64,000 nt of DNA, from the NCBI RefSeq assembly GCF_006715055.1, contig NZ_VFMN01000001.1, positions 1,054,001-1,118,000 of the forward strand, written 5' to 3'. Source of the DNA: Lapillicoccus jejuensis. GTDB lineage: Bacteria; Actinomycetota; Actinomycetes; Actinomycetales; Dermatophilaceae. The first letter of the stretch is position 1; each line of letters opens with the position of its first letter. Below are positions 1 to 64,000 of this stretch, in pieces. Position numbers and translations under genes: made by a program. The notes below the pieces were generated by a model, which was given only the letters and a program-made list of their open reading frames with translations, was not told the origin of the DNA and ran no database searches.

Positions 1-832
1 TGACCGAGCCGAGCAGGAGCCCCCGCACGTCGCCCCAGCCGTGGCTGCCGACGACGAGGAGCTCGGCCTGGTCGGCCTCCGCCAGCAGCGCCTCGACCGG
101 CGACCACTGACGCACCCGCACCCGGACCGGGACGTCGGGCAGCCGCTCGCGCCAGCCGGCGATGGCGGTCCAGGTGAGCATGTCCTCCTCCTGGGCGGCG
201 GCCCGCCAGCGCGTCTCGATCGGTCCAGGCGGCGGCACCGTGCGCTCGGGGTCCCACCCGTGCAGCACGGTGAGCGCGACCCCGCGGGCGTCGGCCTGGG
301 CGAAGGCGTAGCCGACCGCCTCCGCCGAGACCGGCGAGCCGTCCACCCCGACGACGACGTGCCGCGGCGTCTCCGGCGCGAGCACCCGCGGCGCCTCGCG
401 GACGACGACCACCGGGCACCCCGCCCCGGCGGCCACCGACTGCGAGACCGACCCCATGAGCAGGGTCGCGAGGCGCCCGCGACCGTGCGAGCCGACGACG
501 ACCGTGTCGGCCACCCGGGACACCTCGGTCAGCGGGGCGGCGGGCGAGGCCGCCGCCAGGTAGGCGGTGGTGCGGCGCACCTCCACCGACGGGGCCCGCT
601 CGGCCACCCGGGCGGCCGCCCGGTCCAGCACGGGCCCGAGGGACTCGGTGGCCGGCAGCAGCGCGATCGCGCCGGCCATGGGGTCGCTGTAGAGCGGCGC
701 GGGGGCCGCGAGCAGCAGCAGCGGCCGGTGCCGGCGGGCCGCGTCGTCGGCGGCCCAGTCGAGGGCCGCGTCGCTCGACCCGTCCGGGTCGATCCCGACG
801 ACGACGGCGCCGGTGGCCGGGTGGGTGGTCAT
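1..832 (-). CDS. Universal stress protein (UspA family), two tandem Usp domains, C-terminus cut by window edge
   Basis: Reading on the minus strand from an ATG at 832 gives about 277 residues with no stop before the edge. The first Usp domain begins VVVGIDPDGSSDAALDWA and carries the nucleotide-binding run GSHGRGRLATLLMGS. A second domain begins HVVVGVDGSPVSAEA and reaches GSHGWGDVRGLLLGS at the edge. Tandem Usp proteins bind ATP and are typically linked to dormancy and hypoxia in actinobacteria. The start overlaps the stop of the upstream DoxX-like gene by 4 bp (ATGA), so the two are probably co-translated. The C-terminal end is outside the window. Confidence 0.9.
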   Translation of the reverse strand, partial: MTTHPATGAVVVGIDPDGSSDAALDWAADDAARRHRPLLLLAAPAPLYSDPMAGAIALLPATESLGPVLDRAAARVAERAPSVEVRRTTAYLAAASPAAPLTEVSRVADTVVVGSHGRGRLATLLMGSVSQSVAAGAGCPVVVVREAPRVLAPETPRHVVVGVDGSPVSAEAVGYAFAQADARGVALTVLHGWDPERTVPPPGPIETRWRAAAQEEDMLTWTAIAGWRERLPDVPVRVRVRQWSPVEALLAEADQAELLVVGSHGWGDVRGLLLGSV

Positions 833-1422
833 CGCAGCACCGGGTGACGTCGCACCGGCGCGAGGCGCGACCACCACCCACCCAGGCCCCAGGTCCGCCC
901 CGCGTCGAGCGCCGCGAGGAGGACGAGGACCAGCGCGTCGACGAGGTGGTCGTCGAGCACCGGGTTGTTCGCGGGCGGCAGCGTCGAGGCCCACATCATC
1001 ACCAGCAGCAGGGATCCGGCCGCGGCGACCGGGCGCAGGGCGACGCCGAGGACGAGCCCGAGGCCGATGCCGAGCAGGCCCAGCATGAAGAGCCAGTCGA
1101 CGACGGCGTGGCCGGCGAGGGCGTGGTACGCCGACGCGAACGGGCCGCTCGCGTGCGTGAGGAAACCGCTGGTCGGCGAGGCGCCGTGCACCCACGCCGC
1201 GTCGCCGTACGTCGTGGTCACCCCGGTCACGGGGTTCTTGCCCGTGTCGTGGCCGAGGGCGAGCAGCTTGTCCAGGAAGGCCCACAGGAAGATGCTTCCC
1301 AGGACCAGGCGGGTGAGGGCGGCGGTGCGGCGGACCACGGCCCCGGACCAGGTCGTCGTCACGAGGGCGACGGGCCGCTCGGTGGTGCTGTGCCGGGGCG
1401 CACGCCCCGAGATGGTGGACAT
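829..1422 (-). CDS. DoxX-like integral membrane protein
   Basis: 197 residues. Hydrophobic segments lie near residues 33–53 (LTRLVLGSIFLWAFLDKLLA), 107–130 and 134–150, in the DoxX/SURF4-like arrangement, with a polar loop containing GKNPVTGV between helices 1 and 2. DoxX proteins are small inner-membrane proteins tied to respiratory or thiol redox functions; the substrate here is unknown. The start is supported by GAGGAGG eight bases upstream. The gene overlaps the UspA gene by 4 bp, and a flavin-binding PPOX-fold gene lies just upstream on the same strand, a grouping that suggests a redox or dormancy stress set (inference). Confidence 0.8.
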   Translation of the reverse strand: MSTISGRAPRHSTTERPVALVTTTWSGAVVRRTAALTRLVLGSIFLWAFLDKLLALGHDTGKNPVTGVTTTYGDAAWVHGASPTSGFLTHASGPFASAYHALAGHAVVDWLFMLGLLGIGLGLVLGVALRPVAAAGSLLLVMMWASTLPPANNPVLDDHLVDALVLVLLAALDAGRTWGLGGWWSRLAPVRRHPVLR

Positions 1423-1560
1423 GGTGACCTCCTCTGTTCGGCGGCCCGGGCTCCCGGGCCGACACCTCCACGCTGCTCCCGAGCGGCGCCGGCGCCCAGG
1501 GACCTCGGTCCCCGTCCGTCCCGGACCCTGGTCGCCGATCGGACCTTCCGGGCGCGCGGC

Positions 1561-2016
1561 TCAGCGCACGGGGTGGAGCGCCGCGCGCGCCTGCGCGGTG
1601 AGGGTCAGCCGGCGGCCGGTCGTGGAGTCCGGCACGACGCGCACGAACCACGGCTTGCGGCCCTCCTGCCACGGGGCCAGCGGCAGCGCGAGCGCGTGCA
1701 GGTTCTCCTCCCGGTCGAGCAGCCGCTCCGCGCGACCGCGGAGCACCACGCTCCACGCCGTGCTCGGCGGGTCGTCCCAGCCGTCGACCTCGAAGGCCAC
1801 GCGATGGTGCGACGAGGCCGCCAGCTTGGTGCCGGCCGCCGTACGGAACACGACCGTCCCGTGGTCGACGAGGTAGGTGACGGGGAAGATGTCAGGGCCG
1901 TCCGCCGAGCCCACGGCGAGACGCCCGATCGTGCTGCGCCGCAACAGCTCCCAGCACTGGCGCTCGGAGAGCTCGACGGTGGTGTCCTCGGGTGCGGGGC
2001 TGCTCGACCTGTTCAT
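1561..2016 (-). CDS. Pyridoxamine 5'-phosphate oxidase-fold flavin/F420-binding protein
   Basis: 151 residues. The ELSERQCWELLRRSTIGRLA opening followed by the PVTYLVDHGTVVFRTAAGTKL segment is typical of the PPOX split-barrel family, which binds FMN or F420 and reduces small molecules. No catalytic assignment is possible from sequence alone. It lies upstream of the DoxX/UspA pair on the same strand, separated by about 138 bp that hold no other gene, and downstream of a strong hairpin that ends the acyl-CoA ligase transcript. Confidence 0.8.
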   Translation of the reverse strand: MNRSSSPAPEDTTVELSERQCWELLRRSTIGRLAVGSADGPDIFPVTYLVDHGTVVFRTAAGTKLAASSHHRVAFEVDGWDDPPSTAWSVVLRGRAERLLDREENLHALALPLAPWQEGRKPWFVRVVPDSTTGRRLTLTAQARAALHPVR

Positions 2017-2040
2017 GGCCCCAGGGTCCGCCGACGGGTC

Positions 2041-2077
2041 CGGGCCGGGCAGGGACGAACGTCCCGGCCCGGGCCCG
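2041..2077 (-). terminator. GC-rich hairpin downstream of acyl-CoA ligase gene
   Basis: The inner stem GGGAC/GTCCC has a GAAC loop. It is extended by GGGCCGGG-type pairing out to 2041 and 2077 with one mismatch and one bulge. It lies between the stop of the ligase (2102) and the start of the PPOX-fold gene (2016), both on the minus strand. There is no U tract, as is common in actinobacterial terminators. Confidence 0.5.
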
Positions 2078-2101
2078 GTGGGCGGCGACGCGGGGACCGG
2101 G

Positions 2102-3631
2102 TCAGTTGACCTGGCGGTCTCGGCCCTCCCAGTACGGCGCGCGCAGCTTGAACTTCTGCAGCTTGCCGGTCGCGGTGCGGGCCAGCTCGTCGCGGAACTC
2201 GATGCTCGACGGCGCCTTGTAGCGGGCGACCTTGCCCTTGACGTGGTCGATGAGCTCCTGCTCGGTGACCTGCGACCCGGGGGTCGTCACGACGAGCGCC
2301 TTGATGGTCTCGCCCCACTTCTCGTCGGGGACGCCGATGACGGCGACCTCGGTGACGTCGGGGTGGGTGAAGAGCGCGTCCTCGACCTCGATCGAGCTGA
2401 CGTTCTCGCCGCCCGTGATGATGACGTCCTTCTTGCGGTCCATGATCGTCAGGTAGCCGTCGTCGCCGAGGACGCCGCCGTCGCCGGTGTGGAACCAGCC
2501 GCCCTCGAGCGCCCGGGCGCTCTCCTCCGGCTGCTCCCAGTAGCCCTCGAGGCAGACGTTGGAGCGGGCGAGGACCTCCCCCTCGTCGTCGATGCGCAGC
2601 GTGCACCCGAGCGCGGGGGCGCCGGCGCGGACCAGCTTGGCGGCGGCCTCCTCGGCCGGCAGGTCGTCCCACTCCTGACGCATCCGGTTGATGGTCAGCA
2701 GCGGCGAGGTCTCGGTGAGGCCGTAGATCTGGATGAACTCCCAGCCCAGCTCCTCGCGCACCCGCGCCACCGTGCGGGTCGGCGGCGGGGCGCCGGCGAC
2801 GATGATCCGCACGCGGTCGCGGCCGGGGACCTCGCCGTCCCAGGTCTGCGCGGCCTCGAGGACCGAGGCGACGACGGCAGGGGCCGCGCACATGACGGTC
2901 ACGCCGTGTCGCTGCACCCGGCGCAGGATCTCGGCGCCGTCGACCTTGCGCAGGACGATGTGCGGCACGCCGCAGCCGGTCATGCCGAAGGGCATCCCCC
3001 AGCCGTTGGCGTGGAACATCGGCAGCGTGTGCAGGTACACGTCGCGGTCGGTGACCCCCGCGTGCAGCGCGAACGTCGTCGCGTTGGTCCAGATGTTGCG
3101 GTGCGTGATCTGCACGCCCTTGGGGCGGGCCGTCGTGCCGCTCGTGTAGTTGATGGTCGCCGTCGCGTTCTCGTCGGGCTCCCACGGCGTCGGCTCGGTG
3201 TCGAAGAGGAACATGTCGTCGTCCTCGCCGATGACGAAGACGTGCTCGGCCTCCACGTCGGCGAGCGCGTCCTTCAGCTCGGGGTCGACGTACACCACCC
3301 GGGCGCCCGAGTGCTGGACGATGTACGTCACCTCGTCGACGCTGAGCCGGAAGTTGACCGGGACGAGGACCCGTCCCCAGCCGCACACGCCGTAGAAGGC
3401 GGTGAGCAGCCGGGCGCTGTTGTGCGAGACGTAGGCGACGCGGTCCCCCACCCCGAGACCGAGCGACTCCAGCTTGGCCGCCTGCGCCCGGGCGAGCTCG
3501 GCCATCCGCGCGTAGGTCACGTCGCCGAGCGACGGGGCGGGCTGCGTCGGCTCGTCGACCACGCCGGTGCGCTCGCCGTAGACGGCGGCGGCGCGGGCGA
3601 GGAAGTCGCTGACGGAGAAGGGAACGATCAT
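2102..3631 (-). CDS. Fatty-acyl-CoA synthetase / AMP-dependent acyl-CoA ligase
   Basis: 509 residues from an ATG at 3631, which has a near-perfect AGGAGG seven bases upstream; an in-frame start 27 codons earlier lacks support. The ANL-superfamily landmarks are in order: [11 protein letters not shown] (AMP/phosphate loop), [33 protein letters not shown] (hinge) and the C-terminal ATGKLQK lysine motif. It should activate a fatty or aryl acid to acyl-AMP and then the CoA thioester in the cytoplasm. The acid cannot be named from sequence. A second, unlinked ligase is at 6964–8637. Confidence 0.9.
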
Positions 3632-3736
3632 CGGTACCTCCTGCGGGTGGGACGTCGGCGCCACTGTATGCGAGCGGCCCCGCGCCGGGCCGGCGGATGC
3701 GCCGACCGGCACCGGCGGCTCGCCGTACGGCGTCCC

Positions 3737-4198
3737 TCAGGCCGTCGCGGCGGCGTACGCGTCGAGCGACCAGCCGCTGCCGACGGCCGTGGCCATGGCC
3801 TCCCAGCCCTCCCCGTGCCGGTCGAGGTGGCGGTGGGTGAGGACGACCCGCGTCCGGTCGGGCGACACCGCCGTGAAGGTCACCTCGATCTCGCTCGTGC
3901 GGGAGGGGTCGGGCTCGAGCTGCCAGCGCAGGTCGATGTCCCACGAGAAGACGAAGCGGGCGGGCGGCTCCCAGGCGAGCACGCGCGACCAGGCGCAGGT
4001 CGTGCCGTCGGACGCGTGGTCGACGATCCGGCCGCCGACGAAGGGCTGGACCTCCATCCGCACGACCGGCGCGTCGGACAGGTGGTGCTGCGGGTCCCAC
4101 CAGGTCTCCATGCCGCTCGTGAACACCTCGAAGGCGCGCTCCGGCGGGACGCCGACCTCGGTCTCGACGACGACGCTGGTGGACGTGGCGGTGGTCAT
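3737..4198 (-). CDS. SRPBCC (AHSA1-like) domain protein
   Basis: 153 residues starting MTTATSTSVVVETEVGVPPE. The pattern VPPERAFEVFTSGMETWW, VGGRIVDH, CAWSRVLAWEPPARFVFSWD and VVLTHRHLDRHG is characteristic of the Aha1/polyketide cyclase-like helix-grip fold. The start overlaps the stop of the ArsR-type regulator by 4 bp (ATGA). ArsR–SRPBCC pairs are common in actinobacteria; the SRPBCC partner probably binds a hydrophobic ligand, but which one is not known. Confidence 0.85.
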   Translation of the reverse strand: MTTATSTSVVVETEVGVPPERAFEVFTSGMETWWDPQHHLSDAPVVRMEVQPFVGGRIVDHASDGTTCAWSRVLAWEPPARFVFSWDIDLRWQLEPDPSRTSEIEVTFTAVSPDRTRVVLTHRHLDRHGEGWEAMATAVGSGWSLDAYAAATA

Positions 4199-4548
4199 GA
4201 GGACTCCTCGGTCGGGGGGTGGTCGGTGGTGGACGGCGGTGCGGCCGGCCGCTCGGCGGCGGCGGCGAAGTCGGCGAGCGAACGGGTCCAGAACGCGTCG
4301 ACGTACGCCCGCAGGGTGGCGAGCGCCCCGGGGTCGACCCGGTAGACGCGGCGGGTGCCGACCGCGGTGTCGCGCACCAGCCCGGCCTCCTTGAGCACCC
4401 GCAGGTGCTGCGAGACCGCGGACCGGGACACCGGCAGGCCGTCCGCGATCTCGGTGACCGCGCACGGCCCCGCCGCGACCCGCTCGAAGACGGCCCGACG
4501 CGTCGGGTCGCCCAGAGCGTCCAGCACCCCGCTCGCGTTAGTCGACAC
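4195..4548 (-). CDS. ArsR-family winged-helix transcriptional regulator
   Basis: 117 residues from a GTG. The winged helix is clear: LDALGDPTRRAVFERVAAGP, then VTEIADGLPVSRSAVSQHLR as helix-turn-helix and RRVYRVDPGAL as wing. No cysteine metal-binding motif is visible in the recognition helix, so this looks like the non-metal ArsR subgroup that pairs with SRPBCC genes. It is the first gene of a two-gene operon. Its GTG lies inside a palindrome and six bases after a -10 box, implying a leaderless, autoregulated transcript. Confidence 0.88.
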   Translation of the reverse strand: MSTNASGVLDALGDPTRRAVFERVAAGPCAVTEIADGLPVSRSAVSQHLRVLKEAGLVRDTAVGTRRVYRVDPGALATLRAYVDAFWTRSLADFAAAAERPAAPPSTTDHPPTEESS

Positions 4549-4584
4549 TAACGTAAGTTACGACTCACGCTTCGTCGCCGTCAA
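4537..4584 (-). promoter_or_regulatory. Promoter and palindromic operator of the arsR–SRPBCC operon
   Basis: On the minus strand: -35 TTGACG (4584–4579), an 18-bp spacer, -10 TAACTT (4560–4555), six bases, then the GTG start. A perfect inverted repeat GTTAGT-N4-ACTAAC spans 4537–4552 and contains the start codon; a second overlapping pair TAAC/GTTA reaches into the -10. Autorepression by the encoded ArsR protein is inferred. Confidence 0.6.
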
Positions 4585-4594
4585 CCCCTGCGCC

Positions 4595-4665
4595 TTCCGG
4601 ACTCGCGTTCTGCCGCGCCCACACGCGATGACAGCGTTGTCACGCGGCAGAACGTGAGTCCGGAA
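4595..4665. repeat. Long intergenic inverted repeat with nested hairpin
   Basis: 23-base arms (4595–4617 and 4643–4665) pair with a single mismatch, which is a G:U pair in plus-strand RNA. The 25-base loop itself contains TGACA-GCGT-TGTCA. It lies between the arsR start and the 3' end of the dehydrogenase gene (minus strand), so it could terminate the latter. It is much longer than a normal terminator. Confidence 0.7.
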
Positions 4666-4686
4666 CGCGACAGGAGCGCCGCGGGG

Positions 4687-5532
4687 TCAGTCGCGGCCGG
4701 CGGCGATCCGCGCGATGACGACGGCGTAGTCCTCGTCGCCGTGGCCCTCGTCGACGGCGTCCTGCGTACGGGCGCGCACCTCGCGGGTGAGCGGGACGGG
4801 GTGGTCGCCGGCCGCGTCGACGACGAGGCCGAGGTCCTTGGCCAGCCCGCTCAGGGAGAACGTCGCGGCCGAGAAGTCGCCGGACTCGAGCATCGGCCGC
4901 TTCTGGCCGAGCGTCCACCCGTAGGCCCCGGCCGAGAGCACGTCGAGGACCGCGTCGCGCGGCAGGTCGAGGTGGTCGGCCAGGCCGAGCGCCTCGCCGA
5001 GGCCGGCGGCCACCGCGCCGAGGCTCTGGTTGACGACGAGCTTCATCGCGCTGCCGGACCCGACGGGGCCGACGTGGACGACCTTGCCGTCGGCGCACCA
5101 GGTCCCCAGCAGCGGCCGGACCCGCTCGACGTCCTCGTCGGCTCCCCCGACCACCGTCGTCAGCTCGCCCGGCTCGGCGAGCGGCGTGCTCCCCAGGACG
5201 GGGGCGTCGACGAACCGCACGCCCGCCGCGACGGCCCGCTCCCCCAGCTCGCGGCTGGCCGCCGGCCCGACCGTCGTCACGTCGACCCACACCGCGCCGT
5301 CGGCCGCGTGCTCCAGCAGCTCGCCGGCGACGGCGCGCACCGAGTCGGGGTCGAAGAGCATCGTCACGACGACCTCGGCACCGTCGACCGCCTCACCGAC
5401 CGAGTCGGCGACCCGCGCCCCGTCGAGCTCGCGGCGGTGCCGGTTCCACACCGTGACGTCGTGGCCGGCGTCCCGCACGTGACCGGCGAGGAGGGCGCCC
5501 ATGCGCCCGAGACCGAGGAAGGCGACTCGCAT
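4687..5532 (-). CDS. NAD(P)-dependent beta-hydroxyacid dehydrogenase (6PGDH/3-hydroxyisobutyrate dehydrogenase family)
   Basis: 281 residues, the usual length for this family. The Rossmann motif FLGLGRMGALLAGHVRDAGH is at the N-terminus, with VTMLFDPDSV after the first half. The substrate-binding block VDAPVLGSTPLAEPGELTTV and the catalytic segment GPVGSGSAMKLVVNQSLG (Lys in GSAMKLVVNQ) follow, and the C-terminal all-alpha domain is complete. It oxidises a short 3-hydroxy acid or reduces a glyoxylate/succinate-semialdehyde type substrate; the exact substrate is not assignable. Confidence 0.85.
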   Translation of the reverse strand: MRVAFLGLGRMGALLAGHVRDAGHDVTVWNRHRRELDGARVADSVGEAVDGAEVVVTMLFDPDSVRAVAGELLEHAADGAVWVDVTTVGPAASRELGERAVAAGVRFVDAPVLGSTPLAEPGELTTVVGGADEDVERVRPLLGTWCADGKVVHVGPVGSGSAMKLVVNQSLGAVAAGLGEALGLADHLDLPRDAVLDVLSAGAYGWTLGQKRPMLESGDFSAATFSLSGLAKDLGLVVDAAGDHPVPLTREVRARTQDAVDEGHGDEDYAVVIARIAAGRD

Positions 5533-5568
5533 GCCCGGTCACGTATCCCGCGGTGCCACGCGGCAAAC

Positions 5569-5652
5569 GACGCCGTACGACGTCCCAGCCGGCGCCCAGC
5601 CGCCGGTCAGGACGCCGTACGACGTCCCAGCCGGCGCCCAGCCGCCGGTCAG
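5569..5652. repeat. 42-bp perfect tandem duplication
   Basis: Two identical 42-bp copies (5569–5610 and 5611–5652), each with a CCGTACGACG core. The second copy includes the stop codon of the Tat-secreted protein gene (minus strand, 5649–5651). The duplication therefore seems to have copied the 3' end of that gene into the intergenic space. Confidence 0.9.
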
Positions 5653-6776
5653 GAGGCGACGCGGACCGTCCAGCCGACGGAGTCGCCGTCGAGCGGCACC
5701 TCCTTGGACCCGTGCCCGACCAGCGATCCGTCGGCGGCGACGAACCCGCCGGCGAACACCGTGCCCGGCTCGGCCTGCCGCACGTCGTCGCGGAGGACGC
5801 CACCCGCCGACACCCGGACGGCGGTGGCGCGGAAGTGCCCGTCGAGCACGGCCCCGAGCACCCACGCCTCGTCGCCGCGGCCGACGACCCCGTTGACGAG
5901 CAGGCCCGCGGGGACGGTCAGCCGCTCCCACCCCCCGGCCGTACGACGTCGTACCTCGTCGTCACCGAGGGCCCCGGGTCCGGCGACGACGAGGCCGCTC
6001 GGCAGCAGGGCCGCCCCGACCATCGTCGTCGGGGTGCCGTCCGTCGTGGGGCCCGGCCGGTCGCGCCAGCGTCCCCCGCTGCGCTCCAGCAGCCGGTCGC
6101 CGAAGACGGCGACACCGCTCGAGCCGTCGGCCAGGCGCATCCCGATGCCGCCCAGGTCGCGCACGCCGGCGGGGTCGGGCGCGATCGCGTCGCGGCGCCA
6201 TCCGGACCACCCCCCGACGAGCGACCAGCGGGCCGCGAACGGCAGCACGGCGCGGCCGTCGCCCGTCGGGACGCCGCCGGTGAGCAGGAGCGCGCCGCCG
6301 ACCTCGCGCAGCGACCCGGTCTGCAGGAAGCGCGGCAGCCCGGACGTGTCGAGCGGGTGCCAGGCCCCGCCCGCCTCCAGCCGGCCGACGACCGCCGACC
6401 CGTCGTGGCCCGGCAGCGTCACCTCGGCGCGGGTGCCGTGCAGCCACAGCCCACCCGCCGACGCGGGGGTCGTCGCCCCCCACACCACCGGGACCGAAAC
6501 CGGGACGGCGCCCGACCACGCGTCGCCGGCGAGCCGCCGGGCCACGGCCGCGCCGTACCCGTCGATCCCGAGCCGGTGCCCGAGCGCGAGGGTGACCGGC
6601 CGCGCGCCACCCGTGGTCCCGCCCAGCTCGACCCGGGCCGCCGTCGGCCACCCGGTCAGGCGGGTGAACGGCGAGCGCGCCGTCCCGGCCGCCGTCGCCC
6701 CCTGCGCCCCCGTCACGAGCCCCGTCGCCCCCACCCCGAGGGCGCCCAGCGCCCCCAGGAACGTCCGTCGTCGCAT
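5649..6776 (-). CDS. Tat-exported protein of unknown function, probably beta-propeller
   Basis: 375 residues from an ATG at 6776 preceded by GGAGCAGGGCGG. The N-terminus MRRRTFLGALGALGVGATGL is a twin-arginine signal with an Ala-rich cleavage region (ATAAGTA). The rest is rich in Gly/Trp/Leu repeats of about 40–50 residues, such as GGAWHPLDTSGLP, GGWSGWRRDAIA, GGRWRDRPG and GGWERLTVPAG, which resemble propeller blades. No enzyme motif is recognised. It may be a folded, exported carbohydrate- or protein-binding protein (inference). Confidence 0.65.
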   Translation of the reverse strand: MRRRTFLGALGALGVGATGLVTGAQGATAAGTARSPFTRLTGWPTAARVELGGTTGGARPVTLALGHRLGIDGYGAAVARRLAGDAWSGAVPVSVPVVWGATTPASAGGLWLHGTRAEVTLPGHDGSAVVGRLEAGGAWHPLDTSGLPRFLQTGSLREVGGALLLTGGVPTGDGRAVLPFAARWSLVGGWSGWRRDAIAPDPAGVRDLGGIGMRLADGSSGVAVFGDRLLERSGGRWRDRPGPTTDGTPTTMVGAALLPSGLVVAGPGALGDDEVRRRTAGGWERLTVPAGLLVNGVVGRGDEAWVLGAVLDGHFRATAVRVSAGGVLRDDVRQAEPGTVFAGGFVAADGSLVGHGSKEVPLDGDSVGWTVRVAS

Positions 6777-6963
6777 CCGCCCTGCTCCTTCGCGTCGGGT
6801 GCGGGCGAGGTCCCCCACCCACCCGCACGACGCGGCGCCGTACCGCCGGGGTTGCCTCGGCGGCCGACGACCCGTGACGACCCCCGTGACGACCTCGTGT
6901 GATCCGCGCCCGACCAGGGGGGTATCCCTTCCGAACCGGGGGTCGATGAGGCACGCTCAGCCC

Positions 6964-8637
<1,674 letters not shown>

Positions 8638-8655
8638 GCCGCGTTCCCGGCCGGT

Positions 8656-8701
8656 ACGACGAGGCCCCGGTCACCCTCAGGGGTGACCGGGGCGGCGTCG
8701 T
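8656..8701. terminator. Bidirectional terminator hairpin
   Basis: A perfect 12-bp stem (8665–8676 with 8681–8692, TCAG loop) is flanked by a second pairing ACGACG/CGTCGT. It lies between the convergent acyl-CoA ligase and CsbD genes. Confidence 0.75.
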
Positions 8702-8716
8702 GCGCCTCGGGTGAGG

Positions 8717-8911
8717 TCAGGACTTGAAGGCGTCCTTGACGTCGCCCGCGGCGTCCTTGACGTTCTCGCCGGCCTTCTTGGCGTTCGCCGAGGCCTGGTC
8801 GCCCTGGCCCTCGGCCTTGAGGTCCTCGTTGCCGGTCTTGTCGCCGACGGCCTCCTTGGCCTTGCCCATGGCGTCCTCGGCGGCGTTCTTGGCCTTGTCC
8901 ATGATGCCCAT
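8717..8911 (-). CDS. CsbD-like general stress protein
   Basis: 64 residues starting MGIMDKAKNAAEDAMGKAKE. The protein is highly charged and Ala/Lys/Asp rich with repeated AK.A.D periodicity (GENVKDAAGDVKDAFK), as in the CsbD/YjbJ family of small hydrophilic stress proteins. GGAGGAGG lies upstream of the chosen ATG. The next genes on the same strand are an Asp23 operon, which fits an envelope or osmotic stress context. Confidence 0.85.
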   Translation of the reverse strand: MGIMDKAKNAAEDAMGKAKEAVGDKTGNEDLKAEGQGDQASANAKKAGENVKDAAGDVKDAFKS

Positions 8912-9088
8912 CGCGGGCCTCCTCCCCGGTGGTCTCCCACCGCTCGGTGTCGGTCGTTCCATCCGGCCAACGGCCGGTCGCGTGGAGACGTTCCGATCCT
9001 CATGAGGTGCCCGGCGGTCGCCGGTCACCACTCCCTGCCCCGGCCCCTTACCCGCGACGGCCCCTCGGCCAACCCCGCGGGCCAGGCG

Positions 9089-9394
9089 TCAGAGGCGGGC
9101 CCAGTTGCGGCGGCGGTAGTCGCGCACCCGCCGGCGCAGCCGCCGCGGCCAGCGCCAGCCGCGCCGCGCGACGAGGACGACCTCCGCGCCGTCGGGGGGG
9201 CCGCCGTACGACGCGCCGTAGGCGCCGCCCGCGCCGGCCTCCCGGGCGGGGTCCGCGGCGTCGAGCGCCGCCATCGCGGCGACGTACGCGTCGTGGTCGC
9301 CACCGTGGTCGGGGTGCAGGGCCCGGGCGGCCCGCAGCCGGACCAGGCGCTGCTGCCGGGCCCGCTCCCCCGGCTCGGGCACCGGGGGTGTCAC
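9089..9394 (-). CDS. Small protein with HPD J-domain-like motif in Asp23 operon
   Basis: 101 residues from a GTG that overlaps the Asp23 stop by 4 bp. Residues 14–45 read QQRLVRLRAARALHPDHGGD and then HDAYVAAMAALDAAD. This is an amphipathic basic helix, an HPD tripeptide at residues 27–29 and a following helix, like helices II and III of a DnaJ J-domain without helix I. The C-terminal third ends in a very basic tail (RRGWRWPRRLRRRVRDYRRR). It might recruit DnaK to the envelope or simply be a DNA/membrane-binding basic protein; function is unknown. Confidence 0.6.
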   Translation of the reverse strand: MTPPVPEPGERARQQRLVRLRAARALHPDHGGDHDAYVAAMAALDAADPAREAGAGGAYGASYGGPPDGAEVVLVARRGWRWPRRLRRRVRDYRRRNWARL

Positions 9395-9708
9395 GACGGG
9401 CGCCGGCCCGGGGGCGCCGCGACCCCGGGGGCCCGGACGTCCTCCACCGTGACGTCGACGGCGGCGCCGGGGACCAGCGTGGCCACGGCGGCACGCACCG
9501 CGACGGCGGTCGTGCGCAGCGGCGCACCCTCGGCCAGGACGACGTGGACGTCGACGACCCCGTCGCGGACCCGAACCCCGGGCACGCGGCGGCCCGGCAG
9601 GTAGGTCGCGACCTCCCCGAGCGCGCCCGCGTGCAGCCCGACGACGCCGGGCACCCCGAGCACGGCGTCCACGAGCGCGTCCACCGGACCGGCCGTCGTC
9701 GGCGTCAT
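9391..9708 (-). CDS. Asp23/Gls24-like alkaline shock protein
   Basis: 105 residues starting MTPTTAGPVDALVDAVLGVP. The pattern V.GVVGLHAGALGEVATYLPGRRVPGVRVRDG, then VDVHVVLAEGAPLRTTAVAVRAAV and VDVTVEDV, follows the Asp23 domain, whose two halves are the structural core and the C-terminal beta segment. These proteins are associated with the envelope stress response. It precedes the HPD mini-protein with a GTGA overlap. A divergent gene of similar type starts at 9841. Confidence 0.75.
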   Translation of the reverse strand: MTPTTAGPVDALVDAVLGVPGVVGLHAGALGEVATYLPGRRVPGVRVRDGVVDVHVVLAEGAPLRTTAVAVRAAVATLVPGAAVDVTVEDVRAPGVAAPPGRRPS

Positions 9709-9840
9709 TCGGGTCCTCCTCCTCGTCGTCCTGCGCGGCGGCGGTCCCGCGCACGGACCCGTTGCACGTCCCATGCTGCCCGATTCGCCGGGAGATGACA
9801 GGATCACCAGTGGCGCACTGCCGGGGGAAGGGGAAGGGGG

Positions 9841-10278
9841 ATGAGCGACTCCACCCTGCCCGGCTCCCGGGGGCCCCGGCGCCCGTGGGCGACGACGTAC
9901 CGCGGCCTGCCGCTCGTGGCCTCCACGGCCGACCTCGAGCGCCACGGCGGCTTCCGGGCCCAGGACCGGCTCTTCGTGGCCGACCGCGTCGTCGCGGCCG
10001 CCGTCCGCACGGCGGTGCAGGACAGCGGGCTCGTCGTCGACGTCGGACGTGTGCGGCTGCGGATCGAGCCCGGCCCCGGCGGGGACCGCTGCGCCGGGGT
10101 CGCGGTGGAGGTCACGGCCCCGTACGGCGCCCCGCTCGGGCCGCTCGCCGACCGGCTGCGTCCGGTGCTGCTCGACGCGCTGACCGACGTCCTCGGACCG
10201 GCGGAGCGCACGGCGGACGTGCACGTCGACGACGTCTCCCCTGCGACCGGGGACGACGCGGCGCCCCCCGCCCCCTGA
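9841..10278 (+). CDS. Asp23-like hypothetical protein
   Basis: 145 residues. The middle (LFVADRVVAAAVRTAVQDSG, VRLRIEPG, VAVEVTAPYGAPLGPLADRL, LLDALTDVLG) has the same alpha/beta order as an Asp23 domain but with weak motif identity, so the assignment rests partly on the divergent Asp23 neighbour. A purine-rich GGGGAAGGGGAAGGGGG immediately precedes the ATG. The 132-bp spacer from the divergent Asp23 gene probably carries both promoters. Confidence 0.55.
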   Translation: MSDSTLPGSRGPRRPWATTYRGLPLVASTADLERHGGFRAQDRLFVADRVVAAAVRTAVQDSGLVVDVGRVRLRIEPGPGGDRCAGVAVEVTAPYGAPLGPLADRLRPVLLDALTDVLGPAERTADVHVDDVSPATGDDAAPPAP

Positions 10279-10306
10279 GAACGCGCCCTCGGGGTCCGGG
10301 CGCCGC

Positions 10307-11385
10307 TCAGGCGCCGGTGAGCTCGCGGGCGACGAGCTCGGCCACCTGGGCCGTGTTGAGCGCGGCGCCCTTGCGCAGGTTGTCGCCGCAGACGAACAGC
10401 TCGAGGGTCCGCGGGAAGTCGAGGGCCTGGCGCAGCCGGCCGACGAAGGTCGGGTCGGCCCCGACGGAGTCGGCCGGAGTCGGGAACTCGCCCGCGGCCG
10501 GGTCGTCGACGACGACGACGCTCGGCGCCTCGACGAGCGCCTGCCGCGCCGCGGCGACGTCGACGTCCTGGGCGAAGGTCGCGTGCACCGCGAGCGAGTG
10601 GGTCGTCACGACCGGGACGCGCACGCAGGTGGCCGACACCTTGAGGTCGGGGATGCCGAGGATCTTGCGCGACTCGTTGCGCACCTTGAGCTCCTCGCTC
10701 GACCAGCCGTCGCCCTTGTCGGACCCGGCCCAGGGCACGACGTTGAGCGCGAGGGGCGCCGGGAACGGGGAGTCGTCGCCGAGCTTGTCGGAGATGGCCG
10801 CGCGCACGTCGCCGGCCTGCACGCCCACGTCGCGGCGGCCGCCGACGACCTCGAGCTCGTCGTACAGGCGGTCGATGCCGGGCTGCCCGGCGCCCGAGGC
10901 GGCCTGGTACGACGCCACGACGAGCTCGGTGAGCGTCCAGCGGCGGTGCAGCGCACCGAGCGCGTCCATCATCGTCAGCGTCGTGCAGTTGGGGTTGGCG
11001 ATGATGCCGCGCGGGCGCTCCCGCGCCGCCTCGGGGTTGACCTCCGGCACGACGAGCGGCACGTCGGGGTCCATCCGGAACGCGCCGGAGTTGTCGACGA
11101 CGACGACGCCCTTGGCGGCGGCGACCGGCGCCCACTGGGCCGACACCTCGTCGGGGACGTCGAACATCGCGACGTCGACCCCGTCGAAGACCTCCTCGGA
11201 GAGGGCCAGGACGGTGACCTGCTCGCCGCGGACCTCGAGCTGCTTGCCCGCCGAGCGGGCCGAGGCGACGAGACGGATCTCGCCCCACACGTCCTCGCGG
11301 GTCGACAGGATCGAGCGCATGACGGTGCCGACGGCGCCGGTGGCGCCGACGAGGGCGAGGGTGGGGCGCTGCGCGCGGGGGGTGC

Positions 11386-11389
<4 letters not shown>
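10307..11389 (-). CDS. asd: Aspartate-semialdehyde dehydrogenase
   Basis: 360 residues. The N-terminal Rossmann motif is [14 protein letters not shown], the catalytic cysteine is C135 in [11 protein letters not shown], and the substrate region includes [12 protein letters not shown] and [11 protein letters not shown]. It converts aspartyl phosphate to aspartate semialdehyde for lysine, threonine, methionine and diaminopimelate synthesis. Its ATG overlaps the lysC stop by 4 bp (ATGA), the conserved actinobacterial lysC–asd operon. Confidence 0.96.
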
Positions 11390-12705
<1,316 letters not shown>

Positions 12706-12843
12706 TGACGGTGCTCTCTCTGCGGGCGGGCGGGACGGCTCGAGTCTAGGTCGCGGGCCGCGCCGCCCCCGCGCGGCACCACGGGGTGAGATGTCCTCGC
12801 CGGGGGTGCGGCGGACCACCCCACCCCGCCCGTACGGCGCCCC

Positions 12844-12905
12844 GCACCGCAAGATCTCCTGCGCCAGCCCCTTCCGGGGCCGTCGTACCGCAGATCTTGC
12901 GGTGC
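12844..12905. repeat. Intergenic 14-bp perfect inverted repeat
   Basis: Arms GCACCGCAAGATCT (12844–12857) and its exact complement (12892–12905) enclose 34 bases. A CGTACGGCGCC palindrome (12834–12844) lies just outside. It sits in the 226-bp gap between lysC and the DUF5063 gene, both on the minus strand. It may terminate the recR–DUF5063 transcript, though the loop is long for a terminator. Confidence 0.65.
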
Positions 12906-12931
12906 CGCGACGATCCGTGGCCCGGTGGCGG

Positions 12932-13534
12932 TCAGGGGTGCAGCGCGTCGAACTCCGCGTCGGCGACCGTCTCGGGGTCGGCGTCGAGCCGCAGGTGCGA
13001 CAGCACCGACTGCAGCACCCGCAGCGAGGCGGCGGCCCGGTCGCCCCAGGTCGAGAGGTAGGAGAACTGCCACCACCACAGCGCCTCCGGCAGCCGGCCG
13101 CGGTCGTAGTGGTCGAGGCCGTGCTGGAGCGCGGCGCACACCTCGACGAGGTCGCCGACGAGCGAGCCGCGCGCCAGCTCGGCGGCGGTGAGCGGGTCGA
13201 CGACGTCGGCGTACTCGTCGAGCCCCTCGAGGACGTTGGCCAGGCTGCCGCGCAGCGGGTCGAGGTCGGGGTCGGGGCCGGCGTCGGGCTCGAAGCGCTC
13301 GTCGGGCACGACGTCCTGCACGGCCCCGAGCCGGGAGCCGGCCAGCAGCAGCTGGGCGGTGGCGAGCAGCAGCACGGGGATCGCGGTGTCGGCGGCCGCG
13401 CCCGCGGCGACCTCGCGCACGGTGGCGAGGTAGAGCTGGGCGTCGCGCGCGGTCTCGGCGGCGAGCAGGTCGAGCTCGCCGACCGCGCCACCGGGGTGGC
13501 GCTGCACGGGTGGGCGCTGGGCGGGGTCAGGCAC
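12932..13534 (-). CDS. DUF5063 family protein
   Basis: 200 residues from a GTG at 13534; another in-frame GTG at 13561 would add nine residues and overlap recR further. The protein is mostly helical: [57 protein letters not shown] and [22 protein letters not shown]5063 proteins sit next to recR in many actinobacteria; their role is unknown. The overlap with the end of recR indicates a shared transcript. Confidence 0.8.
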
Positions 13535-14126
13535 CGACGGCCCGCCGTCCCTCGAAGGCACGTCCCAGGGTCACCTCGTCAGCGTATTCGAGGTCACCGC
13601 CGACGGGCAGGCCGGAGGCCGGCCGGGTGATCCGCAGCCCGAGGTCCTTGAGGAAGCGCGAGAGGTAGGTCGCCGTCGCCTCGCCCTGGATGTTGGGGTC
13701 GGTGGCGATGATGACCTCGGTGACCTCGCCGTCGGAGAGCCGCTGCATGAGCTCGGCGACCCGCAGGTCCTGCGGGCCGACGCCGTCCATGGGCGAGATC
13801 GCCCCGCCGAGCACGTGGTAGAGCCCGCGGAACTCGCGGGTGCGCTCGACCGCCGCGACGTCCTTGGGCTCCTCGACGACGCAGATCATGCTCCGGTCGC
13901 GGCGCGGGTCGGCGCAGACCCGGCACAGCGCGTCCTGCGAGACGTTGAAGCAGCGCTCGCAGAAGCGCGCCTTCTCCTTGACCTGGACGAGGACCTCGGC
14001 GAGGCGGGTGACGTCGGCCGGGTCGGAGGTCAGCAGGTGGAAGGCGATCCGCTGGGCCCCCTTCGGTCCGACCCCGGGCAGCCGCCCCAGCTCGTCGATG
14101 AGGTCCTGGACCACGCCTTCGTACAC
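13527..14126 (-). CDS. recR: Recombination mediator protein RecR
   Basis: 199 residues, the family length. It has a helix-hairpin-helix ([20 protein letters not shown]), a C4 zinc finger ([16 protein letters not shown]), a Toprim domain ([42 protein letters not shown]) and a C-terminal segment [18 protein letters not shown]. It acts with RecFO in gap repair. The GTG start lies six bases after a -10-like TACGCT, suggesting a leaderless mRNA. The usual neighbours dnaX and ybaB are not upstream. Confidence 0.96.
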
Positions 14127-14275
14127 CCCGTCAGCGTACGGCGCCGCGCCGACAGGGTCCGTCCACCGCGCCGCCCCTCACGGGTCCCCGGCAGGGCTGG
14201 CCCCGCCGCGCCCCGTGCACCATGCTGGGGGTGCGGGGTCCTCACCCCGCCTCGGGGACCAGTGAGGGGGCTGCG

Positions 14276-14932
14276 GTGGCACCTGCGCACCCGTCCGCCC
14301 CGATCCGGGTGCTCCTCGTCGACGACCACCGGGTGCTGGCCTCGAGCCTGGCCATCGTCATCGACGCCGAGCCGGACCTCGTGGCCGCCGGCGTCGCCTC
14401 CACCCTGGCCCAGGCCCGGGCGCTGATGACGACCGCGGCGCCCGACGTCGTGCTGCTCGACCACCGGCTGCCCGACGGCGACGGGGTCGCCGCGATCGGG
14501 GAGCTGCTGGCGCTGCGCCCCTCCGCAAGGGTCGTGGTCCTCACGGCCAGCGCCGCCGAGCACGTCCTCGTCGCCGCCATCGAGGCGGGGGCGGCCGGGT
14601 TCCTGTCCAAGACGCGCGGCCTCGACGAGATCACCCAGGCCGTCCGCTCCGCCGCGGCCGGGGAGTCGGTCATCTCGCCGGAGCTGCTCGCCCGGCTGCT
14701 GCCCCGGTTCTCCCGCGGCAGCAGCAGCCGCGTCGAGCTCACCGAGCGCGAGCGGGAGGTCCTCGCGCTGGTCTCCCAGGGCCTGTCCAACGCGGCGATC
14801 GCCGAGCGGATGACGGTCAGCGTGCACACGGTGCGCAACCACGTGGCCAACCTGTCGGCCAAGCTCGGGGCCCACTCCAAGCTCGAGGCGCTCTCCATCG
14901 CCGTGCGTGACGGGCTGCTCCCCGACCTCTGA
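14276..14932 (+). CDS. NarL/LuxR-family response regulator
   Basis: 218 residues starting VAPAHPSAPIRVLLVDDHRV from a GTG with GAGGGGG six bases upstream; a longer reading frame start at 14222 is not supported. Receiver domain: LLVDDH acidic pocket, DVVLLDHRLPDGDG phosphoacceptor region, VVVLTAS and LSKTRG lysine. The C-terminal LuxR helix-turn-helix reads ELTEREREVLALVSQGLSNA and then AERMTVSVHTVRNHV. It is convergent with the first of two PAS/GAF histidine kinases and is the likely DNA-binding partner. Confidence 0.9.
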   Translation: MAPAHPSAPIRVLLVDDHRVLASSLAIVIDAEPDLVAAGVASTLAQARALMTTAAPDVVLLDHRLPDGDGVAAIGELLALRPSARVVVLTASAAEHVLVAAIEAGAAGFLSKTRGLDEITQAVRSAAAGESVISPELLARLLPRFSRGSSSRVELTEREREVLALVSQGLSNAAIAERMTVSVHTVRNHVANLSAKLGAHSKLEALSIAVRDGLLPDL

Positions 14933-14959
14933 GCCGCCGGCGGCCCGGGGGAGCAGGGC

Positions 14960-16546
14960 TCACGCCGGCAGCAGCGCCACGACCCGGGTCCCGCCGTCGG
15001 GGCCCGGCTCGACCCGGCACCAGCCCCCCAGCGTCTCGGCCCGGTCCTGCATGCCCTGCACCCCGCGGTGACCCGGTCGCGCGCGGGTGGCCCCGTCGGC
15101 CAGCCCCACACCGTCGTCGGTCACCGACACCTCGACGCCGCCCTCCACCCGGCGGGTCGCCACGACGACCTGGGCGGCCGCGGCGTGCCGCCGGACGTTG
15201 ATGAGGGCCTCGCGCACGATGCGCAGGGCCTGGGCGCCCGTCTCGGGGGTCCACCCCGGTGGTCCGCCGACCAGGCGCCAGGTCGTCGGGTGGTCCTCGA
15301 GGACCTGCTCCGCGGCCGACTCGACCGCCTCGTCCCAGGCGGTGTCCAGCCGGGGCGGCTCGAGCTCCGTGAGCAGCCGGCGCAGCGCGGTGGCGGTCCC
15401 CCGCAGGCCGTCGTGGACGAGGTCGACCGCGGGCAGCCCCTCCGGGTCGTGGGCCGCGACGCGGCGGCGCAGCAGCCCGAGGCGCAGCTCGGTGGCGGCG
15501 AGCAGCTGCACCGGCTCGTCGTGCACCTCGGTGGCCAGCCGGCGCCGCTCGTCCTCCTGGGCGGTGAGCAGCCGGGCCGACAGCTCGCGGCGGTGCGCGA
15601 CCTCGCGCCGTACGGCGGCGTCGGCGGCGTACCGGTCGAGGGCGAGCGCGATGTTGAAGGCCACCTGCTCGAGCAGGACGACGAGCTCCTCGGTGAAGAC
15701 CGCGGGGCGGTGGCAGTAGAGGGTGAGGACGACGTCGTCCTCCTCGTCGGTGGGGACGAGGAGGGCGACCGCGTCCTGCACCCCCTCCCCGGCGGCGGCG
15801 GCCGGTAGCGGGGCGAAGGGGTGCGCGACGTCGCCCCACGACCGGGTCGACCGGGCCCGGACCGCGGCCGCGGTGACCCCCGACAGCCGGGGGTCGTCGA
15901 CCCGCACGGCCGTCCCGACCTCGCCGACGACACGCGCCGCCGGCCCCGCGACCGCCGCCACCCGCAGCGTCATCGAGCTCCGCGGACCGCGACCGACCCA
16001 CGCGGCCAGGAAGCCGCCCTCCTCGACGGCGACCCGGCAGGCCTCGGCGGTGACGTCCACCGCGCTGCCGGCCCGCAGGACCGCCTGGTTGATCGCGGCG
16101 AGCATCCGGTAGGAGCGCGTGAGGTCCAGGACGCGGGACTCGGTGGCCAGCCGCTGCGTGACGTCGCTGAGCGCGGCGAGCACCCACGTCGACCCCGTGG
16201 CCAGGGTGAGGGGGGTGAGGGCGACGTCGACGGGGACCTCGCTCCCGTCGCGCCGTCGCAGCCGCAGGGCCTCGAGCTCACCGACCTCTCGGCGGACCGG
16301 TGAGTGGTGGTACGCCGTCCGCAGCCGCTCGTGCCGCCCCCGCAGCTCCTGCGGGAGCAGCTCCTCCACGGGCCGGCCGACGAGCTCGTCGTGCGTCCAC
16401 CCGGTCAGCTGCTCGGCCAGGGCGTTGACGAGGACCACGCGGCCCGCGTCGTCCACCCCGACGACCGGGTGCGGCGACAGGTCCAGCACCCCGCGGACGG
16501 CGGCGTCCGCGTCGCGGCCGGGGGTCGCGCTGCCGGGGCCGGTCAT
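14960..16546 (-). CDS. PAS–GAF sensor histidine kinase (HisKA_3)
   Basis: 528 residues, no membrane segment. A PAS domain comes first (VVGVDDAGRVVLVNALAEQL, GWTHDELVG), then a GAF-like domain (CRVAVEEGGFLAAWVGRGP to LEQVAFNIALALDRY). The dimerisation helix has the phosphoacceptor H342 in EDERRRLATEVHDEPVQ, and the HATPase has VREALINVRRHA and VTDDGVGL. It is a cytosolic NarL-type sensor. It is close in architecture and motifs to the kinase at 17399–19099. The ATG lies six bases after TACCGT. Confidence 0.9.
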   Translation of the reverse strand: MTGPGSATPGRDADAAVRGVLDLSPHPVVGVDDAGRVVLVNALAEQLTGWTHDELVGRPVEELLPQELRGRHERLRTAYHHSPVRREVGELEALRLRRRDGSEVPVDVALTPLTLATGSTWVLAALSDVTQRLATESRVLDLTRSYRMLAAINQAVLRAGSAVDVTAEACRVAVEEGGFLAAWVGRGPRSSMTLRVAAVAGPAARVVGEVGTAVRVDDPRLSGVTAAAVRARSTRSWGDVAHPFAPLPAAAAGEGVQDAVALLVPTDEEDDVVLTLYCHRPAVFTEELVVLLEQVAFNIALALDRYAADAAVRREVAHRRELSARLLTAQEDERRRLATEVHDEPVQLLAATELRLGLLRRRVAAHDPEGLPAVDLVHDGLRGTATALRRLLTELEPPRLDTAWDEAVESAAEQVLEDHPTTWRLVGGPPGWTPETGAQALRIVREALINVRRHAAAAQVVVATRRVEGGVEVSVTDDGVGLADGATRARPGHRGVQGMQDRAETLGGWCRVEPGPDGGTRVVALLPA

Positions 16547-16595
16547 CGTGCCACGGTACGCGCGACGCGGTGCTCCAGGACGTCCGTCGCGCGGC

Positions 16596-17021
16596 TCAGC
16601 GCGCGAGCGCCTGCTGCAGCGCCCGCCCCGCGTGCGGCAGGGCGAGGATGACCTCGCCGCGGGCGCAGCGCAGGAGGTCGTCGACGAAGCCGTCGCCGAG
16701 GGTGCCCTTGACGAAGTAGCCGGTCACCCCGGCCTCGAGCAGCCCGACCACCGTCTCGTGGTCGTCCGTCGCCGTCACGGCCACGACGACCGGCGCGGGC
16801 GAGAGCGCCTGCAGGGCCGCCGCGCCGACCTGCCCGCCGGCGTCCATGGCGACGTCGAGGACGACGAGGGTGGCGCCGGTCTCCTGGACGGACGGCACCA
16901 GGCCGTGGCCGTCGGCCAGCTCCGCCACCACCTCGAAGTCCCCGGTCGACCGCAGCACGTCGGCGAGGGCGTCGCGCATCGCGCGGTTGTCGTCGGCGAT
17001 GACGACCCTGGTCTGACGCAC
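16596..17021 (-). CDS. Receiver-only response regulator
   Basis: 141 residues from a GTG with GGAGG upstream. It has the receiver fold (VVIADDNRAMRDALADVLRS, LVVLDVAMDAGG, VVAVTATDDHE, YFVKGTLGDG) and ends about 20 residues after the receiver with no DNA-binding domain. The short C-terminal helix is QQALAR. It lies between two paralogous kinases, both on the same strand, and could be a CheY-like output, a phosphate sink, or a cross-talk partner for them. Confidence 0.85.
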   Translation of the reverse strand: MRQTRVVIADDNRAMRDALADVLRSTGDFEVVAELADGHGLVPSVQETGATLVVLDVAMDAGGQVGAAALQALSPAPVVVAVTATDDHETVVGLLEAGVTGYFVKGTLGDGFVDDLLRCARGEVILALPHAGRALQQALAR

Positions 17022-17398
17022 GCTCCCGCCTCCGCTGTGCCTGGGGCGGGTCGGGGTCCCGCCATGCCGAGGACCAGCATGACCCATTCCCGGGGCCCGC
17101 GGATGGAGCCGGAGCACGTCGCCGTCTGGTGCATCGGCACCAGACGGGTCAGCGCATCGGTTCGGTGCGCGCGACCCCACCGCGCAGCAGACTGGGTCGT
17201 GGCGGACGGGCCGTGGCACCCCCCCCTGCACACCCCGTCCGCCGCTCACCGACACGGCACCCTCCCCCACCTCGAGTGCCGGTCGCGAGTCCGGACGTCG
17301 CTCCCCCCACGACACCTCCCCCGGTCCGGACGCCGCAGGCCCCGCCCCCTCCCCCCGGGGGCGGGGCCCTCGGCCGTCCCCGGCTGTCAGCCGGTCGC
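17022..17398. other. Gene-free 377-bp spacer with hairpins between receiver gene and second kinase
   Basis: No convincing coding frame. It holds a perfect 11-bp hairpin with ATCG loop (17122–17147, stem starting CCGTCTGGTGC) about 100 bp upstream of the receiver start. It also holds an 11-bp hairpin (17338–17348 with 17358–17368, GGCCCCGCCCC type) at the kinase end, probably its terminator. The middle is C-rich on the plus strand with no other signal seen. Confidence 0.6.
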
Positions 17399-19099
17399 TC
17401 AGCCGGACTCGACCGCGGGGAGGAAGAACCGCACGCGGGTCCCGCCGGTGCGCACCCGCTCGAGCCGGCACCAGCCGCCCATCGTCTCGGCCCGGTCCTG
17501 CATCGTCTGCACGCCCCGGTGCCCGCGCCGGGGGTGCACGCCCTCCTCGGGCAGGCCCACGCCGTCGTCGGTCACGGTCACCTCGACCCCGCCGTCGACC
17601 GGGTGCGTGCGCACCTCGACCTGGGCCGCGTCGGCGTGGTCGCGCACGTTGACGAGCGCCTCCTGCACGATCCGCAGCGCCTGGGCGCCGCGAGCGCCGT
17701 CCCACCGCCTGAGCGCGGCGCCGTCGGGCGACGCGACGACGCTCCACCGCGTCATCGACGTCTCCAGCACCTGTCCTGCGGTGGTGCACACCGCCTCCTC
17801 CCACGACGTGGCGAGGCTGGGCGGCTCGAGACCGGTGAGGACGTCGCGCAGGGAGGTGATGGCCGCCCTGATCCCGTCCCGGACGGTGTCCACCATGCCA
17901 AGGACCTTCTCCGGCTCGGCCGGGTCGCCCGGCCGGGACTCCCGACCGGGGGTCATGCGGCTGCGCAGCATGCTGATCCGCAGCTCGGTCGCGGCGAGCG
18001 TCTGGATCGGGTCGTCGTGCAGCTCGGCCGCCAGCCGGCGGCGCTCGTCCTCCTGGGCGCTGAGCAGGCGGGCGGACAGGTCGCGACGGTGGGCGGCGAG
18101 CCGCTCCACCCGCGCCTTGTCCTCGAAGCGCTCGACGGCGAGGGCGAGGTTGAACGCCACCTGCTCGAGCATCCGGACCAGGCTGGGGACGAAGACGTCG
18201 GCGCGCCCGTCGTAGAGGGTCAGGACGACGAGCTCGCCGTCCACCTCGCGGACCGGCAGGGCGACGGCGTCGACGACCCCGAGGTCGGCGACGGGGGTGG
18301 GCAGCGGCTCGTGCGCGGGACCGGAGACCTGAGCCCAGGCGCGTGAGTGGCCGGTGCGCAGGGCGGCCGCGGTGACTCCTGACAGCCGCCGGTCGCCGAG
18401 GGCGACGAGGGTGCCGACCGGTCCGACCAGGTCGCGGGCCGGGCCCGCGATCGCGTCCACGACGACGGTGTCGCCGTCGGGGCGGGCGCGACCGAGCCAG
18501 GCGGCGAGGAACCCGCCCTCCTCGACGGCGACCCGGCAGGTGGCCTGGAGGACCTCGCCGAGACCGTCGGAGCGCAGGATGGCCTGGTTGACCTCCGCCA
18601 GCATCCGGTAGCTGCGGGTCAGGTCGAGCACCTGCTCCTGCGCCCGCACCCGCTCCGTGACGTCGGTGGCCGCGGCGAAGGTCCAGGACCGACCGGGCGC
18701 GAGCTCGACGGGGGTCAGGCTGATGTCGACGGGGACGAGGCCGCCGTCCCGCCGCTTCCACCACAGTCCGGCGCCGTGGTGGAACTCGCGGAACTCCGGC
18801 GCCTCGAGGTAGTCGTCGCGCAGCATCCGGTGCCGCTCGACCCGGTCGTCGGGCACCAGCACCTCGACCGGGAGGCCCAGGAGGTCCTCGCCCCACCCGC
18901 TGAGCGCCTGCGCCTGGGGGTTGGCGAAGACGACGGTCCCCGTCCCGTCCACCGCCACGACCGCGACCGGGCTGACGTCGACCAGGGCGCGCATGACCGC
19001 GTCGAGGTGCGCGCCGTCGCCGGGGGGCTCGTCGGGCGGGGGCTCGACGGCGGCCGGCGTCGCGGACGACGTCGTACCGGGTCGTGGGGTGAGGTCCAC
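17399..19099 (-). CDS. PAS–GAF sensor histidine kinase (HisKA_3), paralogue
   Basis: 566 residues from a GTG at 19099, chosen because TACGGT lies exactly six bases upstream; an ATG at 19129 would add ten residues. Order: PAS (VVAVDGTGTVVFANPQAQAL), GAF-like (CRVAVEEGGFLAAWLGRARP), dimerisation helix with H361 in EDERRRLAAELHDDPIQ, and HATPase (VQEALVNVRDHA, VTDDGVGL). It shares LDLTRSYRMLA.VNQAILR and RRLSGVTAAALR segments with the kinase at 14960–16546, so the two arose by duplication. Signal unknown. Confidence 0.9.
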   Translation of the reverse strand: MDLTPRPGTTSSATPAAVEPPPDEPPGDGAHLDAVMRALVDVSPVAVVAVDGTGTVVFANPQAQALSGWGEDLLGLPVEVLVPDDRVERHRMLRDDYLEAPEFREFHHGAGLWWKRRDGGLVPVDISLTPVELAPGRSWTFAAATDVTERVRAQEQVLDLTRSYRMLAEVNQAILRSDGLGEVLQATCRVAVEEGGFLAAWLGRARPDGDTVVVDAIAGPARDLVGPVGTLVALGDRRLSGVTAAALRTGHSRAWAQVSGPAHEPLPTPVADLGVVDAVALPVREVDGELVVLTLYDGRADVFVPSLVRMLEQVAFNLALAVERFEDKARVERLAAHRRDLSARLLSAQEDERRRLAAELHDDPIQTLAATELRISMLRSRMTPGRESRPGDPAEPEKVLGMVDTVRDGIRAAITSLRDVLTGLEPPSLATSWEEAVCTTAGQVLETSMTRWSVVASPDGAALRRWDGARGAQALRIVQEALVNVRDHADAAQVEVRTHPVDGGVEVTVTDDGVGLPEEGVHPRRGHRGVQTMQDRAETMGGWCRLERVRTGGTRVRFFLPAVESG

Positions 19100-19180
19100 A
19101 GGGTCACCGTACGACCTGCGATGACGCATGTCCGACAATTCCCGTGGACCCAGACGGTCCCCCGCCACCGGCGCGGGCGG

Positions 19181-22063
19181 TCAGCCCGTGTTGCGCAGCC
19201 CGGCGGCGATGCCGTTGACCGTGAGGAGCAGGGCGCGCTGCAGGTCCGCGGGCACGTCCTGGCCCTCCGGCACCTGTCGCGACCGGGCGAGCAGCGTCGC
19301 CTGCAGGGCGTGCAGCGGGGCCAGGTAGCTGTCGCGCAGCTCGAGCGTGGCGGCGAGGACGGGAGCCGACTCGAGGAGCGCGGACTGCCCGGTGACGGCG
19401 AGCACCTCCTGCACCGTGCGCTCGTGCTCGGCCCGGATGGTGTCGAACAGGCCGCGCTCGCCCTCGGGCACGAGGGTCCGCACGTAGCGCGCGGCGATGT
19501 CGAGGTCGGTCTTGGCGAGCGTCATCTGCACGTTGGACAGGAACGTGCGGAAGAAGGCCCACGAGCCGTACATCTCGCGCAGCACCTCCTCGCGGCCGTC
19601 GGCGCGGGCCGCCGCGAGACCGGACCCGACGCCGTACCAGCCGGGCAGGATCATCCGGTTCTGGGTCCAGCCGAACACCCACGGGATGGCCCGCAGGTCG
19701 TCCAGCCCGCCAGCGCCGCCGGGGCGCTTGCTGGGACGGGAGCCGATGTTGAGGTTGCCGAGCTCGTCCACCGGGGTGGCGCGCACGAAGAACGGCACCA
19801 GACCCGGGTCGCGGACCAGCGCGCGGTACGTCTGCTGCCCGTGCGCGGCGACGAGGTCCATCGTCGCGTTCCACTCGTCGAGCACCTCGCGCGGGAGCAG
19901 CGAGGTGCGGTGCAGCAGCGCGGCCTCGACGACGGCGGCCAGCGCCCCCTCGAGGTTCCACCGCCCGAGCTGGGGCAGCGTGTACTTGTCGCTGATGACC
20001 TCGCCCTGCTCGGTGATCTTGATCGGCCCGGTGAGGCTGCCGTAGGGCTGGCTGAGGATCGCCTCCGCCGTGGGGCCACCGCCGCGGCCGACGGAGCCGC
20101 CGCGGCCGTGGAAGAGGCGCAGCGTGACGCCGTACGACGCCGCGAGGTCGCGCAGCGCGCGCTGCGCGCGGTGGATCTGCCACTGCGAGGCGGCGATCCC
20201 GGCGTCCTTGGAGGAGTCGGAGTAGCCGAGCATGATCTCCTGCACGTCGCCGCGGGCGGCGACGACCCGGCGGTACGTCGGGTCCGACAGCAGCCCCTCG
20301 AGCAGGTCGCCGGCGGCCTCGAGCTCGGCGACGGTCTCGAAGAGCGGCGCGAAGCCGATCCGCGCGGTCGCCGGGGTGTCGTCGGTGCCCGGGTCGACGA
20401 GGCCGGCCTCCCGGGCGAGGACGACGACCGCGAAGAGGTCGTCGACGCCGTGCGTCATCGAGACGATGTACGTCTCGACGACGTCGGACCCGTAGGTGTC
20501 CAGCGCGGTGCGGATGGCGTCGAAGAGGTCGAGGACCTTCGTCGTGTCCGGCGTGAGGTCGTGCCGGGCGGCGCCGACGGCGCCGACGAGCGGGCGACGG
20601 CCGGCCATCTCGCCGGACAGGAAGGCGGTGCGCGCCGGCCGGTCCAGCCCCCCGTACGGCGCCCCGAGGTCGCCGACCCGGTCGACGAGCTCGCCGAGGG
20701 CGAGGTGGTGCTTCTCGCTGTGCTCGCGCACGTCGAGGGTGGCCAGTCCGAACCCGACCCCCGTCGCGGTGCGCACGAGGCGCAGGATCCCGCCGTCCGC
20801 GGTGAGCGTGTCGCCGCCGGCGAGCATCGAGTCGCGCACGAGGGCGAGGTCGTCGAGCAGCTCGCCGAGGTCGCGGTAGTCGCGGCCCGGCTCGTGCGGC
20901 GTGCCGGCGGTGAGCCTGTCGCGGGTGCGCAGGAGCCGCACCCGCACGAAGGAGAGCTTGAGCCGGTAGGGCTCCTCGGCGTTGAGCCGGCGCACGGCCT
21001 GGTAGGTGATGGGCAGCGCCTCGGCGTCCTGCTCGAGGCTCTCGCGCAGGGCGTCGGTCACCTCGACGACGCGCGTCGAGGACCCGAGCTCGACCAGCAG
21101 GTCCTCGACCTGCTCGGCGAGCACGCGCAGCCCGGCCTGGTGCTGCAGCCCGAGGACCTCGAGGGTCACCGCGGGGGTGACGTGCGGGTTGCCGTCGCGG
21201 TCGCCGCCGGCCCAGGCGCCGAACCGCAGCGGGCGCGCGTCGAGCGGGAGCTCCAGCCCCACGTCGGCCAGCCGGGTGGCGAGCTCCTCGAGCAGCTCCG
21301 GGACGACCTCGGTGGCGATCGAGGTGAGGTAGTAGAGCGCGGTCCGCGCCTCGTCGGCGGGCTCGGGGCGGGCCACCCGCAGCTCGTCGGTCTGCCACAG
21401 CAGGTCGACGAGCTCGCTCAGCCGGCGCTCGTCGCGGACGGCGCGGCTGGCGGGACGGCGCGGGTCCTCGCTCGCGGCGACGACGTCGGCGATCCGGCGC
21501 AGCAGGTCCAGGACCGAGCGACGGGTGGCCTCGGTGGGGTGGGCCGTGAAGACCGGGCGGTACTCGACCCGCCCCAGCACCTCGGTGGCGGTCGCCCGGT
21601 CGAGGCTGCCGTCCTCGAGGGCCGCCCCGATCCGGCGGGCGGCGGCGGCCAGCGGCGCCTCCGCGGTGGCCGTCGAGACCTCCTGGTAGCGGTGCACCTG
21701 CTCGGTGACGTTGGCCAGCTGGAAGTAGCCGGTGAAGGCCCGGGCCAGGACGACCGCGGTCGCGTCGTCGACGTCACCGAGGAGCGCGTCGAGGGCGCCG
21801 TCCCGCTCGGACGGCTCGGCGCGCGCGGCGGCCCGGACCCGCTCGACGAGGTCGAGCAGCGCGGCGCCCTCGTGCCGGGTCAGGGCCTCGCCGAGCAGCG
21901 TGCCGAGCTGTCGCACCGAGGCCCGCAGCAGACGGTGGTGCTCGTCGGACGAGACGCCGGCGGCGAACTGCGCGACGTCGGGCGCGCGGCGGTCCGCGGC
22001 GAGCATCTGCTCGGTCGCGCGGTCGCGGGCCGAGCCACCGGTCGGGGCGTCGTACGGCGTCAT
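19181..22063 (-). CDS. ppc: Phosphoenolpyruvate carboxylase
   Basis: 960 residues. Family signatures: catalytic histidine in FTAHPTEATRRS, GGDRDGNPHVTP, GYSDSSKDAG, the flexible loop FHGRGGSVGRGGGPT, GEVISDKY and the invariant C-terminal NTG. It carboxylates PEP to oxaloacetate, feeding the TCA cycle and aspartate family synthesis (compare lysC–asd nearby). It is a single gene, starting 43 bp from the end of the HADH gene. A CACACT hexamer six bases before the ATG fits a leaderless start. Confidence 0.97.
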   Translation of the reverse strand: MTPYDAPTGGSARDRATEQMLAADRRAPDVAQFAAGVSSDEHHRLLRASVRQLGTLLGEALTRHEGAALLDLVERVRAAARAEPSERDGALDALLGDVDDATAVVLARAFTGYFQLANVTEQVHRYQEVSTATAEAPLAAAARRIGAALEDGSLDRATATEVLGRVEYRPVFTAHPTEATRRSVLDLLRRIADVVAASEDPRRPASRAVRDERRLSELVDLLWQTDELRVARPEPADEARTALYYLTSIATEVVPELLEELATRLADVGLELPLDARPLRFGAWAGGDRDGNPHVTPAVTLEVLGLQHQAGLRVLAEQVEDLLVELGSSTRVVEVTDALRESLEQDAEALPITYQAVRRLNAEEPYRLKLSFVRVRLLRTRDRLTAGTPHEPGRDYRDLGELLDDLALVRDSMLAGGDTLTADGGILRLVRTATGVGFGLATLDVREHSEKHHLALGELVDRVGDLGAPYGGLDRPARTAFLSGEMAGRRPLVGAVGAARHDLTPDTTKVLDLFDAIRTALDTYGSDVVETYIVSMTHGVDDLFAVVVLAREAGLVDPGTDDTPATARIGFAPLFETVAELEAAGDLLEGLLSDPTYRRVVAARGDVQEIMLGYSDSSKDAGIAASQWQIHRAQRALRDLAASYGVTLRLFHGRGGSVGRGGGPTAEAILSQPYGSLTGPIKITEQGEVISDKYTLPQLGRWNLEGALAAVVEAALLHRTSLLPREVLDEWNATMDLVAAHGQQTYRALVRDPGLVPFFVRATPVDELGNLNIGSRPSKRPGGAGGLDDLRAIPWVFGWTQNRMILPGWYGVGSGLAAARADGREEVLREMYGSWAFFRTFLSNVQMTLAKTDLDIAARYVRTLVPEGERGLFDTIRAEHERTVQEVLAVTGQSALLESAPVLAATLELRDSYLAPLHALQATLLARSRQVPEGQDVPADLQRALLLTVNGIAAGLRNTG

Positions 22064-22106
22064 GCCGCCAGTGTGGCAACGTCGTGTGACGCGGATGTGT
22101 CGTGGG

Positions 22107-23078
22107 TCACGACGTGGACAGCGCCTCCCCGTCGTCCGTCGGCGGCCAGGGACGACGCCGGGCGTCCTCCTCCCGGAACCGGGCCAGCGCCGCGAGGCCG
22201 GCGTCGCGCCAGGCACGACGCGCCTCGAGGTCGGCGCGGGGCAGCTGCGCCTCGACGCGCTCGAGCAGCCCCGCGTCGAGCGCCGCCCGCCAGTCGACGG
22301 TGTCGGACTGCCGCTCGGCGAGCCGCTGGTACATCGCCTCGTAGCGCTGCACGTAGTCGGCCAGGCCACCGGGCGCGTTGAGGTCGATCGTGCCGACGAC
22401 GCCGAGGGTCAGCCAGCGCGGGGCCAGGGCGCCGCGGACGGCGCGGTCGAGGTCGCCGGGGCCGACGACACCCTCCGCCAGCAGGCGGAACGCCTCGTGG
22501 ATGAGGGCCGACTGGAGCCGGTTGGCGACGAACCCGTCGACCTCGTGGGTCAGCTCGATGGGGTCCATGCCCGCCTGCTCGAGCAGTGCGCGGGTGGCGG
22601 TGACGGCGGCCGGGTCCGTCCAGGGGGCCGGGACGAGCTCGACGGCCGTGTGCAGATGGGGCGGGTTGAACGGGTGCGCCACGAGGACGCGGTGCCGCCC
22701 GGGCAGCTCGGCCGTGAAGGACGACGGGACGAGCGCCGACGTGGACGAGGCGATGACGGCGCCCGCGGGGGCGGCGGCGTCGACCGCGCCGAGCACCCGC
22801 GCCTTCAGCGCGGGGTCCTCGAGGACGCACTCCTGCACGTGCACCGCGTCGGCCACCGCCGCGGCGAGGTCGGTCGTCGTGGTGACGGTCTCGGGCAGGG
22901 GCCGGTCCTCGACCTGCGCCCACATGACGGCCAGCTCGGCCGGGACCCGCGTGAGGACGGCGGGGTCCGTGTCGACGAGGCGGACCTCGTGCCCGGCGCG
23001 GGCGAAGACCACGGCCCAGCCGCGACCGACGAGGCCGGCGCCCACGACGACGACGGGGGGCCGGGTGGCGGCGCTCAC
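22107..23078 (-). CDS. 3-hydroxyacyl-CoA dehydrogenase-like NAD-dependent dehydrogenase (lambda-crystallin/gulonate dehydrogenase type)
   Basis: 323 residues from a GTG overlapping the upstream SDR stop by 4 bp. The dinucleotide site is VVVVGAGLVGRGWAVVFARA; family motifs are IASSTSALVPS, VAHPFNPPHLHTAVELVPAP and DGFVANRLQSALIHEA. The length and the HPFNPP block place it with single-domain HADH_N/HADH_C enzymes that oxidise 3-hydroxy acids, carnitine or gulonate rather than with large beta-oxidation fusions. Substrate not assignable. It is co-transcribed with the SDR. Confidence 0.82.
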   Translation of the reverse strand: MSAATRPPVVVVGAGLVGRGWAVVFARAGHEVRLVDTDPAVLTRVPAELAVMWAQVEDRPLPETVTTTTDLAAAVADAVHVQECVLEDPALKARVLGAVDAAAPAGAVIASSTSALVPSSFTAELPGRHRVLVAHPFNPPHLHTAVELVPAPWTDPAAVTATRALLEQAGMDPIELTHEVDGFVANRLQSALIHEAFRLLAEGVVGPGDLDRAVRGALAPRWLTLGVVGTIDLNAPGGLADYVQRYEAMYQRLAERQSDTVDWRAALDAGLLERVEAQLPRADLEARRAWRDAGLAALARFREEDARRRPWPPTDDGEALSTS

Positions 23079-23905
23079 AGGTACTCCACGTTGCCGCAGA
23101 TGGACAGCGACTGGCCGCTGATCGTCGCGGCCGCCGGGGAGAGGAGGTAGGCCACGAGCAGCGCCACCTCCTGCTCGGAGACCTTCGTGCGGAGCGAGGT
23201 CTTGGCCAGCAGACCCTGCTCGACCTCCGCGAACGGACGCCCCATGGCCTCGGCCCGAGCGGCCGTCGTGCGGTTGAGCCGGTCGCTGTCGACGAACCCC
23301 GGCAGCACCTCGTTGACCCGCACCCCGTCCGGGCCGAGCTCGCGGGCCATCGACTCGGTCAGACCGCGCAGGCCGAACTTCGCCGCGTTGTAGGGCGATC
23401 GGAGCGCGTAACCGAGCCGGCCGGCGACCGACGAGATGTTGACGACGGCCCCGCGGCTGGCCTTGAGCAGCGGGGCGGTGCGCTGCGCGCAGAGGAAGGC
23501 CCCGGTGAGGTCGATCTCGAGGGTCCGCGTCCACTCGACGGGGTCGACGTCCTCGAGCCGGGCGGTGGGGCCGGCGATCCCGGCGTTGTTGACCAGCACG
23601 TCGAGGCCGCCGAGCGCTGCCTCGGCCTCCGCCACCAGGTGGCCCACCTGCTCGGCGGAGGAGACGTCGCACGCGGTGCCGGTGCGGCCGGGGCGGGCGG
23701 TGAGGAAGCCGGCCAGACGGTCCCGGTCGGTCCCGCACACGTGCACCCGGGCGTCGAACGCCTCGAGCACCTCGGTGACCGCGCGGCCGATGCCCGAGGT
23801 GCCGCCGGTCACGAGTACCCGCAGACCGGGGCGCGGTCGCAACAGCGCGGCGAGGTCGGGAGCCGCGGCCGTCGTGGGCGCGGATTCATATGATGATTGC
23901 GTCAC
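23075..23905 (-). CDS. Short-chain dehydrogenase/reductase
   Basis: 276 residues from a GTG. Cofactor motif VTGGTSGIGRAV, structural NNAG (LVNNAGIAGP) and catalytic Ser and YNAAK (NISSVAGRLG…SPYNAAKFGL) are all present, followed by LPGFVDSDRLNR and a C-terminal ISGQSLSICGN. It is the first gene of a two-gene unit with the HADH-like enzyme. Reaction unknown. The chosen GTG is six bases after a TACGAT -10-like box, inside a region that also holds a CGTCATA half-site like the GntR operator at 50551–50566. Confidence 0.85.
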   Translation of the reverse strand: MTQSSYESAPTTAAAPDLAALLRPRPGLRVLVTGGTSGIGRAVTEVLEAFDARVHVCGTDRDRLAGFLTARPGRTGTACDVSSAEQVGHLVAEAEAALGGLDVLVNNAGIAGPTARLEDVDPVEWTRTLEIDLTGAFLCAQRTAPLLKASRGAVVNISSVAGRLGYALRSPYNAAKFGLRGLTESMARELGPDGVRVNEVLPGFVDSDRLNRTTAARAEAMGRPFAEVEQGLLAKTSLRTKVSEQEVALLVAYLLSPAAATISGQSLSICGNVEYL

Positions 23906-23911
23906 CGGCGA

Positions 23912-23922
23912 ATCGTATGACG
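23912..23922 (-). promoter_or_regulatory. -10 box and CGTCATA half-site upstream of the SDR/HADH operon
   Basis: On the minus strand CGTCATACGAT runs 23922–23912: CGTCATA equals one arm of the 7+7 operator at 50551–50566, and TACGAT serves as -10 six bases before the GTG. A separate TCATATGA palindrome is at 23886–23893, just inside the gene. Confidence 0.45.
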
Positions 23923-23989
23923 TTTGACGCGGCGAGCGGCAGCGTCGTCTCACGGACGGCGCCGCCGCTCATGGAGCTGGAGCCTCGCG

Positions 23990-24556
23990 TCAGGAGGCGC
24001 TGCCCTGCGCGAACGCCTCGCCGGCCGCGGCGGTGAACGCGTCCAGGTCGTCGGGGTTGCGGCTCGTCACGAGCAGCCACCCGTTGGCCGGGCACGTCTT
24101 GGCCTGCTCGTCGACCCAGGTGCCGCCGGCGTTGCGGATGTCGGTCTTCAGCGTCGGGTACGACGTCAGCGTCTTGCCCCCGAGCACGTCGGCCTCGACG
24201 AGCAGCCACGGGCCGTGGCAGATGGCGGCGACCGGCTTGCCGGCGGCGACCATGTCCTTGACGAAGCGCACGGCGTCGTCGTCCAGGCGCAGGCTGTCGG
24301 CGTTCGTCGTCCCGCCGGGGATGACGAGGGCGTCGAAGTCCTCCGCCTTGAGGCTCGAGACGGTGGCGGTCGCCTCGTACGTCCCGGCCTTCTCGACGTC
24401 GTTGGTGAACGCCTGGACGGTGCCCGTCTCGGGCGCCGCGAGGACCGTCTCGGCCCCCATCCCCTTCAGCCCCTCCCACGGCTTGGTGAGCTCCGGCTCC
24501 TCGACCCCGGAGTTGTTGACCACGAACGCGACTCGCTTACCACTCAGATCCGTCAT
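23990..24556 (-). CDS. DJ-1/PfpI family protein (type 1 glutamine amidotransferase-like)
   Basis: 188 residues. The family core is visible: VAFVVNNSGVEEPELTKPWE, DALVIPGGTTNADSLR and the nucleophile elbow VAAICHGPWLLVEADVL with Cys113 followed by His. The segment ITDIRNAGG/WVDEQ is typical of the PfpI/YhbO subgroup, which has deglycase/chaperone or protease activity. It is a single gene, cytosolic, with no signal peptide. A redox or carbonyl stress role is likely by family. Confidence 0.88.
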   Translation of the reverse strand: MTDLSGKRVAFVVNNSGVEEPELTKPWEGLKGMGAETVLAAPETGTVQAFTNDVEKAGTYEATATVSSLKAEDFDALVIPGGTTNADSLRLDDDAVRFVKDMVAAGKPVAAICHGPWLLVEADVLGGKTLTSYPTLKTDIRNAGGTWVDEQAKTCPANGWLLVTSRNPDDLDAFTAAAGEAFAQGSAS

Positions 24557-24623
24557 GCCTGGAGGACTGCCCTCGGTACGGCGTCACGAAACCCGCCTTG
24601 ACAGCGGGGGCGAGGATGGGGGC

Positions 24624-25361
24624 ATGAGCACCTCCCCCGTCCCGTCCGGTCTCCCGTCCCTCGCCGCCGGGGCGCACGACCCGGGTGACGGTCAGGCCTG
24701 CGTCATGGAGTACGTCTCCCTGCTCGGGGGCGAGGACTGGAGCGACCGGCCCGACTGCACCCACCCGCTGCTGGCCCACGAGGCACGCACCGTCAACGAC
24801 GAGCTCGACGACCGGGACCGCCCGCTGCTCGTGCCGCTGGTCGGCCGCCTCTTCGGGACGACCGACCCGTCACCGGCGGTGACGGCGAGGCTGCGGCTGC
24901 GGCAGGCCCGGTCGGCCACGCTGCTCCTCGAGCCCTCCTCCCGGCCGCGGGTCACCCCGCTGCTCGAGCGCGCCGAGAGGGCCCTGGCCGACGGGCACGA
25001 GGAGGGTCGGGAGGAGGCACTGGCCTTCGTCCGGCCCCTGGCCGGATCGCTCCTCGGCGCCGAGGGGCTCGGCCGGCACGACCGGGTGCACCGGCGCACC
25101 GTGCGGATGTCCCTCGTCGCCCTGAGCGGTGACACCGACGCCGTCGGGCTCGAGGCGTGGCCGCTCGCCGCGCTCGCCGCCGCCCACGCGGTCGCCGCGT
25201 CCGGTGAGTGCCGCGCCGACTGCGGGGACACGGCCTCGCACGCGCGGTTGCGGGTGCGCGAGCTCGCGGCCCTGCTCGACGAGTACGACGCCGCCACCGG
25301 TCGGCCCACCCGCCGGCTCACCCCGGACGAGTTCGCCGCCCTGGCCGAGCTGGTCGGGTGA
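24624..25361 (+). CDS. Conserved-type hypothetical protein
   Basis: 245 residues starting MSTSPVPSGLPSLAAGAHDP. The region DGQACVMEYVSLLGGEDWSD and then CTHPLLAHEARTVNDELDDR looks like a conserved domain; the rest is helical and Ala/Leu/Arg-rich (VTARLRLRQARSATLLLEPS, LRVRELAALLDEYDAATG). There is no signal peptide and no catalytic motif I recognise. It diverges from the DJ-1 gene and is convergent with the rRNA operon, sharing its terminator. Function unknown. Confidence 0.7.
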   Translation: MSTSPVPSGLPSLAAGAHDPGDGQACVMEYVSLLGGEDWSDRPDCTHPLLAHEARTVNDELDDRDRPLLVPLVGRLFGTTDPSPAVTARLRLRQARSATLLLEPSSRPRVTPLLERAERALADGHEEGREEALAFVRPLAGSLLGAEGLGRHDRVHRRTVRMSLVALSGDTDAVGLEAWPLAALAAAHAVAASGECRADCGDTASHARLRVRELAALLDEYDAATGRPTRRLTPDEFAALAELVG

Positions 25362-25385
25362 CGACCCGGGCCGTCCCCGGGCATG

Positions 25386-25428
25386 CGAAAGGCCCCTTCC
25401 CTCCGCGAGGAGGGAAAGGGGCCTTTCG
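25386..25428. terminator. rRNA operon / convergent gene terminator
   Basis: A 19-bp stem (25386–25404 with 25409–25428) with one bulged base and a GCGA loop. It lies right after the 5S 3' end on the minus strand and after the convergent gene at 24624–25361, so it can serve both. Confidence 0.85.
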
Positions 25429-25436
25429 TGAATGGT

Positions 25437-25554
25437 TGTCCGGCTGCGTCCTACTCTCCCACACCGTCACCAGTGCAGTACCATCGGCGCTGAAGGGCTT
25501 AGCTTCCGGGTTCGGAATGGGACCGGGCGTTTCCCCTTCGCTATGACAGCCGTA
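25437..25554 (-). rRNA. rrf: 5S ribosomal RNA
   Basis: The minus strand reads TACGGCTGTCATAGCGAAGG near its 5' end, CCATTCCGAACCCGGAAGCT in loop B/C, and GGGAGAGTAGGACGCAGCC near its 3' end, the standard actinobacterial 5S. Ends are approximate to a few bases. It follows the 23S by about 135 bp, which include the 3' arm of the pre-23S processing stem. Confidence 0.95.
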
Positions 25555-25690
25555 ACTCTATGGAGATATCGCAGGCACCCGCGGCACGCCGGTCTGGGCG
25601 TGGGGGTGTCCCGACCGTATCTCGGGAACTCGACAGTGGACGCGGGCAGCCACACCTTGACGGTGATCAAGGAGATGTGTGGTGGTGTTA

Positions 25691-30886
<5,196 letters not shown>

Positions 30887-31325
30887 ATGTTTTTCGCCCC
30901 CACCAACCCCCAAAGGGCCGGCGAGGAAAACTCAACCCCGAAGGGCTAAATCACTAGCTGAACACAAACGACTAGCTCTCAAAAACTAGATCGATCGTTG
31001 TCAACCAAAGGAATCTCCCCCGACACCATCCACGCCAGCCCACATGACCGACATACGACAGCACCGAGACGAGGTAAAACTTGGCATCGATTACTGACAC
31101 GCTGTTGAGTTCTCAAGAATCGGACGCTCACCACTACCCCACCCTGCGGGCGAGGCTGCCGGGGCAACCCTCTAAACCTACCTGCCGCGGCCATCCTCGG
31201 TCAAATCCGTGTCCCGCTCTTCTGAGCGGCCGGTTTCGCCCGGTGGCCTTGCGGCGCGTAGAGAACAGTACCAGGATTTTCGGGCCCCTCGAACCACCCC
31301 CAGAGCGGGGTGCGGCGGCCGCTGC
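30887..31325 (-). promoter_or_regulatory. rRNA operon promoter and leader region
   Basis: 440 bp with no gene. A promoter on the minus strand reads -35 TTGACC (31204–31199), 18 bp, -10 TAGGTT (31180–31175). The leader carries a boxA-like CTTGAGAACTCAACAG (31117–31102) and the 5' arm of the pre-16S stem GTAATCGATG (31094–31085), which matches 29254–29263. It also includes the short downstream region of the nickel permease gene. Confidence 0.65.
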
Positions 31326-32438
31326 TCAGTCCGCGGCCAGCGGTGCCGACCAGCGCTCCTCCACCCGGCCCAGCTTCCACACCGCCACCGCCGCGGCCCA
31401 CGTCACCACGAACAGCCCGACGATCCCGTAGCCCACCAGCTCGAGGTCGAGCCCGCCCAGCCAGGCCAGCGGTCCGGTGGCGATACCCAGCTTCTCGGAC
31501 AGCAGCCCCAGCAGCTCGATGACCCCGATCCCGAGCGCCACGGCGACCGACAGCGCGGTCACGGTGATGTTGTAGTAGATCTTGCGCACCGGGCGGGCGA
31601 AGGCCCACCCGTACGCCGCCGTCATGAAGGCGCCGTCGAGGGCGTCCAGGAGCGACATCCCCGCGGCGAAGAGGATCGGCAGCACGACGATCGCGTACCA
31701 GGGCAGTCCCGACGCGACCGCGCCGCCGGCGATGACGAACAGGCCCACCTCGGTCACCGTGTCGAAGCCGAGGCCGAAGAGGAAGCCGACGGGGTACATG
31801 TGCCAGGGGCGTCGTACGGCCTTGGTCACGCGCCCGAGGATCCGGTTGAGGAAGCCGCGGTTGTCGAGCTGGCGCTCGAGCTCCGCCTCGTCGAGCTCGC
31901 CGTGCCGCATCCGGCGGAACACCCTGAGGATGCCGACGAGGGCAGCCAGGTTGACCAGGCCGATGAGGACGAGGAAGACCCCGGACATCGTCGTACCCCA
32001 CAGCCCGGTGACCTGCTGCAGCGTCGACTGGTCGTCCTCGAGCGCGCCGGCCAGCGCGCGGACCCCGGCGGAGAGCAGGGCGACCATGACGAAGACGACC
32101 GAGCTGTGGCCGAGGCTGAACCAGAACCCGACGCTCATGGGCCGCTGCCCCTCGCCCATGAGCTTGCGCGTGGTGTTGTCGATGGCCGCGATGTGGTCGG
32201 CGTCGAACGCGTGGCGCATCCCGAGCGTGTAGGCGGTGATCCCCAGCCCGACGCCGATGACCTGGGCCCCCACCCGGTACTGCGCGGGGACGACGAGGCC
32301 GAGGAAGACGCCCCACCCGACGACGTGCAGCAGCAGGATGAACAGCCCCATCCCCCACAGGCTCCGCCGCTGGTCGCGGTCGAACCGCGGGCCGGGGCGG
32401 GGGTGGGTGGGGACGGCGCGCGAGGCGGTGGTCGTCAC
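31326..32438 (-). CDS. HoxN/NixA-type nickel/cobalt permease (NiCoT)
   Basis: 370 residues from a GTG. The NiCoT signature GMRHAFDADHIAAIDNTTRK (HX4DH) is in the second helix and the second family motif LFGLGFDTVTEV follows. There are eight or so membrane segments (for example LFILLLHVVGWGVFLGL, VVLPILFAAGMSLLDAL, ELVGYGIVGLFVVTWAAAV). It imports Ni2+ or Co2+ across the membrane. The upstream region has a Nur-type palindrome on the -35, which favours nickel and Fur-family repression. GTG is six bases after TAGAGT, so the mRNA is probably leaderless. Confidence 0.93.
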   Translation of the reverse strand: MTTTASRAVPTHPRPGPRFDRDQRRSLWGMGLFILLLHVVGWGVFLGLVVPAQYRVGAQVIGVGLGITAYTLGMRHAFDADHIAAIDNTTRKLMGEGQRPMSVGFWFSLGHSSVVFVMVALLSAGVRALAGALEDDQSTLQQVTGLWGTTMSGVFLVLIGLVNLAALVGILRVFRRMRHGELDEAELERQLDNRGFLNRILGRVTKAVRRPWHMYPVGFLFGLGFDTVTEVGLFVIAGGAVASGLPWYAIVVLPILFAAGMSLLDALDGAFMTAAYGWAFARPVRKIYYNITVTALSVAVALGIGVIELLGLLSEKLGIATGPLAWLGGLDLELVGYGIVGLFVVTWAAAVAVWKLGRVEERWSAPLAAD

Positions 32439-32462
32439 GAGCCGACTCTAGGTTCCACCACC

Positions 32463-32489
32463 CCTTGTTGCAACCGAATCGCAACAAGG
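32463..32489 (-). promoter_or_regulatory. Nur-box-like operator over the nickel permease promoter
   Basis: TTGCAA-N5-TCGCAA (32468–32484) lies inside a perfect 9+9 inverted repeat, CCTTGTTGC-N9-GCAACAAGG (32463–32489). The minus-strand -35 TTGCAA falls in it, 17 bp from the -10 TAGAGT (32450–32445). The Streptomyces Nur consensus is TTGCAA-N5-TTGCAA. Confidence 0.7.
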
Positions 32490-32515
32490 GCCCGGAGGTC
32501 GGGCTCCCCCGGCCC

Positions 32516-33205
32516 TCAGGTCCCGATGGCCGGCCCGTGCGCGTCCGCCGGCAGGTCGTTGTACGCGGCCGCGCGCTCCTGGCCGGACAGGGCGGCGATG
32601 GCGTCCATCACCTCGTCGGTGACCTCCCGACGGGCCCGTCCCTGCGGGACGCCGGCCCACCGGCGGGCCACGTCGATCGGCGGACCGAAGCGCACCGTCA
32701 CGGGCGCGACCCGCGGCCGGGTCGCCCCGATGGGCATCACCTGCGCGGTGCCCGACAGCGAGACCGGCACCACGGGGACACCCGCGGTGAGTGCCAGCCA
32801 CGCCACCCCGGTGCGGCCCCGGTAGAGCCGTCCGTCGCGCGAGCGCGTGCCCTCCGGGTAGATGCCGAACGCGTCCCCGGCACGCAGCACCTCGAGGGCG
32901 GCGTCGAGGGAGTCCTGGGCGGCGCGGGAGGACTGGCGGTCCACGGGGATGGCCCCCATCGCGTCCATGAACCCGCGCCGGGCGAGCGCCAGCGGCCCCC
33001 GCCCCTGCCAGTAGGCGTCCTTCGCGAGGAAGCGCACCTTGCGCGGGGCGGTGAGCGGGATGACGAAGGAGTCGATGAAGCTGAAGTGGTTGCTCGCGAG
33101 GATGACCCCACCGCTCATCGGCACGTGCTCGGCACCGACCACCGTGGGCCGCCACAGCAGCTGGGTCAGCGGCCGCAGCAGCAGGTGTCCCGCGCGGTAC
33201 ATCAC
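32516..33205 (-). CDS. 1-acyl-sn-glycerol-3-phosphate acyltransferase (PlsC-like)
   Basis: 229 residues from a GTG at 33205, six bases after TAGGGT; an ATG follows immediately as codon 2. Acyltransferase motif I is NHFSFID (NHX4D), motif II RFLAKDAYWQ, motif III FGIYPEGTRSRDG and motif IV VVPVSLSGT. It transfers an acyl chain to lysophosphatidate in phospholipid synthesis at the membrane. The protein is soluble or peripheral apart from a hydrophobic N-terminus. Monocistronic. Confidence 0.9.
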   Translation of the reverse strand: MMYRAGHLLLRPLTQLLWRPTVVGAEHVPMSGGVILASNHFSFIDSFVIPLTAPRKVRFLAKDAYWQGRGPLALARRGFMDAMGAIPVDRQSSRAAQDSLDAALEVLRAGDAFGIYPEGTRSRDGRLYRGRTGVAWLALTAGVPVVPVSLSGTAQVMPIGATRPRVAPVTVRFGPPIDVARRWAGVPQGRARREVTDEVMDAIAALSGQERAAAYNDLPADAHGPAIGT

Positions 33206-33260
33206 GGCCCGACCCTAGTGCCGGGGAGCCGGAGGGGTCGGGCGCCGTCCGGGACGAGGA

Positions 33261-33298
33261 CGCCCCGGTGCCTCGCTGATGGGCGGGACACCGGGGCG
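33261..33298 (-). terminator. Terminator after OsmC-family gene
   Basis: A 10-bp stem CGCCCCGGTG/CACCGGGGCG with an 18-base loop, just downstream of the OsmC stop on the minus strand. A second small stem GGTCCC/GGGACC follows at 33306–33321. Confidence 0.6.
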
Positions 33299-33328
33299 TT
33301 CGGGACGGTCCCTGGCGGGACCGACCGT

Positions 33329-33766
33329 TCAGGCGAGCTGCGCGTCCAGGGTGATGTCGACCCCGGTGAGGGCCTTGCTCACGGGGCAGGACGCCTTGGC
33401 GGCGTCGGCGGCCTTGGCGAAGCCGTCGGCGTCCAGGCCGTCGACCTGGCCGCGGACCGTCAGCGCGATGCCGGTGAGGCGGAAGCCGCCGGCCTTGTCC
33501 GGGCCGAGCGAGACGTCCGCGGACACGTCGAGGCTCTGCGGGGTGCCGCCGGCCTCGGCGATGAGGGCGGACAGCTGCATCGCGAAGCAGGACGAGTGAG
33601 CCGCCGCGATGAGCTCCTCCGGGCTCGTCGTGCCGTCGGCGTCCTCCGCCGCGCGCTTCGGGAAGGAGACGTCGAAGCGGCCCTGGTCGGAGCTGACGAG
33701 CTCGACGACGCCGGTCCCCTCCTGCAGGGTGCCGGTCCAGGCGGTGCGGGCGGTGCGGGTGGGCAT
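33329..33766 (-). CDS. OsmC/Ohr family peroxiredoxin-like protein
   Basis: 145 residues from an ATG with AAGGAG upstream. Two conserved cysteines are in AAHSSCFAMQL and AAKASCPVSKAL, and SPEELIAAAHSSC is the OsmC family core. These enzymes reduce organic hydroperoxides using thiols. The spacing and the SPEELIAAAHSSCF motif fit OsmC more than Ohr. The upstream 100 bp contains a TTACC/GGTAA arm pair (33818–33837) of unknown meaning. Confidence 0.88.
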   Translation of the reverse strand: MPTRTARTAWTGTLQEGTGVVELVSSDQGRFDVSFPKRAAEDADGTTSPEELIAAAHSSCFAMQLSALIAEAGGTPQSLDVSADVSLGPDKAGGFRLTGIALTVRGQVDGLDADGFAKAADAAKASCPVSKALTGVDITLDAQLA

Positions 33767-33893
33767 GCGGTGCTCCTTCTCGGTCGATGGCACGGGGGCG
33801 CACCGGGCGGATACGCCTTACCTCGCGCTCAAGGTAAACCTACCGGCGCCGTACGGGGTCGGCAACGCTGCTCCCCGCGGCCGTGACCGCGGG

Positions 33894-36203
<2,310 letters not shown>

Positions 36204-36284
36204 CCGGTGGAGCCTAACCGGGCGGGGCGACAGCCCGTCCCCGCGATCCGCGGCCCTGTGGGTGGCGGGTGGGACGCTCCCGCC

Positions 36285-36641
36285 ATGACCCTCCCGACCG
36301 ATGCCGACGCCCCCCTGCTGCACTACGCCGACGCCCTCGACCGGCAGGACTGGCCGGGCCTGCGGGCCCTGCTGGACGACGGGTTCCGCGCAGAGTTCGT
36401 CCACGACGGGCGCACCCTCGACGCCGACGCCTTCGTCGCCTTCCAGGCCGACTACCCCGGCGACTGGCGGGTCACGGTCGCGGACCACGTCCGGGCCGGT
36501 GACCGCGCCGTGGTCCGGTGCGTCGTCACCGACGGCCGGGAGACGTACGGCGTCGCGACCTTCGCCCGGGTCGGGGTCGACGGCCGCATCCTCGAGGTGG
36601 TGGAGGTGTGGACCGACGCCGCCCGCCCCGCGGGGTCCTGA
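36285..36641 (+). CDS. NTF2/SnoaL-like domain protein
   Basis: 118 residues starting MTLPTDADAPLLHYADALDR. The pattern LLHYADALDRQDWPGLRALL, FRAEFVHDGRTLDADAFVAF, VRAGDRAVVRCVV and GRILEVVEVWTD follows a SnoaL/NTF2 cone fold, often an isomerase or ligand-binding protein. No conserved catalytic residue can be assigned. It diverges from dnaX across 81 bp and runs with the ABC transporter pair downstream. Confidence 0.7.
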   Translation: MTLPTDADAPLLHYADALDRQDWPGLRALLDDGFRAEFVHDGRTLDADAFVAFQADYPGDWRVTVADHVRAGDRAVVRCVVTDGRETYGVATFARVGVDGRILEVVEVWTDAARPAGS

Positions 36642-36677
36642 GCGGCGCTCCCACCGGAGCGCGGCAGACTGCGGACC

Positions 36678-37355
36678 ATGCCCCGCTCCCGCGCCAAGGC
36701 CGCCGCCCGTCCGAAGGCCGCTCCGGAGGCCCTGCTCCTCGCGAGCGCCGCGGGCAAGTCCGTCGACGGGGCGCACCTGGTCCGCCCGACGACGGTGTCC
36801 GTGGCGGCCGGCCGCTGCACGGTGCTGCGCGGCGAGAACGGCTCGGGCAAGACGACCCTCCTGCGCCTGCTGGCCGGGACCACGGCGCCCAGCACGGGGA
36901 CCGTCACCCTCGAGGGGCGCACGGTCGACGAGCGCGACCCCGTGTGCCGGGCGGCGATCGCGGCGCTGCTGGGGGCGCCGACGTCGTACCGCGACCTCAC
37001 CCTCGTCGACCACCTCGTCCTCGTCGACGCCACCTGGGGTCGGGGCGACGGGGCGCAGGAGCGCGCCGAGGCGATGCTGGCGACGCTCGAGATCGGTCAC
37101 CTCGAGGACCGGTTCCCGCACGAGCTGTCCTCCGGGCAGCAGCAGCTGTTCCACCTCGCGCTCACCCTCGTCCGGCCCGCCCGGGTGCTGCTGCTCGACG
37201 AGCCCGAGCAGCGACTCGACACGCACAAGCGCGACCTGCTCGGCCGGCTGCTCGGGCAGCGCAAGGCGGAGGGGACGGCGCTGGTCATCGCCTCGCACGA
37301 CCCGCAGCTCATCGAGGCCGTCGCCGACGACGTCGTCGACGTGGTGCCCGCGTGA
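36678..37355 (+). CDS. ABC transporter ATP-binding protein
   Basis: 225 residues. Walker A GENGSGKTTLLRLL, Q-loop region LLGAPTSYRDLTL, signature LSSGQQQLFHLAL, Walker B VLLLDEPEQRLD and the H-loop ASHDPQL are present. It is a small single-domain ATPase with an unusual Q-rich signature. Its stop overlaps by GTGA with a polytopic membrane protein, its presumed partner. Substrate unknown. Confidence 0.9.
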   Translation: MPRSRAKAAARPKAAPEALLLASAAGKSVDGAHLVRPTTVSVAAGRCTVLRGENGSGKTTLLRLLAGTTAPSTGTVTLEGRTVDERDPVCRAAIAALLGAPTSYRDLTLVDHLVLVDATWGRGDGAQERAEAMLATLEIGHLEDRFPHELSSGQQQLFHLALTLVRPARVLLLDEPEQRLDTHKRDLLGRLLGQRKAEGTALVIASHDPQLIEAVADDVVDVVPA

Positions 37356-38740
37356 GCGGCGAGGACCGGGCCCGGCTCGCCGACGCCCGCCGGGTCGTCA
37401 CGGGCGACCGCCAGGGCGAGGGGAACGCCGTCTACGCCGTCTACGTCGCGGTCATCGCGGCGGGCGCGTACGGCGTCCCCGCCTCGCAGCAGCTCTTCCG
37501 CTTCCTCGACGCGCGGTGGCTGGCCGAGCACCTCGGCGGCGTCCGCGGTCCCGTCGTCGGCGTCGTCGCGCTCGTGGCCCTGCTCGCCCTCGCCTTCCGC
37601 GCCGGCGCCGTCCGGGGGCCGGCCGTCCCGGACCTGCCCTACCTCGACCACGTCGCGACGAGCCCGCTCGACCGGGCCGTCGTCCTGCGCCGGTGGTGGC
37701 GGCTGGCCCTCGTCGGCTGCCTCACCGGCGGCCTGCTCGCGGGCCTGGTCGCCGGGGCCGGACTCGCCATCGCCGCCGTCACCGGGCCCCTCGTCCTGCT
37801 CCCGGCGGTCGCCGTCGGCGGGGTCGCCGCCCTGCTGGTCGCCTGGGCCTGGCTCGAGGGGCAGGTGCGCGGACGCGACAACCGCGGGCACGGACGCCCG
37901 GGGTCCGGCACCCTGGCCCGCCCCGCGCGCTCGCTGCGCTCCCTGCCGCTCGCCTCGCTGCGGGCACAGGCCGCGCGGTCGGCAGGCGTCGGCGGTGGGG
38001 TGCTCGCCGGTGACCTGCGGGCCGTGCGCCTCGAGGTCGCCGCGCCCACGACCCGCGCCCGCGGGCGGCGCCTGCGCGCCGCCGGGCCGCGGGGGACCAT
38101 GGTCCGCCGCGACGTCCTCGGGCTGCGCCGCTCCCCCGGGGCGCTGGTCACCGGCGTCGCGCTCACCGGCGTGGGTGCCTTCGCGGTCGTCCACGCGGCG
38201 ACGCCCGGCGTGCCGAGCGTCGTCGCCCTCGCCGGCACCGTCCTGGCCTACCTCGGCGTCGGCCAGTGGGCGGAGGGGCTGCGGCTGCAGGGCGACAACT
38301 CCGGCACGGTGCCGCTCGTCGGGCTCGACCCGTCGACGGAGGCGCTGACCCACCTCGTCGTCCCCGGGGCAGCGTACGGGCTCGTCACGCTCGTGGTCGG
38401 TGGCGCGACCGTCGCCCTCGGCGGCGCCTCCGCGCTCGGGCTGCCGTGGGCGCTCGTGCTCGGGGCCGCCGTCCTCGGCGCCCAGCTGATGGCGGCCTTC
38501 CGGCCGCTGCCCGGGGGGGACGCCTCGCTCATCTCCCCCGGCGGTCGGCTGGGGACGATGCTGCTCGCGTACGCCGTCCCGCTCATCGCCGCCGCGGTCG
38601 TCGGCACCGGCGCGACGGCCATGCTCGGCTCGGCGTCGCTGCGCGGGCAGGCTCCCGTCGCGCTGCTGATCGGGTCGGCGCTCGTCGTCGCCTGGGGCCG
38701 GCACCGGGTGCGCGCGCTGACCGACGCGCACCGCGACTGA
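37352..38740 (+). CDS. Large polytopic membrane protein, probable ABC-type permease partner
   Basis: 462 residues from a GTG overlapping the ATPase gene by 4 bp. About ten hydrophobic stretches are visible, for example AVYVAVIAAGAYGVP, VVGVVALVALLALAF, GLLAGLVAGAGLAIAAVTG, VLGAAVLGAQLMAAF and PLIAAAVVGTGATAML. The central cytosolic loop is Arg-rich. The overlap and the lack of another permease nearby suggest it forms an ABC exporter-like complex with the ATPase. The family is not recognised by eye. Confidence 0.65.
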   Translation: MSGEDRARLADARRVVTGDRQGEGNAVYAVYVAVIAAGAYGVPASQQLFRFLDARWLAEHLGGVRGPVVGVVALVALLALAFRAGAVRGPAVPDLPYLDHVATSPLDRAVVLRRWWRLALVGCLTGGLLAGLVAGAGLAIAAVTGPLVLLPAVAVGGVAALLVAWAWLEGQVRGRDNRGHGRPGSGTLARPARSLRSLPLASLRAQAARSAGVGGGVLAGDLRAVRLEVAAPTTRARGRRLRAAGPRGTMVRRDVLGLRRSPGALVTGVALTGVGAFAVVHAATPGVPSVVALAGTVLAYLGVGQWAEGLRLQGDNSGTVPLVGLDPSTEALTHLVVPGAAYGLVTLVVGGATVALGGASALGLPWALVLGAAVLGAQLMAAFRPLPGGDASLISPGGRLGTMLLAYAVPLIAAAVVGTGATAMLGSASLRGQAPVALLIGSALVVAWGRHRVRALTDAHRD

Positions 38741-38743
38741 GCC

Positions 38744-38789
38744 TGCGTCCGAGAGGTCGGCGGCTGCTGCCGCCGACCTCTCGGACGCA
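38744..38789. terminator. Perfect 21-bp hairpin between convergent genes
   Basis: Arms 38744–38764 and 38769–38789 are exact complements with a TGCT loop. It lies between the convergent membrane protein and VOC genes, so it can terminate both. The stem is longer than usual for a terminator. Confidence 0.8.
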
Positions 38790-38806
38790 ACGCGGGTCGA
38801 TGCCTC

Positions 38807-39202
38807 TCAGCCGGCGGGGGCGAAGAGCTCGAGCGGGATGCCGTCGGGGTCCTTGAAGGACAGGCCGGCGCCGTACGGCGCGACGACGACGCCGCCGTGC
38901 TCGATGCCCAGCTCGTCGAGGCGGCCGGCCCACTCGTCCAGCTCCGCGCGGTCGGCGACGGCGAAGCCGACGTGGTCGAGGCCGGGACGCGTCGCGTCGA
39001 CCTCACCCTCCGCCGCCGAGACGTGCTGGTGCAGCCCGAAGAGCTGGCCGCCGTCGAGCAGCCAGACGGTGTGGTGGAAGGTGCCCGCCTGCTCGTCCTC
39101 GTCGAGGACGGGGTCGGAGCCGAAGAGGCGCGCGTACCACGGGACGGAGCGCTCGAGGTCGCGGACGGTGACGGCCACGTGGGCCAGTCCGGGGAAGGCC
39201 AT
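38807..39202 (-). CDS. VOC (glyoxalase/bleomycin-resistance) superfamily protein
   Basis: 131 residues from an ATG with AGGAG upstream; a much longer in-frame start is rejected. Paired beta-alpha-beta-beta-beta modules: LAHVAVTVRDLERSVPWYAR, and then LDHVGFAVADRAELDEWAGR. The metal-binding set H (LAHVAV), H (FGLHQH), H (LDHVGF) and the C-terminal glutamate in DPDGIPLELFAP is complete, so it is likely a metal-dependent lyase, dioxygenase or epimerase. Substrate unknown. Confidence 0.85.
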   Translation of the reverse strand: MAFPGLAHVAVTVRDLERSVPWYARLFGSDPVLDEDEQAGTFHHTVWLLDGGQLFGLHQHVSAAEGEVDATRPGLDHVGFAVADRAELDEWAGRLDELGIEHGGVVVAPYGAGLSFKDPDGIPLELFAPAG

Positions 39203-39296
39203 GGGGTTCTCCTGATCGACGGCGGTGTCGGTGGTACCGACCCTGCCACCGCCGCGTCGGCGGCCGCACCCGCCGGACGGGCAGGAGGACGCGAAG

Positions 39297-39383
39297 ACAC
39301 CCCGCGTACCTGGAAGAGCTCGCCTACCCTTGCTGCATTCCTGCCCTGGGGGAGTTCGGTGAGGTACCACCACGCGGGGTGCC
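39297..39383 (-). ncRNA. ffs: Signal recognition particle RNA (4.5S type)
   Basis: On the minus strand the sequence CAGGGCAGGAATGCAGCAAG and then GGTAGGC is the conserved SRP Alu-less helix 8 apical loop. The terminal stem CACCCCGCG/CGCGGGGTG (39298–39306 with 39373–39381) closes the molecule. Together with Ffh it targets membrane proteins. Ends are approximate; ffs is usually close to dnaX, here about 3 kb away. Confidence 0.9.
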
Positions 39384-39431
39384 GACGACGAGCATAGGCG
39401 GTGCGACCGCCCGACCGGAAACCCGTGCGGC

Positions 39432-40718
39432 TCAGGCCCAGGCGGACCCGTCCGGGAAGCGGTAGGCGTCCAGCGACTCCTGCTTCATCCGGGCCGAGAA
39501 GCCCGGGGCGGTCGGGGCGACGTACCGGCCGTGCTCGATGACCGTCGGGTCCTCGAAGTGCTCGTGCAGGTGGTCGACGTACTCGATGACCCGGTCCTGG
39601 GTCTGCCCGCTGACGGCGACGAGGTCGACCATCGACAGGTGCTGGACCAGCTCGCACAGGCCGACGCCGCCGGCGTGCGGGCAGACGGGCACACCGAACC
39701 TCGCGGCCAGCAGGAGGATCGCGAGGTTCTCGTTGACTCCGCCGACGCGGGCGGCGTCGAGCTGGAGGACGTCGATCGCGCCGGCCTGCAGCAGCTGCTT
39801 GAACACGACCCGGTTCTGCACGTGCTCGCCCGTGGCCACCTTGATCGGGGCGACCTTGGCGCGGATGGCCGCGTGGCCGAGGACGTCGTCCGGGCTGGTC
39901 GGCTCCTCGATCCAGTAGGGGTCGTACGGCGCCAGCGCCTCCATCCACTGCACGGCCTCGTCGACGCCCCAGCGCTGGTTCGCGTCGACGGCGACCCGGA
40001 TGTCCGGCCCGACGGCGGCGCGGGCGATGCCGAGACGGCGCACGTCGTCGGCGAGGTCGCCGCCGACCTTGAGCTTGATCTGGGCGAAGCCGTCGGCGAC
40101 GGCCTGACGGCTGAGGCGCTCGACCTTGGCGTCGTCGTACCCGAGCCAGCCGGGCGAGGTCGTGTAGGCGGGGTAGCCGTCGCGCAGCAGCGCGGCGGTG
40201 CGCTCGGCGCGGCCCGGCTCGGCGCGACGCAGGATCTCCAGCGCCTGGTCGCGGTCGAGGGCGTCGGTGAGGTAGCGGAAGTCGACCTGGTCGACGAGCT
40301 GCTCGGGGGTGAGCGAGGCGACGTACTGCCACAGCGGCAGGCCGGCCCGGCGCGAGACGAGGTCCCAGGCCGCGTTGACGACGGCACCGATGGCCATGTG
40401 CATGACGCCCTTCTCGGGGCCGAGCCAGCGCAGCTGGCTGTCGCCGACCATCGAGTGCGAGAGGGCCGCGAGGTCGTCCGGGCCGTCGAGCGACCGGCCG
40501 ACGACGTGCGCCTCCAGCGCCGCGAGGGCGGCGACTTCGACCTCGTTGCCGCGGCCGATCGTGAAGACGAAACCGTCGCCGCGGCTGCCGTCGTCGGCCT
40601 GCAGGACGACGTACGCCGCGGAGTAGTCCGGGTCGGGGTTCATGGCGTCGGAGCCGTCGAGCTCGCGCGACGTGGGGAACCGCACGTCGGTGGTCGTCAT
40701 CGTCGTGATCGTCGTCAT
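39432..40718 (-). CDS. L-fuconate dehydratase
   Basis: 428 residues. The whole sequence follows the Xanthomonas FucD type: [52 protein letters not shown], then the enolase-superfamily residues: KLKVGG (catalytic Lys), [20 protein letters not shown] and GEHVQN (metal ligands), [12 protein letters not shown] (His). It dehydrates L-fuconate to 2-keto-3-deoxy-L-fuconate. Last gene of the catabolic run; its start overlaps the aldo/keto reductase stop (ATGA). Confidence 0.93.
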
Positions 40719-41719
40719 GAGGGGTCTCCGGTTCGTGCGGTCGGTCGGGGGTCGGTCGGGTCGGCGGCGGCCCAGAAGGCCGGGGGGACGGTGGCGCGGG
40801 CGCCCTCGACGAGGGCACGCACCTGGTCGGGATCCGCCGCGCCGGCCACGACGGCGGCGACGGACGGGTGGCGCGGGGGGAAGTGCAGGGCGGCGTGCGG
40901 CAGCCGGGTGCCGTGCGCGGCGGCCAGCGCGGCCAGCTCGTGGGCGCGGGCGACCAGCTGCGGGCCGGCCGGTCCGTAGTCGAAGTGCGCGTCGGCCGGC
41001 GGGGTGTCGGTGGCGAGGATCCCGGAGTTGTAGGGCGCCGCGGCCACGACGGCGACGCCGCGCTCGGCGCACGTCTCCAGCAGCGGCAGCCCACTGCGGT
41101 CGAGCAGGGTCCAGCGCCCGGCGAGCATGACCACGTCGACATCGCTCTCCCGGACGATCCGCTCCAGCGCCGGCCCCTGGTTCATCCCGGCGCCGACGGC
41201 ACCGACGACCCCCTCGTCGCGCAGGGCGGCGAGCGCGGGCACGGCCTCGGCGACCGCCTGGTCGAGGTGGTCGTCGGGGTCGTGGACGTAGACGACGTCG
41301 ACCCGGTCCAGGCCCATCCGCTCGAGGCTCTCCTCGAGCGAGCGGCGGACCCCGTCGGCGGAGTAGTCGCGCACCCGCGTGAGGTCGTCGGGCACCTCGA
41401 AGACGTGGGCCAGGTCCGAGCCGGTCGGGTGCGGGTTGGGCCGCAGCAGCCGGCCGACCTTGGTGCTGACGACGACCTCGTCGCGCGGGCGGCCGGCGAG
41501 CGCGGCGCCGAGCCGACGCTCGGCCAGGCCCAGCCCGTAGTGCGGCGCCGTGTCGAAGTGCCGCACGCCGAGATCCCACGCGGTGTCGAGCACGCCCCGG
41601 GCGGTGTCGTCGTCCACGGCCCGGTAGAGGTTGCCGAGCGGGGCGGTGCCGAGACCCAGCCGCGGCAGCGGCAGACCTCGGGGACCGACCGGGCGGCGCT
41701 CGTCGAGCAGGTCGGTCAC
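40715..41719 (-). CDS. Aldo/keto reductase, probable L-fucose dehydrogenase
   Basis: 334 residues from a GTG. The AKR tetrad is visible: Asp and Tyr in [13 protein letters not shown], Lys in VVSTKVGR, His in VVYVHDPDD. The [20 protein letters not shown] opening and overall length fit the D-threo-aldose 1-dehydrogenase branch, which oxidises L-fucose to the lactone with NAD(P). It overlaps its neighbours by 4 bp on both sides within the fucose run, which supports this role; the substrate itself is inferred. Confidence 0.8.
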
Positions 41720-42603
41720 GACGCCGGCTCCTCGGGCCGGGGGGTCAGACCGTAGAACGCGGTGGCGGTGCCGCCGAGGACGGCGGCCCGCTCGTCGGTC
41801 GACAGCCCGGCGACCAGCGCCCGGTTCGCGTCCACGACGTCGCCGTACGACGCCGCGAGCAGGCTGACGGGCCAGTCGGACCCGGCCATCACGCGGTCCG
41901 CGCCGAACGCGGCCAGGACGTGCTCGGCGTAGGGGCGCAGCATCCCGACGGTCCACCCGTCGCCGGCCTCGGTGACCATCCCGGAGAGCTTGACGTGGAC
42001 CTGTTCGTGCGCGGCCAGGGCGCTCACGTGCGCGCGCCACGGGTCGAGGACCCCGTCCGCGATGGCGGGCTTGCCGAGGTGGTCGAGGACGAGCGGCAGC
42101 TCCGGCACGAGGGCGGCCAGCTCGACGGCGACCGGGAGCCGGTCGTGGGCCAGCAGGACGTCGTACGGGAGGCCGGTGGTGGCGAGCGCCCGCAGGCCGC
42201 GGACGACGTCGTCGCGCAGCAGCCAGCGAGGGTCGGGCTCGTCGGCGGCGAGGTGCCGCACGCCGACGAGCCGGTCGCCCCCGGGGAGCGCGCGCAGCCG
42301 CGCGACCTGGACGGGGACGTCGGGTGCGGTGAGGTCGACCCAGCCGACGACCCCGAGGACGAGCGGGTCCTGCGCGGCGACGGCGAGGAAGTCGTGCGTG
42401 TCCTGCGCCGAGTTGAGCACCTGCACGAGCACGGTGCCGTCGACGCCGGCCGCCCGGGCGAGCGGACGCAGGTCGCCCGTGTCGAAGGTGCGCCGGATCG
42501 CGGGCAGGCCCGCGAGCCACGCGTGCTCGCGCTGCTCGACGTCCCAGACGTGATGGTGCGCGTCGACCGTGAGGGTCCGGCCGGGGGCCGGGGTGGCGGT
42601 CAT
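41716..42603 (-). CDS. Amidohydrolase family protein, probable L-fucono-1,5-lactonase
   Basis: 295 residues. The metal-binding HXH is in [12 protein letters not shown], further His in LVLDHLGKP and Asp in MAGSDWPV complete the amidohydrolase_2 site. The opening [20 protein letters not shown] is characteristic of COG3618 lactonases. In this operon it should open the lactone to L-fuconate. GTGA/ATGA overlaps with the neighbouring genes on both sides. Confidence 0.85.
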
Positions 42604-42932
42604 GGCGTGTGGAACACCTCCTCGAGGGGCGCCCACCACTGCCCCTGCTCGGCGGTGGCCACCGGCTCCTGGAGCGGGTCGGTGAGGGTCCACCACTCGC
42701 GGGTGCGCTCGTCCTGCGCCATCGCGGCGAGGTCGGCGGCCAGGTCGTCCCCGGTGTACTCGAAGTAGGCGAAGAGCAGGCCGTCGCGCAGGAAGATCGA
42801 GTAGTTGGAGATGTGACTGCGCCGGATCTGCTCGAGGACGTCCTCCCAGACGGCGTCGTGCAGCCGCCGGTACTCCTCCTCGGCGCCGTCCTTGAGCCGC
42901 ACCACCTGGGCGACGCGGCGGGGGCCGGTCAC
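42600..42932 (-). CDS. L-rhamnose/L-fucose mutarotase family protein
   Basis: 110 residues from a GTG. The RhaM-fold pattern is VAQVVRLKDGAEEEYRRLHD, then HISNYSIFLRDGLLFAYFEY and WWTLTDPLQEP, including the catalytic His of RRLHDAVW and the tyrosine of NYSIF. These dimeric ferredoxin-like proteins interconvert pyranose anomers, delivering the right anomer to the dehydrogenase. It overlaps both neighbours by 4 bp. Confidence 0.88.
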   Translation of the reverse strand: MTGPRRVAQVVRLKDGAEEEYRRLHDAVWEDVLEQIRRSHISNYSIFLRDGLLFAYFEYTGDDLAADLAAMAQDERTREWWTLTDPLQEPVATAEQGQWWAPLEEVFHTP

Positions 42933-43702
42933 GAGCGGGGGGCCGGCGGGCGCAGCCGCAGGCGGTCCATGCCGCCGTCGACGGCGAGCGTCGTCCCGGT
43001 GGTCGACCCGGCGAGCGGCGAGGCGAGGTAGCAGACGGCGTGCGCCACCTCGTCGGCCGAGACGAGCCGGCCGTGCGGCTGCCGGGCTTCGAGGGCGGCG
43101 CGCTCGGCCGCCGGGTCGGCCGCCGCGTCGAGCAGGCGCCCCACCCACGGGGTGTCGGCGGTGCCGGGGTTGACCGCGCAGACGCGGATGCCCTCGGGGA
43201 GCAGGTCGGCGGCCATGGCGAGGGTGAGCGACTGGACGGCGCCCTTGGTGGCGCCGTACAGCGCCCGCTGCGGCAGTCCCGCGGTGGCGGCGATCGAGCA
43301 GGTGTTGACGATCGCCGCGTGCGACGACTCCCGCAGGGCCGGGAGGGCGGCGCGGGTGACGCGGACCGGGCCGACGACGTTGACGTCGTAGACGCGGTGC
43401 CACTCCTCGTCGTCGTTGTCCTCGACCCCGCCGGCCGCACCGACCCCGGCGTTGTTGCACAGGACGTCGAGGCCGCCGAGCCGCTCGACCGCCTCGGCGA
43501 CGGCGGCGCGGACGGCGGTGTCGTCGGTGACGTCGGCCGTCACGGCCACGAGGTCGGCGTCGTCCTGGACGGCGGTCACGTCGCGGTCGAGGACGGCGAC
43601 GCGCGCGCCGCGCGCGAGCAGGGCGCGGGCGATGGCCAGGCCGATGCCGGAGGCGCCGCCGGTGACGAGGGCTCTGAGCCCGTCGAACTCGAGCGTGCTC
43701 AC
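42929..43702 (-). CDS. SDR, probable 2-keto-3-deoxy-L-fuconate dehydrogenase
   Basis: 257 residues from a GTG. Cofactor motif VTGGASGIGLAIA, NNAG (LCNNAGVGAAGG), catalytic Ser/Tyr-X3-Lys in NTCSIAATAGLPQRALYGATK, and C-terminal DGGMD. In the non-phosphorylative fucose pathway this step oxidises 2-keto-3-deoxy-L-fuconate to the 2,4-diketo acid with NAD. Its place between the hydrolase gene and the mutarotase supports that; the specificity is inferred. Confidence 0.82.
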   Translation of the reverse strand: MSTLEFDGLRALVTGGASGIGLAIARALLARGARVAVLDRDVTAVQDDADLVAVTADVTDDTAVRAAVAEAVERLGGLDVLCNNAGVGAAGGVEDNDDEEWHRVYDVNVVGPVRVTRAALPALRESSHAAIVNTCSIAATAGLPQRALYGATKGAVQSLTLAMAADLLPEGIRVCAVNPGTADTPWVGRLLDAAADPAAERAALEARQPHGRLVSADEVAHAVCYLASPLAGSTTGTTLAVDGGMDRLRLRPPAPRS

Positions 43703-44541
43703 GCCTGCCCCACCTCCTGGCGCTGCGCGCCGAGCCCCTCGATCTCGAGCTCGACCACGTCGCCCTCCGTGAGGTAGGTGCCCTGGCCCATCCCGACGCC
43801 CGCGGGGGTGCCGGTGCTGATGACGTCGCCGGGGCGCAGCACCATGAACTGGCTGAGGTAGTGCACGAGGTGGTGGACGCCGAAGATCATGTCGGCGGTC
43901 GTGCCGTCCTGCTTGCTCTCGCCGTTGACCGAGAGGGTCAGCCGCAGCGCCTGCGGGTCGGCGACCTCGTCGGCGGTGACGAGCCAGGGGCCGAGCGGGT
44001 AGAACGTCTCGCAGTTCTTGCCCTTGTCCCACTGGCCGCCGCGCTCGATCTGGAACTCGCGCTCGGAGACGTCGTTGCTCGTGGCGTAGCCGGCGATGTG
44101 CGCGGCCGCGTCGTCGGGGCTCTCGAGGTAACGGGCGGTCGCGCCGATGACGACGGCGAGCTCGACCTCCCAGTCGGTCTTGGTCGAGCGGCGCGGGACG
44201 AGGACGGTGTCGTGCGGACCGACGACGGTGTCGGCGGCCTTCATGAAGACGATCGGCTCGGCCGGTGCCTGCGCGCCGGTCTCGGCGGCGTGGTCGCGGT
44301 AGTTGAGGCCGATGCAGATGATCTTGCCGATGCCGGCCACGGGCGGGCCGAAGCGGCCCGGCTCCAGCACGGGCAGGTCACCGGCCAGGGCCTCGCGCAC
44401 CGCGTCGAGGGCGGCGGGGCCACCCCCGAGCAGGACGCCGTCGACGTCGCCGACGACGCCGCTCAGGTCGCGCCAGGTGCCGTCGTCGTGCAGGGCGGCC
44501 GGGCGCTCCGCGCCGGGGTCGCCGATCCGGGCCAGCTTCAT
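43699..44541 (-). CDS. Fumarylacetoacetate hydrolase family protein, probable 2,4-diketo-3-deoxy-L-fuconate hydrolase
   Basis: 280 residues from an ATG with GAGGAG upstream. Metal and catalytic motifs: KIICIGLNYRDHAAETG, PIVFMKAADTVVGPHD, DWEVELAVVIG, GYATSNDVSEREFQ, DVISTGTPAGVGMG. The family cleaves C–C bonds of diketo acids; here it should split the diketo intermediate to pyruvate and lactate. It leads the six-gene enzyme run and follows the transporter genes by 79 bp. Confidence 0.87.
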   Translation of the reverse strand: MKLARIGDPGAERPAALHDDGTWRDLSGVVGDVDGVLLGGGPAALDAVREALAGDLPVLEPGRFGPPVAGIGKIICIGLNYRDHAAETGAQAPAEPIVFMKAADTVVGPHDTVLVPRRSTKTDWEVELAVVIGATARYLESPDDAAAHIAGYATSNDVSEREFQIERGGQWDKGKNCETFYPLGPWLVTADEVADPQALRLTLSVNGESKQDGTTADMIFGVHHLVHYLSQFMVLRPGDVISTGTPAGVGMGQGTYLTEGDVVELEIEGLGAQRQEVGQA

Positions 44542-44580
44542 GGGTGGTGCTCCTCGTGCTCTCGGGGGTGTCGCCGGGGG

Positions 44581-44610
44581 TCGTACGGGGTCGTACGGGG
44601 TCGTACGGGG
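44581..44610. repeat. Triple 10-bp tandem repeat in transporter/enzyme gap
   Basis: TCGTACGGGG three times without interruption, each with the CGTACG palindrome, in the gap between the ABC ATPase and hydrolase genes. It may affect transcript processing or just reflect slippage. Confidence 0.85.
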
Positions 44611-44620
44611 GTCGTGCCGG

Positions 44621-46180
44621 TCAGGCGGCGGGTGCCTCGGCCCCCTCGCCGTGGACCAGCCGGATGACCTTCCCGCTCATCGTGGCGTAGTGGTGGTCGT
44701 TGTCGACCTCGCCGACGAGACGGTGCTCGCGCATGACGCCGATCCGGTCGGCGAGGGTGACCATCTCGGGCAGGTCGGAGCTGATGAGCAGGATGGCGAG
44801 GCCGCGCTCGGCCAGCTCGGCGATGAGCTCGTGGAAGGCGGCCTTGGTGCGTACGTCGATGCCGACGGTCGGCTCGTCGACGACGAGGACGCGGCAGTCC
44901 GCGGCCAGCCACTTGGCCAGCGAGACCTTCTGCTGGTTGCCGCCGGAGAGCTGGCCGGCCAGCTGACGGGGACCGGACAGCCGGATCCCGAGCCGCTCGG
45001 CGTAGCGGTCGAGGACGCCGTCCTCGGAGCGGTCGCGGACCAGGCCCCAGCGGGCCAGCCGGTCCCACACGGTGACGGCGACGTTGCGCGAGATGGTCTG
45101 CTCGAGGAAGACGCCCTCCTCCTTGCGGTTCTCGGAGACGTAACCGATGCGGTGCTTGCGCAAAGCCTCGCCGACGGAGCCGATGCGCACCTCGCCGCCG
45201 TCGACGAGGACCGTGCCGGCGGTGATCGTGTCGAGGCCGAGGACGGCCCGGGCGAGCTCGCTACGGCCGGCCCCGACCAGGCCGTAGAGGCCGAGGATCT
45301 CACCGGGGCGGACGACGAGCGAGACGTCGCGGTGGCCCCCGGCCGTGCTGACCCCGCGCAGCTCGAGGGCCGGGGTGGCGTCGCGGTCGACGGTGCGGGC
45401 GTCGAGCTCGAGGTCGGCGTGCGCGCGCCCGACCATGAGGTCGACGACCTCGCTGCGCGTCAGTCCGGACAGCGGGAGGCCCTGGGCGACGCTGCGGCCG
45501 TCGCGCAGGACGGTGACGGTGTCGGCGATCGCGAAGACCTCCTCGAGCTTGTGGCTGACGAGGACGACGGTGCGGCCGCTGTCGCGCAGCCGGCGCACGA
45601 CGGCGTACAGGTGGTCGGCCTCGTCGGAGGTGAGCGAGGACGTCGGCTCGTCGAGGAGCAGGACGCGGCTCTGGGTCGCCAGCGCCTTGGCGATCTCGAC
45701 GAGCTGCATCTGCGCGACGGACAGCTCGGCGACGGGGCGGTCGAGGTCGAGGTCCACCTCGAGCTCGGCCAGGCAGCGCGCGGCCAGGTCACGGGTCGCG
45801 GCGCGGTCGACGAGGCCGCGGCGGCGCGGCACGTCCTGCAGGGCGATGTTCTCGGCGACGGAGAAGCCGGGGACGAGGTTGCGCTCCTGGTGCACGACCC
45901 CGATGCCGGCGGCCTGGGCCTGCGAGGGGCCGGCGAACGACAGCTCCTCCCCCTCGCCGGGGCCGGGCACCGAGGGCGCACCGGTCGGGTCGGGCAGCAC
46001 CCGCAGGGTCCCGCCGTCGGGGCGGTGCACGCCGGTGAGCACCTTGATGAGGGTGCTCTTGCCGGCGCCGTTCTCACCGAGCAGGGCGTGCACCGTGCCG
46101 GGGAGCAGGTCGATGGTCACCCCGTCGAGGGCGCGGACGCCCGGGAAGACCTTGACGAGGTCGGTGGCGAGCAGCCTCAC
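44621..46180 (-). CDS. Sugar ABC transporter ATP-binding protein (two ATPase domains)
   Basis: 519 residues from a GTG with AAGGAGG upstream. Two nucleotide-binding domains are fused, as in RbsA-type CUT2 transporters. The first has GENGAGKSTLIKVL, ELSVAQMQLVEIAKAL and LLLDEPTSSL; the second has a degenerate Walker A, GLVGAGRSELARAVLG, with QLSGGNQQKVSLAKWL and VLVVDEPTVGID. It powers uptake of the pathway sugar. It overlaps the upstream permease gene by 4 bp (GTGA). Confidence 0.94.
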   Translation of the reverse strand: MRLLATDLVKVFPGVRALDGVTIDLLPGTVHALLGENGAGKSTLIKVLTGVHRPDGGTLRVLPDPTGAPSVPGPGEGEELSFAGPSQAQAAGIGVVHQERNLVPGFSVAENIALQDVPRRRGLVDRAATRDLAARCLAELEVDLDLDRPVAELSVAQMQLVEIAKALATQSRVLLLDEPTSSLTSDEADHLYAVVRRLRDSGRTVVLVSHKLEEVFAIADTVTVLRDGRSVAQGLPLSGLTRSEVVDLMVGRAHADLELDARTVDRDATPALELRGVSTAGGHRDVSLVVRPGEILGLYGLVGAGRSELARAVLGLDTITAGTVLVDGGEVRIGSVGEALRKHRIGYVSENRKEEGVFLEQTISRNVAVTVWDRLARWGLVRDRSEDGVLDRYAERLGIRLSGPRQLAGQLSGGNQQKVSLAKWLAADCRVLVVDEPTVGIDVRTKAAFHELIAELAERGLAILLISSDLPEMVTLADRIGVMREHRLVGEVDNDHHYATMSGKVIRLVHGEGAEAPAA

Positions 46181-47184
46181 GACGAGCCCTCCTTGACGCG
46201 CTTCTGGCTGACGAGGACCGCGCCGAGGACGACGGCGCCGACGACGAGGTCGACCCAGCGCGGGTTGATGTTGTACTGCGCCTGCGCCACGTCGACGAGG
46301 CGCACGATGAAGGCGGCGAGGCAGGTGCCGAGGACGCTGACCACGCCGCCGGCCAGCGCGACGCCGCCGATGATGGGGGCGGCGAAGCTCGGCAGGAGCA
46401 GGTCGTCGCCGATGCTCGCGTTGACCGAGCCGGAGAGCGCGACGACGAGGACCCCGGCGACACCGGCGAGCAGCCCGGACAGGGCGTGGGCGACGACGAC
46501 GGAGCGGTCGTTGGAGATCCCGGAGAGCCGGGCGGCGAGCGGGTTGCCGCCGCTGGCCAGCATCTGCCGGCCGACGACGCCGCGGGCGAAGAAGAGCGCG
46601 ACCAGCACGGCGACGACGACCGCCGCGAGGAAGACCGTCGGGACGCCGAGGACCGAGGCGCGGCCGAGCGACACCAGCCCCGGCGAGTAGCCCTGGTAGG
46701 TGCCGGTGCCGTGCACGCCGTAGCGGATCCCGGCGACGATGGTCATCGTCGCGAGCGTGACGATGAACCCGTTGATCCGGGTGAGGACGACGAGCAGCCC
46801 GTTGGTCAGCCCGACGAGCAGGCCGAGCAGGAGGGCCGCGACGACGGCGAGCCCGGCGGGCAGTCCCGCGTCGACCATGAGCGAGGCGGCCACGACGGCG
46901 GTGAGCCCGGTGAGCACCCCGACCGAGAGGTTCATCTGGCCGACGGCGAGGACGACCATCTGGGCCAGACCGATGACGATCGGCACCGCGAGGTACTGCA
47001 GGATCGCCTGCAGCGTGCTCGGCTGCACGAGGTTGCCGCCCGTGGTGAGGGCGAGGACGACGAAGGCCGCGACGGCGATGCCGGCGAGGACGACCTCCGT
47101 ACGGCGCAGCGACGTCCGCAGCCGCGTGGTGCGGCCGGCCGCGGGCGCCCCGGCCTCGGGGCCGGTGAGCAGGGGGGCGGTCAT
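46177..47184 (-). CDS. Sugar ABC transporter permease (RbsC-like)
   Basis: 335 residues, about nine membrane helices. Family motifs LAVGQMNLSVGVLTGLTAVV, FIVTLATMTIVAGIRYG, AARLSGISNDRSVVVAHALS and IIGGVALAGGVVSVLGTCLA are present. It works with the second permease and the double ATPase. 4-bp overlaps with both neighbouring genes. Confidence 0.92.
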   Translation of the reverse strand: MTAPLLTGPEAGAPAAGRTTRLRTSLRRTEVVLAGIAVAAFVVLALTTGGNLVQPSTLQAILQYLAVPIVIGLAQMVVLAVGQMNLSVGVLTGLTAVVAASLMVDAGLPAGLAVVAALLLGLLVGLTNGLLVVLTRINGFIVTLATMTIVAGIRYGVHGTGTYQGYSPGLVSLGRASVLGVPTVFLAAVVVAVLVALFFARGVVGRQMLASGGNPLAARLSGISNDRSVVVAHALSGLLAGVAGVLVVALSGSVNASIGDDLLLPSFAAPIIGGVALAGGVVSVLGTCLAAFIVRLVDVAQAQYNINPRWVDLVVGAVVLGAVLVSQKRVKEGSS

Positions 47185-48260
47185 GCGCGCACTCCTCGGC
47201 GGTCGGCGAGGACGTGCCGGACGCGGTCGAGCGACAGCGCGAGCAGGAGCACGACCCCGAGGTAGACCTGCAGCTGGTCGACCTCGAACTGCAGGAGGTT
47301 GAGGCCCTTCTGGATGACGGCGTTGAGGACCGCGCCGAGCAGGGTGCCGAGGACGCTGACGGCGCCACCGGCGAGCAGCGTCCCACCGAGGACGGGCGCG
47401 AGGAACGACGGCAGCAGGAACTGCTCGCCGACGTTGGCCGAGAAGGCGCCGCTCGTCACCGCGAGGAGGAAGCCGGCGAGCCCGCACAGCAGGCCCGACA
47501 AGGCGTGGGCCTGGATCGTGCGGCGCGCGACGGGGATGCCGGAGAGCAGCGCGGCGCGCGGGCTGGAGCCGGTCATGAGGATCTCGCGGCCCAGGCGCGA
47601 GAAGCGGAAGAGGACGCCGACCGCGACGAGCGCGACGAGCGCGATGGGGACGACGAGCGGCACCGGCGGCCCGCAGACGTCGCCGGCGCAGTAGTCCTGG
47701 AAGGTGTCCGAGCGCAGGGCGTCCATCCCGTCGGGGTGGACGCTGAAGGCGACGCCGTTGGCGAACCAGCCGTAGAGCAGCGACACCAGGCCGAGCAGGC
47801 CGAAGTCGAGGGCGAGCGTGACGACGAAGGAGTTGACCCCCGTCCAGGTGATGATGCCGCCGGCCAGCGCCCCGACGAGGGCGCCGACGACGAGACCGAC
47901 GAGCAGGCCGACGAGCAGCGGGGCGTGCAGGACGTCGTACGTGAAGCCGGTGGCGAAGGCGGACAGGGCGGCCATCCGGCCCACCGCGAGGTTCATGTGC
48001 CCCAGCGAGAGGACGGCGAGCTGGGCCAGCCCGACGACGACGAAGACGCTGATGTCGGACTGCATCGGGACCAGCGTGAGGTCGACGTCGAGGAAGGAGG
48101 GCCGCAGCGCGGTGAAGACCCCTCCGACGACGAGGACGAGCAGCACGAGGCCGATCCGGGGGTTGGCCCACCAGGGCAGGCCCCGGCGGGCGGTCGTCGC
48201 GGCGGGCGGCGACGCGGCGGCGGGTGGGGTGGTGGTCGGCGGGGTGCCGGTGGTCGTCAT
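47181..48260 (-). CDS. Sugar ABC transporter permease (RbsC-like), second subunit
   Basis: 359 residues with motif spacing like the other permease: LAVLSLGHMNLAVGRMAALS, FVVTLALDFGLLGLVSLLYG, AALLSGIPVARRTIQAHALS, VLGGTLLAGGAVSVLGTLLG. A Pro/Thr/Ala-rich N-terminus of 25 residues precedes the first helix. Two different permease genes make a heterodimer likely, as in rhamnose (RhaPQ) systems. Its ATG overlaps the enolase stop. Confidence 0.92.
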   Translation of the reverse strand: MTTTGTPPTTTPPAAASPPAATTARRGLPWWANPRIGLVLLVLVVGGVFTALRPSFLDVDLTLVPMQSDISVFVVVGLAQLAVLSLGHMNLAVGRMAALSAFATGFTYDVLHAPLLVGLLVGLVVGALVGALAGGIITWTGVNSFVVTLALDFGLLGLVSLLYGWFANGVAFSVHPDGMDALRSDTFQDYCAGDVCGPPVPLVVPIALVALVAVGVLFRFSRLGREILMTGSSPRAALLSGIPVARRTIQAHALSGLLCGLAGFLLAVTSGAFSANVGEQFLLPSFLAPVLGGTLLAGGAVSVLGTLLGAVLNAVIQKGLNLLQFEVDQLQVYLGVVLLLALSLDRVRHVLADRRGVRA

Positions 48261-49363
48261 CGCACTCTCATCCGGTCGAGGGCGTCCCGGTCCCAGTCGA
48301 TGCCGAGGCCGGGGGTGGTCGGGACGACGGCGTACCCGTCGTCCACGGTGAGCTCGGTCGTCGTGACGGTCCGCAGCTGGGGGATGTACTCGAGGTAGCG
48401 GCTGTTGGTGACCGCTCCGCACAGGCCGACGTGCAGCTCCATGAGGAAGTGCGGGGCGACCTCGACGCCGTGGGCCTCGGCCGCGTGGGCGACCTTGAGC
48501 CACGGGGTGATCCCGCCGACGCGGGCGACGTCCGGCTGCACGAAGCCGGCCGCCCCGCGGGCGAGGTACTGCGCGAACTGGCCGACCGAGTACATCGACT
48601 CGCCGACCGCGACGGGGACGCTCGTGGCCCGGGCGAGCTGCTCGTGGCCGAGGACGTCCTCGGCCCGCAGCGGCTCCTCGAACCACAGGACGCCGACCTC
48701 CTCGAGGGCCGGCGCGCGGCGGACGGCCTCGGCGAGGGTGAAGGCCTGGTTGGCGTCGACCATGAGGTCGCGGTGCGGGCCGATGGCCTCGCGGACGGCG
48801 CGGAGCCGCTCGGCGTCCTCGGCCGGGGAGGCCTTGCCCACCTTGATCTTCACGCCGCGGTCACCGGCGGCGACGGCCTTCTCCGCGCCGGCGACGAGCT
48901 CGTCGACGGTGAGGTGCAGCCAGCCGATCTCGGTGTTGTAGAGCGGGATCCGCGACTTGGCTCCCCCGGCCGCCGTCGCCAGGGGCTGCCCGAGGACCCG
49001 GCAGCGTCGGTCCCACAGGGCCGTGTCGACGGCGGCCAGGGCGAGGGAGGTGATGGCGCCGACGGCCGTGGCCCGGGTGGCGTCGTACAGGCGCCGCCAG
49101 CAGGCCTCGACCTGGTCGGGGTCCTGCCCGAGGAGCTGCGGGAGCAGGTAGTCCTTGAGCAGGGCGACGACCGCGGTGCCGCCGGTGCCGATCGTGTAGC
49201 TGTAGCCCAGCCCGCTCGCCCCGTCGTCGGTCTCGAGCTCGACGAGGACCGTCTCCTGCTTGAGGAAGGACTGGCTCGCGTCGGTGCGCGGCGTCTCGAC
49301 CGGGAGGTCGACGAGCAGCGTGCGGGCGGCCGTGACGCGGGCCGGGCGGCGGGAGGTGGTCAT
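48257..49363 (-). CDS. Mandelate racemase/muconate lactonizing enzyme family protein (sugar acid dehydratase or epimerase)
   Basis: 368 residues. The MR-subgroup residues are complete: KIKVGK (KXK), LMVDANQAF, LWFEEPLRAEDV, GESMYS and the histidine in VAPHFLMELHVGLC. This is distinct from the FucD at 39432. The likely reaction is dehydration of another sugar acid or racemisation, broadening what the locus can use. It lies between the binding-protein gene (16 bp away) and the permeases (4-bp overlap). Confidence 0.85.
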   Translation of the reverse strand: MTTSRRPARVTAARTLLVDLPVETPRTDASQSFLKQETVLVELETDDGASGLGYSYTIGTGGTAVVALLKDYLLPQLLGQDPDQVEACWRRLYDATRATAVGAITSLALAAVDTALWDRRCRVLGQPLATAAGGAKSRIPLYNTEIGWLHLTVDELVAGAEKAVAAGDRGVKIKVGKASPAEDAERLRAVREAIGPHRDLMVDANQAFTLAEAVRRAPALEEVGVLWFEEPLRAEDVLGHEQLARATSVPVAVGESMYSVGQFAQYLARGAAGFVQPDVARVGGITPWLKVAHAAEAHGVEVAPHFLMELHVGLCGAVTNSRYLEYIPQLRTVTTTELTVDDGYAVVPTTPGLGIDWDRDALDRMRVR

Positions 49364-49379
49364 GAGCTCGGCGGACCCG

Positions 49380-50492
49380 TCAGGAGCAGGAGAGGTACTC
49401 GGCGTCGAAGGCCTTCTTCAGCTCGGCCGTCTTGGCCTGCCGCTCCTGGTCGTACGTCGCGACGTTGGCCTTGGTGACGACGAACGAGCCGGAGTCGATG
49501 ACGACGCCGGGGTGCTTCATCGTGCAGCCGGTGGAGAGCTTCATCAGCGCGTAGCCGCCGACGTAGCCCTGACCGACGGGGTTCTGCGTCACCGTCGCGG
49601 CGACCGAGCCGTCGCTGATGCCGGCGAGGATGGTCTGGTCGTCGTCGATGGCGACGACCTTGATCGGCAGGCCCGCCTGCTTGACGCCGGACGCGGCCGC
49701 GACGGCCGGGTTGTAGGCCGTCGTGACGATGCCCTGCAGGTCCTTGCCGCGGGCGGCGAGCAGGTCGGCCACCGCCTTCTGGGCCGACTGGAGGTCGACG
49801 TCGATGTCGGTGATGGTCTGGACCAGCTTGACCTTGCCACCGGTCTCGTCGACGGCCTTCTGCACCCCGGCGATCCGGCGCTGGGTGTTGGAGTCGACCT
49901 TGTTGCCGGTGAGGTGGACCAGGTCGCCCTGGCCGCCCATCGCCTCGATGGCCGCCTTGGCGGCCTTGTAGGCGGCCGACTCGACGTCGGTCGAGAGGCA
50001 GAAGGCGGCCTCGTCCTTGTCGCCCGCGGGGCAGGAGGCGAGCGAGGCGACGGTGAAGCCCTTCTTCTCCAGGTCGGTGAAGGTCGAGTTGATGTTGTCC
50101 GGGCTGACGCCGAAGATCCCGAAGGCGTTGTAGCCCTGGGCGGCCAGCGAGGTGAGGACGTCGTTCTGCTTGGTCTGGTCCCAGCCGGCGGTCTCGTTGA
50201 ACGTCACCTGGCCCAGGCCGAAGTCGGTCTTGGCCTTCTCCCCCGCGGTCTTCCACGGCTGGAAGTACGGGTGCGGTCCGCCGGGGACCAGGGCCAGCTT
50301 GACCTGCGAGGCGGTCAGCTTAGCGCCGCCGCTCGCGCCGGCGCCGGCGCCGTCGGCCTTCTTCGAGCAGCCGGCGAGGCCGACCGCGAGGGCCGCGACG
50401 GTGGCGAGCGCGACGGCGCGGCGGCCGGGGCGCAGGGGACGGCGGGCGGGCGCCGTGCGGGTCACCGTGCGGGTCACCGGGCTCGAGCTCAT
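49380..50492 (-). CDS. Sugar ABC transporter substrate-binding lipoprotein
   Basis: 370 residues from an ATG with AAGGAG upstream. An Arg-rich N-terminus is followed by VALATVAALAVGLAGCSKK, a lipobox with LAGC. The Peripla_BP_4 fold (LALVPGGPHPYFQPWKTAGE, AFGIFGVSPDNINSTFTDLE, VVAIDDDQTILAGISDGSVA) fits RbsB-type sugar-binding proteins. First gene of the operon; its promoter holds the GntR-type palindrome. Confidence 0.92.
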   Translation of the reverse strand: MSSSPVTRTVTRTAPARRPLRPGRRAVALATVAALAVGLAGCSKKADGAGAGASGGAKLTASQVKLALVPGGPHPYFQPWKTAGEKAKTDFGLGQVTFNETAGWDQTKQNDVLTSLAAQGYNAFGIFGVSPDNINSTFTDLEKKGFTVASLASCPAGDKDEAAFCLSTDVESAAYKAAKAAIEAMGGQGDLVHLTGNKVDSNTQRRIAGVQKAVDETGGKVKLVQTITDIDVDLQSAQKAVADLLAARGKDLQGIVTTAYNPAVAAASGVKQAGLPIKVVAIDDDQTILAGISDGSVAATVTQNPVGQGYVGGYALMKLSTGCTMKHPGVVIDSGSFVVTKANVATYDQERQAKTAELKKAFDAEYLSCS

Positions 50493-50541
50493 GAGGTACT
50501 CCTTCGTACGTCGGCCGCTCCAGCGCGGCGCTGCGTGCCGA

Positions 50542-50570
50542 AACATAATTCGTCATATGTATGACGTCAA
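50542..50570 (-). promoter_or_regulatory. Promoter of the fucose transporter/enzyme operon with embedded operator
   Basis: On the minus strand: -35 TTGACG (50570–50565), a 17-bp spacer, -10 TATGTT (50547–50542). The perfect 7+7 palindrome CGTCATA-TG-TATGACG (50551–50566) fills the spacer and touches the -35. A separate -10 TATGCT for the divergent regulator is at 50589–50594. Binding by the GntR/FCD protein is inferred. Confidence 0.72.
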
Positions 50571-50600
50571 GCCCCCTCGACGCGCGCCTATGCTGCGGTC

Positions 50601-51416
50601 ATGTCGAGCGACCCCCTGCCGCCCGAGGACGACGGCGCCTGGCCCGCCGAGCGGCCGGCGGCCGCCCGCACCGCCGGACTGGCCGGGTCCTCGCCCGCCG
50701 AGCCCTGGCCGCGCCGGCCGCGTCGCCTGGCGACGGCGGTCGTCGACGAGCTCGTCGACCGCCTCGTGCGCGGCGAGATCCCGGCGGGCGCGACGCTGCC
50801 GACCGAGCCGCTGCTGTGCCAGACCTTCGGCGTCAGCCGCACCGTCGTCCGCGAGGCGGTGAAGTCACTGGAGTCGATGCGCCTGGTCCGGGTGCAGCAG
50901 GGGCAGGGCACGACCGTGCGGCACCTCGGCGACTGGGACCTGTTCAACCCCACCGTGCTCAGCGCCGTCATCCGCCACGACGCCGAGCTGGCCATCCTCG
51001 AGGACCTCGTCGACGTCCGCAGCGCGCTCGAGGCCCAGATGGCCGGGCAGGCTGCCCAACGGGCCGACCAGCGGCAGCGCGAGCTGCTGACCGAGCGGAT
51101 GGCGCTGCTCGAGCAGGAGGTCGGCGACCCCGCCCGCTACCTGCGCGCCGACGTCGACTTCCACGACGCGGTCATGCAGGCGTCCGGCAACCGGTTGGGC
51201 CGCGCGATGATCCACACGCTCCAGATGGAGGCCTACCGCAGTCTGCGCTACGTGGGCGACCCGACCGCGGCGGAGATGCGGCTGTCGAACGTCGCCCACC
51301 GCGCCGTGCACGACGCCGTGCTCGCGGGCGACGCCGAGGCCGCGCAGGACGCCATGCGCGAGCACATCATCGGGTCGTGGCACCGGAGGCGGCCGGCGAG
51401 CGACGCACCCCGTTGA
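50601..51416 (+). CDS. FadR-subfamily GntR transcriptional regulator (FCD domain)
   Basis: 271 residues. The winged helix is ATAVVDELVDRLVRGEIPAG, LPTEPLLCQTFGVSRTVVRE, AVKSLESMRLVRVQQGQGTT; the FCD ligand domain has LEDLVDVRSALEAQMAG, DVDFHDAVMQASGNRLGRAM and VAHRAVHDAVLAGDAEAAQD with metal-site Asp/His residues. An N-terminal 40-residue Pro/Ala tail is extra. It diverges from the sugar operon and most likely represses it, responding to a pathway acid. The ATG is six bases after TATGCT. Its last 50 bp overlap the 3' end of the convergent MFS gene. Confidence 0.92.
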   Translation: MSSDPLPPEDDGAWPAERPAAARTAGLAGSSPAEPWPRRPRRLATAVVDELVDRLVRGEIPAGATLPTEPLLCQTFGVSRTVVREAVKSLESMRLVRVQQGQGTTVRHLGDWDLFNPTVLSAVIRHDAELAILEDLVDVRSALEAQMAGQAAQRADQRQRELLTERMALLEQEVGDPARYLRADVDFHDAVMQASGNRLGRAMIHTLQMEAYRSLRYVGDPTAAEMRLSNVAHRAVHDAVLAGDAEAAQDAMREHIIGSWHRRRPASDAPR

Positions 51417-52683
51417 CCTCCGGCGGCACGCGCCGCTCGGCCAGCAGTGCGAGGCCGGCGGCGGCGAGGCAGCCGACGAGGAGCAGGACGACGTACCCCC
51501 CGGCGAGGCCGTGCCCGACGAGGAAGCCGGCGCACGCCGGCGCGACGACCGAGGCGACCTGGAAGACCAGCGAGCTCATCGCGTTGTAGCGCCCGCGCAG
51601 GTGGTCCGGAGCGAGGTCGTTGACCATCGCCGGCAGGGTCGGCTGGAAGAAGGTCTCCCCCAGCCCGAACACCGACGCGCACGCCCCGAAGAGCAGGGCC
51701 GCCGACACGGTGCCGGGCACGAGCGAGGAGGCCCCGAGGCAGACGAAGCTCACGCCCCAGACCGCCGCCATGACGCACAGCAGCCGGGTGCGCCGGCGGC
51801 CCTCGATGCGCTGCAGGACGACGAGCTGCAGGACGACGATGACCGCCGTGTTGGCCGCAAAGGCCCAGCCGAGGGCCTGGGTCGAGATCCCGGACGCGGC
51901 GCGGGCGAAGGCCGGGATCCCGCTGGAGAGCTGGCCGTAGCCGATGAAGGCGGTGACGAAGCCCAGGGCGAGGATCGGCAGCAGCCGCGGGTCGCGCAGC
52001 AGGGTCCGGTACGTCGCCGCGTCGGCCACGACGGCGCCCGGCGTCACCGCGTCCGCGGCTGGGGTGGGGGCCTTGCCCGAGACGTGGCGCAGCGGCCCGA
52101 GCAGGACGGCGAGCGGCGCGAGGAAGGTCGCCGCGTCGACGAGGTAGAGCGCGACGAAGGTGCCCGGCCGGTGGACGTCGACGAGCAGGCCCCCGACGAC
52201 GCCGCCGACGCCGATGCCGAGGTTGAGCAGGGTGAAGTTCACCCCGAAGTACCGCTGGCGCAGGCCGCTCGGGACGAGCGAGGCGATCAAGGCGTTGACC
52301 GTCGGCCACGCCAGGCCGTTGAACAGGCCCTGGAGCACGGTCGCGACGACCGCCTGCGGCACGGTGGCCGTCGTCGCCCAGACGACGAGGGTGACGAGCT
52401 GGCCGGCGACGACGACGGTCATCACCGGGCGGGCACCGATCCGGTCGACGAGCGCCCCGCCCGGGCCGACGACGACGATGCCGACGAGGGCGGGGATCGC
52501 CAGCAGCACGCCGACGAGCGACAGCGCGAAGCCGCGGACCTCGTGCAGGTAGACGACCGAGAACGGCAGGACCAGCCCGTTGCCGAAGAAGTCGACGACG
52601 ATCGTCGACAGCATCCAGCGCGCCGGCACGGGCAGGTCGTGCCAGAACGCGGACAGGGGGACGCGGGTGGTGGGGGCCGTCAC
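51367..52683 (-). CDS. Major facilitator superfamily transporter
   Basis: 438 residues from a GTG. Twelve hydrophobic segments; the MFS loop 2–3 signature is GPGGALVDRIGARPVMT, and helices such as VLLAIPALVGIVVVG and LLVGCLAAAGLALLA are clear. The C-terminus is Arg-rich. It may export a drug or metabolite. It converges with the GntR gene with 3' ends overlapping by 50 bp and diverges from tRNA-Ser. Confidence 0.88.
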   Translation of the reverse strand: MTAPTTRVPLSAFWHDLPVPARWMLSTIVVDFFGNGLVLPFSVVYLHEVRGFALSLVGVLLAIPALVGIVVVGPGGALVDRIGARPVMTVVVAGQLVTLVVWATTATVPQAVVATVLQGLFNGLAWPTVNALIASLVPSGLRQRYFGVNFTLLNLGIGVGGVVGGLLVDVHRPGTFVALYLVDAATFLAPLAVLLGPLRHVSGKAPTPAADAVTPGAVVADAATYRTLLRDPRLLPILALGFVTAFIGYGQLSSGIPAFARAASGISTQALGWAFAANTAVIVVLQLVVLQRIEGRRRTRLLCVMAAVWGVSFVCLGASSLVPGTVSAALLFGACASVFGLGETFFQPTLPAMVNDLAPDHLRGRYNAMSSLVFQVASVVAPACAGFLVGHGLAGGYVVLLLVGCLAAAGLALLAERRVPPEVNGVRRSPAASGATTR

Positions 52684-52761
52684 CACTGCATCCTGGCCGA
52701 CCGCACCCACAGCCTCCGACCGATTTCTCCGCGCCCCCTGCGCTCCGGTAGCCTCCCCCGC

Positions 52762-52849
52762 GGAGGATTCGCATAGTGGCCTAGTGCGCACGCTTGGAAA
52801 GCGTGTTGAGTGAAAGCTCTCAGGGGTTCGAATCCCCTATCCTCCGCCA
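52762..52849 (+). tRNA. tRNA-Ser (GGA anticodon), CCA encoded
   Basis: 88 nt. The acceptor stem GGAGGAT pairs with ATCCTCC, the anticodon stem-loop is ACGCTTGGAAAGCGT with anticodon GGA, a long variable arm follows, and the T arm is GGGGTTCGAATCCCC. Discriminator G is followed by an encoded CCA. Confidence 0.95.
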
Positions 52850-52896
52850 GGCCTCTCCGCCGCGCCGTCCGGTCCGGCGGCGGGCATGATGACCCG

Positions 52897-53367
52897 ATGA
52901 CGCCGCGCCTCGCCGTCCTGCTCGTCTCGAGCGTCCTCCTCACCGCCTGCGGCGCGGGCGGTGGCGGGCCCGCACCGGAGGAGCCGGCCACCGGCTCCGA
53001 CGCGGCGTCGTCCAGCGGGTCGACCGGTCCGGCGGGCGCGTTCCCCGTCGTCATCGAGCGCCGCGGCGGCATCGCCGGCTTCGCCGACCGGGTCTCGGTC
53101 GCCGCCGACGGGACGGCGAGCGTGACCACCAAGCGCGGCGCCCAGCCCGGGTGCCGTCTCGAGGCGACGGCCGTCACGGCCCTCACCGCGGCCGTCACCG
53201 CCATCACGGCCTCCCCCGGGACGCCGCCCCCGAGCAGCGTCTCCGACGCGATGACCGTCACCGTCCGTCGCGGGGCGGAGCCGCCGGTCGTCGTGCCCGA
53301 CGAGGCCGGCGAGCCCGGTGCCGTCGTCACGCAGGTGCTGACCCGGGCGACCTCCGCCGGCTGCTGA
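52897..53367 (+). CDS. Small lipoprotein with emfourin-like (protealysin inhibitor) domain
   Basis: 156 residues from an ATG six bases after CATGAT. MTPRLAVLLVSSVLLTACGA is a lipoprotein signal with LTAC lipobox, then a Gly/Ser/Pro tether. The domain opens FPVVIERRGGIAGFADRVSV and ends SDAMTVTVRRGAEPPVVVPD, EPGAVVTQVLTRA. The IERRGGIAGF-type opening and the two-part beta layout resemble emfourin, a proteinaceous inhibitor of M4 peptidases. It is convergent with a secreted M4 peptidase. The family link is by pattern only. Confidence 0.6.
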   Translation: MTPRLAVLLVSSVLLTACGAGGGGPAPEEPATGSDAASSSGSTGPAGAFPVVIERRGGIAGFADRVSVAADGTASVTTKRGAQPGCRLEATAVTALTAAVTAITASPGTPPPSSVSDAMTVTVRRGAEPPVVVPDEAGEPGAVVTQVLTRATSAGC

Positions 53368-53394
53368 GCCGCCGTCCGGGGCCTCGCGCGGGGC

Positions 53395-53455
53395 GTCGTA
53401 CGGGCGCCGTACGACGACGCGGGGCCGGCCACCCGGGTGGGTGACCGGCCCCGCG
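53395..53455. terminator. Double terminator hairpin between lipoprotein and M4 peptidase genes
   Basis: First stem GTCGTACGG-GCG-CCGTACGAC (53395–53415), second an 11-bp stem CGCGGGGCCGG/CCGGCCCCGCG extended to 16 pairs (53418–53455). They lie between the two 3' ends and can stop transcription both ways. Confidence 0.8.
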
Positions 53456-53485
53456 CACGAGGTGGTGAGGTGGACCGTCAGGCGG

Positions 53486-55552
53486 TCAGCTCGCGACCGA
53501 GGTGTCGTCGACGACGAAGCTCGTCTGGAGCGAGGAGTCCTCGTTCATGAGGAACTTCACCGTGACGGACTTCCCGGCGAACGACGCCAGCGAGTACGAC
53601 CTCTGCGTGTAGGTCGAGTTGGCGCTCGCGTTGCTGAAGGTGGCCAGGGTGGTCGTCGTCGTGCCGGAGACGACCTGGACCTTCATCGTGTCGTAGGCCG
53701 TCGTGCCGGACTCGGCCGTGTCGGTGCGGATCCAGAAGGACAGCGTCGGGGTGCCCGTCGAGGGGACGGTGACCGTCTGCTGCTCGCTCTCGGTGGTCGT
53801 CGTGCCGTTGCCGCCGAGCCACAGCTTCCAGGTGCCGGTGTGCGCGGGGCGCCCGGTGTCGTTGGTGATCGGGCCGGTGGAGCCGGTCCAGCTCACGGCG
53901 CCGGACTCGAAGCCCGGGTTGGCGAGCAGGTTGGTGCCGGTGCCGCCGCCCCCGCCGCCGGTGGTGCCGCAGGTCTCGGTGCCCGCCGGGACGGCGATGG
54001 CCGAGAACGACGCCGCGATGTTGGCGCAGGTGGTGGTGTCGGTCGGGTACAGGTCCTTCGCCGCCTTGATGGCCGCGTTGCGGGCGGCGGCGTAGTTGCT
54101 CGTGCTGGTGAGGTACGTCGACAGCGCGCGGTACCAGATCTTCTCGGCCTTGTCGCGGCCCACCGGGGTCACGCTCGAGCCGTTGCAGGTCGGGCTGTTG
54201 TAGCTGACGCCGTTGATGGTCTTGGCGCCCGAGCCCTCCGAGGCGAGGTAGAACCAGTGGTTGAGCGGACCCGAGGAGTAGTGCGGGTCGAGACCGCCCA
54301 GGCTGCTGCTCCAGCAGTCCTTGCTCGCGCCGTCCTTGCTCGGCTGGTCCATGTAGCGCAGGGGCGTGCCGTTGCCGTTGATGTTGATCAGCTCGCCGAT
54401 GAGGTAGTCCGGCACGTCGTTGGGGTTGTTGGCGTACCACTCGACGGCGGTGCCGAAGATGTCGGAGGTGGCCTCGTTGAGCCCGCCCGCGTCACCGGTG
54501 TACTGCAGGCCCGCGGTGTTCTCGGTGACGCCGTGGCTCATCTCGTGCCCGGCGACGTCGAGCTCGACGAGCGGGTGGGTGTTGCCCGACCCGTCGCCGT
54601 AGGTCATCTGCTGACCGTCCCAGAAGGCGTTGACGTAGTTGTTGCCGTAGTGCACGCGGGAGGGGACGCCCTTGCCGGTGTTGAAGACGCCGGCGCGGCC
54701 GAGGACGGTGTTGTAGAAGTCGTAGGTCTTCTGCGCGCCGTAGAAGGCGTCGACGGCGGCCGAGGCGCGGTCGGTGTAGGAGCCGTTGCCCCAGACGTCG
54801 TCGGCGTCGGTGAAGAGGGTGCCGGTGCCGGAGGTCGCGCCCTTGAGGTCGGTCGCGGTGTTCCCGCGGCTGTCCTTCATCTGGTACGTCGACCCGGACA
54901 GCGTCGTGCCGAGGGTCACCGTCCCGACGAAGATGCCCTTGCCGGTGCCCTGCTCGATGTCGTCCCACGAGGTGAGCGTCCGGCCGCTGTGCGCGTCGAC
55001 GATCGTGTGCAGGCGGCTCGGGGTCTGGTCGGCGCGCACGCCCTCGGTGACGACGTCGTACGCGAGGACGGGCTTGGCGCCCTCGGCGTAGACGACGAGC
55101 TCGCCCTGGGGGGCCGCGGCGGAGCGCAGGCCCTGGGTCGCGGCCTTGCCGAGCGCGGCGGCCGCGCTGACCGTCGGCGTCGTCGAGGCGACGGCGACCT
55201 TGCCGGTGGCGTTCCAGCTGACGCCGCTGACGGCGCCGGCCCTGTCCTGGTGGGCCACGAGGTCGCCGCCGATGACGCGCAGGCCGTCGAAGGTGCGGTC
55301 GTAGCGCACGTGCTCGCTGCCGTCGGCGTCGCGGACGACGTCCTTGACGACCAGCCGCTCGCCCGAGCCCAGCTTGAGGGCCGACGCGGTGCGAGCGCTG
55401 TCGGTCCGGGCGGCGGCGAGCAGGGCGGCGCGGGCCGACGGCGAGGCGGCGGCGGGCGCGGCGCCCTGGGCGGCCGGTGCGATGACCACGGGGGCCAGCG
55501 CCGCGGCGGCGACGGCGCAGGTCGCGGTCAGTCCCGTGACGAGGTGTCTCAC
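53486..55552 (-). CDS. Secreted M4-family (thermolysin-like) metallopeptidase
   Basis: 688 residues from a GTG with AAGGAG upstream. A Sec signal peptide (LVTGLTATCAVAAAALAPVV) is followed by an FTP/PepSY propeptide (RYDRTFDGLRVIGGDLVAHQ). The catalytic domain has HEMSH at 336–340, the third zinc ligand in GGLNEATSDIFG and the transition-state histidine in LNHWFYLAS. The chain ends with a Gly-rich linker (TTGGGGGGTG) and a C-terminal beta-sandwich domain (LLANPGFESGAVSWTGS…FVVDDTSVAS), likely substrate- or wall-binding. An extracellular protease. The adjacent convergent lipoprotein resembles an M4 inhibitor. Confidence 0.95.
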   Translation of the reverse strand: MRHLVTGLTATCAVAAAALAPVVIAPAAQGAAPAAASPSARAALLAAARTDSARTASALKLGSGERLVVKDVVRDADGSEHVRYDRTFDGLRVIGGDLVAHQDRAGAVSGVSWNATGKVAVASTTPTVSAAAALGKAATQGLRSAAAPQGELVVYAEGAKPVLAYDVVTEGVRADQTPSRLHTIVDAHSGRTLTSWDDIEQGTGKGIFVGTVTLGTTLSGSTYQMKDSRGNTATDLKGATSGTGTLFTDADDVWGNGSYTDRASAAVDAFYGAQKTYDFYNTVLGRAGVFNTGKGVPSRVHYGNNYVNAFWDGQQMTYGDGSGNTHPLVELDVAGHEMSHGVTENTAGLQYTGDAGGLNEATSDIFGTAVEWYANNPNDVPDYLIGELININGNGTPLRYMDQPSKDGASKDCWSSSLGGLDPHYSSGPLNHWFYLASEGSGAKTINGVSYNSPTCNGSSVTPVGRDKAEKIWYRALSTYLTSTSNYAAARNAAIKAAKDLYPTDTTTCANIAASFSAIAVPAGTETCGTTGGGGGGTGTNLLANPGFESGAVSWTGSTGPITNDTGRPAHTGTWKLWLGGNGTTTTESEQQTVTVPSTGTPTLSFWIRTDTAESGTTAYDTMKVQVVSGTTTTTLATFSNASANSTYTQRSYSLASFAGKSVTVKFLMNEDSSLQTSFVVDDTSVAS

Positions 55553-55922
55553 AGGTGCTCCTTCGAGGAGGCGGTGCCCGGGTGGGCACGACGGATCGCC
55601 ACCGGACCCGGGGTCGGGACGCACCGGCGCGGGTCGCGGGGGAACCCCGGGCTCGGGGACACGACCGGCCGGCGGGCGGCGTGAGCGGAAATCTGTCGGT
55701 CGTCGTGGGGTGACGTCAACGATCTTGGCCATTCCTTGACAGATTGCTGGGGAATCCCGGGGCGCACGGGCGGGAACGCAGGAATGACAACGTGATCGGC
55801 CGGTCCGGGCCGGACCTGCGCCGAACCTCGCGCCACGGTGCCAAGAGCAGCGACGGGCCCCCGCCCGGAGGCGGGGACCCGTCAGGATCAGGCGCCGAGC
55901 GGCGCCGTACGGCGGAGGCCCG
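55553..55922 (-). promoter_or_regulatory. 370-bp region upstream of the M4 peptidase gene, with promoter and terminator of the MFS gene
   Basis: No gene. On the minus strand -35 TTGACG (55719–55714), 18 bp, -10 CAGATT (55695–55690) is a candidate promoter. A dyad TGTCAA…TGGCCA…TTGACG (55741–55714) covers the -35. At 55852–55883 a hairpin (CCCCGCC-CGGA-GGCGGGG, flanked by GACGGG/CCCGTC) ends the MFS transcript. A C-rich 130-nt leader separates the promoter from the SD. Confidence 0.5.
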
Positions 55923-57176
55923 TCAGGCGACCCGGACGACGTCGCCGACCGGGACACCCGTGCCGGCCGGCACGCTCGGCGCGCCGAGGACCCGGCGCAG
56001 CCGCAGGGCGGCGACGAGGGCGGCGGCGCTGATGACGAGGTGGACGACGAGGAAGACCCCGCCGTGGCCGGCCCCGAGGGCGACGCCCGCGAGCAGCGGG
56101 CCGACGGCCGAGACGCCGGTCTGCACGGCGGCGAGCAGGCCGAGCGTCGTGCCGGCCATCCCCTCGGGGGCGTGCGCGGCCGACAGGGGGCCGAGCACCG
56201 GTGCGAAGAGCGTCTCCCCGACGGCGAAGACGCCGTACGTCGCCACGAAGGTCACCGCCGCGGCGGCGGGGACGAGGCCCACGAGCGAGAGGGCGCCCCA
56301 GCACAGCAGCCAGATCGCACCGACCCACACCAGCAGCGTCGCCGGGCGGCGACGCCGGGTGGCCCGGACGACGAGCATCTGCAGGCCGACGATGACGAGG
56401 CAGTTGACCGCGGCGGCGGTGCCGACGGTCTGCTCCGGCACCCGGAGCACGGTCAGCGCGTAGGCCGGGAGCCCGGACTCGAACTGGGCGTAGAAGCCGA
56501 GCGAGATGAGCACGGTGACGACCGCGATCCAGCGCAGCGCGGGGACCCGCAGAACGGCCCGGACGGCCGATCCGGCTCCCCCGGCCCCCACCTGCTCCTC
56601 GCGGGTGTGGACGGGCAGCGTGTCGCCGTACGACGCCACGGCGAGCAGCGCCGCGGAGGCGACGAACCCGCCGGCGGCGAGCGCGAAGGCGCCGACCATG
56701 CCCGAGGGGGACTCGAGGTGGACGGTGCGCGAGGCGACGAGCGCGCCGACGGCCATCCCCACCGAGGAGCCGGTGAAGGCCCAGGCGAACGCCGTACGGC
56801 GGTCCGCGGTGCCCGACCAGCGCAGGATGAGCAGCGACTGGGCCGGCTGGGCCGCGGTGATCCCGAGCCCGAGGACGAGCATGCCGAGCAGGAAGGTGCG
56901 TGCGTCGCCGGCGACGAGCAGCACCAGCGCGGCGGCCGCCGCGACGAGCTTGGCGACGACGGCGACCCGCACGGGGGGCAGGCGGTCGGCGAGGCGGCCG
57001 CCCACGGGGGCGGCGACCAGCGCACCGACGGAGAAGAGCGTCGCCGCCGACGCGGCGACGAGGGCGCCCCAGCCGCGCGTCTCGGCGGCGTAGGCGTACT
57101 GGTAGGGCAGGACCGCCCCCCAGCCGAGCATGCTCACGGCTCCCGCCGTGACGACCACGACCTGACGCTTGTTCAC
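55923..57176 (-). CDS. Major facilitator superfamily transporter
   Basis: 417 residues from a GTG (57176) with GAGGG upstream; a TTG at 57188 would add four residues. The MFS motif VGGRLADRLPPVRVAVVAKL follows helix 2, and 12 hydrophobic segments are seen. It diverges from a MarR-type regulator, the usual arrangement for regulated efflux pumps; the substrate is unknown. Confidence 0.88.
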   Translation of the reverse strand: MNKRQVVVVTAGAVSMLGWGAVLPYQYAYAAETRGWGALVAASAATLFSVGALVAAPVGGRLADRLPPVRVAVVAKLVAAAAALVLLVAGDARTFLLGMLVLGLGITAAQPAQSLLILRWSGTADRRTAFAWAFTGSSVGMAVGALVASRTVHLESPSGMVGAFALAAGGFVASAALLAVASYGDTLPVHTREEQVGAGGAGSAVRAVLRVPALRWIAVVTVLISLGFYAQFESGLPAYALTVLRVPEQTVGTAAAVNCLVIVGLQMLVVRATRRRRPATLLVWVGAIWLLCWGALSLVGLVPAAAAVTFVATYGVFAVGETLFAPVLGPLSAAHAPEGMAGTTLGLLAAVQTGVSAVGPLLAGVALGAGHGGVFLVVHLVISAAALVAALRLRRVLGAPSVPAGTGVPVGDVVRVA

Positions 57177-57235
57177 GCCGACCCTCAACCTTCACGCTTC
57201 AAGAATTAGTCCTGCAAGACTTCAACAATCAATAC

Positions 57236-57247
57236 TTCGATGTCGAA
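57236..57247. promoter_or_regulatory. Palindromic operator candidate between MFS and MarR genes
   Basis: TTCGA-TG-TCGAA (57236–57247) in the 95-bp AT-richer divergent spacer, with further TTCAA repeats at 57199–57203 and 57221–57225. The MarR protein is the likely ligand-responsive binder. Confidence 0.5.
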
Positions 57248-57271
57248 ATCTTAGCATGGCAGGATGGGGGG

Positions 57272-57817
57272 ATGACCTCGGGGCGGAGCGACGGACCGGG
57301 CGCGGGCGACGCGGCCGGCGACGGAGCGCGGTCGGAGTACCGCGCGCTCGTCGCGACGTACGTGGCCGCGGGCGGCGAGGAGACCGTGCAGCGGGTCGTC
57401 ACCGCGATCCACGCGCTGCACCGCCGCCTCAACCAGTGGTACGACGCCCAGCTCGTCGACCTGCAGCTGACCCAGGGCGAGTGGACGGTGCTGTCCCGGC
57501 TCGCCGCCGCGCCCCCCGGGACCGCGCTCACCCCGTCGACGCTCGCCGAGGCGGCTGGGGTCGCCCCCTCGTCGATGACCCACCGCCTGGACCGGATGAC
57601 CGAGCGGGGGCTGGTCAGCCGCGAGACCGACCCGGCCAACCGCACGCGGGTCCTCGTCCGGCTCACCGACGGGGGCTGGAGCCTGTTCGCCGAGGCCATC
57701 CGCGGCTCGGACATGGTCGAGGGCGACGTGCTGAGCACCCTGTCGCTCGGGGACCGCGAGCAGCTCGCCGACCTGCTCGAGCGGGTCGTCGCCGACCTGG
57801 GCGAGACCCTGGGCTGA
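57272..57817 (+). CDS. MarR-family transcriptional regulator
   Basis: 181 residues. The winged-helix core reads LQLTQGEWTVLSRLAAAPPG, LTPSTLAEAAGVAPSSMTHR, LDRMTERGLVSRETDPANRT and VLVRLTDGG (wing). N-terminal helices (YVAAGGEETVQRVVTAIHAL) form the dimer interface. It should control the divergent MFS gene and itself. Its ATG follows CAGGAT by six bases and an SD-like AGGATGGGGGG. Confidence 0.9.
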   Translation: MTSGRSDGPGAGDAAGDGARSEYRALVATYVAAGGEETVQRVVTAIHALHRRLNQWYDAQLVDLQLTQGEWTVLSRLAAAPPGTALTPSTLAEAAGVAPSSMTHRLDRMTERGLVSRETDPANRTRVLVRLTDGGWSLFAEAIRGSDMVEGDVLSTLSLGDREQLADLLERVVADLGETLG

Positions 57818-57841
57818 GCCCAGCGAATCGGGTTCGGCTCA

Positions 57842-57869
57842 CTCGGCTCGGTGCGTGACCCGAGCCGAG
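57842..57869. terminator. Bidirectional terminator-like hairpin
   Basis: A 10-bp perfect stem (CTCGGCTCGG/CCGAGCCGAG) with an 8-base loop, between the convergent marR-type and murQ genes. Outer sequences AATCGGG/CCGATT extend the symmetry imperfectly. Confidence 0.6.
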
Positions 57870-57899
57870 CCGGCCGACTCCGATTCGGGTCGCTCCGCG

Positions 57900-58877
57900 C
57901 TACTCGGCAGGGGCGGCGACGCCCGCGAGCCGGGACGGCAGGGGGCCGGGCACCGGACCACCGATCGCGGCGGGGGCCGTGAGGGCCCGCAGCGCGTCGG
58001 CGACCGAGCCGTCGTGCTGCTCGAGGGCGACGCGGGCCTGCTCGCTCGGCGCGCCGGCGAGGAGCGCCACGAGGGCGGGCTTGAGCTCGCCGCCGGACTC
58101 GGCCAGCGCCTGGCGGGCAGCCGGCTCGCCGACGCCGGCGGCCTCGCAGAGGATGCGCACGACCCGTCCGCGCAGCTTGGCGTTGGTCGCGACGACGTCG
58201 ACCATGAGGTTCTCGAAGGTGTGCCCGAGCCGGACCATGACGGCGGTCGAGAACCCGTTGAGGACGAGCTTCTGCGCCGTGCCGGCCTTGAGCCGGGTCG
58301 AGCCGGTGACCACCTCGGGGCCCGTGTCGGGGGCGATGAGCAGGTCGGCCAGCGCCGCGAGCTCGGCGGAGGGGTTGGAGGTGACGAGGGCGGTCAGCGC
58401 CCCCCGCTGCCGGGCGGCGGTGAGCGCACCGCGGACGTACGGCGTCCGGCCGGAGGCCGTGAGCCCGACGACGACGTCGTCCGGGCCCACGGCCGCGAGG
58501 TCGGCCGCCCCGGCGGCCACGTCGTCCTCGACGCCCTCGACGGCGTCGACGAGGGCGGCCCGGCCGCCGGCGTGGTGCGCGACGACCAGACCCGGGGGGA
58601 CGTTGAAGGTGGGGCGCAGCTCGGCGGCGTCGAGGACGGCGAGACGGCCGGAGGTGCCGGCCCCGGCGTAGTGGACGGCACCGCCGCGGCGGACCCGTTC
58701 GACCGTCGCGTCGACGAGCCGGGCGAGGACGGGCAGCGTCGCGGCGACGGCGGGCGCGACCTGGGCGTCGGCGTCGTTGAGCAGCTGGAGCACCTCGAGC
58801 GTGCTGCGGCGGTCGAGGTCCATCGACCGCGCGTTGCGCTCCTCGGTGGGAGCGACGACCTGCACCTCGTCCAGCAT
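57900..58877 (-). CDS. murQ: N-acetylmuramic acid 6-phosphate etherase
   Basis: 325 residues from an ATG at 58877, chosen because the promoter places the transcription start here. SIS-domain motifs: TEERNARSMDLDRRSTLEVL, YAGAGTSGRLAVLDAAELRP, GLTASGRTPYVRGAL, TGSTRLKAGTAQKLVLNGFS, NLMVDVVATNAKLRGR. It cleaves the lactyl ether of MurNAc-6-P during cell-wall recycling. A MurR/RpiR-type regulator lies 100 bp upstream on the same strand. Confidence 0.95.
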   Translation of the reverse strand: MLDEVQVVAPTEERNARSMDLDRRSTLEVLQLLNDADAQVAPAVAATLPVLARLVDATVERVRRGGAVHYAGAGTSGRLAVLDAAELRPTFNVPPGLVVAHHAGGRAALVDAVEGVEDDVAAGAADLAAVGPDDVVVGLTASGRTPYVRGALTAARQRGALTALVTSNPSAELAALADLLIAPDTGPEVVTGSTRLKAGTAQKLVLNGFSTAVMVRLGHTFENLMVDVVATNAKLRGRVVRILCEAAGVGEPAARQALAESGGELKPALVALLAGAPSEQARVALEQHDGSVADALRALTAPAAIGGPVPGPLPSRLAGVAAPAE

Positions 58878-58884
58878 GTCGGGC

Positions 58885-58913
58885 AGGTTAGTTTCCCCCA
58901 ACGACGACGTCAA
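58885..58913 (-). promoter_or_regulatory. murQ promoter
   Basis: -35 TTGACG (58913–58908), 17 bp, -10 TAACCT (58890–58885), then seven bases to the ATG, implying a leaderless mRNA. The spacer includes GGGGGAAACTAACC-type sequence shared in part with the region just upstream of the RpiR gene. Confidence 0.7.
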
Positions 58914-58980
58914 TCTTGTCAATCGCTTGCGAGGGTGGAGGGCGGCGGCCTCGGCGGTGCGGGCGCGGCGCCGTCCTCCG

Positions 58981-59901
58981 TCAGTCGACGTGGTGCCCCC
59001 GCACGGCCGCGCGGGTCTCGGCGACCGCGCTCGTCGCGCGCTCGAGGTCGCGGTGCGCGGCCGCGATGTAGAGGCAGTCGACGACCGTGAGGGCGGCGAT
59101 CCGGCTGGCCGTCGCGCCGGAGCGCAGCGCCGTCTCCCGCGCGGCCGTCAGCAGGACGATGTCGCACGACTGGGCCAGCCGCGAGAGCGGGAAGTTCGTC
59201 ACCGCGACCGTCGTCGCCCCGCGCGAGCGGGCGGCCTCGACCGCCTCGATCGTCTCGCGCGTGGTTCCGGAGTGCGAGATGCCGATGGCGACGTCGCCCT
59301 CGCGCAGCAGGGCCGCGCTGGTCAGGCAGATGTGCGGGTCGTTCCAGGAGAAGGCGACGACGCCGATCCGGTGCAGCTTCTGCTGGGCGTCCATGCCGAC
59401 CGTCGCGCTCGCGCCGATGCCGTAGATGTCGACCCGGCGAGCGCGGGCGATCGCGTCGGCGGCCGACTCGAGGGCACCGCGGTCGAGCTGCGCCGCGGTC
59501 TCCTCGACGGCGCTCGCGTCGGCGAAGGCGATCTTGGCGATGATGTCGTCGACCGAGTCCCCCGCGCGGATGTCGGTGTCGGCGACCACGCGCGAGCGCG
59601 GCTGCGCCGACTCGGCGGCCAGGGCCAGGCGCAGTTGCGGGTAGCCCGGCAGACCGAGCCGCTTGCAGAAACGCAGCACCGTCGTCTCCGACGTCTCCGC
59701 CTGGACCGCGAGCTCGCTGATGGTCAGCGCGGCCGCGGCGCGCGGGTCGGCGAGGACGCACTCGGCGACGCGGTCCTCGGCCGGGGACAGCGAGGGGCGC
59801 AGACCCCGCAGGCGCACGAGCAGACCGGCGCCGCCCTCGGCGTCCGCGGGGGCGGCGGGGGCGGCGGCAGTGCCGGGCCCGGCCTCGGGGGAGGTGGACA
59901 T
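58981..59901 (-). CDS. MurR/RpiR-family transcriptional regulator
   Basis: 306 residues. RpiR-type N-terminal helix-turn-helix: RLRGLRPSLSPAEDRVAECV, TISELAVQAETSETTVLRFC, KRLGLPGYPQLRLALAAES. The C-terminal SIS sugar-phosphate domain has VDIYGIGASATVGMDAQQKL and GISHSGTTRETIEAVEAARS. It probably senses MurNAc-6-P and controls murQ downstream. A -10-like TAGTTT is six bases before the ATG. Confidence 0.92.
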   Translation of the reverse strand: MSTSPEAGPGTAAAPAAPADAEGGAGLLVRLRGLRPSLSPAEDRVAECVLADPRAAAALTISELAVQAETSETTVLRFCKRLGLPGYPQLRLALAAESAQPRSRVVADTDIRAGDSVDDIIAKIAFADASAVEETAAQLDRGALESAADAIARARRVDIYGIGASATVGMDAQQKLHRIGVVAFSWNDPHICLTSAALLREGDVAIGISHSGTTRETIEAVEAARSRGATTVAVTNFPLSRLAQSCDIVLLTAARETALRSGATASRIAALTVVDCLYIAAAHRDLERATSAVAETRAAVRGHHVD

Positions 59902-60028
59902 GGGGACAAACTAGCGGCGGGGAGCGCTCCGGGGGCGGAACCCCACGGGAACCGCCGCGGACGACCACGCCTCGGACGGACGCGGCGCCGTACGGCGTCG
60001 CCGGCGGGGCTCCGTACGGGCCCGGGGC

Positions 60029-61663
60029 TCAGCGGCTGCGGCGGGCCGTGCCGAAGAGGCTGCGGGTGATCTCGCGGCCGATGACGGTGCCGGCCGAGCG
60101 GACCATCGAGCGGAAGGCGGAGGAGCCGACGACCTGCTGGATCACCGAGGGCGCCTCCTTCTCCCGGGACCCGCGCGGGGCCCGGCCGGCGGGCTGCTCG
60201 GCGGGCGGCGCGGGCGGCGCGGCGGACGGGGGCGGGGCGGGGTCGCCCGCGGCCGGCGCGGGCGCGCCGCTCAGCCGCGCCGCCAGCATCTCCGAGGCCG
60301 ACTGCGGGTCGACGACGGCGGCGTAGCGCTGCAGCGGCGACGCGGCGACGACCCCGTCGATCGTCGCGTCCGGCGCGGGCGCCATGAGCGACTCGGGGGC
60401 GCGCATCCGCGTCCAGGCGACGGGGGTCGGGGCGCCCTTCTCGGACAGGACGGTGACGACTGCCTCGCCGGTGCCGAGCGAGGTGAGCAGCTTCGCCAGG
60501 TCGTAGCCGCTGGTGGGGTACGTGGAGACCGCCGCCTTGAGTGCTTTGGCGTCGTCCGGGGTGAAGGCGCGCAGCGCGTGCTGGACCCGGTTGCCGAGCT
60601 GGCCGAGGACCGCCGGCGGGACGTCCTTGGGCGACTGGGTGACGAAGAAGACGCCGACGCCCTTGGAGCGGATGAGCCGCACGGTCTGCTGGATGGCGTC
60701 GAGGAAGTCCTTGCTCGCGTCGGAGAAGAGCAGGTGCGCCTCGTCGAAGAAGAACACGAGCTTGGGCTTGTCGGGGTCGCCGACCTCGGGCAGGTCGTGG
60801 AAGAGGTCGGCGAGCAGCCACATGAGGAAGGTCGAGAACACCGCCGGCCGGTCCTGCACGGCGGGCAGCTCGAGGCAGGTGACGATCCCGCGCCCGTCGG
60901 CGGCCGTGCGCAGCAGCTCGCGCGAGTCGAACTCGGTCTCGCCGAAGAACGCCCCGGCGCCCTGGTCGGCGAAGCCGATGAGCTCGCGCAGGATGACCCC
61001 GGCGGTGGCCGAGGACAGGCCGCCGAGCGACTTGAGGTCGGCCTTGCCCTCGTCGGAGGTGAGGAACCGGACGACGTCGCGCAGGTCGTCGAGGTCGACC
61101 AGCGGCAGACCCTGCTTGTCGGCGTAGTGGAAGACCAGGCCGAGGCTGGACTCCTGGGTGTCGTTGAGGCCGAGGACCTTGCTCAGCAGGGTCGGCCCGA
61201 ACGAGGTGACCGTCGCGCGGACCGGCACGCCCTTGCCCTGCCCGCCGAGGGAGAGGAACTCGACGGGGTAGCCGGTCGCGGTCCAGGTCTGGCCGACGTC
61301 GCTCGCGCGGGCGGCGGTGCGGTCGCTCGGCTGGCCGGGGGCGGCGAGGCCGGACAGGTCGCCCTTGACGTCGGCGAGGAAGACGGGCACGCCCTGCGCC
61401 GACAGCTGCTCGGCCATCAGCTGCAGCGTCTTGGTCTTGCCCGTGCCGGTCGCGCCCGCGACGAGGCCGTGCCGGTTGAGCACCCCCAGCGGGATCCGCA
61501 CCGGCGCCGCGGGGTACGCCGTGTCGTCGAGGACGGCCGCACCGAAGTCCAGGGCGGGACCGGCGAAGGCGTAGCCGCGGGCGATCTCGGCGACCGCGTC
61601 CGGCAGGGCCGGGGCGGGGGCGGGGCCGTCGGCGGCGGGCGTGGACGGCGTCGCGTCAGTCAC
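60029..61663 (-). CDS. HerA-like ATPase (DUF853 family)
   Basis: 544 residues from a GTG at 61663, seven bases after TAGAGT. Walker A GATGTGKTKTLQLM, Walker B LVFFFDEAHLLFSD, and a later VFFVTQSPKDVPPAVLGQLG motif put it with HerA/FtsK-like DNA pump ATPases. N-terminal RGYAFAGPALDFGAAVLDD and a Pro/Ala tail before a final basic helix (SSAFRSMVRSAGTVIGREIT) are family features. Its cellular role is not established. Divergent from the VapB-like gene. Confidence 0.9.
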   Translation of the reverse strand: MTDATPSTPAADGPAPAPALPDAVAEIARGYAFAGPALDFGAAVLDDTAYPAAPVRIPLGVLNRHGLVAGATGTGKTKTLQLMAEQLSAQGVPVFLADVKGDLSGLAAPGQPSDRTAARASDVGQTWTATGYPVEFLSLGGQGKGVPVRATVTSFGPTLLSKVLGLNDTQESSLGLVFHYADKQGLPLVDLDDLRDVVRFLTSDEGKADLKSLGGLSSATAGVILRELIGFADQGAGAFFGETEFDSRELLRTAADGRGIVTCLELPAVQDRPAVFSTFLMWLLADLFHDLPEVGDPDKPKLVFFFDEAHLLFSDASKDFLDAIQQTVRLIRSKGVGVFFVTQSPKDVPPAVLGQLGNRVQHALRAFTPDDAKALKAAVSTYPTSGYDLAKLLTSLGTGEAVVTVLSEKGAPTPVAWTRMRAPESLMAPAPDATIDGVVAASPLQRYAAVVDPQSASEMLAARLSGAPAPAAGDPAPPPSAAPPAPPAEQPAGRAPRGSREKEAPSVIQQVVGSSAFRSMVRSAGTVIGREITRSLFGTARRSR

Positions 61664-61725
61664 GATCCGGACTCTAGTCCCGCGGCGCACGAGGCGCCGG
61701 TGGGTCGGCGCCCTAGTCTGACCGC

Positions 61726-62022
61726 GTGATCTTCAAGGCCGTCGGCGACTCGCGTCCCTACCCGGACCACGGTCTGGTGACGCCGCGCGACTGGTCGGAC
61801 GTCCCGCCGCGCATGGTGCGCCTGCAGGACCTCGTGACGACCAAGCGCAACCTCGACCTCGACATGCTGCTCGCGGAGGACTCGACGTTCTACGGCGACC
61901 TGTTCGCCCACGTGGTGGACTGGCAGGGCGACCTGTACCTCGAGGACGGGTTGCACCGGGCGCTGCGCGCCGCGCTCCAGCAGCGCGCCACCCTGCACGC
62001 ACGGGTGCTCGTGCTTGACTGA
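61726..62022 (+). CDS. VapB-like antitoxin family protein, orphan
   Basis: 98 residues from a GTG six bases after TAGTCT. MIFKAVGDSRPYPDHGLVTP, then VRLQDLVTTKRNLDLDMLLA and EDSTFYGDLFAHVVDWQGDL. This short family is widely conserved in actinobacteria and often annotated as VapB-type antitoxin, but no VapC/PIN toxin is next to it, so an antitoxin role is doubtful. It precedes the LytR_C gene by 69 bp. Confidence 0.78.
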   Translation: MIFKAVGDSRPYPDHGLVTPRDWSDVPPRMVRLQDLVTTKRNLDLDMLLAEDSTFYGDLFAHVVDWQGDLYLEDGLHRALRAALQQRATLHARVLVLD

Positions 62023-62091
62023 CCAGCCGCAGGCCGCCCCGGCCGCCCGTGAAGCCATCGGCCCCATCGGCCCCGAGACGAGGAGCAGCGC

Positions 62092-62643
62092 GTGAGCTAC
62101 GTGGTGGAGTCCGCGTCCTCACGGCGGGCGCGCAGGCGGCGTCGTACCGCCATCACGTTGTTGGTCGTCGTCGCGATGCTCGCCGGCGCCTTCTACGTCG
62201 CGTCGTCGTACATCAACCGCAAGGAGGGCGCGGTCGCGGCACCGACGCCCACGACGTCGTGCACGACGTCCGGGACGGCCAAGGCCGGCGCGAAGGCGAC
62301 CGCCCAGCCGGCCGCGGCGCCGAAGCCGTCGCAGGTGACGGTCAACGTCTACAACGCGACGTCGAAGACGGGCCTGGCCGGCACGACGGCCAAGGAGGTG
62401 CGCACCCGCGGGTTCGTCGTCGGCACGGTCGCCAACGACCCGCTGAGCAAGTCGGTGACCGGCACCGGCGAGATCCGCTTCGGCAAGAACGGCTCCGCCG
62501 CGGCGACCGTCGTCAAGGCGATGCTCCCGACCGCCGCGATGGTGCAGGACGCCCGCGCCGACGCGTCGGTCGACCTCGTGCTCGGCGACCGGTACGACGC
62601 CCTCGCCACCCCCTCGACCGCGACGACCGCCCCGCCCTGCTGA
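62092..62643 (+). CDS. LytR C-terminal domain membrane protein
   Basis: 183 residues from a GTG with GAGGAG upstream. A basic N-terminus ([20 protein letters not shown]) leads into one membrane helix, then an Ala/Pro/Lys linker, and a LytR_C domain (VTVNVYNATSKTGLAGTTAK, RGFVVGTVANDPLS, TGEIRFGKNGSAAATVVKAM, SVDLVLGDRYDAL). The domain is likely extracytoplasmic and wall-facing. Function unknown but typical of the VapB-like/LytR_C pair. Confidence 0.88.
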   Translation: MSYVVESASSRRARRRRRTAITLLVVVAMLAGAFYVASSYINRKEGAVAAPTPTTSCTTSGTAKAGAKATAQPAAAPKPSQVTVNVYNATSKTGLAGTTAKEVRTRGFVVGTVANDPLSKSVTGTGEIRFGKNGSAAATVVKAMLPTAAMVQDARADASVDLVLGDRYDALATPSTATTAPPC

Positions 62644-62650
62644 GCGGGCG

Positions 62651-62665
62651 CGGCCCGACGGGCCG
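62651..62665. terminator. Short hairpin between convergent genes
   Basis: CGGCCC-GAC-GGGCCG between LytR_C and aroQ; GC-rich, 6-bp stem. Confidence 0.4.
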
Positions 62666-62673
62666 GCCGGGGG

Positions 62674-63114
62674 TCAGGCGCGGGAGCGCGCCGCGACGAC
62701 CTCGACGGCGAACTCGTAGCCCTGCACGCCGCAGCCGACGATGACGGCGGCGGCGATGTCGCTGAGGTGGCTGTGGTGCCGGAACGGCTCGCGGGCGTGG
62801 ACGTTGCTCACGTGCACCTCGACGAGCGGGCCGGTGGCGAGCACGAGCGCGTCGCGCAGCGCGACCGAGGTGTGCGTGTAGGCGCCGGCGTTGACGACGA
62901 ACCCGGCGCCGTGCCGCAGCTCCTGCGCCCAGGTGACCAGCTCCCCCTCGTGGTTGCTCTGCCGCGCGTCGACGTCGAAGCCGAGGGCGTCGGCCCGCTC
63001 GCGGCAGCGGCGCTCGACGTCGGCGAGGGTGTCGTGGCCGTAGACCTCGGGCTGACGCTCGCCGAGGAGGTTGAGGTTGGGGCCGTTGAGGACGGCGATG
63101 ACGGGACGCGGCAC
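62674..63114 (-). CDS. aroQ: 3-dehydroquinate dehydratase, type II
   Basis: 146 residues from a GTG six bases after TACGCT. Active-site set: IAVLNGPNLNLLGERQPEVY with the catalytic Tyr, RQSNHEGELV, NAGAYTHTSVALRDAL (His), EVHVSNVHAREPFRHHS. It dehydrates 3-dehydroquinate in the shikimate pathway. Family dodecamer; monocistronic here. Confidence 0.96.
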   Translation of the reverse strand: MPRPVIAVLNGPNLNLLGERQPEVYGHDTLADVERRCRERADALGFDVDARQSNHEGELVTWAQELRHGAGFVVNAGAYTHTSVALRDALVLATGPLVEVHVSNVHAREPFRHHSHLSDIAAAVIVGCGVQGYEFAVEVVAARSRA

Positions 63115-63161
63115 CCGGCGAGCGTATCCGGGGGCCACCGGGTCTTTACAGACCACTCGTG

Positions 63162-63184
63162 ATGTGACACCGTTGATGTCACAT
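63162..63184. promoter_or_regulatory. Palindromic operator candidate upstream of diiron oxygenase
   Basis: ATGTGACA-N7-TGTCACAT (63162–63169 with 63177–63184) lies 28 bp before the ATG and 48 bp from aroQ. It overlaps the likely promoter of the oxygenase. The regulator is not in the window. Confidence 0.6.
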
Positions 63185-63211
63185 ATTTGATGGCGCACCC
63201 AGGAGGACCCG

Positions 63212-64000
63212 ATGACCACCACCGCTTCCCCCGCTCGCTCCCGCATCGACGAGACCGTCGCGCACCGGCTGCTCGAGTCCTCGCGGACGCTGTCCTTCGA
63301 CCCGACCACCGAGGTCGACTGGGACGCCCCCCTCGACCCGACCCAGCACGGCCTCTCGCCGGAGTGGTCCTCGCTCTACGGGACGCCGCTGTGGGACCGG
63401 ATGACGCCGGAGCAGCGTGTGACGCTCACCCGGCACGAGGCCTGCTCGGTGATGAGCACCGGCATCTGGTTCGAGATGATCCTGCAGCAGATGGTGCTGC
63501 GCGAGCTCTACGCGAGCGACCCGACGCGGTCGGAGTTCATGTTCGGTCTCACCGAGATCGCCGACGAGTGCCGGCACTCGATCATGTTCGCCCGGGCGAT
63601 GCAGACGATGGGGGTGCCGGCGTACGGGCCGAGCCGGCTGGCCGTCGAGCTGGCCCGCGGCTACAAGACCCTCGCCACCGGCGAGAGCGCGTACGGCGGC
63701 ATCCTCGTCGCCGAGGAAGTGCTCGACATCTACCAGCGCGACCTCATGCGCGACGAGCGGGTCCTGCCGGTCATCCGCACGACGAGCCGGATCCACGTCG
63801 TCGAGGAGTCGCGGCACATGACCTTCGCCCGCGAGGAGATGAAGGCGGCTCTCGAGGGCGCCTCGGCCGCCCGCCGGCTGCGCAGCGGCACGCTCATCGC
63901 GATCGTCGCCTCGGTCATCGTCGGCAACCTCGTGCACCCGAAGGTGTACGCCGCCGCCGGGCTCGACGTACGCGAGGCCGTCGCCGCCGCGAAGGACAAC
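63212..64000 (+). CDS. AurF-like diiron oxygenase, C-terminus cut by window edge
   Basis: 263 residues visible from an ATG with AGGAGG six bases upstream. Ferritin-like carboxylate-bridged iron ligands: RHEACSVMSTGIWFEMILQQ, EIADECRHSIMFARAMQTMG (EXXRH), LVAEEVLDIYQRDL, VVEESRHMTFAREEM. The family contains the p-aminobenzoate N-oxygenase AurF and related diiron proteins; the substrate is unknown. The gene continues beyond the window. Confidence 0.88.
   Translation, partial: MTTTASPARSRIDETVAHRLLESSRTLSFDPTTEVDWDAPLDPTQHGLSPEWSSLYGTPLWDRMTPEQRVTLTRHEACSVMSTGIWFEMILQQMVLRELYASDPTRSEFMFGLTEIADECRHSIMFARAMQTMGVPAYGPSRLAVELARGYKTLATGESAYGGILVAEEVLDIYQRDLMRDERVLPVIRTTSRIHVVEESRHMTFAREEMKAALEGASAARRLRSGTLIAIVASVIVGNLVHPKVYAAAGLDVREAVAAAKDN

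Follow-up and report, generated by a model that had tools for sequence, protein, structure and literature searches.

Background

Emfourin (M4in) of Serratia proteamaculans inhibits M4 peptidases and binds them 1:1 at the active-site region, and the paper describing it covers only the protealysin operon of S. proteamaculans (PMC9505478). Emfourins are represented by the Pfam family PF20242 and the solved structure 6zyg, and the emfourin gene lies in one operon with the gene for protealysin, an intracellular enzyme. It is mostly unexplained how Gram-positive bacteria that release metallopeptidases of broad specificity keep their own surface from being digested. PepSY-domain proteins have been suggested to regulate secreted M4 peptidases, and lipoprotein foldases exist for other exported enzymes.

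The locus considered here lies in a window of 64,000 nucleotides from the actinobacterium Lapillicoccus jejuensis, where the gene for a small lipoprotein faces the gene for a secreted M4 peptidase. It shares with the emfourin system (PF20242, 6zyg) the pairing with an M4 peptidase gene, a domain that opens with R-x-G-G-[F/I/V]-A, an alignment of profiles that is colinear and a conserved Asp before a later strand. It differs in its partner, which is secreted and convergently encoded, and in the addition of a predicted lipid anchor, a beta-hairpin of about 15 residues and a pair of cysteines; its sequence is too divergent to match the Pfam family directly. The idea of an M4 regulator near the membrane is common to the PepSY proteins and this lipoprotein, but the domains are unrelated and a Pfam search found no PepSY domain at the locus. 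As judged from sequence comparison, the putative membrane-anchored emfourin relative together with the secreted M4 peptidase extends the emfourin/M4 pair by a new variant outside the cytoplasm.

Organisation of the locus

The lipoprotein gene, coding for 156 amino acids, occupies 52897..53367 of the + strand, with an ATG start at 52897 and a stop codon ending at 53367. The N-terminus of the protein, MTPRLAVLLVSSVLLTAC, is a signal peptide (residues 1-18; 52897..52950, +) carrying the lipobox LTAC, which fits the pattern [LVI][ASTVI][GAS]C and is retained across nearly all homologues. Met1 and Cys18 are invariant in alignment A1, and Cys18 would be the site of lipidation. A low-complexity linker of about 30 Gly, Pro, Ser and Ala residues (52951..53040, +), the length of which differs between homologues, leads into the emfourin-like domain (residues 49-156; 53041..53364, +), recognised from an AlphaFold2 model and from the match between the profiles of its family and of emfourins. 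Residues 49-62, directly after the linker, read FPVVIERRGGIAGF. The first-pass annotation had described the protein as wall-anchored; with a lipobox present and no sortase signal seen in the lipoprotein sequence, membrane-anchored is the better description.

The M4 (thermolysin-family) metallopeptidase of 688 amino acids is encoded on the opposite strand (53486..55552, -) from a GTG start at 55552 and has a signal peptide at its N-terminus. The FTP propeptide motif (PF07504, E 4.7e-13; 55217..55354, -) is followed by the catalytic and alpha-helical domains (PF01447, E 4.5e-47, and PF02868, E 2.3e-45; 53990..54952, -). These two domains, the zinc-binding HEMSH motif (HEXXH; 54533..54547, -) and the downstream Glu motif GGLNEATSD place the protein in the M4 family. 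The C-terminal domain (53489..53935, -) weakly resembles choice-of-anchor J (NF038128, E 1.8e-4), its 21.7 bits being under the cut-off of 30. The two genes are convergent, with 118 bp between their stop codons, and the tail-to-tail arrangement of a 156-residue lipoprotein and a secreted thermolysin-like peptidase noted in the initial annotation is confirmed by the reading frames, the lipobox, the M4 domains and the conservation of the lipoprotein in other genera. Two adjacent hairpins between the genes (53394..53454, no strand assigned; fold of -89.1 kcal/mol over 53362-53500, z -2.9) are probably a shared bidirectional terminator.

A tRNA-Ser(GGA) gene (52762-52849) ends 47 bp upstream of the lipoprotein start and tRNA-Ser(GGA) also adjoins the lipoprotein gene at both same-genus loci (L018 and L019); it is possibly the insertion site of the lipoprotein/M4 pair. 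A second M4 gene, of the protealysin-like type and with no obvious signal peptide, is present elsewhere in the genome (L153:3855-5195; C1 ~4258854-4260194). No PF20242 match over the cut-off was found anywhere in the genome.

Relationship of the lipoprotein domain to emfourin

The lipoprotein of the window, taken alone, gave no Pfam match (PF20242 included), none in PDB and none above the NCBIfam cut-off. In the absence of a useful database match, homologues were gathered for profile comparison. A single-sequence search found them in 13 of 58 genomes and a profile search in 43 of the 188 genomes of the host's taxonomic family. A first scan of genome contigs with the single window lipoprotein found no relatives, and a contig scan with a closer alignment named Terrabacter, Intrasporangium, Humibacillus and Lapillicoccus. 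Viral contigs and plasmids, searched with a lipoprotein homologue, yielded no relative.

Two lipoproteins of another family (L022/L157 and L121/L158) bridge the two groups. They exceed the PF20242 cut-off (27 bits, the curated Pfam threshold for the whole-protein score) with E-values of 1.4e-8 and 2.3e-9, respectively, and match a lipoprotein profile built without them with E-values of 9e-16 and 4e-13. A further lipoprotein, L159 of family f53, also exceeds the PF20242 cut-off, and 13 of 18 wider members match PF20242 at E <= 1. When a locally built emfourin profile was compared with 8544 ORFs, the top five matches all belonged to the lipoprotein family, the chance of which is about 3e-12. The alignment of the 43 lipoproteins with emfourins by hhalign gave a probability of 90.6% (P 1.3e-6) and is colinear across the domain; an earlier profile-profile comparison with 12 lipoproteins had given 58.8% over 25 columns. 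At the extra beta-hairpin of the lipoproteins, the emfourin side of the alignment is interrupted by a gap of some 15 residues.

The motif R-x-G-G-[I/V/F]-A, present in the window as R-R-G-G-I-A-G (53059..53079, +; alignments A2, A3 and A5), is a common signature of the two groups. R-x-G-G is invariant both in the lipoprotein family (A5) and in the emfourins of relatives (A3), the A and G that come after it in the lipoprotein alignment are nearly invariant, and 6zyg has REGGFA at the same position. The domain is best regarded as a predicted divergent, extracytoplasmic relative of emfourin, a link that is well supported at the level of the family because of the bridging lipoproteins, the ranking by the emfourin profile, the profile-profile alignment and the 13 of 18 PF20242 matches. 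The resemblance to emfourin first suggested from the pattern of residues thus stands for the family, through the bridges and the hhalign result, but not for the window protein alone, which does not match PF20242.

Predicted fold and the conserved cysteines

The AlphaFold2 model of the domain (mean pLDDT 86.9, pTM 0.78) consists of four strands, a helix, a strand and a helix. Structure searches with Foldseek and VIA put Mago nashi at the top of the solved structures (9% identity, Z 8.4 in VIA); the emfourin 6zyg is absent among the matches listed. The likeness to Mago nashi, a component of the exon junction complex, was set aside as possibly a common arrangement.

Cys86 (53152..53154, +) and Cys156 (53362..53364, +) form a conserved pair, and 31 of the 36 rows of alignment A5 contain both. 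For L118 the final cysteine falls just outside the aligned segment, within a longer ORF, and four rows truly lack one or both. These are L022 and L121, the lipoproteins of another family, which have neither, and L114 and L116 of genus g69, in which one cysteine has been lost along with the lipobox. A Cys86-Cys156 disulfide is a reasonable prediction for the exported members of the host's taxonomic family. The g69 form (L114, 7753-8133, -; L116, 7951-8340, +), which has no signal peptide or lipobox, lies directly downstream of a gene resembling a protein-L-isoaspartate methyltransferase.

Linkage with M4 peptidase genes

A relative of the window's M4 gene is convergent with and downstream of the lipoprotein gene at 34 of the 44 lipoprotein loci of the host's taxonomic family (the window locus included), in most cases within 300 bp. 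At one other locus the M4 gene is divergent, and nine lack a relative of the window's M4 gene in the flanks retrieved, among them L025, which lies on a contig of 4 kb. Random placement would give adjacency to M4 at about 0.4% per locus, for an assumed density of three M4 genes in 4.5 Mb, and the pairing of the two genes is beyond chance. Flanking genes are common only to groups of genera, so the pair persists among related soil bacteria in five mutually unrelated settings inside the family, plus two beyond it. Family f27 repeats the convergent layout, and family f53 has a divergent one.

Co-occurrence at the level of genomes was also examined. An M4 gene of some kind occurs in every one of the 43 genomes with the lipoprotein, as against 108 of the 145 others, and 36 of the 43 contain an M4 closely related to that of the window, as against 35 of the 145, kinship among the genomes being ignored in both comparisons. 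The co-occurrence and linkage with M4 genes in relatives are very strong. The idea of the first-pass annotation thus withstands both conditions that it had named as refuting it, a lack of similarity to emfourin and a lack of such co-occurrence, and is partly supported. At six loci (L020, L109, L110, L112, L115 and L117) the lipoprotein gene adjoins a tandem pair of M4 genes, the nearer of which lacks the C-terminal domain.

Unpaired genes and the wider lipoprotein branch

Neither a lipoprotein neighbour nor a degraded remnant of one was found at 28 examined loci with the same type of M4 gene. The paired and unpaired states switch at least nine times on the M4 tree, a pattern that fits repeated loss. 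In the opposite situation, the lipoproteins of four genomes (G017, G018, G070 and G088) have no M4 gene beside them, and these genomes contain no M4 closely related to that of the window.

More distant relatives (L212, L214-L220 and L222-L227) were identified in Chloroflexota and Methanomicrobiales as lipobox proteins with RTGGIAGFDD domains, several of which are over the PF20242 cut-off; they also match DUF6438 (PF20033) weakly. Members such as L212, L215 and L222 have in common with the window lipoprotein the lipobox, the RTGGIAGFDD domain and the same extra hairpin. They differ from it in their surroundings, as no relative of the window's M4 was found in the surrounding 5 kb or so, and an M4 match was missing from most of the assemblies, some of which are incomplete. 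Since these relatives occur in assemblies without an M4 match, other targets or roles must exist for the wider family, and this branch may face foreign proteases. Together with the partnerless M4 loci and the lipoproteins without M4, these cases indicate that the guard is optional.

Probable function of the gene pair

The most likely function of the lipoprotein appears to be M4 inhibition and self-protection. The pair can be read as a secreted M4 peptidase and a membrane-tethered extracytoplasmic emfourin relative, most likely its inhibitor, to which we assign a probability of about 60%. This reading draws support from the homology of the domain's family to emfourin, the linkage with M4, the emfourin domains that share a frame with M4 enzymes and the loss of one cysteine together with the lipobox in g69. 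Counting against it are the failure of the window protein alone to match PF20242 or PDB, the absence of 6zyg among the structure matches listed, the 28 M4 loci without a partner and the lipoproteins without an M4 gene. We infer for the lipoprotein a surface location, binding to M4 and a docking site. Once exported and lipidated at Cys18, the lipoprotein would sit tethered by its flexible linker on the outer side of the cytoplasmic membrane, where the disulfide-stapled domain would dock, probably via the R-x-G-G-[I/V]-A segment, on active M4 peptidase close to the membrane. M4 would be kept inactive at the cell surface, and enzyme diffusing off would stay free to digest external protein.

The persistence of lipoproteins in the four genomes that lack an M4 closely related to that of the window, and of relatives in archaeal and Chloroflexota assemblies without an M4 match, would also be expected of a general surface shield against the M4 (thermolysin-like) peptidases of competitors, for which adjacency to the organism's own M4 is a special case. 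Such a role is nevertheless unlikely, as it leaves unexplained the strong adjacency to the own M4 in several genomic contexts. The predicted location at the site of export and the pairing of the genes would suit a foldase, and the lipoprotein could be a membrane-held maturation factor, either a foldase or a chaperone handling the propeptide, that aids the folding or activation of M4 after export. However, the peptidase already carries its own FTP propeptide, M4 genes of the same type do without the lipoprotein at 28 loci and the family of the domain is homologous to an inhibitor and not to a foldase, all of which makes a maturation role improbable.

It is likewise hard to credit that the adjacency is merely an inherited neighbourhood without functional coupling, the lipoprotein having an unrelated role. 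Each gene does occur without the other, and M4 genes are common in the family (151 of 188 genomes); yet the orientation of the pair remains constant while the flanks change completely between genus groups, and the linkage recurs in another orientation in f53. Inhibition of the neighbouring M4 by the tethered lipoprotein is the reading retained here. A broader proposal, that lipid-anchored extracytoplasmic proteins of the emfourin type constitute a widespread anti-protease shield of the cell surface, directed at the own M4 in Actinomycetota and at foreign thermolysin-like proteases in archaea and Chloroflexota lacking M4, is put forward only tentatively and may well prove wrong.

If the inhibitor reading is true, a lipoprotein inhibitor encoded beside its enzyme and conserved over genera and contexts would offer a directly testable pair, and the range of the emfourin family would grow from cytosolic proteins to ones at the cell surface. 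Genomes worth comparing are indicated by the many cases without a partner.

Emfourin domains fused to M4 peptidases

In related genomes the emfourin domain PF20242 was observed to share an open frame with the catalytic domain of a protealysin-like M4 peptidase. An in-frame upstream HExxH is present in 17 of 22 checked PF20242 ORFs (L035, L036, L037, L041, L054, L055, L056 and others), and the arrangement is, on the evidence of these reading frames, a putative natural fusion of peptidase and inhibitor. The view taken in the first-pass annotation, that emfourins are only small cytosolic proteins of the protealysin operon, is too narrow, as PF20242 occurs both fused to M4 and in the lipoproteins of Chloroflexota and methanogens. 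The protealysin-like M4 proteins with a C-terminal PF20242 domain (L035, L041 and L055) resemble the window pair in that an emfourin-type domain is tied to an M4 peptidase, but differ in that the two are joined in one reading frame, whereas in the window they are encoded by separate genes, both with export signals.
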